Shown one piece after another: positions 1 through 64,000 of a DNA stretch of 64,000 nucleotides (the first letter of the stretch is position 1; each line of letters begins with the position of its first letter). The notes beneath the pieces are model-generated. The model was given only the letters and a program-made list of their open reading frames with translations, searched no databases and was not told where the DNA came from. The translations under genes and the position numbers were made by a program. The stretch is from Bacteroidales bacterium (GTDB taxonomy: Bacteria; Bacteroidota; Bacteroidia; Bacteroidales; F082), in assembly GCA_024710405.1 (NCBI GenBank), contig JANJUV010000019.1:186001-250000 (forward strand). The letters run 5' to 3'.

Positions 1-2
1 AG

Positions 3-1595
3 CTTTTGGGGATGCTCATGATCGATTTAATGGAACACGATGCCACTCAATACGCTACTATAGCCATGCAGATGATCCGCGATGGTTCATGGCTTCAGGT
101 TTTTTGGCGCGATGTTTCATATCTTGATAAACCTCCGCTCGTTTTCTGGACATCTTCGGTTTCTTATATGCTTTTCGGAGTCAACCATTTCGCCTATCGT
201 TTGCCATCCTATCTTGTTTTGTTGCTAGGGGTGTACAGCACTTTCAGACTTGCACGTCAGTTTTACGGAATGCCAGAGAGCGTTCTTGCTGCATTAGTAC
301 TGATCACGTCTCAGGGAATCTTTCTTATATCACATGATGTCAGAACAGACACTATGTTAATGGGTTGGGTAACATTTTCGTTGTGGCAGTTCTCTGAGTT
401 TTTTGACAGACGGAAGTGGCCGGCATTTTTTTGGGCATTCACCGGTGTCGGTTTGGCTATGTTGACAAAAGGTCCTCTTGGATTGATGATCCCCATACTG
501 TCATTTGGGCCTTATATTTTGCTTCGAAAGAAATGGAAGGATATGATTCAACCTTACTACCTTTTAGGATTGGCATGGGTTGTTGTGGTATTGTCACCTA
601 TGTTGGTCGGGCTTTGGCAACAACACGGTTTCGAAGGTATTGGTTTCTATTTCTGGAAACAGAGCTTTGGAAGGATTACCGGTGAGAATGTCTGGCGCGA
701 CGATAGCGGACCCTTGTTTTTTGTGCATTCTTTTGCATGGGCTTTTCTGCCATGGACACTACCGGCAATCTTCGGAATCTATCTCATGACAGTGAAAGTG
801 CTCAGAAGACCTGCAGCAAATGATTCGTTTATCCTATGGGGTGCCATACTCGTTTTTGTAGCCATGTCATTTGCTACTTATAAACTCCCACATTATATTT
901 TTGTGGTATTTCCGCTTTTCGCAATAATGGCTGCTATGGGAATTATGGGAATCAGCAGAATGAATCTCAGAATGTGGATTTGGGGTCAATGGCTGACGTT
1001 ATTCCTTATCAGTTCAGGGATGATTTTCCTGACTATTGTTGATTTCTCTGTTGTCAGCCTGTTTGTACTTTTGGCATCAGTCTCAGTAATAACTTTGAGT
1101 GTCAGGTATCTCAAAAGCACATCGGATTGGGGTGTGCATCGTGTTTTTGTGTTTAGTTACGTTGTCATTGTTGGAGCAAATGCTATGTTGCATCTTGATT
1201 TTTATCCAAAACTGCTTCAATATCAGTCTGGTAGTGTTGCTGGCAGCTTAGTAAAACAGCAGGGTGTTTCAGAAGAAAACGTCTGTTTTTTTGTACAGCA
1301 CAGTCCTTCATTTGATTTTTATGCCCAAATGACCCCGCCTTATTACAGAACACTTTCTCAACTTGATTCTGTGCTCAGACAAAGGGAAAAGATTATTGTT
1401 TTTACCAATGAAACAGGCTATAATATGCTGACAGACGCAGGATACACCATAAGTGAACTAAAACAATTCAGAGAGTTTAAGGCTACAAAACTATCATTTC
1501 AGTTCATCATTCCTGATAGCAGAAATAGGGTTGTTTCGAAGAACTATCTGGTTTCTGTTGGTAATAAAATGTCTAAGGCTCAAACTGTAGAGTGA
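3..1595 (+). CDS. Membrane glycosyltransferase, GT39/ArnT-like (5' end outside window)
   Basis: This is a polytopic membrane protein of the GT39/ArnT superfamily, which transfers sugars from polyprenyl-phosphate donors to lipids or proteins at the periplasmic face. The motif MEHDATQYATIA near the visible N-terminus matches the conserved acidic first periplasmic loop (D/E-rich, followed by YA) that carries the catalytic Asp. About ten hydrophobic segments follow, then a soluble C-terminal part of roughly 130 residues. In this family a transmembrane helix normally precedes the acidic loop; it is missing here and the frame stays open to the window edge, so the gene most likely starts upstream. 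The TTG at position 6 and the ATG at position 12 are poor start candidates. The 3' end overlaps the convergent metallophosphoesterase gene by 23 bp. The substrate cannot be told from sequence. Confidence 0.8.
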   Translation, partial: LLGMLMIDLMEHDATQYATIAMQMIRDGSWLQVFWRDVSYLDKPPLVFWTSSVSYMLFGVNHFAYRLPSYLVLLLGVYSTFRLARQFYGMPESVLAALVLITSQGIFLISHDVRTDTMLMGWVTFSLWQFSEFFDRRKWPAFFWAFTGVGLAMLTKGPLGLMIPILSFGPYILLRKKWKDMIQPYYLLGLAWVVVVLSPMLVGLWQQHGFEGIGFYFWKQSFGRITGENVWRDDSGPLFFVHSFAWAFLPWTLPAIFGIYLMTVKVLRRPAANDSFILWGAILVFVAMSFATYKLPHYIFVVFPLFAIMAAMGIMGISRMNLRMWIWGQWLTLFLISSGMIFLTIVDFSVVSLFVLLASVSVITLSVRYLKSTSDWGVHRVFVFSYVVIVGANAMLHLDFYPKLLQYQSGSVAGSLVKQQGVSEENVCFFVQHSPSFDFYAQMTPPYYRTLSQLDSVLRQREKIIVFTNETGYNMLTDAGYTISELKQFREFKATKLSFQFIIPDSRNRVVSKNYLVSVGNKMSKAQTVE

Positions 1596-2733
1596 TTTTT
1601 ACAATTTCCGGTCTGTTTCCAATTCTAACGGGAGGCCCCCAGCTTCCGACTCCGTTCGACACATATACCAATGTTCTCCCGAATTGACGAAGTCCATAAC
1701 TGTTGAGAAAAACAGCATCGGTGACATAATTCAGCGGCCATAGCTGTCCATGATGCGTGTGCCCGCAAAGCAACAGCCCGACTCCTGCTTCAGAGGCTTC
1801 GGTGATGGCAACCGGCTGGTGATCCATCATGATCGTAAACGAACCATCCGAAACATGCTGAAGTATAGATTGAATGCTCTTACGCTTGATTCCGTCAAAG
1901 CGTCTGCTTTCAAAGTCTTCACGACCGGCAAGGTAAATATTGTCGAAGAGTTTAATTGCTGTGTCGCTGAGTATATTGATGCCATGGTTTGTAAGATAGG
2001 CGACTGCTTCTTTGGCTCCTCCGATATATTCATGGTTTCCTGTAACGGCGTAAACACCGAGTGGAGCATTGAGCTGCGAAAGTGTTTGTCCGAGGTTTTG
2101 ACGGATAACAGGCGCAAGATCTTCATCAACAATGTCGCCGGCAAGGAGAATAATATCAGCATCGACGGAATTTATTTTGTCAACGATTTTTTCAATTCGT
2201 TTCTTACCGACAATGGTGCCCAGATGGATATCGGAAGCCATAGCAATGGTCATTGATTGTCGCTCCTGATTCGATATTCCTGTTTTAATGTTGATTTCCC
2301 TGATCACCGGACTAATAGCGTTGATGTGGCCCGCCAGAACGGTAAAAAAAACTGTTACTGCCACAGAGATGGTTATCAGATATGGTTTTTGAATGAATAG
2401 CAAATTGTTTGCATGATGCAGAAATGGAAAGAAATAATCAGTCAAACGCACAATATCACTGACAAGCACTATAAGGAACAGATAAAGCATGGCTGCAAGC
2501 CAGAAAGAGCCGGCCCAGGTGAACAGGTCGCTTACATAAGAGAGATATACCTTTTCGAGCACCCGGCCAAGGAAGAAAGATGCTGACAGCAGGATAAATC
2601 CAATGATATACCATGTCCGTAGCGGATTGCCCGGTTCAAAGGTTCGGAGCCCGCGTGAAAAAATGTAATAATTGATGAGGCTATAAACCGTCAGGACGAT
2701 GCCAAAAAAGATGAGAAACTGCACAACCCGCAT
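1573..2733 (-). CDS. Membrane-anchored metallophosphoesterase (YkuE/YaeI-like)
   Basis: A 386-residue protein with about four hydrophobic segments in its first 150 residues, followed by a calcineurin-like phosphoesterase domain. The metal-binding motifs are all visible in order: SDIHLG (DxH), LAGDIVDE (GDxxD), TGNHEY (GNHE) and, near the C-terminus, CGHTHHGQ (GHTH). This architecture is that of the YkuE/YaeI group, some members of which act on UDP-diacylglucosamine or other phospholipid-linked phosphates. The actual substrate here is unknown. The start is ATG. The gene is monocistronic and convergent with the glycosyltransferase on its right-hand coding end, overlapping it by 23 bp. Confidence 0.88.
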   Translation of the reverse strand: MRVVQFLIFFGIVLTVYSLINYYIFSRGLRTFEPGNPLRTWYIIGFILLSASFFLGRVLEKVYLSYVSDLFTWAGSFWLAAMLYLFLIVLVSDIVRLTDYFFPFLHHANNLLFIQKPYLITISVAVTVFFTVLAGHINAISPVIREINIKTGISNQERQSMTIAMASDIHLGTIVGKKRIEKIVDKINSVDADIILLAGDIVDEDLAPVIRQNLGQTLSQLNAPLGVYAVTGNHEYIGGAKEAVAYLTNHGINILSDTAIKLFDNIYLAGREDFESRRFDGIKRKSIQSILQHVSDGSFTIMMDHQPVAITEASEAGVGLLLCGHTHHGQLWPLNYVTDAVFLNSYGLRQFGRTLVYVSNGVGSWGPPVRIGNRPEIVKITLQFEP

Positions 2734-2820
2734 TTTTATGTTAACTTAAAGCATAAACCCTAAAGCCTGCAAATAGTTCAAGTCAACGGGCATAATATTT
2801 TGCGACTGGTTTAATATACT

Positions 2821-5454
2821 CTATTTTTTTTCGAATGATGCGATTTGTTCATTGATCACCTGAATGCGGGCAATAGCATCGTCACGTTTTTTCATTTCTT
2901 TGGAAACAACTTCGGCAGGAGCTCCGGAAACAAAACGTTCATTGGAAAGTTTTTTGTTTACTGATTCAAGGAAACCATTGGTGTAAACAAGTTCTTCCCG
3001 GAGTTTTTCGATTTCGGCTTCTATGTTAACGCTGGTTGATACGGGAACAAAGAATTCTGTGGACCTGACTATGAAACCGAATGCGCCAGCGGGCGATTCA
3101 TTCACTTGTTTTATTTCCGAAATATTGCACAGCCGCTTAATGATACCGCTAAAGGTTTCGTCCTGTACACCATCGTTGTGTTTAACAAGTAATGAAACAG
3201 GTTCGCGGAACGGAATATTTTTTTCTGACCTGAGTTTACGGAGTCCGTTGATTATTTCTTCGGTAACGTTGAAGAGTCGCAGGATTTCTTCGTTTGCTTG
3301 ATCTTGTTGGGGCAGTAAGGAAACAATCAGGTCTTCACCTTCATTTCTTACACGCAGCAGGTGCCAGATTTCCTCTGTGATAAATGGCATAAAGGGATGC
3401 AATAGTTTCATAAGGTCTTCGAAGAAAGACACGGTAGCTTCGAGTGTTTTTTCGTCAATCGGCTGATTCATACCGGGTTTGATCATTTCGAGGTACCAGG
3501 AGCAAAAGTCGTCCCATATGAGTTTATAAATGGTCATCAGTGCATCGGACAACCTGTATTTCGCAAAATGAACCTCGGCCTGGGCAAATGCTTCATGAAA
3601 CCGCGACCTGAACCATAATATGGCAACTTTTGCATCATTGCACTGGACTAATTCGGAATCTGATTTCCATCCTTTAACAAGCCTGAGTGCATTCCAAATT
3701 TTGTTGCTGAAGTTTCGGCCCTGTTCGCACAAAGCTGGGTCGAAAGGCAGGTCGTTTCCGGCCGGAGCCATCAGCAGCATTCCCATGCGCACACCATCGG
3801 CTCCAAACTGCTCAATTAGGTCAATAGGATCGGGTGAATTGCCGAGGGTTTTCGACATTTTTCGTCCGTGTTTGTCACGAACGATGCCGGTGAAGTATAC
3901 ATTCTTAAAAGGAATTGCATTTCTGTATTCCATACCTGCCATAATCATTCTGGCCACCCAGAAAAAGATAATATCAGGTGCTGTTACCAGATCATTTGTC
4001 GGGTAATAATAGTTTATTTCAAGGTTATCAGGTTTTCTGATGCCGTCAAAAACAGAAATTGGCCAAAGCCATGATGAGAACCATGTGTCCACAACATCCT
4101 CATCCTGTTTTAATTGATCATGAGTAAACCTGGTGTTAGGATACAATTCGCTGGCTTTGCGCAATGCTTCTTCCTTATTTTTTGCAGCCACCATTTCGCC
4201 GTTGGGCAGATAAAACACCGGAATTTGCTGTCCCCACCATAATTGTCGCGAGATGCACCAATCCTTCACATTTTCCATCCAATGGCGGTAGATGTTCCTG
4301 AATTTGGCAGGGTGAAATTTTATATTTTCATTTTCAACAACATCAAGTGCAGGTTTTGCCAGATCTTCCATTTTGAGAAACCATTGCATCGAAATCTTTG
4401 GTTCGATAACGGCATCTGTGCGTTCGCTGTATCCTACTTTGTTGGTGTAGTCTTCAATCCGGTTGATAAATCCTTCTTCTTCAAGTTGCTTAACAATAAG
4501 TTTCCGCACCTCAAACCTGTCGTGACCGACAAAAAGTATAGCGTCTTTGCTCATTGTTCCATTATCATTAAAAATGTCAACGGAAGGTAGTTTATGTTTC
4601 AGGCCAAGGTTATAGTCGTTGATATCGTGTGCTGGAGTTATTTTCAGTGCCCCGGTACCAAATTCGCGGTCAACGTATTCATCGGCAATGATCGGGATTT
4701 CGCGTTCAATCAGTGGAACTAGAACAGTTTTACCGACGAGGTGGCTGAATCGCTCGTCTTCCGGATGCACGCAGATTGCCGTATCGCCCAAAATGGTTTC
4801 TGGTCTGGTAGTGGCAATAGTGATGTACCTTTCTGAATTTTTCAGCCTGTAGTTGATGTAGTATAATTTGGACCGTACTTCCTTATAAACGACTTCTTCA
4901 TCAGAAACAGCTGTAAGTGCCTGTGGATCCCAATTAACCATCCGTACTCCTCTGTAGATAAATCCTTTATCAAAGAGATCTATGAAGACATCTATGACAG
5001 ATTCATAGAGCGTTTCGTCCATGGTGAAGGCCGTTCTTTCCCAGTCGCATGAAGCGCCAAGTCGTTTTAGTTGCTCGAGAATGATGCCTCCATGTTTGTC
5101 GCGCCATTCCCAGGCATGTTTCATGAACTCTTCGCGGCTCAGTGTAGCTTTATCAATGCCTTCCTGCTTCAGTTTGTTTACTACTTTGGCTTCGGTGGCA
5201 ATGGAGGCATGGTCTGTTCCCGGAACCCAGCATGCATTCATTCCAAGCATCCTTGCTCTGCGGATCAGCACATCCTGTATGGTGTTGTTGAGCATATGTC
5301 CCATATGTAACACTCCCGTTACATTTGGGGGCGGTATTACAATGGTATATGGCGTACGGGTATCGGGTGTGGAGTGAAAATACTTGTTGGCCATCCAATG
5401 GCTGTACCATTTGTTTTCGGTTGCAGCGGGATTATATTTACTGCTGATTTCCAT
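2821..5454 (-). CDS. valS: Valine--tRNA ligase
   Basis: Class I aminoacyl-tRNA synthetase that charges tRNA-Val. It shows the HIGH signature as HMGH after PPPNVTGVL near residues 40-50, the KMSKS-type loop as RKMSKTLGNS in the middle, the CP1 editing domain between them, an anticodon-binding domain, and a C-terminal coiled-coil arm (rich in Lys/Glu) typical of ValRS. The length of 877 residues is normal for the family. I chose the ATG at 5454, giving MEISSKYNPAATENKW. The open frame extends 26 codons further, but a TATTTTTG -7 element lies inside that extension at 5488-5495, so the longer form would not be transcribed. The reading direction places the metallophosphoesterase gene 87 bp downstream. 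Confidence 0.97.
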   Translation of the reverse strand: MEISSKYNPAATENKWYSHWMANKYFHSTPDTRTPYTIVIPPPNVTGVLHMGHMLNNTIQDVLIRRARMLGMNACWVPGTDHASIATEAKVVNKLKQEGIDKATLSREEFMKHAWEWRDKHGGIILEQLKRLGASCDWERTAFTMDETLYESVIDVFIDLFDKGFIYRGVRMVNWDPQALTAVSDEEVVYKEVRSKLYYINYRLKNSERYITIATTRPETILGDTAICVHPEDERFSHLVGKTVLVPLIEREIPIIADEYVDREFGTGALKITPAHDINDYNLGLKHKLPSVDIFNDNGTMSKDAILFVGHDRFEVRKLIVKQLEEEGFINRIEDYTNKVGYSERTDAVIEPKISMQWFLKMEDLAKPALDVVENENIKFHPAKFRNIYRHWMENVKDWCISRQLWWGQQIPVFYLPNGEMVAAKNKEEALRKASELYPNTRFTHDQLKQDEDVVDTWFSSWLWPISVFDGIRKPDNLEINYYYPTNDLVTAPDIIFFWVARMIMAGMEYRNAIPFKNVYFTGIVRDKHGRKMSKTLGNSPDPIDLIEQFGADGVRMGMLLMAPAGNDLPFDPALCEQGRNFSNKIWNALRLVKGWKSDSELVQCNDAKVAILWFRSRFHEAFAQAEVHFAKYRLSDALMTIYKLIWDDFCSWYLEMIKPGMNQPIDEKTLEATVSFFEDLMKLLHPFMPFITEEIWHLLRVRNEGEDLIVSLLPQQDQANEEILRLFNVTEEIINGLRKLRSEKNIPFREPVSLLVKHNDGVQDETFSGIIKRLCNISEIKQVNESPAGAFGFIVRSTEFFVPVSTSVNIEAEIEKLREELVYTNGFLESVNKKLSNERFVSGAPAEVVSKEMKKRDDAIARIQVINEQIASFEKK

Positions 5455-5487
5455 AGGGTTTGTGTATCTGCGGGCGTAATAAGGGCG

Positions 5488-5495
5488 CAAAAATA
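5488..5495 (-). promoter_or_regulatory. -7 promoter element of valS
   Basis: TATTTTTG on the minus strand matches the Bacteroidota -7 consensus TAnnTTTG. It lies 33 bp upstream of the chosen valS ATG and argues against the longer reading frame. No convincing -33 TTTG was seen. Confidence 0.5.
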
Positions 5496-5585
5496 GAAAA
5501 AAAACTGCAGCGGGTAACGATTCCCGCTGCAACTCTATGTGGACGACTGCGAAACAAAAAGGCGCTAATAATTTATCGAAACCGC

Positions 5586-6131
5586 TTATTTTTCTGGAAG
5601 TTTATCCAAATTCTCCATGCCTTTTAAGTTCATGTTTCTTGATAGTTTACCGATGCCTTCAAGATCAAGATCTCCCGTAAAACTCATAACAACAATCTCG
5701 TCTTTGTTTTGGGCAATCATGATCATTTCACTTATTTTGTTATTGCTGCCGGGCTTAGTCAAAAACCTTACCTTGCTGTCTTTCTCCTGAACTGTCATCA
5801 ACTCAGAGAACTGTTTCATCGGAATGGTTTTTTCAACTTCCTGAATAAAATCGGATTTTGAGACCTTTGTACTTCCCGGATTGCAAACCAATATTTTCAT
5901 GCCTGTTAATTGATTAACAATGTCGTTGATTTCCTGTGCTTTATCCTGATCATTTTGCGCAGTCATACCTGCAGCCAGTTTAAACATGTCTGAGGAAATG
6001 TTCACTGAAGTAAACCCTTCCTTTCCGGCATATTTTTCAAAGAGTTTGTCGATTGAACCCTGTTGAGCGGTCACGACAGCAGGAAGCAACAGACTTACTG
6101 CTAAAATGAATGTTAATGTTAATGATTTCAT
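5586..6131 (-). CDS. DUF4252 secreted protein
   Basis: A 181-residue protein with a clear signal peptide (hydrophobic LTFILAVSLLLPAVVTA, then AQQ) and a body of the DUF4252 type, a Bacteroidota family that often sits behind ECF sigma factors. Typical traits are the opening SIDKLFEKYAGKEGFTSVNI, and the later pattern of strand-forming segments ending in MSFTGDLDLEGIGKLS. The biochemical role of the family is not known. Its start overlaps the stop of the putative anti-sigma gene by 4 bp, so it is translationally coupled as the third gene of the sigma operon and may be the envelope output or sensor of that circuit. Confidence 0.8.
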   Translation of the reverse strand: MKSLTLTFILAVSLLLPAVVTAQQGSIDKLFEKYAGKEGFTSVNISSDMFKLAAGMTAQNDQDKAQEINDIVNQLTGMKILVCNPGSTKVSKSDFIQEVEKTIPMKQFSELMTVQEKDSKVRFLTKPGSNNKISEMIMIAQNKDEIVVMSFTGDLDLEGIGKLSRNMNLKGMENLDKLPEK

Positions 6132-6673
6132 GGGATTTGTGGTTTTAATTCTGAATCTGATTTAATGAAACTTTTTATGATTTCCAATCTGCTGATTTCT
6201 CCGGTTTTGTCCATTCCCTGGTTCAGCTTTGATGCTCCTTCCTGTAGTGGAATGAGTCCTTTACTAAGGTGCTCTGAAACATATAAAAGGGCTCTTCGGG
6301 CTTCTTCATATGCCTGTTCGGGGTTGTTGAATGTGTCTTCAATTTTTTTGGGTTCGGGTGTTGAGAGAATACCTATCATGAGCAGTAAAACAGCAGCAGC
6401 TGCAGCCATCGAAAAGATCAGCCTGTTTCTCTTGTCTTTGGTTGATTTCTTTTCAGCCGAACGAATGGTGCATTCCAGATCTGCTTTTAGGTTTTCCCTG
6501 GTCTTGTGATGTGTGATAAAAAAATCCTGATGACAAAACTGAGGTTTCAGTGATTTAAGGTGTTCGGGCAGATTATCACTGCTGAAATATTGCCTCAATT
6601 GCTGTTCCTCTTCAAGGCTGCTGGTTCCATCATAGAACTTTTCGAGCAGATGTTCAATTTTTCGTGTTTCCAT
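6128..6673 (-). CDS. Putative anti-sigma factor / single-pass membrane protein
   Basis: A 181-residue protein whose N-terminal cytosolic part (IEHLLEKFYDGTSSLEEEQQLRQYF) resembles the short N-terminal helix region of Bacteroidota anti-sigma-like proteins, followed by one transmembrane helix (roughly residues 85-105, LIFSMAAAAAVLLLMIGIL) and a charged, probably periplasmic, C-terminal domain. The assignment as anti-sigma factor rests mainly on position: it follows the ECF sigma gene, overlapping its 3' end by 20 bp. I prefer the ATG at 6673; a TTG at 6691 is possible. No zinc-binding HxxxCxxC anti-sigma motif is seen. Confidence 0.65.
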   Translation of the reverse strand: METRKIEHLLEKFYDGTSSLEEEQQLRQYFSSDNLPEHLKSLKPQFCHQDFFITHHKTRENLKADLECTIRSAEKKSTKDKRNRLIFSMAAAAAVLLLMIGILSTPEPKKIEDTFNNPEQAYEEARRALLYVSEHLSKGLIPLQEGASKLNQGMDKTGEISRLEIIKSFIKSDSELKPQIP

Positions 6674-7169
6674 AGTTGCTTTTGTATACAAGTTGTTCCC
6701 TGACTGATTTTCTGGCCCGTGACAAGCTTACTCTGATATGGTTCAGGTTAAGTCCGGTAACTTCTGCAATGTGTTCAAATTCATAATTTTCGATATCACG
6801 AAGATGCATAACCAGTTGTTGAACTTCCGGAAGCCGGCTAATAAACTCTTCAATTGATTGGTGCGTTTCACTATATTCCAGGATTTTGTCAGGACTAATA
6901 TTTTCAACAATCACTTGTTGCGGATTTAAGCTGATGGTACGCCTTTCAGAAGACCTGAGTCTGTCGTAGCAAAGGTTTTTTGTCATGGTCATGGCAAAGG
7001 CCTCGGTGTTGTTATAGTGCATCATCTGATGGCGCATATTCCAGAGTTTAACATACACATCCTGAACCAAATCAGCTGCGTCAGCCTGATTTCCAAGTAG
7101 TCTAAGACTTAACCGGTAAATCCTGTCATGGTAAGGCATAAACTGCTCTAAAAATACTTTGGCGGTCAT
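6654..7169 (-). CDS. ECF RNA polymerase sigma factor
   Basis: A 171-residue sigma-70 family protein of extracytoplasmic-function type. Region 2 is visible as LSLRLLGNQADAADLVQDVYVKLW, and region 4 as a helix-turn-helix in the last 50 residues (FEHIAEVTGLNLNHIRVSLSRARKSV). Regions 1 and 3 are absent, as expected for ECF sigmas. It is first in a three-gene operon with a membrane-bound putative anti-sigma factor and a DUF4252 protein, which suggests an envelope-stress-type circuit. The gene is divergent from the peptide symporter across 360 bp. Confidence 0.92.
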   Translation of the reverse strand: MTAKVFLEQFMPYHDRIYRLSLRLLGNQADAADLVQDVYVKLWNMRHQMMHYNNTEAFAMTMTKNLCYDRLRSSERRTISLNPQQVIVENISPDKILEYSETHQSIEEFISRLPEVQQLVMHLRDIENYEFEHIAEVTGLNLNHIRVSLSRARKSVREQLVYKSNYGNTKN

Positions 7170-7529
7170 CTTACTTCATAGACGATTGAGCATTAAAAAT
7201 ATTACATTTTTTTCTTAACTTAAACAGACATGAGGTCGCTTTTGATCATGTGTCAGGGTGTCGAGAGCATACATGATCACATGCATTATTGATCTGGAGT
7301 TGATTTGATATGTTGCACATGGCAAATAATTCGGATCGAAGCAAAATGATCAGATTTTACAGTCTTTAACCGGCTCCGGACATACATCCGAATCCGCTAA
7401 ATTGGCGATGCTTCCCGATGCTTGCTTTTTTCCTTGTTTTGGATTCTTTTTTGTCTATTTTTGTGGGCTTTATGTCTGGTTCAATCTGAGGATTCATTAA
7501 ATTCATGTATAACTAACAACTTAAATTTT
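7170..7529. other. 360-bp divergent intergenic region, sigma factor / peptide symporter
   Basis: No gene is seen here. It must carry both divergent promoters. On the plus strand a -7 element lies at 7456-7463. I found no TAnnTTTG on the minus strand close to the sigma gene, which would fit an ECF-type (autoregulated) promoter, but that is inference. Confidence 0.5.
7456..7463 (+). promoter_or_regulatory. -7 promoter element of the peptide symporter
   Basis: TATTTTTG matches TAnnTTTG; a CCTTG at 7432-7436, 19 bp upstream, could serve as a degenerate -33 element. The leader to the ATG at 7530 would be about 60 nt. The position also makes the upstream TTG at 7422 impossible as a start. Confidence 0.5.
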
Positions 7530-9020
7530 ATGCTTAAAGGACATCCAAAAGGCCTGTTGCCTGCCGCCTTGTCGAACATGGGCGAGCGTTTCGGTTTTTA
7601 CACGATGATGGCAATTCTTATCCTGTTCCTAATGTCGAAATTCAACATTTCAGGCACAGAAGCAGGAAAACTCTACTCCATCTTCTATGCTTCAATTTAT
7701 GTGTTGGCACTTGTAGGTGGTTTAATTGCCGATAAGTTACGTAATTACAAGGGGACGATCATTGTTGGATTGCTTACCATGACTATTGGTTACTTTTTAC
7801 TGGCTACTCCGGCTCTTATTACAACCAAGTATATTGCACTCGGTGCTTTGATGGTTATTGCCTTTGGAAACGGATTGTTTAAGGGCAATTTACAGGCTGT
7901 TGTCGGCCAGATGTACGATAACGATACATATCGCGACAAACGTGATGCCGGATTTCAGATTTTCTACATGTTCATTAATGTAGGTGCAATGTTTTCGCCC
8001 CTGATGGCAACATGGGTAAGAAATGCATTCGTCAAGATGCAGGGATATTCTTACAACGCAGAGCTTCCAGGTCTTTGCCACCAATACCTGGATGGAAAAA
8101 TGTCGCAGGATGTTGTTGACGGCAGATTTATGGAACTGGCTACTTCTGTATCCGGATCAGTACCTGCAAATCTGGCTGATTTCAGCACAAAATATCTGGA
8201 TGCTTTCAATACAGGTTTCCACTATGCTTTCCTTACAGCAGTGGGCGCTATGATTATTTCCCTATTCATTTTCCTTTTCAGCAAAAAAATGCTGCCTAAT
8301 CCACAAGCCAAAACAAAAGTTGCCATGTCTGCTGACCAGATCAGGCAAGATGCCAAAGAAATTAAGCAGCGCATTTTGGCCTTGTTTGCCGTGTTCGGAA
8401 TCGTGATCTTTTTCTGGTTCTCCTTCCATCAGAACGGACTTACTCTGACAATGTTTGCCAAGGACTACACGCTCCTTGGAGGAATATTCCCCTCTGTTGA
8501 GACCTTCCAATCAATTAACCCCTTCCTTGTGGTATTTTTGACTCCTGTTATCATTTATATTTTTAGCGCTCTGGCTAAAAGAGGAAAGGAGCCATCAACG
8601 CCTAAGAAAATTGCCATTGGCATGGGTATTGCCGGCTTGGCTTTTGTTGTGATGGCAATAGGTTCCATCGGTCTGCCATTGTTTACAGAGGTTAAGGAAA
8701 TGGGTGGATTGCCTGATATTCAGAAAGTAACGCCATGGCTCCTGTTTGGTGTATATTTCATACTTACTGTTGCCGAGTTATTTATTTCTCCGCTGGGTCT
8801 TTCGTTCGTGTCAAAGGTAGCACCTGCACACCTTCAGGGTTTGATGCAGGGAGGCTGGCTCGCAGCAACCGCTGTTGGTAACGGATCACTGTTCCTGGGA
8901 GCAATGATGTACGAAACCATCTCCATTTCAGTTACATGGTCTGTTTTTGTAGTCGTTTGTCTTGCTTCAATGATCATCATGTTTGCTATGGTCAGCTGGC
9001 TCGAAAGGGTAGCCAAGTAA
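7530..9020 (+). CDS. Proton-dependent oligopeptide transporter (POT/PTR2 family)
   Basis: A 496-residue major-facilitator protein that imports di- and tripeptides with protons. The family signature is at the N-terminus: SNMGERFGFYTMMAILILF contains the ExxERFxYY-type motif (here GERFGFYT). About fourteen transmembrane helices are predicted by eye, and a long loop after helix six carries an insertion of about 60 residues, as in related Bacteroidota symporters. I use the ATG at 7530 (MLKGHPKGLLPAALSNMGERF); a longer frame from 7422 overlaps its own promoter. A strong terminator follows directly. Amino-acid and peptide fermentation would suit an anaerobe. Confidence 0.92.
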   Translation: MLKGHPKGLLPAALSNMGERFGFYTMMAILILFLMSKFNISGTEAGKLYSIFYASIYVLALVGGLIADKLRNYKGTIIVGLLTMTIGYFLLATPALITTKYIALGALMVIAFGNGLFKGNLQAVVGQMYDNDTYRDKRDAGFQIFYMFINVGAMFSPLMATWVRNAFVKMQGYSYNAELPGLCHQYLDGKMSQDVVDGRFMELATSVSGSVPANLADFSTKYLDAFNTGFHYAFLTAVGAMIISLFIFLFSKKMLPNPQAKTKVAMSADQIRQDAKEIKQRILALFAVFGIVIFFWFSFHQNGLTLTMFAKDYTLLGGIFPSVETFQSINPFLVVFLTPVIIYIFSALAKRGKEPSTPKKIAIGMGIAGLAFVVMAIGSIGLPLFTEVKEMGGLPDIQKVTPWLLFGVYFILTVAELFISPLGLSFVSKVAPAHLQGLMQGGWLAATAVGNGSLFLGAMMYETISISVTWSVFVVVCLASMIIMFAMVSWLERVAK

Positions 9021-9041
9021 ACGAATTATACTGATAAATGA

Positions 9042-9079
9042 GAAGCAGTCCGGTTGACGGGCTGCTTTCTTTTTTTTCT
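9042..9079 (+). terminator. Rho-independent terminator after the peptide symporter
   Basis: A 10-bp stem (9043-9052 with 9058-9067, one T-G wobble, loop GTTGA) is followed by an almost pure T tract through 9078. It separates the symporter from the radical SAM gene. Confidence 0.85.
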
Positions 9080-9101
9080 AAAGGTGCATCGAATATGGAT
9101 G

Positions 9102-9109
9102 TAGTTTTG
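9102..9109 (+). promoter_or_regulatory. -7 promoter element of the radical SAM gene
   Basis: TAGTTTTG ends only 5 nt before the ATG at 9115, so the transcript should be leaderless or nearly so. Confidence 0.5.
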
Positions 9110-9114
9110 CACAG

Positions 9115-10089
9115 ATGAACCAGTCTGCAGCATTATACCCGTGGGGCGATAATGAGCCTTTTTATTCCTTTTCAGCCATGATGAAAAAAAAGTATGGCAG
9201 AAGGGTTCAGAAAATAAGTGTTGATGCAGGATTTACCTGTCCCAACAGGGATGGAACCAAAGGTGTTGGCGGATGTACCTTTTGCATAAATGATGCCTTT
9301 AATCCTTCATACTGCACCCCAACAAAAACTGTCAGACAGCAATTAGAGGAAGGGATGGAATTCCATCGAAAGCGTTACCGTCGGGCAGAAGACTATCTTG
9401 CATATTTTCAGGCATATTCAAACACCTACAAACCTATTGAGGAGCTTGACAAGTTGTATCATGAAGCCCTGAAGGTACCCGGAGTTTCAGGTCTGGCAAT
9501 AGGCACCAGACCAGACTGTATCGACACCGAGCTGATTGATTATCTTGCCAATCTTTCAAAGTCAGAAATTGTTCTGCTGGAGTTAGGTGTTGAAAGTATT
9601 TATGACCAGACCTTGTTGCGGATTAACCGGGGACATGATTTTGGAACCTCTATCTCTGCCATTCAAATGGCCGCCACTGCCGGACTACATGTAGGCATTC
9701 ATCTTATTTTTGGATTGCCCGGCGAAACAAAAGAGATGATGATTGAATCCGCCGCAATAATTTCAGGTTTGCCTGTTAGTAGTGTCAAATTTCACCAACT
9801 ACAGATTATAAGAAATACTGTGATGGAAAAAGAATTCCTGCAAAATCCGGATATTTTTCTTCAGTTTACACTTGAAGAATATATTGAATTCATAATCAGC
9901 TACACAGAGAGGATTAACCCATCAATAGCCATTGAACGCTTTGCCGGTGAGGTGCCTCCTGCCTTTTTGCACAAAGCACCATGGAGCAGGCTTCGTTATG
10001 ACCAGCTGCTGAATCTGATCAGGAACGAAATGAAATCAAGAAACACCAGACAAGGTATTTTGTGCGATCTAAATCAGTTCAGTAATTAA
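9115..10089 (+). CDS. Radical SAM protein, TIGR01212/YhcC family
   Basis: A 324-residue radical S-adenosylmethionine protein. The [4Fe-4S] ligands appear as CPNRDGTKGVGGCTFC (C-x11-C-x2-C, residues about 40-55), the unusual spacing typical of the TIGR01212 (YhcC) group and not the classical CxxxCxxC. The TIM-barrel segments follow, including IGTRPDCID and LLELGVESI, and the HLIFGLPGET loop late in the barrel. The reaction of this family is not established. The gene stands alone behind a terminator, and its -7 promoter element ends 5 nt before the ATG. Confidence 0.9.
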   Translation: MNQSAALYPWGDNEPFYSFSAMMKKKYGRRVQKISVDAGFTCPNRDGTKGVGGCTFCINDAFNPSYCTPTKTVRQQLEEGMEFHRKRYRRAEDYLAYFQAYSNTYKPIEELDKLYHEALKVPGVSGLAIGTRPDCIDTELIDYLANLSKSEIVLLELGVESIYDQTLLRINRGHDFGTSISAIQMAATAGLHVGIHLIFGLPGETKEMMIESAAIISGLPVSSVKFHQLQIIRNTVMEKEFLQNPDIFLQFTLEEYIEFIISYTERINPSIAIERFAGEVPPAFLHKAPWSRLRYDQLLNLIRNEMKSRNTRQGILCDLNQFSN

Positions 10090-10253
10090 GAGTGCACATA
10101 TTTTTTGAGATCTCTGATCAGAGTACTTTTTGCTGATTGTATGTATCTAATAGTGTTTGCATTCATTTTGACTTGATTATAGAATATTTCTATGTTAATC
10201 TGAGTTGTGAAGGTTCAATCATTCGTCTGAAAGGTGCAGATATTTTTCAAGTT

Positions 10254-10286
10254 TTTTGCAAACCTTTGATCATTATTTTACCTTTG
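10254..10286 (+). promoter_or_regulatory. -33/-7 promoter of the type A sorting-domain protein
   Basis: TTTTG at 10254-10258 and TACCTTTG at 10279-10286 are spaced by 20 bp, a textbook Bacteroidota housekeeping promoter. The leader to the ATG at 10324 is about 33 nt. Confidence 0.7.
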
Positions 10287-10323
10287 TACATCTAAACCTA
10301 TTTAGTAACCAAAATTAACATCC

Positions 10324-12822
10324 ATGAAAAAGTTTACTGTTTTATTCCTAAGTGTTGTTTTTTTGGCCTTTACTGCTCAAGCTCAGCTGAACAAGCGGGT
10401 TGCAGGGCCTCAAAAGCAAGCTCCCACCGGAGTGGCAACCTTTATTCCTTCACAACCCGTTAATTATACGGTGAACAATGTCGATGAAGGCTTTGAGGAT
10501 TTTGATGATTTCACCTTGAATTTGAGCCCCTGGACAACCGTTGATGTTGACGGATCGGCCACTTATGGGTTTTCGGGCATTGAGTTTCCAAATGCTTATT
10601 CTCCAATGGCTTACATCGTATTTAACCCATCTCAGACGGTACCCCCGATGACTGATGATAATGCGATCCAACCCCATACAGGTGATAAGTTTGCTGCCTG
10701 TTTTGCATCAGTCACTCCTCCAAACAACGACTGGTTGATTACTCCGCTGACTCCTCTGGGCGACAACTCTTCTATTTCGTTCTTTGCGAAATCCTACACA
10801 GATGAGTACGGTCTCGAGCGCTTCAAAGTTGGTGTTTCAACAACCGATACAGATCCTGCAAGCTTTACCATTATTTCGGGAGCCAATTACATCACAGCTC
10901 CTGCAGATGCATGGCAAGAGTTCACTTTCGACCTGAGCGATTATGACAATCAAAATATCTATGTCGGCATACAGTGTGTTTCGAACGATGCTTTCATCTT
11001 CATGGTTGATGACGTGGTTATCAACACCGAAGGTGGCGGAGTTTTGTATATCTATAATGATGATTTCGAATCATATGAAGTAAATGAATACATTGCTGAA
11101 TCGAATCCTGAATTTTGGACAACCTGGTCAAATGCTCCAGGAACAAACGAAGATGCTTTGATCGTTTCTGAACAAGCCAGTTCTCCTGTTAAATCGGTTA
11201 AAGTTGATGGTGTTTCTGACCTCGTATTAAAGCTTGGCAATAAAACCAGTGGAAAGTATCAGGTTAATTTCAACTATTATGTTCCCAGTGGTTTTGGAGC
11301 TTATTATAATTTTCAGCATTTTGAAGCTCCCGGTGTGGAATGGGCATTTGAAGTTTACTTTACAGCAACAGGTGATGCATACATGAATGCAGGCGGAGCC
11401 AATGCAGCGTTATTCACCTACACACAGAATGAATGGTTCCCGATCGAGAATATTATTGACCTCGATGAAGACTGGGCACAGGTTTATATCAATGGAGTTC
11501 TTATTCACGAATGGCAGTTTAGTCTTCAGGCACAAGGCGAACCGGGTACCAACCAGCTCGGAGCAGTCAATTTCTATGCCGGCGCACCAACAGGTGAAAC
11601 ACCGAAGTACTATTTTGACGATGTAGAATATATTATCCTCGAAATGGGTTCACTTGATCCGGTAATTGACATAAATACAGCACCAATCATTGCCACAATT
11701 GAGGAAGGTGAAACAACCACCCGCGAAAAAGTGTTGGCTAATGTTGGTGAAAGCACTCTTGAATTTGAAGTGGTAAATACCTATGATGAACCCGCATCTG
11801 CGCTGAAAGCCAGTCTGAAACCATCTCTCTCCAGTGGTAAGGGCAACGAAGTAATGCAATTGGATCCCAATGCAAAACCTGCTTCGAGCAATCCTTCCAA
11901 CAGGGATGAGGTTGTGTTGAACTATGATGGAGACAACAATAGTGCCATTGGTCTGACAGGTGCTGCTGCATGGCGCGTTGCTGCCCGTTTCCCGTCATCC
12001 ATGATGGAACAATACAATGGAATGTACCTCACATCGGTTGATGTTTTCATCAATGAGCCCGCTGATGCGCATAAAATTCAGATTTATGGAATCGGTTCCT
12101 TTAATGTTCCCGGTGCCGGTGAATTGCTCTACGAACAGGCATTTACACCCATTCCGGCCTTCTGGAATACTATAACACTTAATGAACCTGTTTATATTGA
12201 TGGTTCTGAACTGTGGATTGGATATTGGATGGATCAGCCTGCCGGAATTTTCCCTGCCGGTTGCGATGCTGGCCCGATGATTCAGGATGGCCGTTGGATT
12301 TCAACAGGCCCGGGTTGGGGATATCTCAGCGAAACTTTGCCTTACAACTGGAACATCCGTGGATTGCTTACCGGTACTGCCGGTCCGGTTTGGCTCTCGG
12401 TAAATCCATCCGAAGGAGCTGTTGAAGGTGGTGAAAATGTTACTCTTGAGATTGGAATTGATGCAACCATGTTGGCTCCATTGCAAGTACATAAGGGAAA
12501 ACTTCATGTACGCAGCAACGACCTCACCAATGAGCATATCATCATCAATGTTTTGGTGACAGTGTTGGTAGGTGTAAATGAAATCGGGGATAAAACATTT
12601 GTTTACAGCTACCCGAATCCCACACAAGATATGATTAATCTGAAGTCGAATGCAACCATTAACCGCGTGATTATCAGCAATACCCTCGGACAGGTTGTCT
12701 TCGATGGCAGCTTCCTGAACAATGAAGCAGCAATCAGCACTATTGGTTTTGAAAAAGGAATCTATTTCGTTCAGATTGAAACTTCTAACGGAAACACAAC
12801 CCACAAAATCATGGTTGAATAA
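10324..12822 (+). CDS. Type IX-secreted protein, choice-of-anchor J domains, type A sorting domain
   Basis: An 832-residue secreted protein. A signal peptide ends at AQA (residue about 20). Residues about 45-235 form a choice-of-anchor J / cleaved-adhesin-like domain (EGFEDFDDFTLNLSPWTTVD, later DWLITP, FFAKSY and FMVDDVVI). Residues about 245-435 form a second jelly-roll-like concanavalin fold. Next comes an ASPM/SPD-2-like Ig segment (residues about 445-560 and again about 690-745), and the last 75 residues are a type A sorting domain (SYPNPTQDMINL ... GIYFVQIETSNG ... KIMVE). It is therefore exported by the type IX system and probably bound to the surface or released. No catalytic motif is visible, so an adhesive or binding role is only a guess. 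It has its own promoter and terminator. Confidence 0.9.
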   Translation: MKKFTVLFLSVVFLAFTAQAQLNKRVAGPQKQAPTGVATFIPSQPVNYTVNNVDEGFEDFDDFTLNLSPWTTVDVDGSATYGFSGIEFPNAYSPMAYIVFNPSQTVPPMTDDNAIQPHTGDKFAACFASVTPPNNDWLITPLTPLGDNSSISFFAKSYTDEYGLERFKVGVSTTDTDPASFTIISGANYITAPADAWQEFTFDLSDYDNQNIYVGIQCVSNDAFIFMVDDVVINTEGGGVLYIYNDDFESYEVNEYIAESNPEFWTTWSNAPGTNEDALIVSEQASSPVKSVKVDGVSDLVLKLGNKTSGKYQVNFNYYVPSGFGAYYNFQHFEAPGVEWAFEVYFTATGDAYMNAGGANAALFTYTQNEWFPIENIIDLDEDWAQVYINGVLIHEWQFSLQAQGEPGTNQLGAVNFYAGAPTGETPKYYFDDVEYIILEMGSLDPVIDINTAPIIATIEEGETTTREKVLANVGESTLEFEVVNTYDEPASALKASLKPSLSSGKGNEVMQLDPNAKPASSNPSNRDEVVLNYDGDNNSAIGLTGAAAWRVAARFPSSMMEQYNGMYLTSVDVFINEPADAHKIQIYGIGSFNVPGAGELLYEQAFTPIPAFWNTITLNEPVYIDGSELWIGYWMDQPAGIFPAGCDAGPMIQDGRWISTGPGWGYLSETLPYNWNIRGLLTGTAGPVWLSVNPSEGAVEGGENVTLEIGIDATMLAPLQVHKGKLHVRSNDLTNEHIIINVLVTVLVGVNEIGDKTFVYSYPNPTQDMINLKSNATINRVIISNTLGQVVFDGSFLNNEAAISTIGFEKGIYFVQIETSNGNTTHKIMVE

Positions 12823-12839
12823 ACTATTGGTTTGTATAT

Positions 12840-12874
12840 AAAAAGGCCGGCCTGCAATGCAAGCCGGCCTTTTT
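12840..12874. terminator. Rho-independent terminator (12-bp stem)
   Basis: Perfect inverted repeat of AAAAAGGCCGGC (12840-12851) with its complement at 12863-12874, an A tract on one side and a T tract on the other. It ends the sorting-domain gene; the TrmH gene begins 15 bp later. Confidence 0.92.
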
Positions 12875-12888
12875 CGTTATTTTGCACC

Positions 12889-13419
12889 ATGAAATATATC
12901 CCGTCAAACGAGTTTTTTCAGCATCAATCTGATAACTTTCGTTCATCAATGCACGCACCAGTGGTAATTGCTGATCATCTTCGTACTCCTGAGAATATGG
13001 GTGCATTGATACGTCTGGCAGACAATATTGGTGCTTTGGAAGTAATATTTCTAGGTGAAGCTATTCAAAAAATAAGCCGGATAAAGTATGCCGCGGCGAG
13101 TAGTGCCGGAAATATTCCATGGAGGTTCTCTCAGGAGACAAATATGGGCAAAATAGTTCCTTTTGGATATAAAGTTGTTGCACTTGAAACAGCTGCCGGA
13201 GCTGTTTCCATCTTTGATGCTGTGCTTCCAGAGTGCATGGTCTTGATTGTGGGAAACGAGAGGACAGGGATATGCGGACAAATTCTTGAGCAGGCCGATA
13301 TGGCAGTGTATATTCCCGTCCCAGGGCCAACACGTTCTTTGAATGTCAGCCATGCTGCAGCGGTGTTGCTCTTTGAATGGTTCCGGCAAATGAATCTGCG
13401 ATTACTTATGAACTTTTAA
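12889..13419 (+). CDS. TrmH-family (SpoU) RNA 2'-O-methyltransferase
   Basis: A 176-residue SPOUT methyltransferase that methylates the 2'-OH of a ribose in tRNA or rRNA. The three family motifs are present: ENMGALIRLADNIGA (motif 1, with the conserved Asn/Arg), LIVGNERTGI (motif 2) and IPVPGPTRSLNVSHAAAVLLFEW (motif 3, forming the knotted SAM site). The N-terminal RNA-binding domain of the RlmB type is absent. I use the ATG at 12889 (MKYIPSNEF); a longer frame would start inside the terminator hairpin. A TATTTTG sequence at 12879-12885, one base short of the consensus, may be its promoter. The exact RNA target is unknown. Confidence 0.85.
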   Translation: MKYIPSNEFFQHQSDNFRSSMHAPVVIADHLRTPENMGALIRLADNIGALEVIFLGEAIQKISRIKYAAASSAGNIPWRFSQETNMGKIVPFGYKVVALETAAGAVSIFDAVLPECMVLIVGNERTGICGQILEQADMAVYIPVPGPTRSLNVSHAAAVLLFEWFRQMNLRLLMNF

Positions 13420-13429
13420 ATTATTATTT

Positions 13430-14149
13430 GTGATAGATATACGCCACGCGGAAAGAAAGTACAGACATATTTTTTTCGACCTTGACCGAACCATATGGGA
13501 CTTTGATGCCAGTGCTCTGCAAACGTTCAAAGATATTTACAGTCGTTATTCTTTGCATGAACATGGGATTGCTTCGGTTGAAGAGTTCATGGAAGTGTTC
13601 TCAGGACACAATGAAAGGTTGTGGGATCAATACCGACAGGGAAGCATTGAGAAGGCTTTTTTGAGAGATGTTAGATTCAAATTGACTTTGCAATCCTTCG
13701 GAATTGATAATCCTGCATTGGCAGCTCAGATGTCTGATGATTACGTGTTTTATTCACCCCGCAATGTGTTTTTGTTTCCTCATACTGAAGAAGTGCTTTC
13801 CTGTCTTCAAAAGCATTATCATTTGCATATGATAACTAACGGGTTTGAAGAGGTTCAGCATACCAAGCTGGAACAATCAGGACTAAGAAGATTCTTTTTG
13901 TCGGTTACAACTTCCGAAGAGGCGGGGGTAAAAAAACCTGATCGAGGCATATTTGATCTGGCGCTGCATAAGGCTGAAGCCCATCCCGAAGAAAGCATCA
14001 TGATTGGAGACGATTTGCTGGTAGATATTGAGGGTGCAACAAAAGCAGGTATGGATACAGTTTACTTTAATCCATTAAAAGAACAACACTGGCACAGGCC
14101 AACATTTGAGATAAACTCACTTGATGAATTAAAAGTTTTGTTGGTTTAA
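13430..14149 (+). CDS. HAD hydrolase, YjjG-like (noncanonical nucleotide 5'-phosphatase)
   Basis: A 239-residue haloacid-dehalogenase phosphatase. Motif I is FFDLDRTIWDFD (DxDxT), motif II is HMITNG, motif III is the Lys in GVKKPDRGIF, and motif IV is IGDDLLVDIEGA. An alpha-helical C1 cap lies between motifs I and II. The overall pattern fits the YjjG/TIGR02254 group, which removes phosphate from (noncanonical) nucleoside monophosphates. The start is a GTG at 13430, 10 bp after the TrmH stop, so the two are probably co-transcribed. The 3' end overlaps the convergent psd gene by 21 bp. Confidence 0.85.
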   Translation: MIDIRHAERKYRHIFFDLDRTIWDFDASALQTFKDIYSRYSLHEHGIASVEEFMEVFSGHNERLWDQYRQGSIEKAFLRDVRFKLTLQSFGIDNPALAAQMSDDYVFYSPRNVFLFPHTEEVLSCLQKHYHLHMITNGFEEVQHTKLEQSGLRRFFLSVTTSEEAGVKKPDRGIFDLALHKAEAHPEESIMIGDDLLVDIEGATKAGMDTVYFNPLKEQHWHRPTFEINSLDELKVLLV

Positions 14150-14809
14150 ATGACCGAATCGAGCCAATGGAGTCTGGTTTCCTTTAACTTTATCGCCAAC
14201 CTTTACCAGAATTTCCGCATCTGGCGGAAGATAGAAATCAACACGGGATCCGAACTTAATCATGCCGAATTCATCGCCTTGCAAAGCCATTTGACCTTCT
14301 CTGGCTTTATAAACTATTCTGCGCGCTAAAAATCCGGCTACTTGTCTGATCAGCACGTTCCTGTTGTTTCCTTGATCAACAGCGATCGAACTTCGCTCGT
14401 TCTCTTCTGAAGATTTCGGATGGTAGGCCACCAGAAATTTTCCGGGATGGTAACGAGCGTAAACAACCTTACCGCTAATAGGATACCAATTGACATGGAC
14501 ATTGAAAGGCGACATAAAAACGGAAACCTGAATTCTTTTCTCTTTGAAGAACTCTTTTTCTTCAACCTCTTCTATAACCACAACTTTTCCATCGGCCGAA
14601 GAAATAACCAGATTTTCGTCAAGGAGCGGAATTCTAGATGGTACTCTGAAGAAGCTGATAGCCCAGATATTCAGGGAAATCAACAAAAAAAGAAACGTCT
14701 TGAAAAGAATTGGAAATTCTTGTGCTAAAAATGTCAATATCAAAACAGCTAAAACAGAGGCGAGAAAAAGTCCTCCAATAATCTTATGACCTTCTTTATG
14801 GATTTTCAT
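14129..14809 (-). CDS. psd: Phosphatidylserine decarboxylase family protein
   Basis: A 226-residue pyruvoyl-dependent decarboxylase of the short PSD form that converts phosphatidylserine to phosphatidylethanolamine at the inner membrane. Two transmembrane segments lie in the first 55 residues. The self-cleavage site is FGSRVD (residues about 186-191); its Ser should become the pyruvoyl group, splitting the protein into beta and alpha chains. FMSPFNVHVNWYP is the other conserved motif. Its start overlaps the cdsA stop by 4 bp, which makes a phospholipid-synthesis pair. It is the last gene of the rsfS-ftsH-LUD-cdsA-psd run. Confidence 0.92.
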   Translation of the reverse strand: MKIHKEGHKIIGGLFLASVLAVLILTFLAQEFPILFKTFLFLLISLNIWAISFFRVPSRIPLLDENLVISSADGKVVVIEEVEEKEFFKEKRIQVSVFMSPFNVHVNWYPISGKVVYARYHPGKFLVAYHPKSSEENERSSIAVDQGNNRNVLIRQVAGFLARRIVYKAREGQMALQGDEFGMIKFGSRVDFYLPPDAEILVKVGDKVKGNQTPLARFGHLNQQNF

Positions 14810-15633
14810 AGGCCGGATGTCAATATTAGATATACAAATACAAAGGGAGTGGCGAAAAATGTGGCATCAAAACGGTCAAGTACACCTCCATGCCCCGGTA
14901 TTAGCGTTCCTGAATCCTTAACACCTGCCTGCCGTTTGAGCATTGACTCGATCAGGTCACCAAAGATTGCCGAAACCGCAACAACAACAGCCATTCCGGC
15001 AAGCCGCCAGAAAGGCATAAATTCACTGAAACGATAAACAATCCACGAAACCACCAAAGTCATGATCAGGCCTCCTGCGGCCCCCTCCCAGCTTTTCTTT
15101 GGCGAGATCCGCTCAAACAGCCTGTTTTTTCCCAACCAGATGCCTGTGAGGTAGGCAAAAACATCGTTTGCCCATATCAAAACCAGCAAAAAGAGCAACA
15201 AATAAGGGCCGGCAATACCTCCAAGAATTTGGTTGTTATAGAAGTAAAGTAAGAGCCCGCTTGGTATGGATACGTAGAAAAGTGAAATCCAAAAGGAACC
15301 ATATTGGCGATTAGCTGCATATTTGGGCAGATACAGCGCTAAGAAGAATGGTATATAAACCATTAAAAATGCAGCTGCCAGCCATTTATAACCGATGACA
15401 CCCAATCCAGCCAATGCAAGTAATATGAAAAACAATGAATTAGAAATTACATTGAACGAAAACTGCTTTGGCTGATCCTTCTCAGATGAAGCTAGTTTAT
15501 TCATTTCCAATATTCCAACTATGTTTACGAAAAACATCAATCCCATAAACAGAAAAGGTGAAATAAAGATCGATCCAACTATAAGTACAACGAATACAAT
15601 GCCTGAAAGTGTTCTGCTGATAAAATTATTCAT
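14806..15633 (-). CDS. cdsA: Phosphatidate cytidylyltransferase
   Basis: A 275-residue inner-membrane enzyme that makes CDP-diacylglycerol from phosphatidate and CTP. The CDS family signature is intact near the C-terminus: SMLKRQAGVKDSGTLIPGHGG (Ser, KR, KD, HGG). The conserved ISPKKSWEG lies about 60 residues before it. About eight transmembrane helices are visible. It supplies the lipid precursor used ahead of phosphatidylserine synthase and the overlapping psd product. The gap to the upstream LUD gene is 67 bp. Confidence 0.95.
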   Translation of the reverse strand: MNNFISRTLSGIVFVVLIVGSIFISPFLFMGLMFFVNIVGILEMNKLASSEKDQPKQFSFNVISNSLFFILLALAGLGVIGYKWLAAAFLMVYIPFFLALYLPKYAANRQYGSFWISLFYVSIPSGLLLYFYNNQILGGIAGPYLLLFLLVLIWANDVFAYLTGIWLGKNRLFERISPKKSWEGAAGGLIMTLVVSWIVYRFSEFMPFWRLAGMAVVVAVSAIFGDLIESMLKRQAGVKDSGTLIPGHGGVLDRFDATFFATPFVFVYLILTSGL

Positions 15634-15700
15634 GACACGGGAACATCTTTGTTATTAAGAAATTGATTTCAGGCATATCAACTTTTAAATAATTAGTAAC

Positions 15701-16342
15701 CTAAAAATCATCGATCATGAAAACATACAATTCCTTTGGGCCGTGTGCTCCCATAACCAGTGTTTTTTCAATATCTGCTGTACGGCTTGGTCCTGTAACA
15801 ACTGTTACCTGTGATGGGAATGCTCCCTTATATTTGATTTTAAGATCGGCAATTGCTTCTTTAAGTGACAACACAACCTGAGATGAGTAGGAGATCACGA
15901 GATGAATATCGGGTATAGCCCAAACACTCCTGCTGTGTGTGTCGGAAGATGACACAAGCACACTTCCGGTGCGGGCAATCAGTTTCTCGCATGAACTCAT
16001 GCTAACTTTAGTGTGCTCGGGCATTTCTGTCACAAAGGGTATATTTCCGGCATGAAGCAGATTAGATATACGTTCGCTGGTACACCATATTGGTGGCCAG
16101 GAATTTTTATCTATAAGGTCGCTTAAAAACTCCAGAAAAGCTTTTTCATTTTCATTATAAACAAATTTGCCGCCTGCAGCGATCAGTTCACGTGCGAAAA
16201 CAACTTCCAGCCCATCGCTGTCATCTTGTCTGATAAATACTTCCGCGCCCATATCGATATCAGGATAAGGCATTTCGCTCACTTCAATAAGAGCATTTCT
16301 GATGTTTGTAAGGATCTGTTCGCGGTTAGTGCTTTCTTTCAT
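15701..16342 (-). CDS. LUD domain protein (LutC/YkgG-like)
   Basis: A 213-residue protein of the LUD (lactate-utilisation) domain family, recognisable by the C-terminal part with VVTGPSRTADIEKTLVMGAHGPKEL, where TGPSRTADIE and GAHGP are the conserved motifs. LutC acts with LutA and LutB in lactate oxidation, but no lutA or lutB gene is in the window. Bacteroidota often carry a solitary copy between ftsH and cdsA, as here, so a role in lactate metabolism should not be assumed. It sits 29 bp after ftsH. Confidence 0.85.
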   Translation of the reverse strand: MKESTNREQILTNIRNALIEVSEMPYPDIDMGAEVFIRQDDSDGLEVVFARELIAAGGKFVYNENEKAFLEFLSDLIDKNSWPPIWCTSERISNLLHAGNIPFVTEMPEHTKVSMSSCEKLIARTGSVLVSSSDTHSRSVWAIPDIHLVISYSSQVVLSLKEAIADLKIKYKGAFPSQVTVVTGPSRTADIEKTLVMGAHGPKELYVFMIDDF

Positions 16343-16371
16343 GCAACAAAGATATTGTATGTTACAGCTTT

Positions 16372-18414
16372 TCAGGAAATCTCATTCTGAGAAGCAGCAG
16401 CAGGGGTGTTTTCAGTGGCAGATTCGACCGGCAGATCTGTTAATGGCAATTCCTTTTTTACGGGAACTGTATCATAATCTTTAATCCAGGGCCGTTTTCC
16501 AAAAACAGTTTCAAGATCTTCGCCGAAAATAACCTCTTTTTCAAGTAACTTTTCTGCCAGTAATGACAGTCCTTGCTGATGTTCTTTAAGGAGTGCAACC
16601 GCTTTTTGATAGGCTTTTTCGACAAGATCGCTGATTTCTTTATCAATGATTTCAGAAGTTTTTTCGCTGAAAGGTTTGTTAAACGCGAATTCCTGCTGAC
16701 CTGTTGAATCATAGAAACTGACGTTTCCGATTTTTTTACTCAGACCGTAGTAAGTAACCATTGCATAAGCCTGTTTGGTCACTTTCTCCAGATCGTTTAG
16801 TGCTCCGGTCGAAATTTTTCCAAAAATTACTTCTTCAGCAGCTCTGCCTCCGAGGGTTGCTACCATTTCATCGAAAAGCTGTTCGGTGGTAGTTATTTGT
16901 CTTTCTTCAGGCAGGTACCAGGCAGCGCCCAATGATTTACCGCGGGGCACAATGGTAACTTTAACCAGAGGATGTGCATGTTCGAGAAGCCAGCTCACAG
17001 TGGCATGGCCTGCCTCATGGTATGCAATGACCTTTTTTTCGGAGGGGCTGATAATTTTGTTCTTCTTTTCTAAGCCGCCGATAATACGGTCTATAGCGTC
17101 CAGAAAGTCCTGTTTTTGGATCTGTTCGTGTCCATGGCGTGCTGCGATCAGGGCTGCTTCGTTACACACATTGGCAATGTCGGCTCCGGAGAAACCGGGT
17201 GTTTGTTTGGCCAGAAAGTCCCTGTCAACGCTATTATCAAGTTTTAGGGGCTTCATGTGCACCGTAAATATTTCCTTCCTTCCTTCCAGGTCAGGCAATT
17301 CAACGTATATCTGTCTGTCGAAGCGGCCTGCCCGCATGAGCGCACGATCAAGAATATCGGCACGGTTGGTGGCAGCCAAAACTATTACCCCTGAATTGGT
17401 TCCAAATCCATCCATCTCAGTCAATAACTGATTGAGTGTGTTTTCGCGCTCGTCATTGGCTCCGGTTGCAGGATTTTTTCCTCTGGCTCGTCCTATGGCA
17501 TCAATTTCATCAATGAAGATGATACAAGGCGATTTCTCTTTTGCCTGTTTAAACAGGTCGCGAACCCTCGATGCGCCTACCCCAACGAACATTTCAACAA
17601 AGTCAGAGCCCGAGATAGAAAAGAATGGTACATGAGCCTCACCGGCAACTGACTTGGCCAGAAGAGTTTTTCCTGTACCCGGAGGGCCAACCAGCAGAAC
17701 TCCCTTTGGGATTTTTCCTCCCAATCGGGTATATTTCTCGGGATTTCTGAGGAAATCAACAATTTCCATGATCTCGATCTTGGCTTCTTCAAGTCCGGCA
17801 ACATCTTTAAATGTTACATTAACGCTGGTGCTGTTTTTGTCAAAAAGCTGTGCTTTCGATTTGCCAATGTTGAAGATCTGACCTCCGGGGCCTCCGCCAC
17901 CGCGACTCATCATCCGCATGATAAAAAACCAAACACCGATCAGAATAAGGATCGGAAGCACCCATCCCAAAACTTCTCCACCCCAGTTTCTTCGGGTTAC
18001 ATTATTAATGTAAACAGGACTTTGATTGCCCTCTTGTGCGCTGAGGATGTCTTTTTCGAAACCTTCTACCGATCCGATTCTGAAAATGAAGTCCGGCTTT
18101 GCTGCCCCGATATTGCTTGTTAGTCCTCCACCTTCTTCTTTGATGTATTTTCCTTTGCTCTCCGCTTTCAAATATATTTCTGCAATTTCTTTGTTGACCA
18201 GATCTATTTTTTCAATGTCCTGTTCACGAAGCATTTTCAGTAAAGTGCCTTTGTCAGTTGTTTCCGCACCGGTATCCCAGTTCATGATTTGTAAACCAAT
18301 GAACACAATGGCCAAAAGCGCATAAATCCAGTAAAAGTTAAACTTAGGCTTGTTGGGAGTGCCTTTCTGCTGAGAATTCTGAGGTTTCTGCCCCTCTTTT
18401 CTTTCTTCCGTCAT
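16372..18414 (-). CDS. ftsH: ATP-dependent zinc metalloprotease FtsH
   Basis: A 680-residue membrane AAA+ protease that degrades misfolded membrane proteins and selected cytosolic regulators. The order of parts is: a basic N-terminus, transmembrane helix 1 (about residues 28-46), a periplasmic domain, transmembrane helix 2 (about 140-160) with a Gly-rich stretch after it, an AAA module with Walker A GPPGTGKT and Walker B FIDEIDA, the second region of homology ATNRADILD, and the zinc site HEAGH (residues about 464-468). The C-terminal tail is Pro/Ala/Glu-rich. It lies between rsfS (41 bp) and the LUD gene. Confidence 0.97.
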
Positions 18415-18455
18415 AAATTTATTTTCTCACAAAAACCGAAATACTATTTGCTATA

Positions 18456-18851
18456 TTAATTGTCGTCTGAATATGTCGTTGTCTCAGCGTCAGCCCATAG
18501 CTTTTCGAGCTGGTAAAACGAACGCGTGCCTTCAAGAAACACATGTACAACCACGTCAACATAGTCTATCAAAATCCATTCCGAATTTTCAAATCCTTCT
18601 TTTGCATATGCCATAGCACCACATTCTTTCTTTACATCTTCCAATATTGCCTGAGCTATTGCATCAACCTGAGTTTTGGATGTTCCATGACATATGATAA
18701 AATAGTCAGTCACTGCGGTATGAATACTCTTGAGGTTCATGCTGGTGATCCCTTTGGCTTTTTTGTCCTGCATGGTTTTTATCACCAGTTCATGAATTAC
18801 ATCGGTGTCATCTGTTAGGTGTCGTTTTCTCATTAAGAATGAATTAATCAT
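18456..18851 (-). CDS. rsfS: Ribosomal silencing factor RsfS
   Basis: A 131-residue Iojap/RsfS protein that binds uL14 and stops the subunits joining when nutrients are short. Recognisable features are MNLKSIHTAVTDYFIICHGTSKTQVDAIAQAI and the C-terminal WILIDYVDVVVHVFLEGTRSFYQLEKLW, both near-consensus for the family. The start may be the ATG at 18851 or the internal ATG at 18833 (MRKRHLTDD). A TAATTTTG -7 element lies just upstream. It heads the run towards ftsH. Confidence 0.95.
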   Translation of the reverse strand: MINSFLMRKRHLTDDTDVIHELVIKTMQDKKAKGITSMNLKSIHTAVTDYFIICHGTSKTQVDAIAQAILEDVKKECGAMAYAKEGFENSEWILIDYVDVVVHVFLEGTRSFYQLEKLWADAETTTYSDDN

Positions 18852-18862
18852 TAAATAATCAA

Positions 18863-18870
18863 CAAAATTA
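18863..18870 (-). promoter_or_regulatory. -7 promoter element of rsfS operon
   Basis: TAATTTTG on the minus strand ends 11 nt before the rsfS ATG at 18851. No clear -33 element was found. Confidence 0.45.
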
Positions 18871-19074
18871 CTGTTTTTTGGTTTGCTTCGTGCTCAGAAT
18901 ATTTATAGCCGGTCACATGAACCTGATTAGGAAAGTGTGCAGAACTTTATGTTTTACATACAGTCGGTCTGGTTTTCCTTGTCTCGTGTTGAAATAGAAA
19001 TAATTGCTGATTTTCATGACACATTGTCTTGTTTCTTTTCTTTTAACCAAAATCGGAGAAACATGTTCGATATA

Positions 19075-19103
19075 ATCACAAAGCTTTTAACGAACTTTGT
19101 GAT
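19075..19103. promoter_or_regulatory. 9-bp inverted repeat upstream of birA
   Basis: ATCACAAAG (19075-19083) and its perfect complement CTTTGTGAT (19095-19103) flank an 11-bp spacer, 12 bp before the birA ATG. The right arm overlaps GAACTTTG (19092-19099), which is one base from the -7 consensus. It could be an operator or an mRNA hairpin. Confidence 0.45.
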
Positions 19104-19115
19104 CAAATCTCGACT

Positions 19116-19877
19116 ATGAAATGGGATGAAGAGTTTTGCGGATATAGCTGTATCTACATTGATAGTGTTGTGTCTTCAAATGCGCTTGCAGCTGAGCTTA
19201 TTTCGGGCAATACGGCTCCGGACCAGTTTTTTATCCGTGCCGGTTATCAGGAGCAGGGTAAGGGCCAGGGAGGCAACAGCTGGCACAGCGAGGCAAACCA
19301 AAATATTTTGTTCAGCATTGGGCTAAAACCGAAGGGAATTACGCCTGAGAAGCAATTTATTATAACACAGGCTGTTTCGTTAGGGATACTTTCTGTGCTT
19401 CGAAATGTGGTTGCCCCCGAAAGACTAAAGATCAAGTGGCCCAATGATATCTATATTGATAACTGTAAACTTTCAGGAATGCTGATTTCGAACATTATTT
19501 CTGGAAGTGAACTACAATGGACTATAATTGGTGTGGGCCTGAATGTGAACCAAACTCATTTTCCTGACAGTATTCCTGCACCGGTTTCACTCACACAGAT
19601 TACGGGTAAGATTCATGACACAAATGTTTTATCTCGTCAATTACTATGTGCCATTGATCAGAAATTGAAGTATCCGATTGATCCGATGTTGAGAAAACAA
19701 CTCGAAGTAGAATACCATAAATGCCTGTATAAACTAAATTGCTGGAACGAATTCAAGGTTTCAGGCGAGCGTGTTCGTGCGTGTATTCGTGGTGTGGCTG
19801 AATATGGCCGGCTTGAACTGGAGAAAGAGAACGGGGAAACAATAAATGTCGGCTTTGGCGAGCTCGTATTCTTATGA
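19116..19877 (+). CDS. birA: Biotin--[acetyl-CoA-carboxylase] ligase, no DNA-binding domain
   Basis: A 253-residue biotin protein ligase that activates biotin with ATP and attaches it to the carboxyl-carrier protein. The nucleotide and biotin loop reads QEQGKGQGGNSWHSE (residues about 46-60), followed by LKIKWPNDIYI and KLSGMLIS, both standard. A small SH3-like C-terminal domain follows. The N-terminal winged-helix of E. coli BirA is missing, so this enzyme should not act as a repressor itself. It is divergent from rsfS and convergent with the SRPBCC gene, with 9 bp between stops. Confidence 0.93.
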   Translation: MKWDEEFCGYSCIYIDSVVSSNALAAELISGNTAPDQFFIRAGYQEQGKGQGGNSWHSEANQNILFSIGLKPKGITPEKQFIITQAVSLGILSVLRNVVAPERLKIKWPNDIYIDNCKLSGMLISNIISGSELQWTIIGVGLNVNQTHFPDSIPAPVSLTQITGKIHDTNVLSRQLLCAIDQKLKYPIDPMLRKQLEVEYHKCLYKLNCWNEFKVSGERVRACIRGVAEYGRLELEKENGETINVGFGELVFL

Positions 19878-19886
19878 TGGCAATAA

Positions 19887-20282
19887 TCAGAAAGTAGTCT
19901 GGGCAAGTTTCTTTGCCATTATCTGCACCAGATTGAGCAATGGCCTCCTGGCCATCATGGCCATCATGGGGTTAAGGTCAGCATCAATGAAGAACACTAC
20001 CTGGGATTCTGTTCCGGCTTCCTCAATGCGTACAGCGAGTGTAAATGGAAAAGGTGTTCGCCCTTTAGGTGTCATGCTGAAAAAAGAGTCTGGCCGGTTG
20101 TCTTTAACTTCAAGTTCAAGATCAGTCATTCCCTGAATGGTAAAAGAGCAGCCGTTGGATGTTGCTTTCCAGTTGATTACCTGATCCGGCATTAAAATGC
20201 CCAGATTTGCCGGGTTGCTTACAAAGGCAAAAACTTCTGCAGGCTTATGGTTTAGTCGGATGTTGTCGCTTTCAAGAATCAT
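19887..20282 (-). CDS. SRPBCC (START/polyketide-cyclase-fold) protein
   Basis: A 131-residue single-domain protein of the SRPBCC helix-grip fold, visible from the opening LNHKPAEVFAFVSNPANLGILMP, a central beta-sheet run and the long C-terminal helix (RRPLLNLVQIMAKKLAQ). Such proteins bind small hydrophobic ligands, but no ligand can be named. It starts 5 bp after the pyrE stop and so is probably in the same transcript. Confidence 0.8.
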   Translation of the reverse strand: MILESDNIRLNHKPAEVFAFVSNPANLGILMPDQVINWKATSNGCSFTIQGMTDLELEVKDNRPDSFFSMTPKGRTPFPFTLAVRIEEAGTESQVVFFIDADLNPMMAMMARRPLLNLVQIMAKKLAQTTF

Positions 20283-20287
20283 AAGTG

Positions 20288-20941
20288 TCAGCGGGAGTGT
20301 TTGTCAGACCATTCCTGAGGATTGATCCTCCACAACATAAGCGATTTCAAATCCTTGTCAGAGATGTAGTTTTCATCAATTGCCTTTTTTAGCAGGGTTT
20401 CAAAATCAGTAAGGGTAGTTAATTCGCAATTGGCTTTCTCGAAGTTCTGCTCTGCGATATCGAGGCCATAAGTGAAAATGGCTAACATGCCTTTAACCGT
20501 TGCAGAAGCTTCACGAAGAGCATCAACGGAGAGGAGGCTGCTTTTTCCGGTCGAAACCAAATCTTCGATCACAACCACTGCCTGCCCTGCTTCAACCACA
20601 CCTTCAATCTGATTGCTCATGCCATGCGTCTTTTTTTCTGTTCTTACGTAGGCAAAGGGGAGCCCCAATTCCTGAGCTACCAGCACTCCTGGGGCAATGC
20701 CGCCCGTTGCCACACCAGCAATCAAATCAGGCTTATCATATTTTTCCGAAATAATCTTTGCAAACTCTTGTCGGATAAATGTTCTGAGCTTTGGATAAGA
20801 TAAAATAATCCGATTATCGCAATAAACCGGACTTTTCAATCCGGAGGCCCAGGTAAAAGGATGTGCTGGATTAAGTTTAATTGCTTTAATTTGTAGCAAA
20901 TGTCCGGCAACGGTCAATGCAGATTCTTCAGTAATAATCAT
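20288..20941 (-). CDS. pyrE: Orotate phosphoribosyltransferase
   Basis: A 217-residue type I phosphoribosyltransferase that makes orotidine 5'-phosphate from orotate and PRPP in pyrimidine synthesis. The PRPP motif is VVVIEDLVSTGKSSL, and the catalytic loop with KKTHGMSNQIEG and the early SGLKSPVYCDNR are family hallmarks. Its ATG (complement of 20939-20941) sits in a CATG palindrome, so an ATG also reads out on the opposite strand. The -7 element TACATTTG ends 4 nt before the ATG and lies inside the N-terminal coding part of the divergent NUDIX gene. Confidence 0.95.
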   Translation of the reverse strand: MIITEESALTVAGHLLQIKAIKLNPAHPFTWASGLKSPVYCDNRIILSYPKLRTFIRQEFAKIISEKYDKPDLIAGVATGGIAPGVLVAQELGLPFAYVRTEKKTHGMSNQIEGVVEAGQAVVVIEDLVSTGKSSLLSVDALREASATVKGMLAIFTYGLDIAEQNFEKANCELTTLTDFETLLKKAIDENYISDKDLKSLMLWRINPQEWSDKHSR

Positions 20942-20945
20942 GGTG

Positions 20946-20953
20946 CAAATGTA
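20946..20953 (-). promoter_or_regulatory. -7 promoter element of pyrE, inside the NUDIX gene start
   Basis: TACATTTG on the minus strand ends 4 nt before the pyrE ATG, so pyrE mRNA should be leaderless. The element overlaps the likely NUDIX start codon at 20949. Confidence 0.55.
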
Positions 20954-21578
20954 TAAAGTATTTTATGGCAACCGATGTATCAGCCTTAGGGGATTTATTA
21001 ACAGTAATGATTTTTTTTCCAATGATGTTCTGATTAAATTTAAAGATTTTGAGCAGTTTCGTACGGATTTGTTTCACAATCTTGCACAGAACAGGCGAGA
21101 CCTGGTTGTTGTTTCAAACGAAAATAGTGAAGTTTTGCTGGAGCATTTTTCGTCTTGTTTTATATATGAGAAAGCAGCTGGTGGATTGGTGCGCAATAAA
21201 CTTGGAGAATGGCTTTTTATTTATCGTAACGGACATTGGGATCTTCCAAAAGGCCACATCGAAAAGCATGAACAGACAAGCATTTGTGCCCTTCGCGAAG
21301 TAGAAGAGGAAACATCAGTCACAGATTTGGTATTGCTCGGAGAATTGATTAAAACCTACCACATTTATCAGGCCGAACAAAAGTGGATAATGAAGGAAAC
21401 CTCATGGTTCGCAATGCTTTGTCAGGAAGATGACAGACCACGGACGATCCCTCAGATTTCTGAAGGAATTCAATCAGCTGATTGGGTGCCGCCCGAGTCA
21501 TTGCCTTTGATTCTCGGACTTTCATTCAGGTCGATTAAAGATGAGTTAGGTCCTATTATGCTTGAAAACAACATTTAA
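20949..21578 (+). CDS. NUDIX hydrolase
   Basis: A 209-residue protein with a NUDIX box in the middle: GHIEKHEQTSICALREVEEETSV fits GX5EX7REUXEEXGU except for Ser in place of the last Gly. About 75 residues precede the domain and do not match anything I recognise. The substrate (a nucleoside diphosphate linked to X) is not predictable. I prefer the ATG at 20949 (MYKVFYGNRC); an in-frame ATG at 20940 exists and overlaps the pyrE start on the other strand. It is convergent with ppk1, 27 bp apart. Confidence 0.85.
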   Translation: MYKVFYGNRCISLRGFINSNDFFSNDVLIKFKDFEQFRTDLFHNLAQNRRDLVVVSNENSEVLLEHFSSCFIYEKAAGGLVRNKLGEWLFIYRNGHWDLPKGHIEKHEQTSICALREVEEETSVTDLVLLGELIKTYHIYQAEQKWIMKETSWFAMLCQEDDRPRTIPQISEGIQSADWVPPESLPLILGLSFRSIKDELGPIMLENNI

Positions 21579-21605
21579 GTTATTTGATTCCAGTTATTTA
21601 TATGG

Positions 21606-23687
21606 TTAGAAGTATTGTTGTTTAAGTTGTTGTTCAACCTTCTCAGCAAAATATGCATAAATCTGCTCCTGAGAGCGAACCGGTGCTTTACCATCGCGGT
21701 AATATTTATTTGTTTCTCGATCGTTAATCAGTCGCGACTTACAATTGTCCGAAAGTTGGAACTTGATAATATCCATTATTTCCTGCTGTAGTGAAGGGTC
21801 ATTGATCATATTGGCAACTTCGAAACGATGATCGAGGTTCCTTACCATCCAGTCGGCAGAGGTCATATAGTATTTGTGTACGCCGCCATTGGCAAAAACC
21901 AGAAGTCTGCTGTGTTCGAGGTAACGATCGACAATACTGCGAACCCTGATGTTTTCGCTTAATCCTTTAACACCGGGTACAAGTACACAAATCCCTCTGC
22001 ATAGTATATCAATCTGCACGCCGGCCTGACTTGCCTGATAGAGTCTTCTGACCATTCCTTCATCAACTAAATTGTTGATTTTAATGATGATCCAAGCCTC
22101 TTTGCCTACTTTTGCGTTTTTTATTTCGTTGTTGATTTGTTTAATGAAGTGGGTTCGCATCGAATATGGTGACACAATTAATTTGCGAAACACAGGGGGG
22201 CTGTAGGGCATTTCAAAAAGCTGAAACATCTGATCTACTTCTATTCCAGTGCGTTCATCACAGGTGAGCAAGCTGGTGTCCGAATACACCTTTGCTGTGG
22301 ATTCGTTGAAATTACCCGTGCTGATATTAGAATAGTAAACGTTTTTGCCGGATTCTTTTCGCCTGATTAATAAAAGCTTGCTGTGCACCTTGAAACCCGG
22401 TATGCTTTTGATGATTTTTACACCTTCTTCTCTGAGTTTTTCTGACCACATTATGTTGGCTTGCTCATCAAAACGTGCCTGAAGTTCGAGGAATACTGTT
22501 ACCGACTTTCCGTTTCGGGCAGCATTGATCAATGCATTGATAACGTTGGAGTTGCTTGCCGTACGGTATAATGTCATTTTTATAGAGCGCACTTGCGGGT
22601 CAATTGAAGCCTCTCTCAATAAGTCTATGATATGCGTAAATGTTTGATACGGGAAATGGAGCAAGAGGTCTTTTTGTCTGATAACACTCAGAATACTCTT
22701 ATTCAGCGGGAGGTCGGGATGTCGTTGCGGTGGTTGGGGAATATGATAGAGTTGTTTATCTCCTATTCCCGGAAAACCCATAAAATCTCTGAAATTGTGG
22801 TATCTGCCACCTCCTCTTAATGCATCATCCCTGTTGATTTTAAATTTTTTTAACAAAAGGTTGAGAAGGATGTCAGGCATGGTTTTGTCGTAAACAAAAC
22901 GAACAGGGACACCTCGTTTGCGTTGTTTGAGGCTTTCCGACATGATTTCGATGAAGCTTTTCGAAACGTCGTTGTCGATATCCATCTCAGCGTCTCGGGT
23001 GAACTTCATGGCATATGCCTCAAAAATATCATAGCCAAAGGGAAGGAAAATGTCGCCCAGATTGAACCGGATCACGTCATCGAGCAACAGAACATGATAG
23101 TTTTCGTCTATCCTGGGCAGAATCAGAAATCTGGAAACAACACTGGTTGGAACCTTTATGAGTGCATAATCGCTCACATGCGGATTATTCTGTTGTTTTA
23201 AAACAACAGCAAGGTAGATTGAGTTATCTTTCAGGCTGTAAGGGTCTTTCAGTTCACTAAGCATTATAGGGAACAAGTTAGGATGAACCTTTTCTCTGAA
23301 ATACTCTTTGACAAAAGTGCCCTGAACAGCAGACATCTCCTCAAGTCCGATAATACGGATTCCTGAGTCACGCAACTCCTGAACAATTTTAAAATATGTT
23401 TCAGTGAATATGCTTTCCTGCTCTTCTACCAGTTTTCTGACTTCTTTCAGAACTTTAGCCGGGTCGTAACTCAGTCCTTCACTTTTTTCCTTCCCAAATG
23501 CTTTAAGTCTTCTCAGAGTAGCCACTCTGACCCGGAAAAATTCATCCCGGTTGTTTGAAAAAATACCAAGGAATCGCAGGCGTTCGATAAGAGGGTTAGC
23601 CGGATCGATAGCTTCCTGAAGCACACGGGCATTGAACTGTAGCCAGCTGATTTCACGCTGGATAGATTTGGGTCTTTTAGTAGGCAT
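21606..23687 (-). CDS. ppk1: Polyphosphate kinase 1
   Basis: A 693-residue PPK1 that makes polyphosphate from ATP through a phosphohistidine. The N-terminal domain opens with REISWLQFNARVLQEA; the head domain has NNRDEFFRVRVA. Two phospholipase-D-like catalytic domains follow, with HSKLLLIRRK carrying the autophosphorylated His and TGNFNESTAKVYSD behind it. I use the ATG at 23687; a longer frame of 47 extra codons would reach into the 3' end of sixA. It lies 20 bp after sixA in the same direction, so the two are likely co-transcribed. Confidence 0.95.
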   Translation of the reverse strand: MPTKRPKSIQREISWLQFNARVLQEAIDPANPLIERLRFLGIFSNNRDEFFRVRVATLRRLKAFGKEKSEGLSYDPAKVLKEVRKLVEEQESIFTETYFKIVQELRDSGIRIIGLEEMSAVQGTFVKEYFREKVHPNLFPIMLSELKDPYSLKDNSIYLAVVLKQQNNPHVSDYALIKVPTSVVSRFLILPRIDENYHVLLLDDVIRFNLGDIFLPFGYDIFEAYAMKFTRDAEMDIDNDVSKSFIEIMSESLKQRKRGVPVRFVYDKTMPDILLNLLLKKFKINRDDALRGGGRYHNFRDFMGFPGIGDKQLYHIPQPPQRHPDLPLNKSILSVIRQKDLLLHFPYQTFTHIIDLLREASIDPQVRSIKMTLYRTASNSNVINALINAARNGKSVTVFLELQARFDEQANIMWSEKLREEGVKIIKSIPGFKVHSKLLLIRRKESGKNVYYSNISTGNFNESTAKVYSDTSLLTCDERTGIEVDQMFQLFEMPYSPPVFRKLIVSPYSMRTHFIKQINNEIKNAKVGKEAWIIIKINNLVDEGMVRRLYQASQAGVQIDILCRGICVLVPGVKGLSENIRVRSIVDRYLEHSRLLVFANGGVHKYYMTSADWMVRNLDHRFEVANMINDPSLQQEIMDIIKFQLSDNCKSRLINDRETNKYYRDGKAPVRSQEQIYAYFAEKVEQQLKQQYF

Positions 23688-23707
23688 ACAATTGGATGTT
23701 ACAATGT

Positions 23708-24208
23708 TCAGTCGGCTTTCAGAAGTTTGGGAAATACCACAAACTCCACGGTGACAGGAGCTGTTCGGATTTTTTCCCATCTGTCGGTATCGAAGGTAAG
23801 GCATACCACACCGGAAGTGGGCAGCCAATCAATGGGTGGTTGCAGAAAATGATTGACAAAATTGGTGAGCGTTGGATTGTGTCCGACCATCATAAGGGTT
23901 GTATAGTCATCGGACAGATCCATAAACTGATCAAACAACAGATGACTGTCGGCATGATAGAGGCTGGGATCGAGCTTAATTTCAGAAGTGGGATAGCCTA
24001 ATGCCTTGGCGATATAGCGCGCTGTTTCACGTGACCGTATTGCTGAACTGCTGATAACAAAGTCAGGAACAATGTTTTTACTTTGCAAAAACTCAATTAT
24101 TTTTCTGGTCCTTTTCTTTCCCTTTTCGAGCAAGGGCCGCTCATGGTCGGGCAACTCCGGATATTCCCAGGAGGATTTTGCATGACGAACGATCAGCAGG
24201 GTTTTCAT
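23708..24208 (-). CDS. sixA: SixA-like phosphohistidine phosphatase
   Basis: A 166-residue histidine-phosphatase-superfamily protein. The catalytic RHG motif appears as LLIVRHAKSSW at residues about 4-14, and the second His in MMVGHNPTLTNFV. The short form without extra domains, and ERPLLEKGKKRTRKI, fit the SixA group, which in E. coli removes phosphate from a phosphohistidine. It precedes ppk1 by 20 bp, an arrangement that joins two phosphohistidine-related enzymes. The start is the ATG at 24208; a -7 element lies at 24222-24229. Confidence 0.85.
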   Translation of the reverse strand: MKTLLIVRHAKSSWEYPELPDHERPLLEKGKKRTRKIIEFLQSKNIVPDFVISSSAIRSRETARYIAKALGYPTSEIKLDPSLYHADSHLLFDQFMDLSDDYTTLMMVGHNPTLTNFVNHFLQPPIDWLPTSGVVCLTFDTDRWEKIRTAPVTVEFVVFPKLLKAD

Positions 24209-24221
24209 AAAAACGATATTA

Positions 24222-24229
24222 CAAAAGTA
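24222..24229 (-). promoter_or_regulatory. -7 promoter element of sixA-ppk1
   Basis: TACTTTTG on the minus strand ends 13 nt before the sixA ATG at 24208, which excludes the longer open frame. Confidence 0.5.
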
Positions 24230-24448
24230 ACTTTGAGTCTGTAAAATTACACAAGTCATTGATGATTTGCACATTGTAATTGATTAACAAATTGTAAATT
24301 TCACCCGATGTAACCATATTGCGAACCATGTAGTTAACACATTCCGATATAATTCGCAGATTTATAAATATATACAAAGTGTTTCTTTGTTAACATTTTA
24401 CTAACGATAATCTAAAGTAATTTTCTCATTCCGGCAATATAGCAGGTT

Positions 24449-24456
24449 TATTTTTG
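24449..24456 (+). promoter_or_regulatory. -7 promoter element of the small membrane-anchored gene
   Basis: TATTTTTG overlaps the TTG at 24454, so that TTG cannot be the start; the ATG at 24493 gives a leader of about 32 nt. Confidence 0.45.
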
Positions 24457-24492
24457 GCAAAAAAAGTGGCCAGGGTGATCATTGTAAAGCCA

Positions 24493-24888
24493 ATGTATGT
24501 TTTATTAATCAACACGGTGGTGCTGTTTTCGGCCGGACTTATTACACTTCTGCCTGTGCCGGATTTCAACCGCACATACAGAAACTTTCAGCTTACAGGC
24601 ATCGAAGTTCTTCAGAATGGAAAAACCGTTCAGTTGTTTAATCTTCAGTATGATAACCTTGTTTTTAAGGTGCAATCCGGAGACGGAGTCTGCCATTTAA
24701 GGCCTGCACGTCATACAAAGATATCGGATTTGCCCCTACAGATTCCTGAACTGATAGATGATGATTTTGTGGTTTTGCATCGGGAAGCCTTTTCCGATGA
24801 AATCGTGGTGCAATCAGCAGGCATGAACGACTCTGGTCTCATTATTCGTTGCTTTTTTGCCAAAAAGAAGCTGATGCAATCTCATTAA
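24493..24888 (+). CDS. Unknown protein with N-terminal membrane anchor
   Basis: I do not recognise this 131-residue protein. It begins with a hydrophobic segment (YVLLINTVVLFSAGLITLLPV) that is a membrane anchor or an uncleaved signal, followed by about 105 residues rich in alternating hydrophobic residues, so probably beta-structured (NFQLTGIEVLQNGKTVQLFN, then FVVLHREAFSDEIVVQSAG). It ends in a basic, positively charged tail with two short aromatic residues. The gene stands between sixA-ppk1 (divergent) and coaD (94 bp downstream). Coding potential is supported by the promoter and codon use like its neighbours. Confidence 0.6.
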   Translation: MYVLLINTVVLFSAGLITLLPVPDFNRTYRNFQLTGIEVLQNGKTVQLFNLQYDNLVFKVQSGDGVCHLRPARHTKISDLPLQIPELIDDDFVVLHREAFSDEIVVQSAGMNDSGLIIRCFFAKKKLMQSH

Positions 24889-24956
24889 AACTATGCTGTT
24901 TTTTCCGTTACATCATCTACTGGTTTGACAAAAGTCGGTTATTGTGCAATCAGAAT

Positions 24957-24964
24957 TATCTTTG
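24957..24964 (+). promoter_or_regulatory. -7 promoter element of coaD
   Basis: TATCTTTG ends 18 nt before the coaD ATG at 24983, supporting that start over a longer frame. Confidence 0.5.
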
Positions 24965-24982
24965 CGGGAAATTCATTCCCAT

Positions 24983-25450
24983 ATGAAAAGAGTTGCCGTG
25001 TTTCCGGGTTCGTTCGATCCGCTTACGAGAGGCCATCAATCGCTTGTGCTTAGATCGTTGCCTTTGTTTGACGAAATTGTCGTTGCCGTTGGGGTAAATG
25101 CCCTGAAGCAGTATTTTTTTTCCGTAGAAAAACGAATGGAGTGGATCAGGAGTATCTTCTCATCTTTTCCACAGATCAGCGTTGCCAGTTATGAAGGCTT
25201 AACCGTTGATTTCTGCCGTTCCGTGGGTGCCCGGTACATATTGCGGGGCTTGCGGACATCTGCCGACTTTGAGTTTGAGCGGGGAATAGGTCAGGTAAAC
25301 AAAATGATGCACCCGGATATCGAGACAGTATTTTTACTTAGCCTTCCTGAACATTCTTCGATAACTTCGTCCATCATCAGGGATCTGATCAGAAACGGGG
25401 GCGATGTCAGTCGGTTTGTTCCCGAGGGATTGGACGTGACAATAAGATGA
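24983..25450 (+). CDS. coaD: Pantetheine-phosphate adenylyltransferase
   Basis: A 155-residue nucleotidyltransferase that makes dephospho-CoA from 4'-phosphopantetheine and ATP, the penultimate step of CoA synthesis. The opening VAVFPGSFDPLTRGHQSL holds the T/HxGH motif (TRGH), and ITSSIIRDL is the ISSTxxR-type second motif. YILRGLRTSADFEFERG is the pantetheine-binding segment. The length is standard when the ATG at 24983 is used. The TlpA-like gene follows 35 bp downstream and is probably co-transcribed. Confidence 0.95.
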   Translation: MKRVAVFPGSFDPLTRGHQSLVLRSLPLFDEIVVAVGVNALKQYFFSVEKRMEWIRSIFSSFPQISVASYEGLTVDFCRSVGARYILRGLRTSADFEFERGIGQVNKMMHPDIETVFLLSLPEHSSITSSIIRDLIRNGGDVSRFVPEGLDVTIR

Positions 25451-25485
25451 CACCATAGAGCGTTCAAAACTAAAAAACAGCTTCC

Positions 25486-26877
25486 ATGTTGCGTTTGTGG
25501 ATTTTTTTATACGCATTTCTTATAATAGTTAACGCCAGTGCTCAAGATGTTACAATCAGCGGTAAGGCAAACCAGCCGGGATTGCTGATTCGCTTGATCA
25601 TAACCGAGGACCTCGTTTCGGACGCACAACAGCTGGTTGCACATGCAAGAACCGATTTCAGAGGACGTTTCGAGCTGAAGGTCAGTCTTGAACATCCTTC
25701 ACTGGTTACTTTGGCAGCCGGACCTGACAAAGCCGAGATATTGCTGGTACCGGGCTGCACTTATAATCTATTGCTTGATGACAAGCCTGACTTTGAACTG
25801 CAGTCCTATTATGAGCGCGAACCACTCAGATTTGAGTTGGTCTCGGCAAATGATAAGGGCGCACATGATCAACTGCAAACCGTAAACCTGATCATCAACA
25901 CATTTATCCTGCAGCACTTTAACGACCTGTATAAAAAACGCAGAACCGCACTAATTGACACCCTTCAACATGTGCTTAAACAGCGAATTCCAACATTTGC
26001 ACATACTTATGTTGCCGATTACACCAGATACAAGATTGCTTCGCTCGAGCTGGCTTTGCGTCAACTGAGTACAGAGGCAGCCATTGAAAAATACCTGAAG
26101 AAATCAATAGTGCTGTATGATAATGTTGAATACATGGAGCTTTTTCAACAGGTTTTCAATTCCTATATATTGAGCAACCGCTACTGGAATCATGACGATA
26201 TCAAACAAAATCTTTCTGCCGGTTTTCGATCAATGAAGGATTTGCTGAGTAAAGATCCTGCACTGGCTGCTGATGACAGATTGCTTGAATTGGTATTGCT
26301 GGCAAATCTGAACGAAATATATTTCAACCGTTCGTTTAACCAAGAGCACATCAGGCAGGTATTGAATAAGGCATCCATGGAATCTGATTATAGTGAACAC
26401 CAATTGATTGCATCAGGAGTCTTAAAGGTTAACGGACACCTTTCGTTTGGATCAGAGGCCCCTGAATTTGAATTGGCTGATGCAAACGGTAGAATTTATT
26501 TGTCAAAAAATGTTTCAGATACAGACAACATTACTATATTGAATTTTGTAAGAAAAGATTGTCAGCCATGTCGCGCTGCGTTTGATGATCTGCAGGAACT
26601 TTCAACACAATTTGGGAGTAAAATTCAAATTATTACGATATCGACAGGATCAGGATTTCATGAAACAAGAAAATACTTCGAAGAAAACAGATATCAGTGG
26701 GTTTTGCTAAATCTTTCAGATCAATGGCAGGTGCTTGAAGATTATAATGTTAAGTCGTTTCCTGAGTTTGTCATTTTGCTGCCGGGCAATAAGTCGGGTA
26801 TGGCTCCGGCCCCGTCGCCCGATCAGGGTCTTGAAGCACATGTCAGGCGTCTGATGCGTTTGTCGGGCATTAACTGA
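25486..26877 (+). CDS. TlpA-like thioredoxin-domain envelope protein
   Basis: A 463-residue exported protein. A signal peptide (WIFLYAFLIIVNASA) precedes a beta-rich DUF4369-like domain (residues about 20-110), a helical middle region (about 120-310), and a C-terminal thioredoxin-fold domain with the redox site CQPC at residues 359-362. The cis-Pro lies in KSFPEFVIL. Proteins of this layout are common in the Bacteroidota periplasm and are thought to be thiol-disulfide reductases or isomerases. The partner protein is unknown. Confidence 0.85.
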   Translation: MLRLWIFLYAFLIIVNASAQDVTISGKANQPGLLIRLIITEDLVSDAQQLVAHARTDFRGRFELKVSLEHPSLVTLAAGPDKAEILLVPGCTYNLLLDDKPDFELQSYYEREPLRFELVSANDKGAHDQLQTVNLIINTFILQHFNDLYKKRRTALIDTLQHVLKQRIPTFAHTYVADYTRYKIASLELALRQLSTEAAIEKYLKKSIVLYDNVEYMELFQQVFNSYILSNRYWNHDDIKQNLSAGFRSMKDLLSKDPALAADDRLLELVLLANLNEIYFNRSFNQEHIRQVLNKASMESDYSEHQLIASGVLKVNGHLSFGSEAPEFELADANGRIYLSKNVSDTDNITILNFVRKDCQPCRAAFDDLQELSTQFGSKIQIITISTGSGFHETRKYFEENRYQWVLLNLSDQWQVLEDYNVKSFPEFVILLPGNKSGMAPAPSPDQGLEAHVRRLMRLSGIN

Positions 26878-26901
26878 AGCACAGGCCTGATCATAAATCA
26901 T

Positions 26902-26909
26902 TACTTTTG
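26902..26909 (+). promoter_or_regulatory. Possible -7 promoter element of secA
   Basis: TACTTTTG matches TAnnTTTG and would give secA a leader of about 86 nt. No -33 element is obvious. Confidence 0.35.
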
Positions 26910-26999
26910 CAGCAGTGAATCCATGGGTGTGCATGAATAAATTGCATGTTAAGCCCGAAAAGGAATGATATTTGATCAAAATGAAGAAATTACACCTAT

Positions 27000-29900
27000 A
27001 TGTTCGGAATATTTAAAAAATGGCTGGGCGATAAAGCAAGCCGTGATCTGAAAGCCATTAACCCCCTTTTGCAGAAAACCCTGTCAGCATATGATTCCAT
27101 CAAAGTGCTCGATAATGATGCTTTGAGAGCCAAAACACAAGAGTTTAAGGATTATATCAAGGAAAGGATTGCTGCTGAGCAATCAGAGGTGCAAAGCCTT
27201 AACGCTGAGCTTGATGCAAATCCTGATTTGTCGGCAGATGAAAAAGAGAAAATCTACGAGCGAATTGATAAACTCGAAAAACAGCAGTACGAAAAAACAG
27301 AAGCAGCCCTGAATGATTTGCTTCCGGAAGCTTTTATTGTCGTGCGTGAAACCGCAAGAAGGTTCAAAGAGAATGAAGAAGTTGAGGTAACGGCAACAGA
27401 AGCAGACCGAAATCTTGCTGCCACGCGCGAGAATGTTTCCATAAGAGGAAATAAAGCCTACTACCGCAATTCATGGATTGCGGGTGGGAACATGATTTCC
27501 TGGGATATGGTTCATTATGATGTACAGCTGATCGGAGGTATTGTGCTTCATCAGGGAAAAATAGCCGAAATGGCTACCGGTGAAGGAAAAACACTTGTGG
27601 CCACGCTTCCGGTTTACCTCAATGCACTTGCAGGAAAGGGTGTTCATGTGGTGACGGTTAATGATTATCTGGCCAAACGCGACTCAGAGTGGATGGGAAT
27701 GCTTTACGAGTTCCTTGGCCTCACTGTTGACTGCATTGATAAGCATGAACCAAACAGCCCTTCGCGACGTAAAGCATATCAGGCAGATATTACATATGGC
27801 ACCAACAATGAATTCGGCTTTGATTATCTGCGTGACAATATGACAGGAAACCCTGACGAACTGGTGCAGCGCAAACACCATTATGCTATTGTTGACGAGG
27901 TTGACTCTGTATTGATCGACGATGCCCGTACACCACTCATTATCAGTGGCCCGACCCCAAAAGGTGACCATCAGGAGTTTGATGCCCTTAAACCTGATGT
28001 TGTAAAACTTTATCAGGCTCAGAGAAGTTTGGTCACTTCAATTTTAGCCGAAGCAAAAAAAATACTTCAGAACCAGACCAAGGATACCGATACGAAAAAA
28101 GGCGGGGAACTCCTTTTCAGAGCCTACCGTGGTTTGCCGAAGAACAATGCACTGATTAAATTTCTGAGCGAGGAAGGAATGAGAAGTCTGATGCAGAAAA
28201 CGGAAAGTTTTTACTTGCAGGAGCAGGCTAAGAATATGCATTTGATCGACGACGAGCTGTTTTTTGTGATTGATGAAAAGCACAACTCGGTTGAGCTGAC
28301 CGAAAAAGGTATTGACCTTCTCACCGAATCCTATAATGATCCGGCTTTCTTTATTTTGCCTGATGTCGGTGCCGAAATTGCTGAACTTGAAAAGCTACAA
28401 ATCCCGGAAAATCTGGCGATGGAGAAAAAGAGTGACCTGATCCGCAATTTCACTATCAAGTCGGAGCGCCTTCACACGGTTCATCAACTGTTGAAAGCCT
28501 ACACGCTTTTTGAGAAAGATGTGGAGTATGTCATCATGGAGAACAAGATCAAGATTGTTGACGAGCAAACCGGTCGTATCATGGAAGGCAGACGCTATTC
28601 GGACGGATTGCATCAGGCCATTGAAGCCAAGGAAAATGTAAAAGTTGAAGCCGCCACACAAACCTATGCCACCATTACCTTGCAGAATTATTTCAGGATG
28701 TATGGCAAACTGGCGGGCATGACCGGAACGGCAGAAACAGAAGCAGGTGAGTTCTGGAACATCTATAAGCTGGATGTTGTTGTGATTCCTACCAACAAAC
28801 CTATTGCGCGCAACGACTGGGAAGATTTGGTGTATAAAACCAAACGTGAGAAATTTAATGCTGTTATTGACGAGATCGAAGTACTTGTTAAAAAGCAAAG
28901 GCCCGTTCTGGTTGGAACAACTTCGGTGGAAACCTCCGAGTTGCTCAGCAGGATGCTGAAGCGCAAGAGTATCGAGCATAATGTATTAAATGCCAAGCTT
29001 CATCAGCGCGAAGCGCAGATCGTAAAAGAAGCCGGTCAGGCAGGTGTGGTTACGATTGCCACGAATATGGCTGGTCGCGGAACTGATATTAAGTTGGGTC
29101 CGGGAGTACGTGAAGCCGGTGGTCTTGCCATCATTGGAACCGAACGTCACGATTCGAGACGAGTTGACAGACAGCTCAGAGGCCGGTCGGGTCGGCAGGG
29201 AGACCCCGGAACATCACAATTCTATGTTTCTCTTGAAGACGACCTCATGCGTATGTTCGGCTCGGGAAGGATAGCAGGACTGATGGACAGGCTTGGACTC
29301 AAGGAAGGCGAAGTGATTCAGCATTCGATGATTACTAAATCCATAGAGCGTGCCCAGAAAAAAGTTGAAGAAAACAATTTTGGCACCCGCAAAAGATTGC
29401 TTGAGTATGACGATGTGATGAATTCGCAACGTGAAGTCATTTACAAGAAGCGCCGTCATGCCTTGTTCGGTGACCGTTTGTCGGTAGATATTTCCAATAT
29501 GCTCTATGACCTTGGCGAAAACCTGTTGACTGAACATCTTGAGACCCGTGATTATGAAAGCCTGAGAATGGCTGTTATCAGGAATATGGGTATTGAGCCT
29601 CCTTTTAATGAAGATTCATTCCTGAATTCTGGTATCGAAGCACTTAATGATATGCTGTTCGAGAAGGCAACCATAGTGTACCGGGAGAAATCCAGAAGAA
29701 TCGGCGAAAAAACAATGCCCGTTATTATTGATGTTTTTGAAAAACAAAAGCAATACGAAAATATTGCCATCCCAATAACCGACGGACAAAAGGGTATGCA
29801 GGTGGTCGTTAACCTCAAGAGGGCTGTCGAGAATGGCTACAGGGAAGTAATCTTATCCATCGAAAAAAATATTACCCTCGCTCTGATTGATGAATCATGG

Positions 29901-30302
29901 AAAGAACACCTACGGGAACTGGACGAACTGAAACAGTCCGTTCAGAATGCAACTTATGAACAGAAAGATCCATTACTGATTTATAAGTTTGAGTCTTTCA
30001 ATCTGTTCAAGACAATGGTGAATAAAATCAACAAAGATGTTATTTCATTTCTCATGCGGGCAGACATACCTGTTCAGGATCCGAACCAGGTTAGGGAAGC
30101 ACAACGTCCGCGAGGACTTGACAGAAGCAAAATGAAGGAAGAACGTTCGGACTTGCTGGCTCAGGCAAACGCCAATACACAACAGCATGAGGTTACGCAG
30201 CCGGTTATTGCCGAAAAGAAAGTTGGAAGAAACGAGCCATGTCCTTGTGGTAGCGGAAAAAAATACAAGAATTGTCACGGAAAAGTTGCAATCGATGGCT
30301 AA
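27000..30302 (+). CDS. secA: Preprotein translocase ATPase SecA
   Basis: A 1100-residue SecA, the motor that drives preproteins through SecYEG. Motor motifs are visible: [14 protein letters not shown] (Walker A), [14 protein letters not shown] (Walker B), [17 protein letters not shown] and [15 protein letters not shown] in the second RecA fold. The C-terminus ends in a zinc-binding SEC-C motif, [14 protein letters not shown]. It is about 200 residues longer than E. coli SecA; the extra sequence includes a stretch around residues 320-470 and is usual in this phylum. A lipoprotein gene starts 19 bp after the stop. Confidence 0.97.
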
Positions 30303-30321
30303 TTTGTGCTAATTTGGCTGC

Positions 30322-30753
30322 ATGAAAGGATACGTTTCGATCACAGTTCTGCTGCTGGCTCTGTTGATTGCAGCAGCCTCATGCAGGAAATTTGAAAGCG
30401 GTTATCCCGGGGTAAAGACTTTTTCGTTTCAAACACCTATTGTTTTTCCTCCGGACACCTTTATGATTATTTACAACTTTACTGCTTATGGTGACAAAAC
30501 AGCCAATGTTGTATTGGATACATCTGGTGTATGGCGAATTGAACGTATCAGTGATCCCCGCCTGAGCGTTGTTGTGCGCAATCAGCAAATGCAATCCTTT
30601 ATCATTAATATTGCCGACACATTAGGGCTTCAGGGTAATTCAAACTATCAGGTAGTAGCCACAAACACCAGCGGCCAGATCGAATATAATAATTTTTATC
30701 TGCTGTTTACCAAATTAGATATTGATTATGCGTCTTTTGAGCCGAAGTTTTAG
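30322..30753 (+). CDS. Putative lipoprotein of unknown function
   Basis: A 143-residue protein with a lipoprotein signal: hydrophobic core VSITVLLLALLIAAASC with the lipidated Cys at residue 21, then RKFE. The rest (about 120 residues) is rich in alternating hydrophobic residues and aromatic positions and reads like a small all-beta domain. I do not recognise a family. It lies 19 bp after secA and its last 26 bp overlap the patatin gene, which suggests that the two surface-linked genes are expressed together. Confidence 0.65.
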   Translation: MKGYVSITVLLLALLIAAASCRKFESGYPGVKTFSFQTPIVFPPDTFMIIYNFTAYGDKTANVVLDTSGVWRIERISDPRLSVVVRNQQMQSFIINIADTLGLQGNSNYQVVATNTSGQIEYNNFYLLFTKLDIDYASFEPKF

Positions 30754-32986
30754 AGTGATTTTCTCTAATAGTAGTGGTGTATTAATACATCCACGAACGG
30801 CATTGTTTTTTTTTCTGATCTTTTTTTTTGCCGTTAACCTGCTTGCTGATACGCTTACGCAACGCAGGCCTTCAATTGGACTTGTGCTAAGTGGCGGAGG
30901 AGCAAAAGGCTTTGCACATATAGGTGCACTTAAGGTATTTGAAGAGGCTGGCCTTCAATTTGATTATGTTGGCGGCACCAGCATGGGTAGCATTGTAGGA
31001 GGGCTTTATGCTATGGGATATCATCCCGACTCGATGGTTAGTCTGGTGAGCAGACAAAACTGGAACGAGGTGATGAACGACAGGTTGCCAAGAAAATATA
31101 TCCCTACAGAAGAGAAATACAGTGCTGAAAGATATGTTGTAACACTGCCATTTAGAAAACGTAAAGTTACTTTGCGACAAGGTCTCGTAACTGGTCAGCG
31201 GATAGACATGTTGCTCACAAGACTGACAAGCCCATTTTACGAAGTAAAAGAATTTAATAAACTTCCTATTCCGTTTGTTTGCATTGGCACTGATTTGCTG
31301 ACAGGTGAAAATGTCATACTAAATAAAGGCTCTTTAAACAAAGCTATCAGGGCCAGTATGTCAATTCCTTCCTATTTCGATCCTGTAGAAATCGATGAAC
31401 GCATCCTGATCGATGGAGGTGTAATCAATAATTACCCGGTTGAAGAGGTCATGGAAATGGGGGCTGAAATAATAGTGGGTGTTGACGTACAAAGCGGACT
31501 TCATAAACAGGAAGAATTGAATTCGTTGGTCAAAATACTGGATCAGGTAACAGCTTTTTACCGTATCGATGCCTATAAGACAGGTGTGGAGCAAACCGAT
31601 ATTTTTATCAAGCCTGTTCTGAGGCCTTACGAAGTAATGAGTTTTAATGATTATGACAGCATTATAAGCAGAGGGGAAACTGCTGCAAGATTGTATTTTG
31701 ACCAATTGAAGAACCTTGCCGATTCACTAAATCGAATTGAATACAGGGAGAAACGCAGGCTTAATACCCAACCACTGGATTCAGTCTATGTTGGACTTGT
31801 TGAATACAGGGGGCTAAAAAATGTCAGCCGGTCGTTTGTGAACGGGGTGCTCAAAATACAACCCGGAACCTGGGTTCATCTTGATGAGTTTGAGGACAAT
31901 ATTAAATATGCATACGGAAGCGGTTTTTTTGAACATTTGAATTACAGCCTTCAACCCTTTGATGAGGGAGAAGGAATCAGGTTGATTGTCGATGCGAAGG
32001 AAGCCAGTTCAGGACTTCTGGGGGCGGGAATCAATTATAATTCTGATTACAAGGCCTCTGTGTTGATTAATGCGACCTTTAAAAATGTGCTTTTTAAGGG
32101 TTCAAAGGTGTTTGTGGATCTGAATCTGGGTGAAAGTCCCCGCTTATCAGGCCTTTATCTGGTTGATCGTGGCTTTAGTCCGGGTTTTGGATTGCGCGCA
32201 ACAACTTTCAGATTGAAAATCAACCAATATAGTCAGGGTAAGGTAACAGAGGTTTATAACATTGTTCAATCAAAGGCTGATGCCTTCTTCCATATAAATT
32301 ATAAAAACTCACTACAGTTCAGAACAGGTGCTGAATTCGAATACATAAAAATTCAATCGGATATTGATCCCGAGCAAACTGTAGATTATACTCCTTATCT
32401 GAATATTTTCGCTGAGTGGAAACTGGATACTTATGACAAGACCTATTTCCCTGAAAAGGGGATTAAGATGCACACGAAGCTAAAATATATCTCGACCATT
32501 AATGAGGCCTGGGCCAATAATATTTTCTCGAATGCACTGGTGGCATCAGTCAGGTATTCTCATAACTTTTATGTAGCCAGAAATCATGTATTCAGGGCAG
32601 GATTTGATGCAGGAGTAACGTTCCGAGATGATCCTCCTCCGCCACAGCACTGGTTTGTTCTGGGAGGCCAAACGACAACGAATTATTTTGACGGCATTTT
32701 TTCTTTTACAGGACTCAGGTTTGTTGAAGAAATGGGATTAAACACCGTAAATCTCAAACTACTGTGGCAGTATCAGATATACCCGAAGTTTTACGTTATC
32801 GGACAATGGGATCTTGGTTTAATTAATGATTCGGTGGAGCGTTTATTTGATTCAAAAGACATTATTTCGGGTTTTGGTGTAACCTTTGGTTACGATAGTT
32901 TTATCGGTCCGGTTGAGCTGAGTTTGATGGGCTCCAATCAGAGTAATGGTGTTTCCAACTACATCAATATAGGATTTTGGTTTTAA
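30728..32986 (+). CDS. Patatin-like phospholipase fused to Omp85-type barrel (type Vd-like)
   Basis: A 752-residue outer-membrane protein. After an N-terminal hydrophobic segment (residues about 26-40) comes a patatin domain: oxyanion loop GGGAKG (56-61), nucleophile Ser85 in GTSMG (83-87), and catalytic Asp229 in IDGGVINNYP. A POTRA-like segment follows (about 345-415), and the last 330 residues are a beta-barrel of the Omp85/surface-antigen type ending in SNYINIGFWF, with the terminal Phe of outer-membrane barrels. This is the layout of PlpD-type type Vd autotransporters, in which the lipase stays on or is released from the surface. The gene overlaps the preceding lipoprotein gene and runs 10 bp ahead of pyrH. 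Confidence 0.88.
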   Translation: MRLLSRSFRVIFSNSSGVLIHPRTALFFFLIFFFAVNLLADTLTQRRPSIGLVLSGGGAKGFAHIGALKVFEEAGLQFDYVGGTSMGSIVGGLYAMGYHPDSMVSLVSRQNWNEVMNDRLPRKYIPTEEKYSAERYVVTLPFRKRKVTLRQGLVTGQRIDMLLTRLTSPFYEVKEFNKLPIPFVCIGTDLLTGENVILNKGSLNKAIRASMSIPSYFDPVEIDERILIDGGVINNYPVEEVMEMGAEIIVGVDVQSGLHKQEELNSLVKILDQVTAFYRIDAYKTGVEQTDIFIKPVLRPYEVMSFNDYDSIISRGETAARLYFDQLKNLADSLNRIEYREKRRLNTQPLDSVYVGLVEYRGLKNVSRSFVNGVLKIQPGTWVHLDEFEDNIKYAYGSGFFEHLNYSLQPFDEGEGIRLIVDAKEASSGLLGAGINYNSDYKASVLINATFKNVLFKGSKVFVDLNLGESPRLSGLYLVDRGFSPGFGLRATTFRLKINQYSQGKVTEVYNIVQSKADAFFHINYKNSLQFRTGAEFEYIKIQSDIDPEQTVDYTPYLNIFAEWKLDTYDKTYFPEKGIKMHTKLKYISTINEAWANNIFSNALVASVRYSHNFYVARNHVFRAGFDAGVTFRDDPPPPQHWFVLGGQTTTNYFDGIFSFTGLRFVEEMGLNTVNLKLLWQYQIYPKFYVIGQWDLGLINDSVERLFDSKDIISGFGVTFGYDSFIGPVELSLMGSNQSNGVSNYINIGFWF

Positions 32987-32996
32987 TTTGAAGAAA

Positions 32997-33701
32997 ATGA
33001 AATACAAAAGAGTGTTATTGAAGCTTTCGGGCGAGGCGTTGATGGGTAGTCGTCAATACGGAATCGATCAACAGCGATTGGGCGAATATGCAACTGAAAT
33101 TGCACGGGCTTCACGTTCCGGAGCACAGGTAGCAATAGTGATCGGGGGAGGAAATATCTTCAGGGGATTACAGGGTGCTGCTGAGGGTACTAACAGGGTT
33201 CAGGGCGATTATATGGGTATGCTGGCAACTGTGATTAACAGCATTGCCTTGCAGGCAAAGCTTCAAAGTATGGGTGTTCAGACTGATTTACTCTCAGGAG
33301 TTTATATTGACAGAATAGCTGAATCAATGAGTGGACCCAAAGCCATTGCCATGCTTGAACAGGGACATGTGGTTATCATAGCCGGTGGTACAGGAAATCC
33401 GTTTTTTACAACCGATACTGCTGCCGCACTTCGTGCGATTGAGATCAGTGCCGATGTTATCCTTAAAGGAACACGCGTGGATGGAATCTACAATGCAGAT
33501 CCCGAGAAAGACCCTGATGCGGTTAAGTTTCACACTCTTTCTTTTGCTGATGCATATGAGAGGAAACTTAAAGTAATGGATCTGACAGCATTTTCACTTT
33601 GCTGGGAGAACAAAATGCCCATACTTGTATTTGACATGAACACGTCCGGAAACCTGCTGAAGGTGCTTGAAGGGTCAGACATTGGGACTCTGGTTTCCTG
33701 A
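32997..33701 (+). CDS. pyrH: UMP kinase
   Basis: A 234-residue amino-acid-kinase-fold enzyme that phosphorylates UMP to UDP. The opening KRVLLKLSGEALMG, the glycine-rich GGGNIFRG and the nucleotide loop GTRVDGIYNADPEKDPDA are family hallmarks. I prefer the ATG at 32997 (MKYKRVLLK) over the TTG at 32988. It sits 10 bp after the patatin gene and would share its transcript. frr, its frequent neighbour in other bacteria, lies 2.2 kb downstream, beyond a glycosyltransferase gene. Confidence 0.95.
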   Translation: MKYKRVLLKLSGEALMGSRQYGIDQQRLGEYATEIARASRSGAQVAIVIGGGNIFRGLQGAAEGTNRVQGDYMGMLATVINSIALQAKLQSMGVQTDLLSGVYIDRIAESMSGPKAIAMLEQGHVVIIAGGTGNPFFTTDTAAALRAIEISADVILKGTRVDGIYNADPEKDPDAVKFHTLSFADAYERKLKVMDLTAFSLCWENKMPILVFDMNTSGNLLKVLEGSDIGTLVS

Positions 33702-33733
33702 ACCGACTGTTTAAGTTTAGGTATATAGGCCGT

Positions 33734-33741
33734 TACTTTTG
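33734..33741 (+). promoter_or_regulatory. -7 promoter element of the second glycosyltransferase
   Basis: TACTTTTG ends 23 nt before the ATG at 33765. Confidence 0.4.
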
Positions 33742-33764
33742 TGTTTATTAACTCCTGATCAGCT

Positions 33765-35702
33765 ATGAATCTGAAAACTGAGCGGGTTTTTACAAAATCC
33801 TTGTTGTTCGGCATATTCTTTATCGCAGGCATACTGAGACTATGGAATCTTCCTGAAGTTGATTTTATGCATGATGAGTTTAGTGCGCTTTTCCGGACGC
33901 AGTATGACACATTTGAAGAGTTGATCAGAGAAGGAGTAATGCTCAATGATACACATCCGGCCGGGGTACAGGTATTTTTGTTTTTTTGGGTGAAGTGGTT
34001 TGGGTTCAATGAATTCTGGATTAAACTGCCATTTGCCCTGATAGGTATGTTTTCAATTTGGCTTATTTATCTTATAGCCAAGCAGTTGTTCAATACGAAC
34101 ACAGCCATTATTGTTTCATCGGTTGTTGCCGTTATGCAGTTTTTCGTGTTTTACAGCCAACTTGCCAGACCTTATTCAGCCGGATTGTTCTTTTCGCTTG
34201 TTATGGCTTACGGCTGGAGCAGGATAGTAGGCAAGGCTTCCGATACACGGAAAAAGGACTGGATGATTTTCACATTCGGATTAGCAGCCTCTGCTTATAT
34301 GCATGCATTTTCGATGCTGCTGGCAATTCTGGTATATCTGTCAGGTTTTGTTTTTTTGAAAAGAACACAACTAATCAGATACTTACTATCAGGTATCACC
34401 GCTGCTTTGCTTTACAGTCCCCACATTCCCGTTTTCATACAACAGATGAAAGCCGGAACAATCGGAGGCTGGCTTGGTCCTCCTGACGATGATTTTTTGA
34501 TGGATTTTTTGGGATATATCGCACATTTTAATCCTGTGTTCATCGGTGTGCTGTTGCTATTACTTGCTATTTCCATGGTTTCATTCAGACAACTTAACCG
34601 ATTACTGGCCATGCGCCTGGTGATTTTGGTTTGGTTTTTGGCGTCGTTGGCAGCAGCATGGCTCTATTCCACATTCCGAAGCCCTGTGTTGCAATTCAGC
34701 ACCTTGTACTTCACCTTTCCTTTCGCTTTGATGGCATTGTTTACAATGGATGATCACCTGAAAAAAGCACTCCTGCTGGTATTGGTCGTATTGGTAGTGT
34801 CGGCAGGTAGCCTTAGTCTTGTATTCGGGCGTAAACATTATCAGGTTATGTATGAACAAGGATATGAAGGGCTTGCTGATGTTTATAGAGGTAATATTGA
34901 AGAGTTTGGTCCGGTTCCACTTATTACCATGACCAGCAGGAAAGATATTCCTGAATTTTACCTCAAACGTAATCAGACATCCGGTGTTGAGGTTCATTTT
35001 GCGCGCAACGACAGAGCTTATGCTTTGAGGAGTGTTTTCGATACCCTGCAGGGAAATATGGTAGCATTTGTCTGGACTGATTATGCACCTCCTGATTGGG
35101 CTGAGTTTGTGAGGATGTATTACCCATATGTTGCAGAATACCATTGCTGGTTTAATGCTGAGTATTTTTTGCTTTCCAAAGTTCCGCTTGAATCTGATAA
35201 CTTCACCAACCCTTTTATTGTGAAAAAAGTACTTACAACGCTGGTTTCCATGGATGGGAAATGGACAACACCTGCAGACTTTGCAGAAGGCGCAAATGCA
35301 ACCGGCCGGGAATTTGCACGCGGAAGAGTATATGGACCGCTGTTCGAGAGTCAGGCAGGATCACTTGTGTCCGAAAAAGAAACCATTCTCGTTTCGTGTG
35401 CAACAGTGATTGCATCAGATACAGTGAAAGAGTTAAAGTTAGTTATGGAGGTGAAAGACCCCGTAAGCAACGAAATCAAACATTGGCAGGCCGCTGAAAT
35501 GAGTCAGACGCCGCTGTTGCCAGGCGACACTTTGCATCTGGCGACCTCTATGCGATTGGGAAGAGATGTTGAACTCAGACCGGAACAAACTATCAGAACC
35601 TATCTGTGGAATCCAACAGGCAGTCCATTTCGATTATTGGAGCAGGAGGTCTATAGCAGAGGTATTAATCCTAAACTATTTTGTCTCTTCGAGGCATTTT
35701 AA
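33765..35702 (+). CDS. Membrane glycosyltransferase, GT39-type
   Basis: A 645-residue polytopic membrane protein of the GT-C superfamily. The first periplasmic loop has LPEVDFMHDEFSALFR, in which HDE is the acidic catalytic motif. About eleven transmembrane helices follow to residue about 350, and the last 280 residues are a soluble periplasmic domain with beta-rich character, unusually long for GT39 proteins. It probably moves a sugar from a polyprenyl phosphate to an envelope acceptor that cannot be named. It lies between pyrH and frr, two genes often adjacent elsewhere, so it may be an insertion into that pair. Confidence 0.8.
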   Translation: MNLKTERVFTKSLLFGIFFIAGILRLWNLPEVDFMHDEFSALFRTQYDTFEELIREGVMLNDTHPAGVQVFLFFWVKWFGFNEFWIKLPFALIGMFSIWLIYLIAKQLFNTNTAIIVSSVVAVMQFFVFYSQLARPYSAGLFFSLVMAYGWSRIVGKASDTRKKDWMIFTFGLAASAYMHAFSMLLAILVYLSGFVFLKRTQLIRYLLSGITAALLYSPHIPVFIQQMKAGTIGGWLGPPDDDFLMDFLGYIAHFNPVFIGVLLLLLAISMVSFRQLNRLLAMRLVILVWFLASLAAAWLYSTFRSPVLQFSTLYFTFPFALMALFTMDDHLKKALLLVLVVLVVSAGSLSLVFGRKHYQVMYEQGYEGLADVYRGNIEEFGPVPLITMTSRKDIPEFYLKRNQTSGVEVHFARNDRAYALRSVFDTLQGNMVAFVWTDYAPPDWAEFVRMYYPYVAEYHCWFNAEYFLLSKVPLESDNFTNPFIVKKVLTTLVSMDGKWTTPADFAEGANATGREFARGRVYGPLFESQAGSLVSEKETILVSCATVIASDTVKELKLVMEVKDPVSNEIKHWQAAEMSQTPLLPGDTLHLATSMRLGRDVELRPEQTIRTYLWNPTGSPFRLLEQEVYSRGINPKLFCLFEAF

Positions 35703-35840
35703 GCGTGGCACTCAGGTTTCAGTCATTGCCTGCTGATTTTTGATGTCAGGATATATATGTTTATAAATGAATGATGTACGTTCGTAAAACCTCTGTGTTT
35801 CCGGTTTATTCTATGGTCACGACATTTTTTTAGCCGTTTA

Positions 35841-35874
35841 TTTGCGAAAGATTTGTGAAAATGGGATAAATTTG
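35841..35874 (+). promoter_or_regulatory. -33/-7 promoter of frr
   Basis: TTTG at 35841-35844 and TAAATTTG at 35867-35874 are spaced by 22 bp; the leader to the ATG at 35897 is about 18 nt. Confidence 0.55.
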
Positions 35875-35896
35875 TGTGCACGAAATATTTACAGCT

Positions 35897-36460
35897 ATGA
35901 CAGAAGATGCCCAATTTGTGCTGGATGCCATTCAGGAGAACATGGACCACGCCATTGCCCACCTCGACAGGGAGTTTCAGAAAATAAGGGCCGGAAAGGC
36001 CAATCCGGGAATGCTAAACGGAGTAATAGTTGAGTATTACGGCACACATGTGCCCATTGAACAAACCGCAAATATCAACACTCCTGATGCACGGCAGATC
36101 ATAGTGCAGCCGTATGACAAAAGCTCGATTCAGGCTATTGATAAAGCTATCAGGACAGCTAATCTTGGATTCAACCCACAGAACGACGGCGAGATCCTTC
36201 GGATAGCGGTGCCGCCACTGACAGAAGAAAGAAGAAAAGATCTGGTGAAACGGGCCAAAGTAGAAGCCGAAGACGCCAAAGTGAGTATCAGGAATGCCAG
36301 ACGACATGGCAACGAGGATGCAAAAAAACTTGAAAAAGAAGGTCTGCCCGAAGACGAAGCTAAAAAGCTTGTTGAAAAAATTCAGGAGCTCACCGACAAA
36401 TACATCCAGAAGGTGGATAAACTGTTTGAGATGAAAGAAAAAGACATACTGACAGTTTAG
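35897..36460 (+). CDS. frr: Ribosome recycling factor
   Basis: A 187-residue RRF that splits post-termination ribosomes together with EF-G. Family segments include REFQKIRAGKANPGML, VQPYDKSSIQAIDKAI and the hinge sequence LTEERRKDLVKRAK, with the C-terminal helix ending KVDKLFEMKEKDILTV. Length is normal (about 185). I use the ATG at 35897 because the promoter's -7 element (35867-35874) ends at the in-frame codon used by the longer reading. The last 4 bp overlap the convergent holin-like gene. Confidence 0.96.
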   Translation: MTEDAQFVLDAIQENMDHAIAHLDREFQKIRAGKANPGMLNGVIVEYYGTHVPIEQTANINTPDARQIIVQPYDKSSIQAIDKAIRTANLGFNPQNDGEILRIAVPPLTEERRKDLVKRAKVEAEDAKVSIRNARRHGNEDAKKLEKEGLPEDEAKKLVEKIQELTDKYIQKVDKLFEMKEKDILTV

Positions 36461-37068
36461 TCTTCCTTAGTCTCATTTTTTTTTCTGGTAAGGAATGCCA
36501 GCAGCAAATCCAATATTTTCGGGCCAATCAATTTAAGTGGTTTCGTTTGTTCCATCAATCGGTCTAGGAGTACAACCGGATGAAGGCTGTCACCCAATCG
36601 CAATAATTCCTGCTGCAGAAGTAATTCGCTATATTCCACTTTCAATCGGATAATTTCGAGTTGTTTGTCCAGATCTTCCATGGAGTTAACCGTCACAGGT
36701 CCGTCAGGTGAGGCCTGCATAAAACTCCTGTCATTTTCTGTGAGTTTACGAAAGATGGGTTCCAGTATCAATTTTCTTCTGTTCAGGTAAACCATCAGGC
36801 CACCAATTGCATAAACAAGGCTAATGATCAGAAATCCATGATGATAAGGCCCTAAATTGTTGCCATACCAGAACACAAAGGCAAATGACAAAAAAAAGAT
36901 AACCATCGAAATGATGCCAAAGAGTAGAATGATGGTAATCAATTGAGTGGCAATTGCTGCTGCTTTTTTACTTACCAGAAGTCCGGCCAGTTGGGTGCGC
37001 AGGCCGATCTGTCGTCCTAATTCAAGTCGGAGGGACTGAAGTATTTGTTGAATTGAATCAGTTGTCAT
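36457..37068 (-). CDS. Phage-holin-family-like membrane protein
   Basis: A 203-residue protein with an N-terminal amphipathic stretch, two transmembrane helices (about residues 38-65 and 77-95) and a long charged, mostly helical C-terminal part. The pattern resembles the PF07332-type holin-like proteins that Bacteria encode next to YtxH proteins; despite the name, such genes are not phage-derived in most genomes. It is the last gene of the AI-2E/YtxH/holin-like trio, 12 bp after ytxH. The role is unknown, probably envelope-related. Confidence 0.6.
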   Translation of the reverse strand: MTTDSIQQILQSLRLELGRQIGLRTQLAGLLVSKKAAAIATQLITIILLFGIISMVIFFLSFAFVFWYGNNLGPYHHGFLIISLVYAIGGLMVYLNRRKLILEPIFRKLTENDRSFMQASPDGPVTVNSMEDLDKQLEIIRLKVEYSELLLQQELLRLGDSLHPVVLLDRLMEQTKPLKLIGPKILDLLLAFLTRKKNETKED

Positions 37069-37080
37069 CTGAAGAGGAAT

Positions 37081-37311
37081 TTAGGTTTGGTTATTCTTGT
37101 CGGTTGATAGCTGATCTTCAATGGTTTTTTTGAGTTCATTGATCTTTTGGGTAAGTTCATCAGAAAGCGAACCTGCTTTATCTGCAATCTTTTTGCGGGT
37201 TTCCGAACCTTTGTCCGGTGCAAACAAAACACCGGCTACAGCACCGGCTATTGCACCAACTGCAAGTCCTGCAAGGAAAGTGAGCAGCGTTTTGGATCCT
37301 TGGTTGTTCAT
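37081..37311 (-). CDS. YtxH domain protein
   Basis: A 76-residue protein with one Gly/Ala-rich transmembrane helix (LLTFLAGLAVGAIAGAVAGVLFA) followed by the YtxH signature APDKGSETRKKIADKAG and an amphipathic helix. YtxH proteins are associated with general stress in Firmicutes, but their function is not established. It lies 5 bp downstream of the AI-2E transporter gene and 12 bp before the holin-like gene. Confidence 0.85.
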   Translation of the reverse strand: MNNQGSKTLLTFLAGLAVGAIAGAVAGVLFAPDKGSETRKKIADKAGSLSDELTQKINELKKTIEDQLSTDKNNQT

Positions 37312-37316
37312 TTTAT

Positions 37317-38483
37317 TTAGGTATTAGGTTTAGTATTTTCCTGAAAATTATTGGCATTGTGTTTCTTAAGGTGTTCCTTATGAGTTTCATCCATAGAACG
37401 GGTAAGCGCAGCCACGATTTTACTGCTGCTCAAAAACTGCCGCATCAGCAACCTGAGCACTGTGTAAACCGGAATGGCAAGCACCATTCCTCCAATCCCG
37501 GCCAATTTTCCTGCCATGATGATCACCAGCAGAATTTCAATCGGATGGGCCTTGACACTTTTTGAGTAGATCAGCGGTTGAAGTAAGATGTTATCAATCA
37601 GGTTTGCTCCGATAAAAGTAAGCAGAATCAGTAGTGCATGTGACCACAATAAATCAAAAGCACCAGTGCTTAAAACCGATACAATTCCAAGGATAATACC
37701 AATGCTGGCTCCTATTAGAGGGCCTAAATAAGGAATAACATTCATCAGTCCGCCCAGAAAACCTATCAGCAGGGCATTGGGTATACCCAGAATGCTCAAT
37801 GTTACTGAAATAATAGTCATCATGGAGATCAACTCGAACAAAACACCAAGCAGGTATCTTGTCAGCAATATCCTTGATTCACTTAAGACCTGACCTAAAC
37901 CATCCTGACTTTTCTCCGGGATGATCGCCAACACTGAATTTCGAAGCAATGTTTGGTCGCTCAAAAAGAAGAAAGTTAAGAACAAAACAGTGAAAGTTCC
38001 CATAAAAATTGTTCCGGTGGTGCTGATAAGTCCGCCGAAAATGCTGCTGAAATTGATCATTCCAATCAAGTGGATAAGTTGCTCCTCGATGTAGGAATTC
38101 AAGGTCTGTCCTGCCGGTAAAATATTGTAAGTGGACAACATTCCCTCGATATCTCTCAAAAAAGCCGAAAAGTAATTGCTCACGGCCACTGTGTCAATGG
38201 ACGAAATCATCATAGCCTGCCGGTTCACCAGTGGCACTATGAACATCAGAAATGAAATCGCGATCAAAATCACTGCCATTAAGGTAAGCGCAGCCGCAAG
38301 TGATTGATTGATCTTCAACCGGCCAATCTGAATCGATCTCAGATAGCGTAGCATCGGGCGGCTAACAATTGATAATACTGCCGCGATAATAATGTACAGG
38401 AGCAGGTCAGAGAAATACCAGGCCATCAGACCAACTACAATGAGCCCGATAAAGGGTTTGATTAATCTGTATATTAATGACAT
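37317..38483 (-). CDS. AI-2E family transporter
   Basis: A 388-residue polytopic membrane protein of the AI-2 exporter/PerM family with about eight transmembrane helices. The characteristic LGGLMNVIPYLGPLIGASIGIILGI (with the conserved PYLGP) lies near residue 250. Substrates of this family vary (AI-2, sodium/proton, others), so none is assigned. It is first in a tight three-gene operon with ytxH and a holin-like gene. Confidence 0.88.
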   Translation of the reverse strand: MSLIYRLIKPFIGLIVVGLMAWYFSDLLLYIIIAAVLSIVSRPMLRYLRSIQIGRLKINQSLAAALTLMAVILIAISFLMFIVPLVNRQAMMISSIDTVAVSNYFSAFLRDIEGMLSTYNILPAGQTLNSYIEEQLIHLIGMINFSSIFGGLISTTGTIFMGTFTVLFLTFFFLSDQTLLRNSVLAIIPEKSQDGLGQVLSESRILLTRYLLGVLFELISMMTIISVTLSILGIPNALLIGFLGGLMNVIPYLGPLIGASIGIILGIVSVLSTGAFDLLWSHALLILLTFIGANLIDNILLQPLIYSKSVKAHPIEILLVIIMAGKLAGIGGMVLAIPVYTVLRLLMRQFLSSSKIVAALTRSMDETHKEHLKKHNANNFQENTKPNT

Positions 38484-38571
38484 GGTGGAGCGGGATTAAG
38501 TTTTTGGATTTACGATTGTTATTCACTAACAAATATCTGAAATTTCAACACATCCACGATTATTAAACACA

Positions 38572-40995
38572 TTACAATCCTAGTGATAAAGTGAACTTGT
38601 AACCGAAATTATCGGCAGGTTTGCTATAGCCATATGGGCCATATCGATAAAACAGTCCGACACCGATCTTACTCATCGACAGATTAATGATGTTCCGGAA
38701 AAGGATTCCGCTTTCGTAAAAGCCGTGTTCGGGTGTTTTTATGTCAACGAAATGATGCAGTTCCGGATGAGAAAGACTGCCGACTGCAATATTGGTGTGC
38801 AATTCGACTGAAGGTTCAAACCATGATTTTCTGATCAGCAGCTTGCCAAAATTATGACTTAAAAAAACATTGACGAACCGGTCAGAGATGAATTCGTTCA
38901 TGCGCATGGTTGCGAAACTGTTAGGGGCAAAAAGAGTGAAACTTCTCCATGCCGAGGGGCTGTTAAACAGTTTTGGGTAAGGAATATCACCAAGAACGAC
39001 TCCAAATTGTATGGTTGCGGATGTTTGTCCCACATATGTTTTGTAAAAGGTGTGCTCAACATTGATCAAGTAGGTGCTGTAATTGAAGTCGCTCTCCAGA
39101 CTTCTCAGGCTGCGTATGAATAAAATGTCCAGCACCGGAAATCTGGTTCCCATTGATACCAGTTCATCATCGGTTTTCAGGAATTTCTCATCATAAGCAA
39201 ATCTTAAACTTGCGTGTATCTCATTGATATTGTATAGTTGAAGTCCGGCAAGTGCTTCTTCGGCCAGTCCATAAAAATAATCATAAGATGTTGTTCTTAT
39301 TTCCCTTTTAAAGCCAAGATTCACTTCGGCAAAGGGTAAGGCCCTTGTGCCAACCCAGGATTGTATGCTTTTGATGTAATCCATTCTGTTGACAAAGAGC
39401 CGACGGTAGTTTTTTTCATTGAATGGGTTTTCGTGTTGTGTCCAATTGTTTGTGCCCCCGCTTTCTTCTGCTGTTTCATCATAACGCAACCAAAGTTTTG
39501 TTTGTGAGTTGCCCGTCGAGCTGAAATTCAAGCCCAGTCCGTATTTTGGTTTTTTATCTCCAAATCCATAACCCCAATAAGCATCGGCCATGAAGTATTT
39601 TGAGAGTTTTGGGCTTGTGCTGAAACCCAGACCTGCGTAGAAACCCTCGAAATCGTTATAGCGGAAGAGTCTGTTCAGGTCTAATTGAACCGTGCCAAGT
39701 GGTATTTTGCCTTTCATCACTGCAAGCAGGCTGCCTGCAATCTGGTCGAGTTTTGCAGCACGTCCTATAGAATCCAGATACCGGTAAGTTTCGATATCAC
39801 GGGCCGATAGGCTATCGATGCGTTGTCCGATCCACCATGCTGCATCTTGTTGAAGCTCGTTTCTGTTGATTTCAAGGCTAATATCATTAAAGTCGGACGA
39901 ATTTAGTTCTGGTTTAAGATCGATATTCCTCAGATAGCTCTTCCCTATGGCGAGCAAAGGGAATGAACGGTTTCCGTCCTGGATCATTGCATTATTGAAT
40001 TGTATATCGGTCTGAAGCTGTACAGGAAACCAACGGCCTTCAATTATTTCATAAAGCTGTTGTATGCTTATGCTGAGTCCTTTTTCCTGACGGTGCGGCT
40101 GTGCCTGAACACTCTGAATAGCCCAATTCTCGGAATGGATGTTGATGACGCCCTGCAACCCGTCAAAGTTTGTTCCAATTATCGGCCTGAACGAAATCGT
40201 AAACACTGTGTCGTTTGTTTCGGTGACATTCGTGTCTTGCAGGATGAACAAATATTTGCGTGTGGAACCCCGGCTGATGGGGTTAACATAATTTTTATCG
40301 GAAACTTGAATCAGCTCATCATAGAAGCTTGTGGACTGAAGTTGCGAGATCAGAAATACAAGTACGGGGTCGCTGAATCCGGACATGCGCGAGGCCAAAA
40401 CTTTTTCATGGATTTTACCTGGTGCCATGTAACTGCGTTCAGTAACTGTTTCCATCAGGAACAGATCGCGTTCTGAAAGAAATGATTGTAGATTAAATCC
40501 ATCTTGCCGGCTGTTTTTTGCGTTTGATATTTTAGCAACACGATTTGTATCTACCGTAAACAGCAATTTGTCATAGGCCATATAGCGGTAGGCAGTCATT
40601 TTCTGCGGATCATTGCTGTCGGCAAATTTCAAGGCAAGGTTAATAATCCGATGAGCCGGATTTTCGCCCGGATGGACCACGACTTCGCTGAGATGATGAA
40701 TTTGGGGCTCCATCACCAACGATAAAAAATCTGTGCCATAAGGAGGGGTAATCTCAAGGCTGTTATACCCCACGAAACTGAGTTTCAGTTTGTGAACCGG
40801 CTCTCTGGATGTGATGCTGAATTTTCCGTCAATGTCTGTTGTTCCGCCAAATCTTCCTTCGTTTACAACTATGTTCACAAACGCCATCTTTTCGTTGCTA
40901 CGCACATCGGCGACTTGTCCTTTAATTACATATGATTGTGCGTTGAGGGCAATACTTAGCAGAAATAATTTACAGATGATTAATAATGCCTTCAT
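38572..40995 (-). CDS. DUF5686 outer-membrane protein with carboxypeptidase-like regulatory domain
   Basis: An 807-residue secreted protein. The signal peptide (LLIICKLFLLSIALNA) is followed by a CarboxypepD_reg-like beta-sandwich (residues about 20-105; VIKGQVADVRSNEKMAFVNIVV) as found at the N-terminus of TonB-dependent receptors. The rest is a DUF5686 region ending in many amphipathic strands (about residues 450-807) with a final aromatic-rich strand (FGYKFTLSLGL), so an outer-membrane barrel is likely. There is no TonB-plug domain. Function is unknown; surface assembly or transport is only a guess. It lies 59 bp after the ABC ATPase gene. Confidence 0.8.
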   Translation of the reverse strand: MKALLIICKLFLLSIALNAQSYVIKGQVADVRSNEKMAFVNIVVNEGRFGGTTDIDGKFSITSREPVHKLKLSFVGYNSLEITPPYGTDFLSLVMEPQIHHLSEVVVHPGENPAHRIINLALKFADSNDPQKMTAYRYMAYDKLLFTVDTNRVAKISNAKNSRQDGFNLQSFLSERDLFLMETVTERSYMAPGKIHEKVLASRMSGFSDPVLVFLISQLQSTSFYDELIQVSDKNYVNPISRGSTRKYLFILQDTNVTETNDTVFTISFRPIIGTNFDGLQGVINIHSENWAIQSVQAQPHRQEKGLSISIQQLYEIIEGRWFPVQLQTDIQFNNAMIQDGNRSFPLLAIGKSYLRNIDLKPELNSSDFNDISLEINRNELQQDAAWWIGQRIDSLSARDIETYRYLDSIGRAAKLDQIAGSLLAVMKGKIPLGTVQLDLNRLFRYNDFEGFYAGLGFSTSPKLSKYFMADAYWGYGFGDKKPKYGLGLNFSSTGNSQTKLWLRYDETAEESGGTNNWTQHENPFNEKNYRRLFVNRMDYIKSIQSWVGTRALPFAEVNLGFKREIRTTSYDYFYGLAEEALAGLQLYNINEIHASLRFAYDEKFLKTDDELVSMGTRFPVLDILFIRSLRSLESDFNYSTYLINVEHTFYKTYVGQTSATIQFGVVLGDIPYPKLFNSPSAWRSFTLFAPNSFATMRMNEFISDRFVNVFLSHNFGKLLIRKSWFEPSVELHTNIAVGSLSHPELHHFVDIKTPEHGFYESGILFRNIINLSMSKIGVGLFYRYGPYGYSKPADNFGYKFTLSLGL

Positions 40996-41054
40996 AAGCC
41001 TTGAAAACTATCCAGTTAGCAGTCAATGCAGCTGCTATATTGCGTTTTGACCTT

Positions 41055-41750
41055 TTAAACAGCGAAATATGCTTCGAGTTCCTTCAAAGTGTCTTCACCA
41101 GTTATGATGTCGTGGACAACACTACCTTCATGCAGCACAACAATTCTTTCGCAAATTTCGGTGACATGGTTCAGGTCATGGCTTGAGATAAGGAAGGTTG
41201 TTCCCTGCTCGCTCCGCTGTTTTCTGATCATATTTTTCAGTCTGATTTGTGTGGTAGGGTCGAGGCTGTTGAAGGGTTCATCGAGGACAACAAGCCTGGG
41301 GTTTCCCATGAGTGCAGCGGCAATACCCACTTTTTGCTGGTTCCCGGTTGAAAGGCTGCGGATGAGTTTCTTTTTTCCAAGAACTTCACCATTGAAAAAC
41401 TCTTCCATATTCTTCAGGTACTGCTCAATGTCGTCAGGGCTCATGCCCCTGAGTTTTCCTGTGAATTCGAAAAATTCTTCAGGGCTCAGAAAGTCGATAA
41501 GGAATCCCTGATCGAGAAAGGAACCGGTAAACTGTTTCCAGTTTTCTGTTGTGTTTACAGGCATGCCTTCAATTTCTGCTGAACCGCTGTTGGCTCTGAT
41601 CAAATCGAGCAATAGTCTGAATAGAGTAGTCTTACCGGCCCCGTTGTTGCCAACAAGCCCGAAACTCTGTCCATTAGGGATTGAAAGATTGTTAATATTG
41701 AGAACGGTTACTCCGTTGTATTGTTTGCTGAGATTACTAAAGGTTATCAT
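41055..41750 (-). CDS. ABC transporter ATP-binding protein
   Basis: A 231-residue ABC ATPase. Walker A is GNNGAGKTTLFR, the Q-loop is in SFLDQG, the signature is LSTGNQQKVGIAAAL (with STGNQ replacing the more usual LSGGQ), Walker B is LVVLDEPFNSLD, and the switch His is in SSHDLNH. It directly follows the DUF5687 gene with 6 bp between them, so the two probably make a two-component exporter. The substrate is unknown. Confidence 0.92.
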   Translation of the reverse strand: MITFSNLSKQYNGVTVLNINNLSIPNGQSFGLVGNNGAGKTTLFRLLLDLIRANSGSAEIEGMPVNTTENWKQFTGSFLDQGFLIDFLSPEEFFEFTGKLRGMSPDDIEQYLKNMEEFFNGEVLGKKKLIRSLSTGNQQKVGIAAALMGNPRLVVLDEPFNSLDPTTQIRLKNMIRKQRSEQGTTFLISSHDLNHVTEICERIVVLHEGSVVHDIITGEDTLKELEAYFAV

Positions 41751-41756
41751 TTTGAT

Positions 41757-43238
41757 TTAACTTTTTTCCCTGAAGCCGGCCGACATGATGTATTTGCGGG
41801 CCTGTAGGTTTTGGTGAATAATCTGTGTGAAAAACTTTCTGAAGGCAAGTCCTGTCAGCCCCAGTCCGCCCAGTACAATGAGCCCTGTTTCGGCATTGCC
41901 AAACCACTTAAATGGCAGATAGATCATTAATGGGACGATGAAAGCGGGCAGCAGAATCAGCCAGTGGGTGGCGCCAACTCCTTGATAATTAAATGCACTG
42001 CCCCTCGAAAGCACAAGACTTTTTTTGTTGAAAGTGGCAAAGTACAGTGCAGTAGGCAGCAAAATGCCAATATTGAACAAGAAGCAGGCAGTGTTGACCC
42101 ATAAAAGGTCAATGCCAAAGAAACCATAAGGAAGTGTCAGTATGTAGCAGACCACAGTGATCAGGGTGGCGAACAGCATTTTGGAACGGATATATTCCTT
42201 AAAATTGATCCTTGAAGTAAGCAGCAGATCGAAGTAGCTTCCTTCATAAGCAAAAGCATATTGCAAGTAATTGAGCATCATTATTCCGGTAATAAATATC
42301 CCCACAAAAATCATAAAACCGTCATCGTGACTGTATTGCCCTGAGGGATAAAAGAACAAACCGTAGCCCAAAAACAGAGGGGAAAGGTATAGCATTGATT
42401 TGGTGCGCTTGTTCCTGAGGTAAAGTTTAATGTCAATTCCGATTACTTCACCTGCCATCCCAAAACGTTTCAGATAACTGATTTGTCCTGCACCGGCACC
42501 ATCGCCTTTCGCTGTGGCAATTTCTTCGAGATAGAGGCGCGACTTCAGGAAGCGAAAATTCAGTTTATACACCAAAATGATCAGGATGAACGGAACTGAT
42601 AGAAAGGCCGGATGCTCCATCATCTTGGTAATGAGCCATGAAAATGTTTCGCTATAGGAGAACCACTTCAGGTAATCAGCCAAAGCAAGCAACCCAATGA
42701 CGCTCAAAAGCAGGGTTACCACTTTCAGGTTGGTAACCATTTGCTTTTTCAGGTAAACAACAAAGTAGTTCAGTGATAAATCGAGCGACAACATGGCAAG
42801 CAACCAAAAGAATGCCATCGGGGCACCGTGATAGTAAGCAACCTGAGCAATGGCAAATGGAATGAAAAACACCAATGATAACAGGTTAAACAGGTTAAGT
42901 AAGCCGTTTCCCAGCACAAAATGTATCAGGTGGTTCTTTCTTAGCGGCAGGTGCTGATAGGGTCTGATTTCAAGCACCGGCAGTTGCTGCATGAAGAAAC
43001 GTAGCAGGAACATAGCTGCAAAATACCATCCGATTACCTTGTAGAAGTCGGGCAAGGGAGGGTCGGCATCGGTTATTTCGTGCCATTTGTGGGCAACCAG
43101 AATGGAAATGATCAGGGCCTCAGCGAATAGAATAAAGGCAAAGAAACCCATCAGGAGATTCAAGGCAAGACTCTTTTGCCATATAGAAGACCTGGTGGCA
43201 CGTTTCCATTGGTGTTTGATGAAGTAAGTCAATAACAT
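41757..43238 (-). CDS. DUF5687 membrane protein, likely ABC permease partner
   Basis: A 493-residue polytopic membrane protein with about twelve hydrophobic segments and no soluble domain. It matches the DUF5687 pattern known from Bacteroidota, where the family accompanies an ABC ATPase. The ATPase gene follows 6 bp downstream, so it is the presumed membrane subunit. I use the ATG at 43238 (MLLTYFIKHQWKRAT); the TTG at 43259 is less likely. Substrate unknown. Confidence 0.8.
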   Translation of the reverse strand: MLLTYFIKHQWKRATRSSIWQKSLALNLLMGFFAFILFAEALIISILVAHKWHEITDADPPLPDFYKVIGWYFAAMFLLRFFMQQLPVLEIRPYQHLPLRKNHLIHFVLGNGLLNLFNLLSLVFFIPFAIAQVAYYHGAPMAFFWLLAMLSLDLSLNYFVVYLKKQMVTNLKVVTLLLSVIGLLALADYLKWFSYSETFSWLITKMMEHPAFLSVPFILIILVYKLNFRFLKSRLYLEEIATAKGDGAGAGQISYLKRFGMAGEVIGIDIKLYLRNKRTKSMLYLSPLFLGYGLFFYPSGQYSHDDGFMIFVGIFITGIMMLNYLQYAFAYEGSYFDLLLTSRINFKEYIRSKMLFATLITVVCYILTLPYGFFGIDLLWVNTACFLFNIGILLPTALYFATFNKKSLVLSRGSAFNYQGVGATHWLILLPAFIVPLMIYLPFKWFGNAETGLIVLGGLGLTGLAFRKFFTQIIHQNLQARKYIMSAGFREKS

Positions 43239-43347
43239 GGATTGGGGTTGTTTGGGCAATGGGTCAAAAGTAGCATATTAAAATGATCCTTTTTGGATTT
43301 TATATTTTTTTAAAATGAAGGTTTTATTGATCTATCAATCATATTTC

Positions 43348-43671
43348 TCATAATTTCGGGTTGTTTTTGTGGCGGTTGGCATCGCGTCTGGTTTTCTTTT
43401 CCAGGTTTTTTTGCAATGCTGAATCCAGATCAATACCGGTCTGGTTGGCAAGGCATATAAGCACGAAAAGCACGTCGGCCATTTCGTCGGCCAGATCAAC
43501 ATTTTTGTCGCTCTCTTTAAAAGATTGATCGCCATAACGACGGGCCATGATTCGCGCCACTTCGCCCACTTCCTCCATCAGTATAGCTGTGTTGGTAAGT
43601 TCGCTGAAATACCGCACGCCAACTGTGCTGATCCATTGGTCAACCTGCACTTGCGCTTCTTTTATTGTCAT
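43348..43671 (-). CDS. MazG-like nucleotide pyrophosphohydrolase
   Basis: A 107-residue single-domain protein of the all-alpha NTP pyrophosphohydrolase fold. Metal-binding motifs fit the family: LMEEVGEVARIMAR (EExxE-like) and LADEMADVLFVLICLAN (the second E/D set). Such proteins hydrolyse noncanonical NTPs to the monophosphate. It is monocistronic, with 88 bp to the DUF5687 gene downstream, and diverges from the RNA methyltransferase. Confidence 0.88.
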   Translation of the reverse strand: MTIKEAQVQVDQWISTVGVRYFSELTNTAILMEEVGEVARIMARRYGDQSFKESDKNVDLADEMADVLFVLICLANQTGIDLDSALQKNLEKKTRRDANRHKNNPKL

Positions 43672-43785
43672 ATTGAATGCTATTATCGTTAGTGTTTTGC
43701 AAAGTAAGAAAAGAAAAAGCCATGCTGCGTATTAATATTTTTAATTTTCATACAGTTGCACTGAGTCCATAGCCCTCCTTCACCC

Positions 43786-43793
43786 TATCTTTG
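43786..43793 (+). promoter_or_regulatory. -7 promoter element of the RlmL-type methyltransferase
   Basis: TATCTTTG ends 15 nt before the TTG at 43809; it overlaps the TTG at 43791, which excludes that codon as the start. Confidence 0.5.
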
Positions 43794-43808
43794 CAGAAAT
43801 TTTGTGCC

Positions 43809-44978
43809 TTGGAAAGCGTTCAGGAAACCTTCAGTCTTATCGCCAAAACATCTTCAGGTTTAGAGTCTGTGCTGGCTGAAGAGCTTGCACTTCTTGGTGC
43901 CGAAGGGATTGAAGAGCTCACACGTGCAGTTTCCTTCACAGCCGACACCAGGCTGATGTACAAAGCCAACTATCATTTGCGCACGGCTTTGCGTATCCTC
44001 AAACCACTTATACAATTCCGTGCCAAAGACGAAGACAAACTCTATGATCATGTACGGCAGTTTGATTGGTCTCAACTGTTGAGTGTTGACAAAACCTTTG
44101 CCATTGATGCTGTAGTAAGCGGGAAGTATTTCACGCACAGTCAATATATTGCCCTGAAAACAAAAGACGCCATTGCCGACCAGTTTCGCGATCGGTTTGG
44201 CAAACGCCCTTCGGTGAATGTGGCTAATCCTGACCTGCGAATTAACCTTCACATTCAGGGTGATATATGCAATCTATTACTTGACAGCTCAGGCGAATCG
44301 CTGCACAAAAGAGGCTATCGTGTGGTGGTTGACAAGGCACCTGTCAATGAGGTGCTTGCAGCTGGCCTCGTTTTGCTGAGTGGCTGGCGTGGCGAAACCC
44401 ATTTTGTTGACAGTATGTGCGGTTCGGGCACCATACCCATTGAGGCTGCAATGATTGCCGGCAACATACCCGGAGGTTATTACCGTGACTGGTTTGGATT
44501 TCAGCGATGGGCCGATTTTGACAAAGAGTTATGGAACAGTATTCTCGAGGAAGCATCGGATCAGATGCGCGATATTGAAGTGGAAATCATCGGTTCCGAC
44601 AGGTCGGCGAAAGCCATTGATATTGCCCGTGAGAATGTACGCAAGGCACGGCTTCATAAAGATATTCAGTTGTTTCGTAAGCCTATGGAACAATTTCTGC
44701 CCCCGGTTGGTGATGGTGTGCTGCTCATCAACCCACCTTATGGCGAAAGGCTTGAAGAAGAAAACATCAATCAGCTATACACCCTTATCGGCAACACACT
44801 GAAGCATAAATACAAAGGATATAAAGCATGGGTAATCAGCTCAGATTTTCATGCCCTGAAACTGATCGGTCTGAAGCCTTCGAGAAAGATCCCCGTTTTT
44901 AACGGTCCGCTCGATTGTCGTTTTGTGTGTTTCGATATATTCGAAGGCAGCCTTAAGGATAAGAAGGCCGGAAAGTGA
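43809..44978 (+). CDS. THUMP-domain rRNA guanine-N2 methyltransferase (RlmL N-terminal type)
   Basis: A 389-residue SAM-dependent methyltransferase. The N-terminal part is a ferredoxin-like plus THUMP RNA-binding unit (residues about 5-165); the catalytic domain shows the SAM motif VDSMCGSGTIPIEAAMIA and the N6/N2-methylation motif INPPYGERLEEE. The match is to the RlmL/YcbY N-terminal half that modifies 23S rRNA (G2445 in E. coli); the second RlmK half is missing, as is normal in this phylum. The best start is a TTG at 43809, because no in-frame ATG precedes the conserved TSSGLESVLAEEL. Confidence 0.88.
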   Translation: MESVQETFSLIAKTSSGLESVLAEELALLGAEGIEELTRAVSFTADTRLMYKANYHLRTALRILKPLIQFRAKDEDKLYDHVRQFDWSQLLSVDKTFAIDAVVSGKYFTHSQYIALKTKDAIADQFRDRFGKRPSVNVANPDLRINLHIQGDICNLLLDSSGESLHKRGYRVVVDKAPVNEVLAAGLVLLSGWRGETHFVDSMCGSGTIPIEAAMIAGNIPGGYYRDWFGFQRWADFDKELWNSILEEASDQMRDIEVEIIGSDRSAKAIDIARENVRKARLHKDIQLFRKPMEQFLPPVGDGVLLINPPYGERLEEENINQLYTLIGNTLKHKYKGYKAWVISSDFHALKLIGLKPSRKIPVFNGPLDCRFVCFDIFEGSLKDKKAGK

Positions 44979-44982
44979 AGGG

Positions 44983-45050
44983 GTTCCGAGTTCCGAGTTC
45001 CGGGTTTCGGGTTGGAGTTCCTCCCAACCTCCTAACCTTCAAACCTAGAA
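44983..45050. repeat. Tandem 7-nt repeat with adjacent hairpin
   Basis: Four 7-nt units GTTCCGA, GTTCCGA, GTTCCGG, GTTTCGG (44983-45010) run into GTTGGAGTTCCTCCCAACC, which can fold into a stem with one bulge. It lies between convergent genes (the RlmL-type and the sorting-domain protein). It may be a copy of a dispersed intergenic repeat. Confidence 0.5.
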
Positions 45051-45101
45051 ACCTCTATATTTTAAAGCCAAAACGGCTAAGAGTTAAGACATAAAGCAGT
45101 A

Positions 45102-47126
45102 TCAATAAACCACACTTACTGTCCCCTGTTTCCGGATGGTTTCACCGAACTGGTTACGGTAGCTGAGGAGGTAAGCATACACACCAGAGGGAACTGTCAC
45201 ACCAAGATAGGTTCCATCCCATCCCTTGGTTACTTCGTTTGATTCAAAGATCATTTTTCCCCATCGGTTGAAGATCAGCAGGCTGTATTCTTCGTATCCC
45301 GTAAACCTGTACACTGGCCCGAAACTATTGTTCACCCCGCCCGGTCTGAAGGCATTGGGCATGGTTAAACCGCTTTCGATCAGCAGGCTTATGGTGTTTG
45401 ACCATGAACTGAGTTGGTTGTTGTTGACCCGTTCATTCGCCGAAACAGCTTCAACTCTGTAGTTAAAAATACCGTCACCCCCGTCCACAGCAGCTATGTT
45501 GTCGGTGTAAGTTAATTCGGTGGCAGACAATTCTGCTATGGGACTGAATGTGCTTTCGCCGCTGAGTCTGCGGTACACATTGTATTTTTCCACTACCCAA
45601 CCTTCGTAAGCATTCCACGAAATGCCCGTTTCCTGATCGCCTGTGCCCTGTCCGGTAAGCAATATCGTTCGGTGAAGACCTTCGCCTTCGCGCAAAAATC
45701 CGCAACTGTCGGTAATGGCCAGACTGTAATAATAACTGGAGTCGGAGGTGGAAGCCTCCATGTCTGTCCTGATCACAGGAGATTGATTTTCTGATTCCCA
45801 GGTGATGGTCACCGGGTTTATCTGAGGCAGTTGGGTGGTTCTGTCTGCAACAAGGGTTTGGATGCTGGCTTCTGTATCTGCGTCAATGAGCAACTCCACA
45901 GCTCCGGTTTCCGTAACCGAAACGTTGCGCAAATTGATGAAAGCGGGTTTATTGTAATCTGCCGTAAATGAACTGAAGACACAGGTGCTGCTCGAAGCAT
46001 CACCCATGATGGCTTGTATCTTGTAATGATAGGTTGTTCCGACGATAAGGTTTTCGTGGGTATAAGTGAGGGATGCGGGTGAAACTGCATCAAGTAATAT
46101 GAAATCATCACCCGTGGAACTGACCCATATTCGGTATGAATCAATAGCTTGCGAAGGGTTTTCGTAAGCAGTCCAAATCAGCAGATTACTTCGTTCGCAA
46201 CTGTTGTAAGCGGAAACACTGGCCAGCATGGTTCGTTGGGGCGTGAGGAATGTTCCAGGACTTTTATTTTCGCAACTGTCGAAGGCTGCAATGGCATACT
46301 GTGGCGAGAAGCTGCATGCATTCACCTCAATGTCAAGATAAGACGAGGCCTGTTGTTCAAAAACCGTATCAATTTCCTGCCAGGTGTTGTTTTCAAAACG
46401 GTAGATGATATAACCATAGGTGTCACCGGCCTGACTGGGCGTCCATCCCAGTTGTATGTTTCCGTTGATGTCCACACTCACCGAGTCCAGCAAAGGTTTG
46501 TCGGGATAAGTGATGTCCCTGAACCTTCGCCCGGTGATGGATGAAACCGACTGGCATTCGTTGCTGTTAGAAAGAGTTACCTGATAATTGACAGAATCGT
46601 TGCATATGATTACGGGATCGAGGAAGGCAGTGTCGGTGGTTGTGCCGCGAAAGCTCCACATGCCGTCCGAAAGGGCACGATACACTTCATATGTTTCGGA
46701 TGAGCCGAAGGGAACCGGCCTGCGCGGTGGATTCCACCTGATAGACGCTTCGGTCAGGTTGGTGTTGTCTACCTGCATCCATATGGAGGCCAGTGTGTCC
46801 GAAGAGTTTGAATTGGCCAGTTCATACTCAGCAATCATATAGTATCGCCGGGGTGCATTGTTGGCATTGGCATCCGTATGCAACCATGTACTCAGTAGAG
46901 CATTGTCGATTTCGGCAAGCGGAACAAAAGGGCCTGTCAGGGCAGAACTATAATAAATCAGGTACTTCTGAAGGCCGGTTGTGTTTGTTGGTGGCAACCA
47001 GCGCAACAAGTTGCTGCCATCAGGGTTTACCGTAATACAAACCAGTTTAGGTGGCTCATTTTGACCATAAAGCGACTCTTCGTAGAAAAAAATAAAGATG
47101 AAGGTAATTACGGCTAGTAATTTCAT
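45102..47126 (-). CDS. Type IX-secreted fibronectin-III-like protein, type B sorting domain
   Basis: A 674-residue secreted protein. A signal peptide (LLAVITFIFIFFYEESLYG) precedes about five fibronectin type III-like beta-sandwich repeats, visible as recurring blocks such as IRWNPPRRPVP, LGWTPSQAGDTYGYIIYRF, and GISWNAYEGWVVEKYNVYR. The last 85 residues are a type B (gliding-motility-associated) sorting domain: MPNAFRPGG ... LLIFNRWGKMIFES ... WDGTYLG ... GVYAYLLSYRNQFG ... GTVSVVY. It should be delivered to the cell surface or medium by the type IX system, perhaps anchored to PorV/PorE-type partners. Function: adhesion or binding is likely but not shown. Its -7 element sits at the end of the upstream M16 gene. 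Confidence 0.9.
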   Translation of the reverse strand: MKLLAVITFIFIFFYEESLYGQNEPPKLVCITVNPDGSNLLRWLPPTNTTGLQKYLIYYSSALTGPFVPLAEIDNALLSTWLHTDANANNAPRRYYMIAEYELANSNSSDTLASIWMQVDNTNLTEASIRWNPPRRPVPFGSSETYEVYRALSDGMWSFRGTTTDTAFLDPVIICNDSVNYQVTLSNSNECQSVSSITGRRFRDITYPDKPLLDSVSVDINGNIQLGWTPSQAGDTYGYIIYRFENNTWQEIDTVFEQQASSYLDIEVNACSFSPQYAIAAFDSCENKSPGTFLTPQRTMLASVSAYNSCERSNLLIWTAYENPSQAIDSYRIWVSSTGDDFILLDAVSPASLTYTHENLIVGTTYHYKIQAIMGDASSSTCVFSSFTADYNKPAFINLRNVSVTETGAVELLIDADTEASIQTLVADRTTQLPQINPVTITWESENQSPVIRTDMEASTSDSSYYYSLAITDSCGFLREGEGLHRTILLTGQGTGDQETGISWNAYEGWVVEKYNVYRRLSGESTFSPIAELSATELTYTDNIAAVDGGDGIFNYRVEAVSANERVNNNQLSSWSNTISLLIESGLTMPNAFRPGGVNNSFGPVYRFTGYEEYSLLIFNRWGKMIFESNEVTKGWDGTYLGVTVPSGVYAYLLSYRNQFGETIRKQGTVSVVY

Positions 47127-47130
47127 GGTA

Positions 47131-47138
47131 CAAATTTA
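47131..47138 (-). promoter_or_regulatory. -7 promoter element of the type B sorting-domain gene
   Basis: TAAATTTG on the minus strand ends 4 nt before the ATG at 47126 and overlaps the stop codon of the M16 gene. The mRNA would be leaderless. Confidence 0.5.
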
Positions 47139-48434
47139 AGGTAACTTCTCACCGGTAACAACAGTTACCATTTTCTCCGGATCAAGGTATTTAAGGGCGG
47201 TTGTTTTTAGTTCTTCAGATGTTAGTTGCTGAAAACTGTTCAGAATGTTCTTGTAATAATTCATCCCCAAGGCAGAAAAGATCAATGGTCTGAAATTGTC
47301 GGCGAGAGTAAGTGGGCCTTCCAGATTTCTTAAGTAATTACCGCTTAAATAATTACGCACAAGACTCAGCTCATGTTCGGGTATGGGTGTTGTCCTGAGT
47401 TTGTTAATTTCATGTTGTACTTCAGCGAGTGCCGCTGAAGTTACTTCACGGCCAACTTCGCTCGAGATGCTCAGCACACAAGCTTGTTCATATGCTGCCA
47501 GGGAACTGTTGATGCCATAGGTATATCCCTTGTCTTCTCTGATATTGCTCATCAGTCGGGAACCGAAGTAGCCGCCAAGTACGGTATTCAGCATGAGTAG
47601 CGCGGGATAATCAGCATGAAAGCGGTTAATTGTCAGCACTCCCATTTTAAACGCAGACTGCAGTGATCCGGGTTTATCCACCCAATGTATTCCTGTTGCA
47701 AACTGATCACGTGGAGGATCGGGAAATGCCTTGTCGCTTGCGGTGAGCCAATGAGATGAGAATAGTTCAATGAATTGTTTTTCTATGGTTTGATCAACAT
47801 GTCCCGAAAAAATAACTACCGGCTTATTATTCAGGAAGAAATCCTGATGGAACTCAATCAGATCATCACGCCTGAGTGCATCGAAATCGGCTTCGTTGGC
47901 CGTTCTGCCATAAGGGTTGTCGGGTCCGAACACAAGTTCATTAAAAACCCTGTTAGTGATATGTTTAGGTTTCAGACTGTTCACTAAGAACTCTTGTTTC
48001 TGCTGTGTGTTGATGATATGAAATTCCTGTTGGCCAAATACGGGTTCGTAAATGGTTGCTGCAAGCAATGGGAGCAAAAACCTGACATTTTTTTTCAGGG
48101 AAAACAGGGTCAGCACAGCGCGGTCATTATTTGAACTGGTTTCGAGGTAAGCTCCAAAATGATCCAGCCGTTCGGCAATTTTGGATGCCGTCATAGATTT
48201 GGTGCCTTCTTTGAGCATTTTAGCTGTGGTTGAAGCAACCAGTTTTTTGTTCTGATATACACTACCTGCTCTGAAAAGCACGTCAATCTTCACCACATCC
48301 TGCAATTTGTTTTTGAATACATAATAAACCAGACCATTGTTCAAAACTCCTTTTGTAGGTTCGGGCAATTCAGGAGCCTGAATTTTTTTTAATCGGGGTT
48401 GTTTGCTGCGGTTGGGTATGGAGAAATTCTTCAT
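47136..48434 (-). CDS. M16-family peptidase-like protein lacking the zinc motif
   Basis: A 432-residue M16 (pitrilysin/insulinase) family protein. Both M16 halves are recognisable, with GSRLMSNIREDKGYTYGINSSL (the R/Y-loop region) in the second half. The first half has no HxxEH zinc motif: its expected place reads ASTTAKMLKEGTKSM. It is thus the inactive partner of an M16 heterodimer. Its start overlaps the stop of the active subunit gene by 4 bp, so the two products are probably made together. Confidence 0.9.
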   Translation of the reverse strand: MKNFSIPNRSKQPRLKKIQAPELPEPTKGVLNNGLVYYVFKNKLQDVVKIDVLFRAGSVYQNKKLVASTTAKMLKEGTKSMTASKIAERLDHFGAYLETSSNNDRAVLTLFSLKKNVRFLLPLLAATIYEPVFGQQEFHIINTQQKQEFLVNSLKPKHITNRVFNELVFGPDNPYGRTANEADFDALRRDDLIEFHQDFFLNNKPVVIFSGHVDQTIEKQFIELFSSHWLTASDKAFPDPPRDQFATGIHWVDKPGSLQSAFKMGVLTINRFHADYPALLMLNTVLGGYFGSRLMSNIREDKGYTYGINSSLAAYEQACVLSISSEVGREVTSAALAEVQHEINKLRTTPIPEHELSLVRNYLSGNYLRNLEGPLTLADNFRPLIFSALGMNYYKNILNSFQQLTSEELKTTALKYLDPEKMVTVVTGEKLP

Positions 48435-49681
48435 GATACGGATTTATTTGACGAGCAGTAATAGAGTGTGCTGGCGTTGTTCTTTGTAAGGTATTCACGA
48501 GCAACCTCTGAAATGTCCTCAGCAGTAACAGAAGTGTATCGTGCGGGAAGGTGGTTGACCCATGCTGCATCGCCCAGATTTTCGGCAAAAGCCAGATTCA
48601 TGGCTCTGTTGAGGAGCGATATGTTCTCGTAAGCCATATTTGCCAGGGATTTGTTTTTAATTTTTATGAGGTCCTTTTTGTTAGGGGCTGCTTTTCTGAC
48701 AAGGTCAATTTCTCGCCAGATGGCCTCATTGGCTTCATCAATTGAAATACCCGGGTTAAGTCTGCCGCTGATGATCAGAAGTCCGGGATCATGATCTCCG
48801 GTAATGAATGCATTGATTTCACTGAATAGTTTTTTGCGTATTACCAAAGCCTGATAGAGCCGCGACGAATTACCCCACCCCAACAGGTCCGAGAGAAGGT
48901 CGAAGGTGAAATAATCTGCAGCAAATTTTGGCGACATATGAAATGCAATCATCAGGCGGCTGGCCGGAACTTCCCGCTCTACCTTCAGAAACCTGTGTTC
49001 GGTCTGAATCGGTTCAGGGGTTATTTTCCGGCAATGTTTGACGCCGGGCGGAATTCCGGCAAACCATTTCTCGGCCAGTTTCTGCACTTCTTTCAGTTTG
49101 AGGTTGCCGGCTATGCTCACAATGGCGTTTCCGGGATGATAAAATCTTGTGTAAAAATCTTTTACATCATCCATTGTTGCCTGTTCGATGTGAGCAGGCA
49201 TTTTTCCGATCGTTGTCCACTGGTAGGGGTGCACTTTAAATGCCAATGACCTGAGCAGCATCCATATGTCGCCATAGGGTTGATTGAGATAGTTTTGTCT
49301 GAATTCCTCCACTACGACCTGCCGCTGGATTTCGAGGCTTTTTTCCGAAAAAGCAAGCCCGGTCATCCGGTCCGACTCAAGCCAGAATGCTGTTTCTGCG
49401 TTAGCTGAAGGAAGAGTGAGATAATAATTGGTTATGTCGTTATTTGTAAATGCATTGTTGGATCCTCCTGCTTTTTGCAGGGGCTCGTCATATTTAGGAA
49501 TATTTACAGAACCACCAAACATCAGGTGCTCAAATAAATGAGCAAAGCCTGTTTTTTCAGGGTCTTCATCTCGTGAACCCACATCATACACAATATTCAT
49601 GGCGAGCATGGCTGTAGTTTTATCACGATGGACCAAAAACCTTAGGCCGTTATCAAGTGTAAACCGGTCGAATTTCAGCAT
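48431..49681 (-). CDS. M16-family zinc metallopeptidase (active subunit)
   Basis: A 416-residue M16 peptidase. The inverted zinc motif HLFEH lies at residues 48-52, and the downstream Glu ligand in VVVEEFRQN. It lacks a signal peptide, so a cytosolic place is likely. Paired with the motif-less partner encoded directly downstream (4-bp overlap), it probably forms an alpha/beta heterodimer like the mitochondrial processing peptidase and known bacterial two-chain M16 enzymes. Peptides are the likely substrates. The -7 element is at 49698-49705. Confidence 0.92.
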   Translation of the reverse strand: MLKFDRFTLDNGLRFLVHRDKTTAMLAMNIVYDVGSRDEDPEKTGFAHLFEHLMFGGSVNIPKYDEPLQKAGGSNNAFTNNDITNYYLTLPSANAETAFWLESDRMTGLAFSEKSLEIQRQVVVEEFRQNYLNQPYGDIWMLLRSLAFKVHPYQWTTIGKMPAHIEQATMDDVKDFYTRFYHPGNAIVSIAGNLKLKEVQKLAEKWFAGIPPGVKHCRKITPEPIQTEHRFLKVEREVPASRLMIAFHMSPKFAADYFTFDLLSDLLGWGNSSRLYQALVIRKKLFSEINAFITGDHDPGLLIISGRLNPGISIDEANEAIWREIDLVRKAAPNKKDLIKIKNKSLANMAYENISLLNRAMNLAFAENLGDAAWVNHLPARYTSVTAEDISEVAREYLTKNNASTLYYCSSNKSVS

Positions 49682-49697
49682 AGAAAAATTTTGGATG

Positions 49698-49705
49698 CAA
49701 ACCTA
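49698..49705 (-). promoter_or_regulatory. -7 promoter element of the M16 operon
   Basis: TAGGTTTG on the minus strand ends 16 nt before the ATG at 49681. Confidence 0.45.
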
Positions 49706-49786
49706 CAACAGAAAACCAATTGTATTCTCTTAAAATAGCTTAACTATTTTTTTATTCATTTATTGGTTTCGGCCTTGTATTGTTTC

Positions 49787-49794
49787 TATTTTTG
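49787..49794 (+). promoter_or_regulatory. -7 promoter element of the isoprenoid-synthase-like gene
   Basis: TATTTTTG ends 7 nt before the ATG at 49802; the earlier codon at 49763 would lie upstream of the transcript. Confidence 0.5.
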
Positions 49795-49801
49795 GCAGCC
49801 T

Positions 49802-50866
49802 ATGAAACAGCTTACTGTCCAATATGTGTTGTTTTTACCCCGATATATCAGATTTGCTTTATCTGTGCTGTATCAGCAGTGGTTTCTGAAACGCGAGCTG
49901 CTGAACGACATCAGTGGGTTCGTTGCACGGGGTGATGCCACAATTACGGCCAGAGACATCAATAAGATCACAAATTATTACGCATTAGGCGTTCCCGCTG
50001 TCCTTGGAACTATTTTTTCAAGACTTCGCGGAAAACTCCTGACTACCCGCGAACGCAAAGCACTAACTTATCTTGGAGCGATAACCGGGCTGTTTGATGA
50101 TCTGTTCGACCGCTGGAACATTGATCCTTCAAGGATTTATGTATTTATGGACAATCCTGCTTCGATAAAGCCGGAAAATGATTTTGAACGCTTGTTTCTG
50201 CATTGGTATGATACCCGTGCCCTCAGTTATATTACCGATAAGGAAGCATTCAGGGAGGCGTGCACACCGGTGTTTACCGCACAAAAACAAAGTATACTTC
50301 AATTAAGTGGGCATGATACAGATATTGAAAAAATTAAAGAGATAACTTTTTTTAAGGGGGGTGTTTCGGTGCTGTTTTATCGCTCGGCTCTCAGTAAACA
50401 GGCTGATGAGGCGGAAAAAGAGGCTTTGGACAGGGCAGGAGCATTGCTTCAGCTGGGCAATGACATATTTGATGTTTATAAGGACATCAAGGCAGGCGTA
50501 AGGACCTTGGCTACTGAAACCCGAGATATCCGAATACTGAGGGCAGAATTCATGAAACAACTGAACCTTACCTTGCGCAGTTTTTACACACTGAACCGTC
50601 CGAAGGGTAATATTCAATCTGCATTGCATATACTTCTGGTCGGTGTAAGCAGGTGTCTGGTATGCCTCGATCAGTTGCAAAGAATTCAGGATGCAGGAGA
50701 CGGAGTATTCAGGGCGCATTCTTATGACAGAAAACAGCTGATCTGTGATATGGAAAAACCTGTTAATATTACACGGATGTTGATTCATCACTGGTCATTG
50801 CTGCGCTTATCCGTACAACATGCTTATTTCTTACCTTTGTCACCAGAAAACCAGATTAATCTATAA
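49802..50866 (+). CDS. Class I isoprenoid-synthase-fold protein
   Basis: A 354-residue, mainly helical protein with two Asp-rich motifs spaced as in class I terpene synthases and prenyltransferases: DDLFD at residues 99-103 (DDxxD) and GNDIFDVYKD at residues 219-228 (NDxxD-like). Between them lie FFKGG (about 183-187), where related folds have a Lys-containing loop, and several amphipathic helices. It has no signal peptide. It does not resemble the usual FPP/GGPP synthases (no FARM/SARM block), so the reaction could be terpene cyclisation, prenyl transfer or something else. It lies 12 bp before glyA, with its own promoter, and is divergent from the M16 operon. Confidence 0.65.
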   Translation: MKQLTVQYVLFLPRYIRFALSVLYQQWFLKRELLNDISGFVARGDATITARDINKITNYYALGVPAVLGTIFSRLRGKLLTTRERKALTYLGAITGLFDDLFDRWNIDPSRIYVFMDNPASIKPENDFERLFLHWYDTRALSYITDKEAFREACTPVFTAQKQSILQLSGHDTDIEKIKEITFFKGGVSVLFYRSALSKQADEAEKEALDRAGALLQLGNDIFDVYKDIKAGVRTLATETRDIRILRAEFMKQLNLTLRSFYTLNRPKGNIQSALHILLVGVSRCLVCLDQLQRIQDAGDGVFRAHSYDRKQLICDMEKPVNITRMLIHHWSLLRLSVQHAYFLPLSPENQINL

Positions 50867-50878
50867 TTACATTTTTCT

Positions 50879-52159
50879 ATGAAAAGAGACGAAAAAATAT
50901 TTGATCTTATCCGTAAGGAGAAAGAGCGTCAGATGCATGGCGTTGAACTTATTGCGTCTGAAAATTTTGTCAGTGAACAAGTGCTGGAAGCCATGGGGTC
51001 AGTGCTCACAAACAAGTATGCCGAAGGTTATCCCGGAAAGCGGTATTACGGTGGATGCGAAATCGTTGACCAGACCGAGCAGCTTGCCATTGATCGTGCT
51101 ATGGAGCTTTTTGATGCAGAATATGCCAATGTGCAACCCCATTCGGGGGCTCAGGCCAATATGGCTGTTTTCCTGACCTGTTTGAAACCCGGTGACACAT
51201 TTATGGGCCTCGACCTTTCGCATGGCGGACACCTTTCGCATGGCTCACCGGTAAATTCATCAGGCATTCTTTACCGTGCCGTGTCATATGGTGTGGACGA
51301 GTCCACGGGTCTGATCAATTATGACAAGATGGAAGAACTTGCCATGAAAGAAAAACCAAAACTGATCATTGCCGGTGCTTCGGCCTACAGCCGCGACTGG
51401 GATTATGAGCGCATGCGCGATATAGCTGACGAGATCGGAGCCATCCTGATGGCTGATATTTCGCATCCTTCGGGGCTTATTGCCAGAGGATTACTGAACG
51501 ACCCGGTGGAGCATTGCCACATCATTACCACCACAACCCACAAAACCTTGCGCGGACCACGTGGCGGACTTATTGTGATGGGCGAAGACTTTGAAAACCC
51601 ATGGGGTCTGGCCACACCCAAGGGCGAGATCAAAATGATGTCGACCCTGCTCAACTCGGCTGTATTCCCGGGTATTCAGGGTGGACCGCTGGAGCATGTG
51701 ATTGCCAGCAAAGCAGTTGCCTTTGGTGAAGCGCTCACCGATGAATATTTTCAGTATATCCTGCAGGTGAAACGCAATGCCGAAGTGATGGCCAAAGCTT
51801 TTGTCGACCGCGGTTATCATGTTATCTCCGGCGGAACCGACAACCATTTGATGCTGATCGATCTGCGCAGCAAGTTCCCCAATATCACCGGCAAGCAAGC
51901 CGAAAACACACTTGTTTTGTCCGATATCACCATCAACAAGAATATGGTGCCTTTTGACAGCCGTTCGCCTTTCCAGACTTCCGGACTCAGGGTTGGCACA
52001 CCGGCCATTACCACCCGCGGTCTGAGCGAAGAACATATGGAACCTATTGTTGCACTCATAGATGAAGTAATGAGTAACATTGACAACGAACAGGTAATCA
52101 ACAGTGTGAAGGGAAAAGTGAACAGTTTGATGAGTCAGTTTCCGCTTTTCGCCTGGTAG
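50879..52159 (+). CDS. glyA: Serine hydroxymethyltransferase
   Basis: A 426-residue PLP enzyme that interconverts serine and glycine with tetrahydrofolate. The PLP lysine is Lys222 in [14 protein letters not shown], and family segments include [32 protein letters not shown] and the C-terminal [13 protein letters not shown]. Length is normal. It starts 12 bp after the isoprenoid-synthase-like gene, so the two are probably on one transcript. A strong bidirectional terminator follows at 52182-52209. Confidence 0.97.
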
Positions 52160-52181
52160 TTTTGCAACGATTACAAACAAT

Positions 52182-52209
52182 AAAAAAACCGGGTTTCCCC
52201 GGTTTTTTT
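52182..52209. terminator. Bidirectional rho-independent terminator
   Basis: AAAAAAACCGGG (52182-52193) pairs with CCCGGTTTTTTT (52198-52209) around a TTTC loop. It serves glyA and the convergent lipoprotein gene. Confidence 0.93.
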
Positions 52210-52229
52210 ATTGTACGAATTGCAATTAA

Positions 52230-52757
52230 TTATTCAAGTGGATTGGCAGTTACTTTCGTTTCAAATTTTATTTCATATGTAAAAGTAACTCCTTCTTCTG
52301 AAGCCACACCACTGTACACTACTGTGATCGGATTGGGATCTTTGAGAATAGCCTCAAGATTATCATACTGGCTGTCTTCATTACTGTATGTATATTCAAA
52401 TCCCTGAAAGATATCAACGTTATCGGCAGCCATAACAACAGTCGTAAATCCGGGTTTACTGACTTCTACCTTAGAATTAGTAAGAGTAACAGGAGTTGAA
52501 ATGCTGGTAACTTTTCCGGTGATAGCGATTACTTTTACGTCTTTGATCTTGTCAGCATATTTGCTGTAATCAGAATTAGTTTCGGGATCAAGGATGTATG
52601 TTCCGGAGAACGAGTAATTTTTAAGCGCACTTGTCGGGCCAATGTCAAATGAAGAAACGAAATCGGCCAGAAAATCGACGTCGAGCAGTTTTTTGCATCC
52701 GGGAGCCGCAAGCAGCACGAAGGCAAGGATAATGATGGTTTTTGCGGTTGTTTTCAT
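52230..52757 (-). CDS. Putative lipoprotein of unknown function
   Basis: A 175-residue protein with a lipoprotein signal (TIIILAFVLLAAPGC, Cys at about residue 21, then KKLLDVDF). The mature part reads as a beta-sandwich of alternating strands (YSFSGTYILDP, VKVIAITGKVTSISTPVTL, ITVVYSGVASEEGVTFTYEIKFETKV). No family is recognised. It is convergent with glyA across the terminator, with a -7 element about 58 bp upstream. Confidence 0.65.
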   Translation of the reverse strand: MKTTAKTIIILAFVLLAAPGCKKLLDVDFLADFVSSFDIGPTSALKNYSFSGTYILDPETNSDYSKYADKIKDVKVIAITGKVTSISTPVTLTNSKVEVSKPGFTTVVMAADNVDIFQGFEYTYSNEDSQYDNLEAILKDPNPITVVYSGVASEEGVTFTYEIKFETKVTANPLE

Positions 52758-52815
52758 GTGATAAGAGTTTTTGGTGAATGGATAAATAAATTGGTGTTAA
52801 GTCGAAAATATTATG

Positions 52816-52823
52816 CAAACCTA
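52816..52823 (-). promoter_or_regulatory. -7 promoter element of the lipoprotein gene
   Basis: TAGGTTTG on the minus strand, about 58 bp before the ATG at 52757. Confidence 0.4.
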
Positions 52824-52938
52824 AGAAGATTGTACATGCAATTGATGTTAATGATACGTTAAAAATTATGCAATCATCGGATGGGGTATATGGTACATGA
52901 TGGAGTTGTTGTTCTTTTTTTTTTAAGGAGGTTAATCA

Positions 52939-53313
52939 TTAGCTGTTATCAGCAGACAACCAATTCATTGCTTCTTCATTGTTGTAAAAAACCCTGGCAA
53001 GAACACCTCTGTTGTTGGTAACATTCTCCCAAAAAGAAAGTATATCCTGATGACGGCTGTCGGAAACGATAGCAATTTTTCGGATAAATCGAATGTTTTC
53101 AGTCATATATTGCCCCAGCTTGTAAGTCTCAAACAGACTTAAACGATACTCCAGGTTCCGCTCATCACACAAAACACTGGTGCAATTGTGCCTGATTGCT
53201 TCTTCGAGTATTTTATTGTTGTATGCAATTACCTCATTCAGGCCATCATCATAGCCTGAAGCATTGGTTACCAACACATTGCTGGCAGTATGAAACTGGA
53301 TGCTGATTGCCAC
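52939..53313 (-). CDS. Small STAS/SpoIIAA-like protein
   Basis: A 124-residue cytosolic protein with alternating strands and helices (NVLVTNASGYDDGLNEVIAYN, CTSVLCDERNLEYRLS, IRKIAIVSDSRHQDILSFWENV) that resembles the SpoIIAA/STAS fold; the C-terminal ARVFYNNEEAMNWL fits that family's last helix. I cannot assign a function. The start is GTG at 53313, supported by a TATTTTTG -7 element 18 bp upstream; no earlier in-frame start exists after that element. Confidence 0.65.
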   Translation of the reverse strand: MAISIQFHTASNVLVTNASGYDDGLNEVIAYNNKILEEAIRHNCTSVLCDERNLEYRLSLFETYKLGQYMTENIRFIRKIAIVSDSRHQDILSFWENVTNNRGVLARVFYNNEEAMNWLSADNS

Positions 53314-53331
53314 TGTCTGTTGTTATTATTA

Positions 53332-53339
53332 CAAAAATA
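53332..53339 (-). promoter_or_regulatory. -7 promoter element of the STAS-like gene
   Basis: TATTTTTG on the minus strand, 18 nt before the GTG start at 53313. Confidence 0.5.
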
Positions 53340-53365
53340 GGAAATCAAATAGCGTGTAAAAAAAT

Positions 53366-53417
53366 AACACCGCATTTTTTAATACGGTGTTTTTACATCA
53401 GCCTGTTCGACGGGCTG
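53366..53417 (-). terminator. Hairpin pair downstream of the His-rich lipoprotein gene
   Basis: AACACCG (53366-53372) pairs with CGGTGTT (53385-53391) and on the minus strand is followed by a run of Ts. Nearer the gene, CAGCC and GGCTG (53399-53417) form a second short hairpin. Confidence 0.65.
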
Positions 53418-53427
53418 TTAATATTAG

Positions 53428-54021
53428 TTATTCACTTTTGCTGAAAGGCAGCGAGGAGTGGTGCTGTATGATTCTTAATTTGCCATCACGTTTTTTAAAG
53501 CCAAAAGTTTTGTCAACTGTCACCGTGTTGCCATCCGGATCGGTGAAACTGACATTTCCCATATACAGGGCAACATCACCATGGATTTGAATTCCTTTAT
53601 TGTTTTCTCCGGCTGTTGTATAAGTTGCAGTTATCCACGGACGTAGCGCGAAACCTTTGTCATCAGGATAGTTCTCGTTACTTCCGGCAAAATAAGCAAC
53701 AGCACCTACATCAGTAAGCCTGAAGGTTTGGGCTCCAAATGCGAGGGTGGGTTTAAAAAATACTTCACCCGCTTGATAGTCATAAAGTGTGTTGATGGTT
53801 TCGGTCGTTAATCCCATATAATCACCACCTTCGGTATACACTTTTCCAATATTAACAACGGCATCGCACCATGTTTGAAGGGCAGCGTGAACTTCCTCAT
53901 GAGTGATAGAAGGTGTGGTTTCATGTGTGTGATGGGGATGATCATGGGTGTGGGTGTGGCAACCGGCGGCGAAGACGAGCAGAAAAACAAAAAATAACGA
54001 TCGGAACAAGGCTTTTTTCAT
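53428..54021 (-). CDS. His-rich lipoprotein with SnoaL/NTF2-like domain
   Basis: A 197-residue lipoprotein: the signal (SLFFVFLLVFAAGC) ends at Cys 21, and the mature N-terminus is a His-rich tail (HTHTHDHPHHTHE) that could bind divalent metal. The remaining ~150 residues (from HEEVHAALQTWCDAVVNIGKV onward) resemble an NTF2/SnoaL-like fold, and proteins of this sort have sometimes been named phosphoribosyl-AMP cyclohydrolase, a label this sequence does not support. Function unknown. A -7 element lies at 54077-54084. Confidence 0.7.
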   Translation of the reverse strand: MKKALFRSLFFVFLLVFAAGCHTHTHDHPHHTHETTPSITHEEVHAALQTWCDAVVNIGKVYTEGGDYMGLTTETINTLYDYQAGEVFFKPTLAFGAQTFRLTDVGAVAYFAGSNENYPDDKGFALRPWITATYTTAGENNKGIQIHGDVALYMGNVSFTDPDGNTVTVDKTFGFKKRDGKLRIIQHHSSLPFSKSE

Positions 54022-54076
54022 GGGCTTTTTAGTTTTTAAAGATGTTAAACATTTATATCATATACAATTACGGGTT

Positions 54077-54084
54077 CAAATTTA
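54077..54084 (-). promoter_or_regulatory. -7 promoter element of the His-rich lipoprotein gene
   Basis: TAAATTTG on the minus strand, about 55 bp before the ATG at 54021. Confidence 0.4.
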
Positions 54085-54186
54085 GAGAAAAATTTTAATG
54101 TACAAAAGCCTCAGGAGTGGAAAAGTGCCTTGCTTGATGATTTTTCAGCCGAATATTTGATTAAAGTGTGCTCAGATACAGCTGTT

Positions 54187-55086
54187 TTATATGAAAAACA
54201 AGACTACTCCACCCACTGAAATAATGGCGCCCACAATATCAATCCAGCTGATTTTCTGCTTAAAAAGCCATGCTGCCGGAGGGATGATCAGAATAGGCAC
54301 AATAGCCATCAGCGTTGCGGCAATGCCTGTTGAGGTGTGTTTTATGGCTAGCAGTGAGAATGATACACCCAGAAATGGCCCGAAAAAGGATCCAGTAGTG
54401 ATGCCAATCAGTGCCTTTCGGTTTTTAAACGACCTGATGACAACCGGCATATTTCTGCCCAGAGCAATGATGGCAACGAATCCGGCGAAGCCGGCAATGA
54501 TCCGTATTTGTGTGCTGGCAAAGGGATCATACGCCTGCATACCATACTTACTCAATACCAGGCCGCCGGCCTGCCCAAGCACGCCAAGAAATGCGAAAAA
54601 CAAACCTTTAAGCGGGTAATGTAATTTCAGTTTACCGTTTTCGCGGTTTCGGCCGGTGATAGTCATTCCGATTCCGGAAACCGTAAGGAACATGCCAAGC
54701 AGATGTATTGGGGTCATTTGTTCACCAAGTGTCATCCAGCCAAGGAATGCCGTCACTGGCGGCACAAATGTCATCACCAGCATGGCAATCCTAGAGCTGA
54801 TCATTGTGTAGGACTGAAAAAGGAAATAATCCCCAAACACAAAGCCCACCAAGCCCGACAGGCTGAGCCATAACCATGCATGAGATGTGGCATCAACAGG
54901 CAACAGCTGGCCACGGTAAAAGAATGAAAAAACAGAAAGAAATACGAGTGCAAATCCAAGTCTGATAATGTTCACCGACAGCGAGCCAACCATTTTACTC
55001 GCCGACTCAAACGACAATGCCGTGATGGTCCAGAAAACAGCCACAAGCAATGCAGCAATTTCTCCGGTATAGTGATCGGGCAACAT
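54187..55086 (-). CDS. DMT-family transporter (EamA)
   Basis: A 299-residue membrane protein with ten transmembrane helices in two EamA repeats (first repeat residues about 5-140, second about 155-299). The repeat pattern is clear from GLVGFVFGDYFLFQSYTMISSRIAML and GSFFGPFLGVSFSLLAIKHTSTGIAATLM. Such proteins export or import metabolites such as amino acids; the substrate is unknown. It follows the ALDH7 gene by 40 bp and could be the fourth member of that operon. Confidence 0.88.
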   Translation of the reverse strand: MLPDHYTGEIAALLVAVFWTITALSFESASKMVGSLSVNIIRLGFALVFLSVFSFFYRGQLLPVDATSHAWLWLSLSGLVGFVFGDYFLFQSYTMISSRIAMLVMTFVPPVTAFLGWMTLGEQMTPIHLLGMFLTVSGIGMTITGRNRENGKLKLHYPLKGLFFAFLGVLGQAGGLVLSKYGMQAYDPFASTQIRIIAGFAGFVAIIALGRNMPVVIRSFKNRKALIGITTGSFFGPFLGVSFSLLAIKHTSTGIAATLMAIVPILIIPPAAWLFKQKISWIDIVGAIISVGGVVLFFI

Positions 55087-55126
55087 TTCAATTCGTTGTT
55101 TTGGTTAAAGCTAAAAAGAACTTGAC

Positions 55127-56689
55127 TTACAACACAAACTTAATGCCCTGTGCAAAAGGAAGCTCTGTACTATAGTTAATGGTATTGGTCTGCCTGCGCA
55201 TATACACTTTCCATGCATCGCTGCCCGATTCGCGGCCACCGCCTGTATCTTTTTCCCCACCAAAAGCCCCGCCTATTTCTGCTCCGCTCGTTCCGATATT
55301 CACGTTGGCAATGCCGCAATCTGATCCTTCGTGCGACAGAAAACGCTCTGTTTCCATCATGTCGGTGCTGAAAATGGATGAAGAAAGACCCTGAGGCACA
55401 TTGTTGTGCATGGCAATGGCTTCGTCCATCGTTTTGTATTTCATCAGGTACAAAATCGGTGCAAAAGTCTCTTCCTGAACAATATGGTAGTGGTTTTCGG
55501 CTTCGGCCAATACTGGCACTACATAGCAACCAGATTCGTAACCCGGGCCTTCGAGCACCTGTCCGCCATAAAGAATACTTCCGCCTTCCTTCAGCAGTTG
55601 CTCCTTAGCATATCTAAACGCTTCCACAGCTCCTTTATCGATCAGCGGTCCAACCAGAACTTCAGGATCGAGTGGGCAGCCAATACGGATTTGTTTGTAG
55701 GCATTGACCAACTGATTCTTGAAACTGTCGTAAACCGACTCATGGATGATTAGCCTTCTGGTGGATGTGCACCGTTGACCGGCAGTGCCAACGGCACCGA
55801 AAACAGTTGCCCTGAGGGCCATGTCGAGGTTGGCCTTGTCCGAAATGATGATGGCATTGTTGCCACCCAGTTCGAGCAGGCTTCGGCCAAGCCTTTCGCC
55901 AACGATGCGGCCGACCCTGCGGCCCACAGCTGTGCTGCCTGTGCAACTGATCAGCGGAAGCCGTTTGTCGGCCAGAAAGTTATCGCCAATATGTTTCGAA
56001 CTGCCAATAATCAGGTTGGTTACACCCTCCGGCACGTTGTTGCGCTTGAGCACGTCCCCTATAATGTTGTGTATAGCGACAGCGCACAGCGGAACTTTCG
56101 AGCTGGGTTTCCAAATAACAGTGTTGCCCGTTACCAGTGCCAGCATGGCGTTCCATGCCCAAACTGCCACGGGGAAATTGAATGCTGTGATCACACCAAC
56201 CACACCGAGTGGATGATATTGGTCGTACATACGGTGCCTTGGTCGTTCGCTGTGCATAGTGAAGCCATACAGCTGACGTGAAATGCCTAAGGCAAAATCG
56301 GCAATATCAATCATTTCCTGAACTTCACCGAGTCCCTCCTGGTAGATTTTTCCCATTTCGTAGCTTACGAGTCTTCCAAGGTCTTCCTTGTGCCTTCTGA
56401 ATTCGTTTCCCATCTGCCGCACAATCTCGCCGCGTTGCGGAGCCGGAATCATGCGCCAGGTTTTGAAAGCCTCAGTGGCTTTTTCCATAATGTTCTCATA
56501 ATCGTTCCATGTTCCCTGTCGAACCGACGCAATCAGCCTGCCGTCGCAGGAAGCATAAGAGTCCAGTTTGTCACCGGTAGTTTCAATCCATACTGAACCT
56601 GTGCTGGCACCGTAGTTGATTATGTTAATGCCCAATCGTTCTAATGCCGGACGGATGTCGCAGGTGGGGCAAACGTGTTTCATGCTCAT
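55127..56689 (-). CDS. ALDH7-family NAD-dependent aldehyde dehydrogenase
   Basis: A 520-residue aldehyde dehydrogenase related to ALDH7 (alpha-aminoadipic semialdehyde dehydrogenase, antiquitin). The catalytic Cys is in GQRCTSTRRL (residue about 306), the general-base Glu in LLELGGNNAII (about 273), and the NAD motif in ITAFNFPVAVWAWN. The sequence IANVNIGTSGAEIGGAFGGEKDTGGGRESGSDAWKVYMRRQT near the C-terminus is a hallmark of the family. The N-terminus carries a CPTC pair. ALDH7 enzymes act in lysine catabolism, but the substrate here is not shown. The start codon lies 13 bp after the WtpA-like gene, so it is likely in the ModE-WtpA-ALDH operon. Confidence 0.9.
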   Translation of the reverse strand: MSMKHVCPTCDIRPALERLGINIINYGASTGSVWIETTGDKLDSYASCDGRLIASVRQGTWNDYENIMEKATEAFKTWRMIPAPQRGEIVRQMGNEFRRHKEDLGRLVSYEMGKIYQEGLGEVQEMIDIADFALGISRQLYGFTMHSERPRHRMYDQYHPLGVVGVITAFNFPVAVWAWNAMLALVTGNTVIWKPSSKVPLCAVAIHNIIGDVLKRNNVPEGVTNLIIGSSKHIGDNFLADKRLPLISCTGSTAVGRRVGRIVGERLGRSLLELGGNNAIIISDKANLDMALRATVFGAVGTAGQRCTSTRRLIIHESVYDSFKNQLVNAYKQIRIGCPLDPEVLVGPLIDKGAVEAFRYAKEQLLKEGGSILYGGQVLEGPGYESGCYVVPVLAEAENHYHIVQEETFAPILYLMKYKTMDEAIAMHNNVPQGLSSSIFSTDMMETERFLSHEGSDCGIANVNIGTSGAEIGGAFGGEKDTGGGRESGSDAWKVYMRRQTNTINYSTELPFAQGIKFVL

Positions 56690-56702
56690 GTTGTTTTTAG
56701 AA

Positions 56703-57665
56703 TTATTGGTTAGTATTTTGAATATATATCATTATTTCATCAGGAATGCCAGCGATGTCATTCACCTGTGCCGGATAAACCGGCTGTTGCCCGGAGGCCT
56801 TCAGTATTTTTCCCCCTTTATCAGGGTTTAAGACAAAATTGACGAAGTCCCATGCTCGTTTTTCATTGGCTGCATTCTTCAAAACTGTGATGCCGTATGT
56901 GATGGGTTCTCCTTTGATTTCCAGTTGACTGCCAGGCTCCGTTCCGCGAATCATTACTTTGCTTTGTGCATACCAGTCGGTTAGAGCGGGATTACTCAGG
57001 TTAACCGAATCGCTCAGCTTTATATGCCGCATCCCGTGTTGTATGGCTACCGATTCGTATATAAACATATAATCAATGGTACCGGTTTCAAGCAGGGCAA
57101 TAAGGTCTGTTTCCTTTGGCCGGAGATAGTGCCGCTTGCCTGACAAAATCAACCCGGTCAGGTTGTCCTTTCCCGTTCGTAATCCTTCCAGTTGCAGGCA
57201 TAATAGGGTGCGGTAACCGCAAGGGTCAGCATCCGGATCCGACGAACCAATGTGGACTTCCGTATCCATCAGTGTTTCTGCCCAATTATGGGAATTGATA
57301 TGACCGGAATGGAGCGAACGCTCATTGTAGGCGATCACAATGCTGTTGGTGGCAAACCTGATGTTGTGGTCTGCATGCTCGGGAATAAGTAACTGATCAA
57401 TAAGATGATGGTCTGCCGATGCGAGCAGATCGGCCTGACGTCCCAATTCGGTTATTTTTCGAATCGACGCCACTGAACCTGCTGCTTCGGTATAAATAGC
57501 AACGCCCGGATTTTCGGCAAGATAGGCAGCCGTGATTTCCGCGATGGGATAACTTAGGCTTCCGGCATGAAAAATTGTGATGGCTTCCTGATTTTGTTTG
57601 TGTGCACAGGAAAAAGCAAAAAATAGGATGATGCTTCCGGAAAATAACTTCAAAACATGTTTCAT
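56703..57665 (-). CDS. wtpA: Tungstate/molybdate-binding lipoprotein (WtpA-like)
   Basis: A 320-residue extracytoplasmic substrate-binding protein. The signal (LFSGSIILFFAFSC) is a lipobox with Cys20, so it is a lipoprotein. The mature part starts ITIFHAGSLSYPIAEI, the conserved oxyanion-binding opening of the ModA/WtpA family (GSL), continues with EAAGSVASIRKITELGRQADLLASAD and has TNSIVIAYNERS in the first lobe. The closest fit is WtpA, which prefers tungstate. No wtpB or wtpC gene lies nearby. It is translationally coupled to the ModE-like gene by a 4-bp overlap and lies 13 bp before the ALDH7 gene. Confidence 0.85.
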   Translation of the reverse strand: MKHVLKLFSGSIILFFAFSCAHKQNQEAITIFHAGSLSYPIAEITAAYLAENPGVAIYTEAAGSVASIRKITELGRQADLLASADHHLIDQLLIPEHADHNIRFATNSIVIAYNERSLHSGHINSHNWAETLMDTEVHIGSSDPDADPCGYRTLLCLQLEGLRTGKDNLTGLILSGKRHYLRPKETDLIALLETGTIDYMFIYESVAIQHGMRHIKLSDSVNLSNPALTDWYAQSKVMIRGTEPGSQLEIKGEPITYGITVLKNAANEKRAWDFVNFVLNPDKGGKILKASGQQPVYPAQVNDIAGIPDEIMIYIQNTNQ

Positions 57666-58042
57666 AGTTGTTTCAGGCTGGCTTTAAACTCTTCGAACGC
57701 CTGCTCCACGCTGTCGTCAAATTTCTGTTGCAGGGCACGGTAGGCTTCAAGCAGCTTTCTGGCGGCAGGAGTAAGTTCCGATTTTCCGCCATCCTTTCCG
57801 CCCCTTTGTTTTTCGATCAGCGGATAACCAAGTATTTCCTCAGCCTGCTCAATATCACCCCAGGCTTTGCGGTAACTAACAGACATTAATGTGGCAGCAG
57901 CACTGATGGAGCCTTTTTCGCCAATCATTTGAAGTAATTCGTAAGTTGAGTCACCGATCATGCCATTGCCTGTAAGGCCGGATAGCCAAATCTTGTAGTT
58001 CAGGAATACATCTTTTCGTTGTGGCTTCGGCGGTTTATCCAT
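57662..58042 (-). CDS. ModE-like winged-helix regulator, HTH domain only
   Basis: A 126-residue LysR/ModE-type DNA-binding protein. The winged helix is visible as GEKGSISAAATLMSVSYRKAWGDIEQAEEILGYPLIEKQRGGKDGGKSELTPAARKLLEAY, close to the N-terminal domain of ModE (SYRKAW, GGKDGG). The C-terminal molybdate-binding (Mop) domains of E. coli ModE are missing, so metal sensing needs another mechanism. I use the ATG at 58042; a longer frame starts at 58069, upstream of the TATTTTTG -7 element at 58059-58066. It is the first gene of the W-linked operon. Confidence 0.88.
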   Translation of the reverse strand: MDKPPKPQRKDVFLNYKIWLSGLTGNGMIGDSTYELLQMIGEKGSISAAATLMSVSYRKAWGDIEQAEEILGYPLIEKQRGGKDGGKSELTPAARKLLEAYRALQQKFDDSVEQAFEEFKASLKQL

Positions 58043-58058
58043 GAAGCATAATTTTTTG

Positions 58059-58066
58059 CAAAAATA
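58059..58066 (-). promoter_or_regulatory. -7 promoter element of the ModE-WtpA-ALDH operon
   Basis: TATTTTTG on the minus strand, 16 nt before the ATG at 58042; it excludes the start at 58069. Confidence 0.5.
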
Positions 58067-58172
58067 CACTTAAAGGCGATATGAATGTGGTTCCATAACG
58101 CACGAACTGTTAGCATTGAAGTTAGAGTCTGTTTATGAATCACTTTGGACACACCCTTGCTGGATTATTGCC

Positions 58173-58733
58173 TTAGCCGGCATGGTCGTATGCTGTTTTA
58201 ATCCAGTTCAGCACTTCTGCGTCAACTTCGGCTGCGTCTGACAGATTGATCTTGTGAGAACACATGGCATTAGGTTTCTCAGCTTCCAGTTTTCCTGCTG
58301 GAACTTGCCCTTTCAGGTTAATGCCAATTTCGAATCGCGTCTTTGAAGCCGGATTCAGCGTTGCGAACTGTTTCTTGCGCCTCAGACTTACGTATGTGTT
58401 TTTTGGTGCAATTTCAATGTCGTTTCCGAATTGCTGTATTTGTGCCATTAGAAGATCATAAAGGGCTTTGAAATGCTCTTTCCCCTGATATTGTTTGGTG
58501 ATCAGTTCCTCCGGGTTGTCCGCCGAACCGGCATCGGATCCCTTGGTCTTAAGCGCAATAAGATTGGCAAAGCCGTGGGTAAGTCCGTGATTTTCCTTGA
58601 GGAATTTTATGATTTCGCCATGTTTCTGAAAGTTTCCTTTTCTGACGATATCCATCCATTGATCCAGCGTTTTGCCGGTGTTTTTATGGAGGTTTTCGAT
58701 CATGGTAAGCGCTGCCTTGTCCATAGTTTTCAT
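58173..58733 (-). CDS. DUF4287 plus DUF5655 protein
   Basis: A 186-residue protein of two small domains. The N-terminal part (MIENLHKNTGKTLDQWMDIVRKG ... HGLTHGFANLIALK) is DUF4287, and the rest (YDLLMAQIQQFGNDIEIAPKNTYVSLRRKKQFA) is DUF5655, a family of basic proteins that may bind nucleic acids or nucleotides. Function unknown. It is 6 bp downstream of the DUF1801 gene. Confidence 0.8.
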   Translation of the reverse strand: MKTMDKAALTMIENLHKNTGKTLDQWMDIVRKGNFQKHGEIIKFLKENHGLTHGFANLIALKTKGSDAGSADNPEELITKQYQGKEHFKALYDLLMAQIQQFGNDIEIAPKNTYVSLRRKKQFATLNPASKTRFEIGINLKGQVPAGKLEAEKPNAMCSHKINLSDAAEVDAEVLNWIKTAYDHAG

Positions 58734-58739
58734 TGTTCG

Positions 58740-59162
58740 TTAGCTGTATTTCTTCTGAAGATGATCAATGGTTGACTGCATCAGTTTTTTTAGTGTTACC
58801 AGGTTGATGTCTGACAGCTTCTTCACATAGATACATGCTTTTCCCATGGTGAATTTTCCCAAATCCTTTAGGAGTTCGTCCTGACCTGCACAACCTGTGT
58901 ACACATAAAGCGAAATTGCTGCTTTCCTTGGCGAAAATCCGATCAGAGGCCAGTCGCCTTCCTGTTTGCTTCTGTCCGACTTATAATGGTACTTCCCGAA
59001 TCCGATGATGGAAGCACCCCACATTTTTGGCGGAAATCCTGTGAAATCCTGCATCAGCTTCACAAGCTCAAGACTGTCATCTATCTTTTGCTGGTTGTTG
59101 GCAAACGCATGGATGAAGGCAAGCACATCGGCATCAGTTTGTTTGGTTTTTATTTCAGCCAT
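58740..59162 (-). CDS. DUF1801 protein
   Basis: A 140-residue protein of the YdhG/DUF1801 type: KMWGASIIGFGKYHYKSDRS and DWPLIGFSPRKAAISLYVY are the characteristic segments. Some members are iron-binding frataxin-like proteins; function here is unknown. It and the DUF4287/5655 gene form a two-gene unit situated between the tungsten regulator operon and AOR. Confidence 0.8.
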   Translation of the reverse strand: MAEIKTKQTDADVLAFIHAFANNQQKIDDSLELVKLMQDFTGFPPKMWGASIIGFGKYHYKSDRSKQEGDWPLIGFSPRKAAISLYVYTGCAGQDELLKDLGKFTMGKACIYVKKLSDINLVTLKKLMQSTIDHLQKKYS

Positions 59163-59331
59163 GACTCGGTAAGTTTTAAAGTGATAATTTGTGAAGGTGT
59201 ATTTATCTGGTAATTCAGGGCGTAAATGTAAGAATTCTTTCAGGAAATGATGAAAGGTTTTCGGGAATTTGCAGAATGGTGGCGTGATACTAGATGTGAG
59301 AATTCGGGTAGGTGATCCGACTTCTGCATAT

Positions 59332-59370
59332 AAAGAAAAGGCAGCAAGTTATTGTACTTGCTGCCCTTTT
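59332..59370 (-). terminator. Rho-independent terminator of the AOR gene
   Basis: GCAGCAAGT (59341-59349) pairs with ACTTGCTGC (59356-59364); on the minus strand a T-rich tract follows. It lies just downstream of the AOR stop codon. Confidence 0.85.
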
Positions 59371-59398
59371 GTTGGCTTAAAACTGTGTTTGCTGATCT

Positions 59399-61558
59399 TT
59401 ATTCCTGATGTGGCAACACGAGTTCGATGAGTTCGGGAAGGTCCATGCCGAGGTTTTTCAGGTGCTCTACCTTTGGCACACCGTTCATGGTCCATCCGCG
59501 GCGTTTGTAAACGGCATCGAGGAGTTGTTCGTAGCGGTTCTCACGATAATCCCTCATCACTTTCATCTTCTCTTCTGTGCTTTTCCCTGCCGGATCAAAT
59601 CCTACAAGTTCCATCAATTGCTTGTCGTACCTGTCAGCGCGTGATTCGTATTCTTCAAAGGTTACAGGTCCTGCGGCACGATAGGGTTGGGCGTCGTACT
59701 TTCTGGTGCCATAACCCCTCCGGAGGTTGAAAATTCGTTGGAAATTATAAACCCGTTCCGACTGTCGGATCATTTCATATTTATCAAAATCTTTTCCTGT
59801 GACAGCTTTGTAAATAGTTACGTAGTTATCCACATGTTCCGGCACTTTTGCGGGTTCGTCCTGTTCATGGTTGTTTTCGGGTTCCACGTCGTTCCAGGGG
59901 AGCTTGCAAAGTCCTACCAGACCAAACCATGTGCGGAACATCGGGAAGTAATGCAGTGCTTCGGCTTTGGCTTCGAAGGTCGGGATCTGGTTGTTGACCA
60001 TGTCCATGAAAATAAGCCAGGCCTCGTCATGTTGCGGGCCTTTGTTGGTCATGGCGTAGCCACCCTGTTGGGCTAGAGATTCCTTGCTGACATATTGCGA
60101 ATACTCCAGCCCTTTGTTTTCCATAGCAATGTCGTTGATAAACTGTGGGTCGCCCCAGCCATTTTCAATGAACATCTCTTTCAATTTTCTGACTCCAAGT
60201 CCGGCAATCGGGCCAAAACCTTCGCCACGTCCGAGCTGGTGCAGCAGTTCCATCGCTGCATCAGCATTGCCGAAATTGAGTTTCAGGCCTCCGGTGCGCT
60301 CTTCATTCAGGATGCCGTTTTCATAGCATTCCATCACAAAACCGAGTATGGTTCCCCATGTGATAGTACAAATACCATAAGTATCGCAATAGAAGTTGGC
60401 TTCGATCGTGAAGTCGGGATTGAAAATTCCGGCGATAGAACCGAGTGAGGAGGTAGTTTCGTATTCAGGGCCATCGACGATCACTGAACTGTCTTTGTAA
60501 GGTCCGGTACGCAGCACATAATCATCAACTCCTTTGGCACAGGCCATATTGCAGCCTATCCAGCAGCCGTCGGGTATGCCTTGAGTAAATCTGGCCTTCC
60601 ATACTTCACCGTGTATTTTGAATGCTTCGGGGTGGTTGCCAAACTTGAAATTGTGCACGGGAAGCAGGTCGTAGTCGTTCATTACATTGGTGAGGTGGGC
60701 TGTGCCTTTGGTGCGCATTTCAGCCTGTTTGTCATCCAATTCACGCATTTCGCGGTTGAAACGCTGGCCGCGCTCCATGATAGCCTGCAGGTTGACCACG
60801 TTGTTGAGGTTTCCTTTTACGCCAGGAATTTTTGCCACGATGGCTTTAATCTTCTTGTCGCGCAATACAGTCCCTATGCCTCCGCGCCCGGCTTGCTTCA
60901 GCCTTACTTTTTTGCGTTTGGGATCGTAGAAGCTGAAATTGAGCATGCCGATCAGGGAGTGATCAGCGGCTGCACCTGCTGAAACAACTGCAATATTTTT
61001 CTTGTCTTTTTCATCGTTGGCATACATCTCGGTGAGTACCTCGGCAAGTATGTGGCTGTCGATGGGTTCGGCGGGCGCTTCAATTATCTCTACTGAGTGG
61101 TTGATGCCGTCGATAAAGATGATGACATCTTCTTTGGCCTTGCCCTGGATTTCGATTGCATCGAAACCCGAGAACTTCAGAAACGGACCAAAGAACCCAC
61201 CCACATTGCTGTCCATCACTGAATCAGTTTGAGGCGAAAGGCTCACGCATATTGACTTTCCTGTGCCTGAATATTGCGTGATGCCGCCAATGGGGCCTGA
61301 TGAGATGATGATTTCGTTTTCAGGGTCGTTCCATTTTGTCGTGGGTGTTGTGGCGTCCCACAAAAGCTTCAGCCCGTAACCTCTTCCGCCGATGAATTTC
61401 TCCTTCATCAAAGTTGATACTTCCTTCTCACGTATGGCATTTTCTGAAAGGTTCACATACAAGATCTTGTCGGTATATCCCCTGTCGAGGGCTTTCCAGA
61501 CATAATCCCAGCGCTTTAGTGTGTTGTGCTTCTGTTTGATTTCTGCAACTTCCATCAT
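59399..61558 (-). CDS. aor: Tungsten-containing aldehyde:ferredoxin oxidoreductase
   Basis: A 719-residue AOR-family enzyme, which oxidises aldehydes to acids and passes electrons to ferredoxin, using a bis-pterin tungsten cofactor and one [4Fe-4S] cluster. The N-terminal fold has the cofactor loop GGRGYGLKLLW; the cluster ligands are GCWIGCNMAC (C-x3-C-x3-C, near residues 333-342) with the fourth Cys in GLCKLPWND (near residue 549). P. furiosus AOR has C-x2-C-x3-C; the x3 form seems usual in a bacterial subgroup. The start is the ATG at 61558 or 61555; a -7 element lies at 61582-61589. It is divergent from the thiF/thiS pair and about 1.4 kb from the ModE-like gene. Confidence 0.93.
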   Translation of the reverse strand: MMEVAEIKQKHNTLKRWDYVWKALDRGYTDKILYVNLSENAIREKEVSTLMKEKFIGGRGYGLKLLWDATTPTTKWNDPENEIIISSGPIGGITQYSGTGKSICVSLSPQTDSVMDSNVGGFFGPFLKFSGFDAIEIQGKAKEDVIIFIDGINHSVEIIEAPAEPIDSHILAEVLTEMYANDEKDKKNIAVVSAGAAADHSLIGMLNFSFYDPKRKKVRLKQAGRGGIGTVLRDKKIKAIVAKIPGVKGNLNNVVNLQAIMERGQRFNREMRELDDKQAEMRTKGTAHLTNVMNDYDLLPVHNFKFGNHPEAFKIHGEVWKARFTQGIPDGCWIGCNMACAKGVDDYVLRTGPYKDSSVIVDGPEYETTSSLGSIAGIFNPDFTIEANFYCDTYGICTITWGTILGFVMECYENGILNEERTGGLKLNFGNADAAMELLHQLGRGEGFGPIAGLGVRKLKEMFIENGWGDPQFINDIAMENKGLEYSQYVSKESLAQQGGYAMTNKGPQHDEAWLIFMDMVNNQIPTFEAKAEALHYFPMFRTWFGLVGLCKLPWNDVEPENNHEQDEPAKVPEHVDNYVTIYKAVTGKDFDKYEMIRQSERVYNFQRIFNLRRGYGTRKYDAQPYRAAGPVTFEEYESRADRYDKQLMELVGFDPAGKSTEEKMKVMRDYRENRYEQLLDAVYKRRGWTMNGVPKVEHLKNLGMDLPELIELVLPHQE

Positions 61559-61581
61559 GGGTTTTGTTGTTAATTAATTCA

Positions 61582-61589
61582 CAAAAATA
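61582..61589 (-). promoter_or_regulatory. -7 promoter element of aor
   Basis: TATTTTTG on the minus strand, 23 nt before the ATG at 61558. Confidence 0.5.
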
Positions 61590-61632
61590 CAGTTTTTCAC
61601 GAAACTTTGGTTTAAGTTGTTCAATTTTAGCA

Positions 61633-61653
61633 ATATGCATTGAATTTGCATAT
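61633..61653. promoter_or_regulatory. 7-bp inverted repeat between aor and thiF
   Basis: ATATGCA (61633-61639) and TGCATAT (61647-61653) flank a 7-bp spacer, in the 229-bp divergent region. ModE-type operators are also AT-rich inverted repeats, so it is a candidate binding site; no experiment supports this. Confidence 0.35.
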
Positions 61654-61769
61654 CGGATAACATTATACTAATCATTTGCTTTGTATAGGTTTACAGGTAT
61701 ATTTAGAATGGATATAAATTTTGATACAATCAGATTCAATTAGCGAACCCCTACCTCCGATCCTTTTGC

Positions 61770-61777
61770 TATTTTTG
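61770..61777 (+). promoter_or_regulatory. -7 promoter element of the thiF-thiS pair
   Basis: TATTTTTG ends 10 nt before the thiF ATG at 61788. Confidence 0.5.
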
Positions 61778-61787
61778 TGCAACGGCT

Positions 61788-62375
61788 ATGAACTGGGTAA
61801 CGATAAAAGAAAAAATCAGCAATAAAGTAGTTGGCATTGCCGGTTGCGGCGGCCTTGGCAGCAATGCAGCCATGTCGCTGGCCCGTGTGGGCATCAGAAA
61901 TTTTGTGCTGGCCGATTTTGACGTGGTTGAGGAAAGCAACCTGAACAGACAATACTATTTTCGCAGTCAGATCGGAAAAAAGAAGGTTGATGCTTTGGCC
62001 GAAAACATTAAGTTGTTGGACGAGACCATCAGTATTGTACGACACGATCTCCGGCTTGATCCGGTCAATATGCCTGAAATTTTCGGTAGCTGCCACCTAA
62101 TCATTGAAGCTTTTGACAGGGCTGAGGCCAAACAGATGCTGGTGGAGACCGTTCTGGCACACTGGCCCGATAAACCGCTGATTTTGGGCGTAGGCATGGC
62201 AGGTACAGGCAACTTTAACCTGATCCGTCAGGAGCAATGGGATAAAAATATCTATGTCTGTGGTGATTCGGTCACTGAAATATCTGATGAAAACCCGCCG
62301 CTGGCTCCAAGGGTGTGCATCGTTGCCAATATGCAGGCAAATCTTACGCTGGAGCTTTTGCTGCAAGGAAAATAA
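61788..62375 (+). CDS. thiF: ThiF/MoeB-like sulfur-carrier adenylyltransferase (E1-like)
   Basis: A 195-residue Rossmann-fold E1-like enzyme. The ATP-binding motif is GCGGLGSN (residues 19-26), with DVVEESNLNRQYYFRSQIGKKKVDAL behind it. It is the short ThiF form, without zinc-binding Cys pairs or a rhodanese domain. It should adenylate the C-terminal Gly-Gly of the small carrier encoded 9 bp downstream. Standing divergent from aor, it may prepare sulfur for the tungstopterin cofactor rather than for thiamine; no thiG, thiH or moa gene is in the window to decide. Confidence 0.88.
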   Translation: MNWVTIKEKISNKVVGIAGCGGLGSNAAMSLARVGIRNFVLADFDVVEESNLNRQYYFRSQIGKKKVDALAENIKLLDETISIVRHDLRLDPVNMPEIFGSCHLIIEAFDRAEAKQMLVETVLAHWPDKPLILGVGMAGTGNFNLIRQEQWDKNIYVCGDSVTEISDENPPLAPRVCIVANMQANLTLELLLQGK

Positions 62376-62384
62376 AGTTTAATC

Positions 62385-62588
62385 ATGAGAATTACCATAA
62401 ACAATACATCGGAACAAATTGAAAGAGATCAGTTGACGGTAAATGAGTTGATCAGATATAAGAATTACACCTTCAAACTACTGGTAACCAAGGTTAATGG
62501 ACAACTGGTTAAAACCCATGAGCGCGATGATGTACTTGTTCGCGAGGGCGACGATGTTCAGATTCTGCACCTGATATCCGGGGGTTAG
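62385..62588 (+). CDS. thiS: ThiS/MoaD-like sulfur carrier
   Basis: A 67-residue ubiquitin-fold protein ending in GG (DDVQILHLISGG), the site for activation as acyl-adenylate and thiocarboxylate. The central LLVTKVNGQLVKTHERDDVLVREGDDVQIL matches ThiS/MoaD carriers. It is 9 bp after thiF and surely its partner. Its last 4 bp overlap the convergent TylF-like gene. Whether it serves thiamine or pterin synthesis is open. Confidence 0.88.
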   Translation: MRITINNTSEQIERDQLTVNELIRYKNYTFKLLVTKVNGQLVKTHERDDVLVREGDDVQILHLISGG

Positions 62589-63322
62589 GAAACAGCTTTA
62601 TTTTTCACAATAACTACGGTTCCGTCGCGGTCGGGCATAAGCACCGGGCTTTCAGGAATCTGCGTAGTAAAGTTGTCCACTGCACGCATCAGTCCGGGCC
62701 ATTTAGGGTTATAGTCATGCACCAGCAGCACCCCGCCGGGAAGCAGGCGCGGATAGAACCATTCCAACCCTTCAGATGTTGGTTTTTCGAGGTCGGCATC
62801 GAGGCTGACCAAAGCAAATTGTACCGTTTCGGCTTGTAGTCGGGTTTCTGTAAAATTTCCTTCATAAACATGAATCAACGGGCTGTTGCCAAGCTTGTTG
62901 CGTACGTAAGCTACGCTGGTGTCGGCAAAATTGGCTGTGGTGTAGGTGGCTGCTTCGCCTGATTCCTGGCTGAGGTCATTGGCCCTGAACCCGTGAAAGG
63001 TGTCGAAAAGATGTAGTTGCCTTTCAGGAAACAAAGTCTGTAACAACGCGGCTGTCTGCCCCCTGTACACACCAAGTTCGGCAACAGAACCGGCAATCTT
63101 TTCTCTGTCGATACGTTGTTTCTGCAGCCAGAAAATCATAAACCTATCCTTATCAGGGTAATTCCTGTAAGATTTTCTTAATGCAGGATCAATCCTGCCT
63201 GTTTTGCCGTATTCCACCCAAAAAGCCTGTTTGCGGTCGTTTCCCCTGATCCAGTCAACAACATAATAAGCTGCAAAAACCAACAAAACAAAGAGCAACA
63301 GCACATTCAGCACATCGAACAT
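62585..63322 (-). CDS. TylF/MycF-like SAM-dependent methyltransferase
   Basis: A 245-residue protein with an N-terminal transmembrane helix (LNVLLLFVLLVFAAYYVVDW) followed by a Rossmann methyltransferase domain of the macrocin O-methyltransferase (TylF) family: VAELGVYRGQTAALLQTLFPERQLHLFDTFHGF (SAM site) and FALVSLDADLEKPTSEGLEWFYPRLLPGG. Family members methylate sugars or polyketides; substrate here unknown. The membrane helix suggests action at the inner membrane. Confidence 0.85.
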   Translation of the reverse strand: MFDVLNVLLLFVLLVFAAYYVVDWIRGNDRKQAFWVEYGKTGRIDPALRKSYRNYPDKDRFMIFWLQKQRIDREKIAGSVAELGVYRGQTAALLQTLFPERQLHLFDTFHGFRANDLSQESGEAATYTTANFADTSVAYVRNKLGNSPLIHVYEGNFTETRLQAETVQFALVSLDADLEKPTSEGLEWFYPRLLPGGVLLVHDYNPKWPGLMRAVDNFTTQIPESPVLMPDRDGTVVIVKNKAVS

Positions 63323-63510
63323 AGCATGGATTTATTTTGTTGCGAAATTAAGGTCTTTTTTCGTTGTTTATTTTAAGCACAAGATGGATCCGAAATAATA
63401 AGAATACCGGTATATGAAAGTAGTTTATTGATTCAGAAGGAATAAAACTATGAAAGATTGCGTCTGAAGAAAAAATTTTGTGCAAAAGTGCACCGGAATA
63501 TGAATAGTTG

Positions 63511-63518
63511 TATATTTG
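63511..63518 (+). promoter_or_regulatory. -7 promoter element of tRNA-Val
   Basis: TATATTTG lies 38 bp before the mature tRNA start; the leader would be removed by RNase P. Confidence 0.5.
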
Positions 63519-63556
63519 CAGCCTCATTTGAGAAGCTAAAAAAAGCTTACATCAAT

Positions 63557-63631
63557 GGGAGCTTAGCTCAGCTGGTTCAGAGCATCTGCCTTACAAGCAG
63601 AGGGTCACTGGTTCGAATCCAGTAGCTCCCA
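63557..63631 (+). tRNA. tRNA-Val (anticodon TAC)
   Basis: A 75-nt cloverleaf: acceptor stem GGGAGCT/AGCTCCC, D stem GCTC/GAGC, anticodon stem TCTGC/GCAGA with loop CTTACAA (anticodon TAC, reading valine GTN codons), T stem ACTGG/CCAGT with loop TTCGAAT, discriminator A. The CCA end is not encoded. Confidence 0.97.
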
Positions 63632-63640
63632 CAACATTAT

Positions 63641-63667
63641 AAAGGTTGCTCAGGCAACCTTTTTTTG
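63641..63667 (+). terminator. Rho-independent terminator after tRNA-Val
   Basis: AAAGGTTGC (63641-63649) pairs with GCAACCTTT (63654-63662) around TCAG, followed by a T tract. Confidence 0.9.
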
Positions 63668-63712
63668 TATGGCCCGAATTCATTACGGAGAAAGGCCGCA
63701 TACATATTTGTT

Positions 63713-63720
63713 TATTTTTG
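63713..63720 (+). promoter_or_regulatory. -7 promoter element of the secreted-protein gene at the right edge
   Basis: TATTTTTG, 28 nt before the ATG at 63749. Confidence 0.45.
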
Positions 63721-63748
63721 TCCGAACAATAAAACACACCAACACACC

Positions 63749-64000
63749 ATGATCAGAATTACTTTGTTGATGCTTGTCGTGTTCACTCTTTCTCACTCCG
63801 GTTTGAAAGCGCAGCAGAACAGCGAAGCCGTAAAAGCCACCATGATAGGCGTTTTGCCTGCCCCGCGAATCGTTCCGAGTATCGCGCAGCAACTCAGAGA
63901 CGGTACTTTTGTAGGTATTGATCCCAATGCACCGGAAAAACCAGGTATGCCAAAACGTCGTGGAGCCAACGCCACTGTTCCGGGCAAAGGGTTGCCGCTC
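63749..64000 (+). CDS. Secreted protein of the T9SS-associated type, N-terminal part only
   Basis: The 84 visible codons run open to the window edge. A signal peptide (RITLLMLVVFTLSHSGLKA, then QQN) precedes a segment whose PKRRGANATVPGKGLPL block resembles the start of large secreted Bacteroidota proteins that carry a C-terminal type IX sorting domain. It was found by reading the frame past the tRNA because it has no stop in the window. The full product, its domains and its function lie outside. Confidence 0.6.
   Translation, partial: MIRITLLMLVVFTLSHSGLKAQQNSEAVKATMIGVLPAPRIVPSIAQQLRDGTFVGIDPNAPEKPGMPKRRGANATVPGKGLPL

Follow-up and report, generated by a model that had tools for sequence, protein, structure and literature searches.

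Gene content and organisation of the locus

The analysed window, a 64,000-nucleotide stretch of a Bacteroidales genome, carries on its minus strand a tight operon encoding a ModE-like regulator, a WtpA-type binding protein and an ALDH7-type dehydrogenase (the modE and wtpA genes share 4 bp, and wtpA and the ALDH7 gene are 13 bp apart), while an aldehyde oxidoreductase (AOR) of the tungsten family forms, with divergent thiF and thiS-like genes, a unit of its own 1.3 kb away. Profile matches agree with the gene identities that a sequence-only reading had assigned to these positions, including the tight operon and the AOR with its nearby ThiF/ThiS pair.

54187..55086, minus strand: EamA-type transporter gene, possibly the last gene of the operon (40 bp 3' of the ALDH7 gene, a position that is the sole evidence for the link)
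55127..56689, minus strand: ALDH7-type NAD-dependent dehydrogenase (NCBIfam L-piperidine-6-carboxylate dehydrogenase, NF050084)
56703..57665, minus strand: wtpA, predicted tungstate/molybdate-binding lipoprotein (TIGR03730 above cut-off; phmmer matches to 2onk and others)
57662..58042 (GTG open reading frame to 58069), minus strand: modE-like gene, DNA-binding domain only (TIGR00637; ModE structure matches)
59336..59369, both strands: bidirectional terminator-like hairpin after AOR, the strongest of the region
59399..61558, minus strand: AOR, single-subunit tungsten aldehyde oxidoreductase family (AFOR_N and AFOR_C)
61788..62375, plus strand: thiF, adenylyltransferase (244 bits, cut-off 159)
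62385..62588, plus strand: thiS-like sulfur carrier gene, compare WorX (45.7 bits, cut-off 37.5)

AOR was placed outside the modE-wtpA-ALDH7 operon because two genes (DUF4287/DUF5655 and DUF1801) and the strongest terminator-like hairpin intervene, hairpins as a class being not clearly above expectation (14 versus 10.7 ± 3.0 in shuffles). An Rfam scan of the window for riboswitches returned one tRNA and nothing else, and in a plasmid search with the region the 5 of 103 records listed matched around the ALDH7 gene only.

The N-terminal DNA-binding domain of ModE is present in the regulator (TIGR00637, E 1.7e-23, 82.5 bits, under the cut-off of 98.5), whose sequence matches the solved ModE structures 2ijl and 1b9m. 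Its start is more likely the ATG at 58042 (126 aa) than the GTG at 58069, since the latter lies upstream of a predicted −7 element. A paralogue of the regulator is encoded on contig C7. No C-terminal molybdate-binding TOBE/MOP domain or other known oxyanion-binding domain was found on it, so that by its domain content it is a single-domain ModE-type protein and not a full-length ModE; a genome search for a stand-alone TOBE protein found none, the only TOBE being on WtpC. WtpA scores above its family cut-off (275 versus 243 bits) and below that of PRK04168 (319 versus 355), and its N-terminus, judged by eye, resembles that of a lipoprotein. Within WtpABC, the WtpB permease and WtpC ATPase are encoded outside the window, on contig C5 beside MoeA and MoaA, and the best NCBIfam match of WtpB is tungstate_WtpB (281 bits, under the cut-off of 340).

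AOR has the AFOR_N and AFOR_C domains in a single large subunit, as do Class I tungsten oxidoreductases, which likewise have an adjoining thiF and ThiS-like gene (WorX) (PMC13328260, with thiF in its section 6). The window's thiF therefore likely acts for the tungsten cofactor; no WorS-like neighbour of AOR was found among the window's open reading frames. The genome also encodes a PF00384 molybdoenzyme-type gene.

The ALDH7 protein passes its family cut-off (794 versus 730 bits), aligns along human ALDH7A1 entries and retains the QRC site and the GGAFGGEK-GGGRESGSD stretch. It is predicted from sequence to be an aminoadipate-semialdehyde/piperideine-6-carboxylate dehydrogenase, presumably oxidising aminoadipate semialdehyde with NAD as the family does, and this assignment points to lysine metabolism rather than to general aldehydes.

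Distribution and gene neighbourhood in the order

Among 149 genomes of the order, WtpA was found in 44/56 AOR-positive and 6/93 AOR-negative genomes, and ModE in 43/56 and 14/93, respectively. Across the order, ModE, WtpA, AOR and ALDH7 repeatedly neighbour one another and P5CDH, which is likewise an NAD enzyme, and two loci (L275 and L292) hold ThiS-ThiF, AOR, P5CDH and ModE-WtpA-ALDH7 within one stretch. The sequence-only reading had suggested conservation of the ModE-WtpA-ALDH7 order in relatives as a check; beyond the window, this exact order was seen only at L053, L275 (where WtpA is split into two open reading frames) and L292. More loosely, ALDH7 was located close to ModE, WtpA or Moa/Moe genes in 8/16 AOR- or WtpA-bearing genomes versus 0/23 others, a count that omits ThiF beside ALDH7 in three AOR-negative genomes (G013, G040 and G130) and a weak MoaA-like match in G131; at L137 (G049) the ALDH7 gene was not recovered by the ORF caller. 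Co-occurrence of ALDH7 with AOR is at chance (14/56 AOR-positive versus 25/93 AOR-negative genomes), and was for this reason dropped as support and counted against the proposal made below.

A ModE-type box upstream of AOR and of NAD enzymes

A ModE-type palindrome, CGATATGCA-N6-TGCATATCG, hereafter the box, precedes both units of the locus, together with predicted −7 elements.

58059..58066, minus strand: predicted −7 element TATTTTTG of the modE operon, 10 bp below the box
58077..58100, minus strand: box of the modE-wtpA-ALDH7 promoter, CGTTATGGAACCACATTCATATCG, 19.6 bits
61582..61589, minus strand: predicted −7 element TATTTTTG of AOR, 41 bp below the box
61631..61655, minus strand: box between AOR and thiF, CGATATGCAAATTCAATGCATATTG, spacer 7, 24.9 bits, the window's best site

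These are the two top-scoring sites in the 64 kb, the next scoring 11.3 bits, and the modE-operon box is the genome's only exact match to CGNTATGN10CATANCG. Only exact matches were used in this genome because one-mismatch matches were no more frequent than those of a reversed control (3 versus 6 sites per strand). As the box was first spotted by eye in AOR upstreams, the first AOR counts (for example, 23/55 upstreams without a box) are training values, while 71 further AOR promoters and the modE, wtpA, P5CDH and unlabelled classes were held out. The box was recovered in 50/71 held-out AOR promoters and in 39/127 modE, wtpA and P5CDH upstreams (9/18, 13/50 and 17/59, respectively), compared with 24/1345 unlabelled genes, 12 of these 24 being the other side of such sites; its frequency is highest at AOR and modE. 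Column-permuted models found a mean of 0.3 and a maximum of 6/128, versus 39 for the real model, and the E. coli-type ModE half-site CGNTATATA, tried as the motif, found only 8/128 and 1/56 upstreams. Fisher, Mann–Whitney and binomial values overstate significance here, because related genomes are not independent.

For the NAD enzymes, box counts were split by genome type. The box precedes 6/13 ALDH7 operons in AOR-positive genomes (leaving 7/13 without) and 0/23 in AOR-negative ones (36 of 39 ALDH7 genomes tested, open reading frames of at least 400 aa); one P5CDH operon included in this ALDH7 count (G022) is weak, resting on a seven-gene run. The box was found in 16/41 P5CDH upstreams in AOR-positive genomes (25/41 without) versus 1/18 in AOR-negative ones, the latter being 18 sequences from 49 such genomes, and no box precedes P5CDH in the genome that contains the window. 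That ALDH7 stands next to wtpA by functionally meaningless chance would fit the mere four places with the exact gene order, but the restriction of both the looser neighbourhood and the ALDH7-operon box to AOR- or WtpA-bearing genomes makes this highly improbable. Four AOR boxes belong to genomes where no ModE was detected, and 3/6 wtpA upstreams in AOR-negative genomes have a box. Structure models of two unfamiliar families that belong to the wider regulon, c4 and c6, were of low confidence (mean pLDDT 37 and 54).

Opposite promoter geometry

A sigma-70 promoter scan gave 12 sites versus 14.0 in shuffles and, as this is no better than chance, −7 elements were sought as TAnnTTTG, the consensus of this element. 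Downstream of the AOR box a −7 element was found in 29/32 training cases (median distance 41 bp) and in 47/50 held-out cases, 37 of these at 39–43 bp. At modE, wtpA and P5CDH it was recognisable in 22/39 cases, overlapping the box in 15/39 and lying 5–22 bp below it in 7/39, usually within 12 bp; none was recognised in the other 17/39 of these repressor-type cases. In the window, the modE-operon box covers the expected place of the −33 element. Median distances from box end to ATG are −85 at AOR versus −14 to −31 at modE, wtpA and P5CDH. The metal enzyme and the metal-free enzymes thus have a box in common, in opposite geometry, and both layouts recur in relatives. Judged from these positions, the box is placed as for an activator at AOR and as for a repressor at modE, wtpA and P5CDH.

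Proposed regulation and alternative explanations

The locus is best read as part of a ModE-type regulon with a likely tungsten-sparing arm. We consider it somewhat more probable than otherwise that a single-domain ModE, recognising the same type of palindrome at promoters of two types, activates AOR and represses uptake and NAD enzymes when a metal oxyanion, most likely tungstate, is plentiful. ModE would then occupy the core promoter of the modE-wtpA-ALDH7 operon and repress it, in relatives repressing likewise wtpA and P5CDH or P5CDH-ALDH7, and would activate AOR from about 41 bp above its −7 element; when tungstate is scarce, AOR would fall, and tungstate capture and the NAD-dependent, metal-free semialdehyde dehydrogenases would rise. 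The sequence-only reading had proposed a metal-sparing switch of this kind, and its regulatory half is supported by the ModE-type box before both units, in opposite geometry and recurring in relatives; that the NAD enzymes may take over the work of AOR is the weakest step. Weighing against the proposal are the AOR, ALDH7 and P5CDH upstreams that have no box in AOR-bearing genomes, among them P5CDH of this genome, the boxes found where ModE or AOR was not detected, the repressor-type cases in which no −7 element was recognised, and the family assignment of ALDH7 to lysine metabolism.

Because this ModE has no known oxyanion-binding domain and the sole TOBE found is on WtpC, tungstate as the signal is something we infer. 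Molybdate or another signal, with ModE binding the box and tungsten sparing not the purpose, would be compatible with the missing TOBE/MOP domain, with the PF00384 enzyme and with the annotation of WtpA-type proteins as molybdate/tungstate binders; we regard it as improbable, as the presence of ModE and WtpA follows that of AOR in genomes of the order and neither of the two PF00384 genes has a strong box nearby.

Ordinary ModE-type metal homeostasis, in which uptake is repressed and the metal enzyme activated, would place ALDH7 and P5CDH in the regulon for other reasons, such as amino-acid breakdown adjusted to AOR, and not as replacements for it. Both enzymes score above the equivalog cut-offs of amino-acid semialdehyde dehydrogenases, ALDH7 and AOR co-occur at chance and boxes are commonest at AOR and modE, all of which suit this explanation. 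We nevertheless consider it rather unlikely, because boxes placed in opposite geometry before AOR and before the NAD enzymes would be expected to give opposite rather than joint regulation.

Relation to known systems and implications

The regulator shares its ModE-family DNA-binding domain with the E. coli-type ModE regulon (PMC545781), and the frame of the box, CGnTATnnA-N6-TnnATAnCG, also fits the consensus given there, ATCGNTATATA-N6-TATATANCGAT, but has GC replacing AT in each half-site; the window regulator also differs in lacking molybdate-binding domains and in its putative targets, which include a tungsten AOR and NAD dehydrogenases. A single-domain ModE in Desulfovibrio also consists of the DNA-binding domain alone, its metal sensing being unexplained in that account, but its site, CGGTCACG-N14-CGTGACCG, is unrelated to the window box (PMC545781). 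In Pelobacter carbinolicus, a tungsten AOR made with tungstate is likewise replaced, when tungsten is limiting, by a different aldehyde enzyme, but the substitute is a molybdenum enzyme and the available part of the report names no regulator or site (PMC4275255). In Aromatoleum, a tungsten AOR and an NAD-type phenylacetaldehyde dehydrogenase serve one step, and AOR activity was five-fold higher after deletion of the dehydrogenase gene; the enzymes are of other types (a three-subunit AOR), and the relevant sections mention no ModE switch (PMC6365974). The same principle is described for cofactor-free isozymes that the cofactor represses, with alternatives independent of B12, nickel or iron, in a section that does not cover tungsten or aldehyde oxidation (PMC545781, section 31). 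The main text of the Class I tungsten oxidoreductase study has no relevant passage on ModE, WtpA or Bacteroid*; according to its abstract, a physiological role has been defined for a member of only 5/92 clades of the tungsten oxidoreductase family (PMC13328260).

More broadly, and only tentatively, since we lean somewhat against it, Bacteroidales may share an undescribed tungsten-sparing regulon, in which a single-domain ModE, acting on one palindrome, would switch the tungsten AOR on from an upstream position and, from sites in the core promoter, switch off P5CDH, ALDH7 and the uptake of tungstate (by WtpA and perhaps by an outer-membrane system of TonB type). A control site common to a tungsten enzyme and to NAD enzymes whose substrates are better known permits a direct guess as to the role of AOR: if such a regulon exists, the physiological substrates of AOR would be amino-acid semialdehydes (glutamate and aminoadipate semialdehyde), with ferredoxin replacing NAD. 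Tungsten would then join the metals for which a metal-free isozyme steps in when they are scarce, and metal sensing by single-domain ModE proteins becomes a testable question.

Gene arrangement and candidate control sites in the window

In the 3.39 Mb genome of the organism (G000; window at G000:C13:186001-250000), the ORF listing and family matches bore out the positions proposed by the sequence-only reading for ALDH7, a predicted NAD-dependent, metal-free semialdehyde dehydrogenase, the tungstate/molybdate-binding lipoprotein WtpA, the ModE-like regulator, the tungsten aldehyde oxidoreductase AOR, ThiF and ThiS. As modE overlaps wtpA by 4 bp and a gap of only 13 bp separates wtpA from ALDH7, the three genes are likely to form one transcript. 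AOR, whose nearest named relatives are from Bacteroidales or Bacteroidetes assemblies (identity up to 90%), was correctly placed close by, at 1.3 kb on the same strand, and is a separate unit, since two further genes intervene, together with a bidirectional terminator-like hairpin.

Reading of AOR upstream regions revealed a repeatedly present palindrome. The resulting box model was trained on 54 AOR upstreams, excluding the window (34 sites used), with the consensus CGATATGCA-N6-TGCATATCG, and was scanned allowing spacers of 5-8, at a threshold of 13.3 bits, the 99.9% level of shuffled upstreams. The strongest site of the 64 kb lies at AOR/thiF (24.9 bits, spacer 7) and the second strongest at modE-wtpA-ALDH7 (19.6 bits, spacer 6), with the third-best site reaching 11.3 bits. 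The latter operon also holds the single exact site found by a whole-genome pattern search.

Two more sites, scoring 23.6 and 18.9 bits with spacer 5, are present on contig C7, upstream of the TonB/c6 genes and of c4, and the scan found no site of comparable strength at the P5CDH (a second predicted NAD-dependent, metal-free semialdehyde dehydrogenase), wtpBC or second AOR genes of this genome. The C7 locus is possibly an outer-membrane arm of tungstate uptake; c6 and c4 gave no Pfam match. Only three PF00528 permeases in total and two PF00384 proteins were found in the genome, and the TOBE domain was found only on the WtpC-like protein.

Related loci elsewhere in the genome.
L149:4857-6723 (contig C5): wtpB and wtpC, genes for a permease (WtpB-like) and an ATPase (WtpC-like); apart from wtpA, adjoining MoeA and MoaA; no strong box
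L150:1202-6855 (contig C7): TonB-type receptor and families c6 and c4; two strong boxes, with an adjoining second single-domain ModE between them
G000:C5:138287-139372: second AOR-family gene, 26% identity to the first AOR; no strong promoter box

Specificity of the box

The box was present at 32 of 55 AOR upstreams (training set plus window), 9/18 modE, 13/50 wtpA and 17/59 P5CDH upstreams, and at 9/31 ThiF upstreams, where eight of the nine are sites common to AOR and ThiF. No box lies directly upstream of ALDH7 (0/37). Held-out named AOR loci, after removal of eight training duplicates and one locus with too short an upstream, carried it in 50 of 71 cases. Across all loci it was found at AOR (79/128), ModE (22/38), P5CDH (21/70), WtpA (16/69), c6 (8/18), c4 (5/22) and WtpB (2/50), with none at MoaA (0/23) or MoeA (0/25). 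Unlabelled genes carried it in 24 of 1345 cases; in 12 of these, the box is an AOR, wtpA or P5CDH site read on the opposite strand. Column-permuted models recovered a mean of 0.3 and a maximum of 6 of 128 held-out upstreams, compared with 39 for the real model.

Several further sites were observed. The P5CDH upstreams of five loci (L191, L193, L195, L202 and L135) contain a different but related palindrome with half-sites CGAATTGCA or CGAGTTGCA, which may be recognised by a further ModE paralogue. The box is common to AOR and a divergent protein gene in L052, L084, L095, L225, L226, L230 and others; the product in L052 (L052_01) matches DUF364, 'putative heavy-metal chelation' (E 1.3e-26), which the others resemble by eye. 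A 25.4-bit box precedes L241_02, whose product resembles by eye threonine aldolase, an aldehyde-making enzyme.

Occurrence and neighbourhood across the order

Among 149 genomes of the order, AOR of the window's type was found in 56, WtpA in 54 at E 0.001 (50 at E 1e-60 or better), ModE in 59 (57 at E 1e-5 or better), ALDH7 in 39 and P5CDH, which passes the TIGR01236 cut-off, in 91. WtpA occurs in 44/56 AOR-positive versus 6/93 AOR-negative genomes, ModE in 43/56 versus 14/93, P5CDH in 42/56 versus 49/93 and ALDH7 in 14/56 versus 25/93.

A WtpA ORF is present in 49 of the 51 clustered loci, the WtpB cluster in 35, WtpC in 33, ModE in 16 and AOR in 9. Within 6 kb in 80 named AOR loci were ThiF (51), ThiS (43), WtpA (20), ModE (19), P5CDH (13) and ALDH7 (2), and in 10 genomes from 8 families (G012 among them) P5CDH lies at most about 5 kb from AOR. 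Of the 16 genomes that have ALDH7 together with AOR or WtpA, eight (G000, G039, G051, G073, G097, G103, G119 and G124) carry it near ModE, WtpA or Moa/Moe genes, compared with 0 of the 23 other ALDH7 genomes. In L275 and L292, ModE-WtpA-ALDH7 lies within a single stretch that also holds ThiS-ThiF, AOR and P5CDH; WtpA is split over two ORFs in L275. In G049:C130:8509-11802, matches to ALDH7 and to P5CDH fall in a single open reading frame of roughly 1100 aa, resembling a fusion, and ThiF adjoins a P5CDH-ALDH7 pair in L139, L174 and L176, from genomes without window-type AOR.

When boxes above the entire co-directional gene run were counted, 6/13 ALDH7 operons of AOR-positive genomes (the window, G089, G097, G099, G103 and G134) had a box, compared with 0/23 in AOR-negative genomes. 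Boxes directly upstream were found for P5CDH in 16/41 AOR-positive versus 1/18 AOR-negative cases and for wtpA in 10/44 versus 3/6. AOR itself had boxes in 28/43 ModE-positive versus 4/12 ModE-negative genomes.

Position of the box relative to the promoter

Bacteroidetes promoters carry TAnnTTTG at -7 and a -33 element about 20 bp further upstream. At AOR, TAnnTTTG lies 30-61 bp after the box in 29 of the 32 cases, with a median of 41; in one case it overlaps the box, and in two it was not seen. It was also downstream of the box in 47 of 50 held-out AOR loci, 37 of them at 39-43 bp, five at 32-33, three at 20, one at 16 and one at 47; such roughly 10-bp steps fit a factor that has to remain on the same side of the DNA helix. 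At wtpA (n=13), TAnnTTTG overlaps the box in eight cases, lies 5 bp after it in one and was not seen in four; the corresponding figures for modE (n=9) are four, one (the window, 10 bp) and four, and for P5CDH (n=17) three, five (6-22 bp) and nine. The median distance from box end to ATG is -85 for AOR, -24 for wtpA, -14 for modE and -31 for P5CDH.

Repressor sites usually lie on the core promoter and activator sites well above it. Because the boxes differ in this way, we infer that they would mediate repression of uptake and of the NAD enzymes, and activation of AOR.

Relation to known systems and implications

In the open-licence literature searched, no paper was found on ModE controlling NAD aldehyde dehydrogenases versus AOR, or on the box in Bacteroidales. 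Excerpts of published work describe exchange of the tungsten AOR of Pelobacter for a molybdenum isoenzyme under tungsten limitation (PMC4275255), one step common to a tungsten AOR and a dehydrogenase in Aromatoleum (PMC6365974), classes of the tungsten oxidoreductase family (PMC13328260) and repression of cofactor-free isozymes by the cofactor (PMC545781). The regulator, a DNA-binding domain only, resembles Desulfovibrio ModE, for which an excerpt of PMC545781 presents the same gap in metal sensing without a sensing domain.

The sequence-only reading had proposed that low tungstate relieves the regulator, raising WtpA and ALDH7 as a stand-in for AOR. Conservation of predicted control sites across a bacterial order now supports this switch, and P5CDH appears to be a second NAD enzyme in the putative role of ALDH7. 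Since both enzymes are, by family assignment, oxidisers of amino-acid semialdehydes, a stand-in role would imply that AOR should act on these compounds as well.
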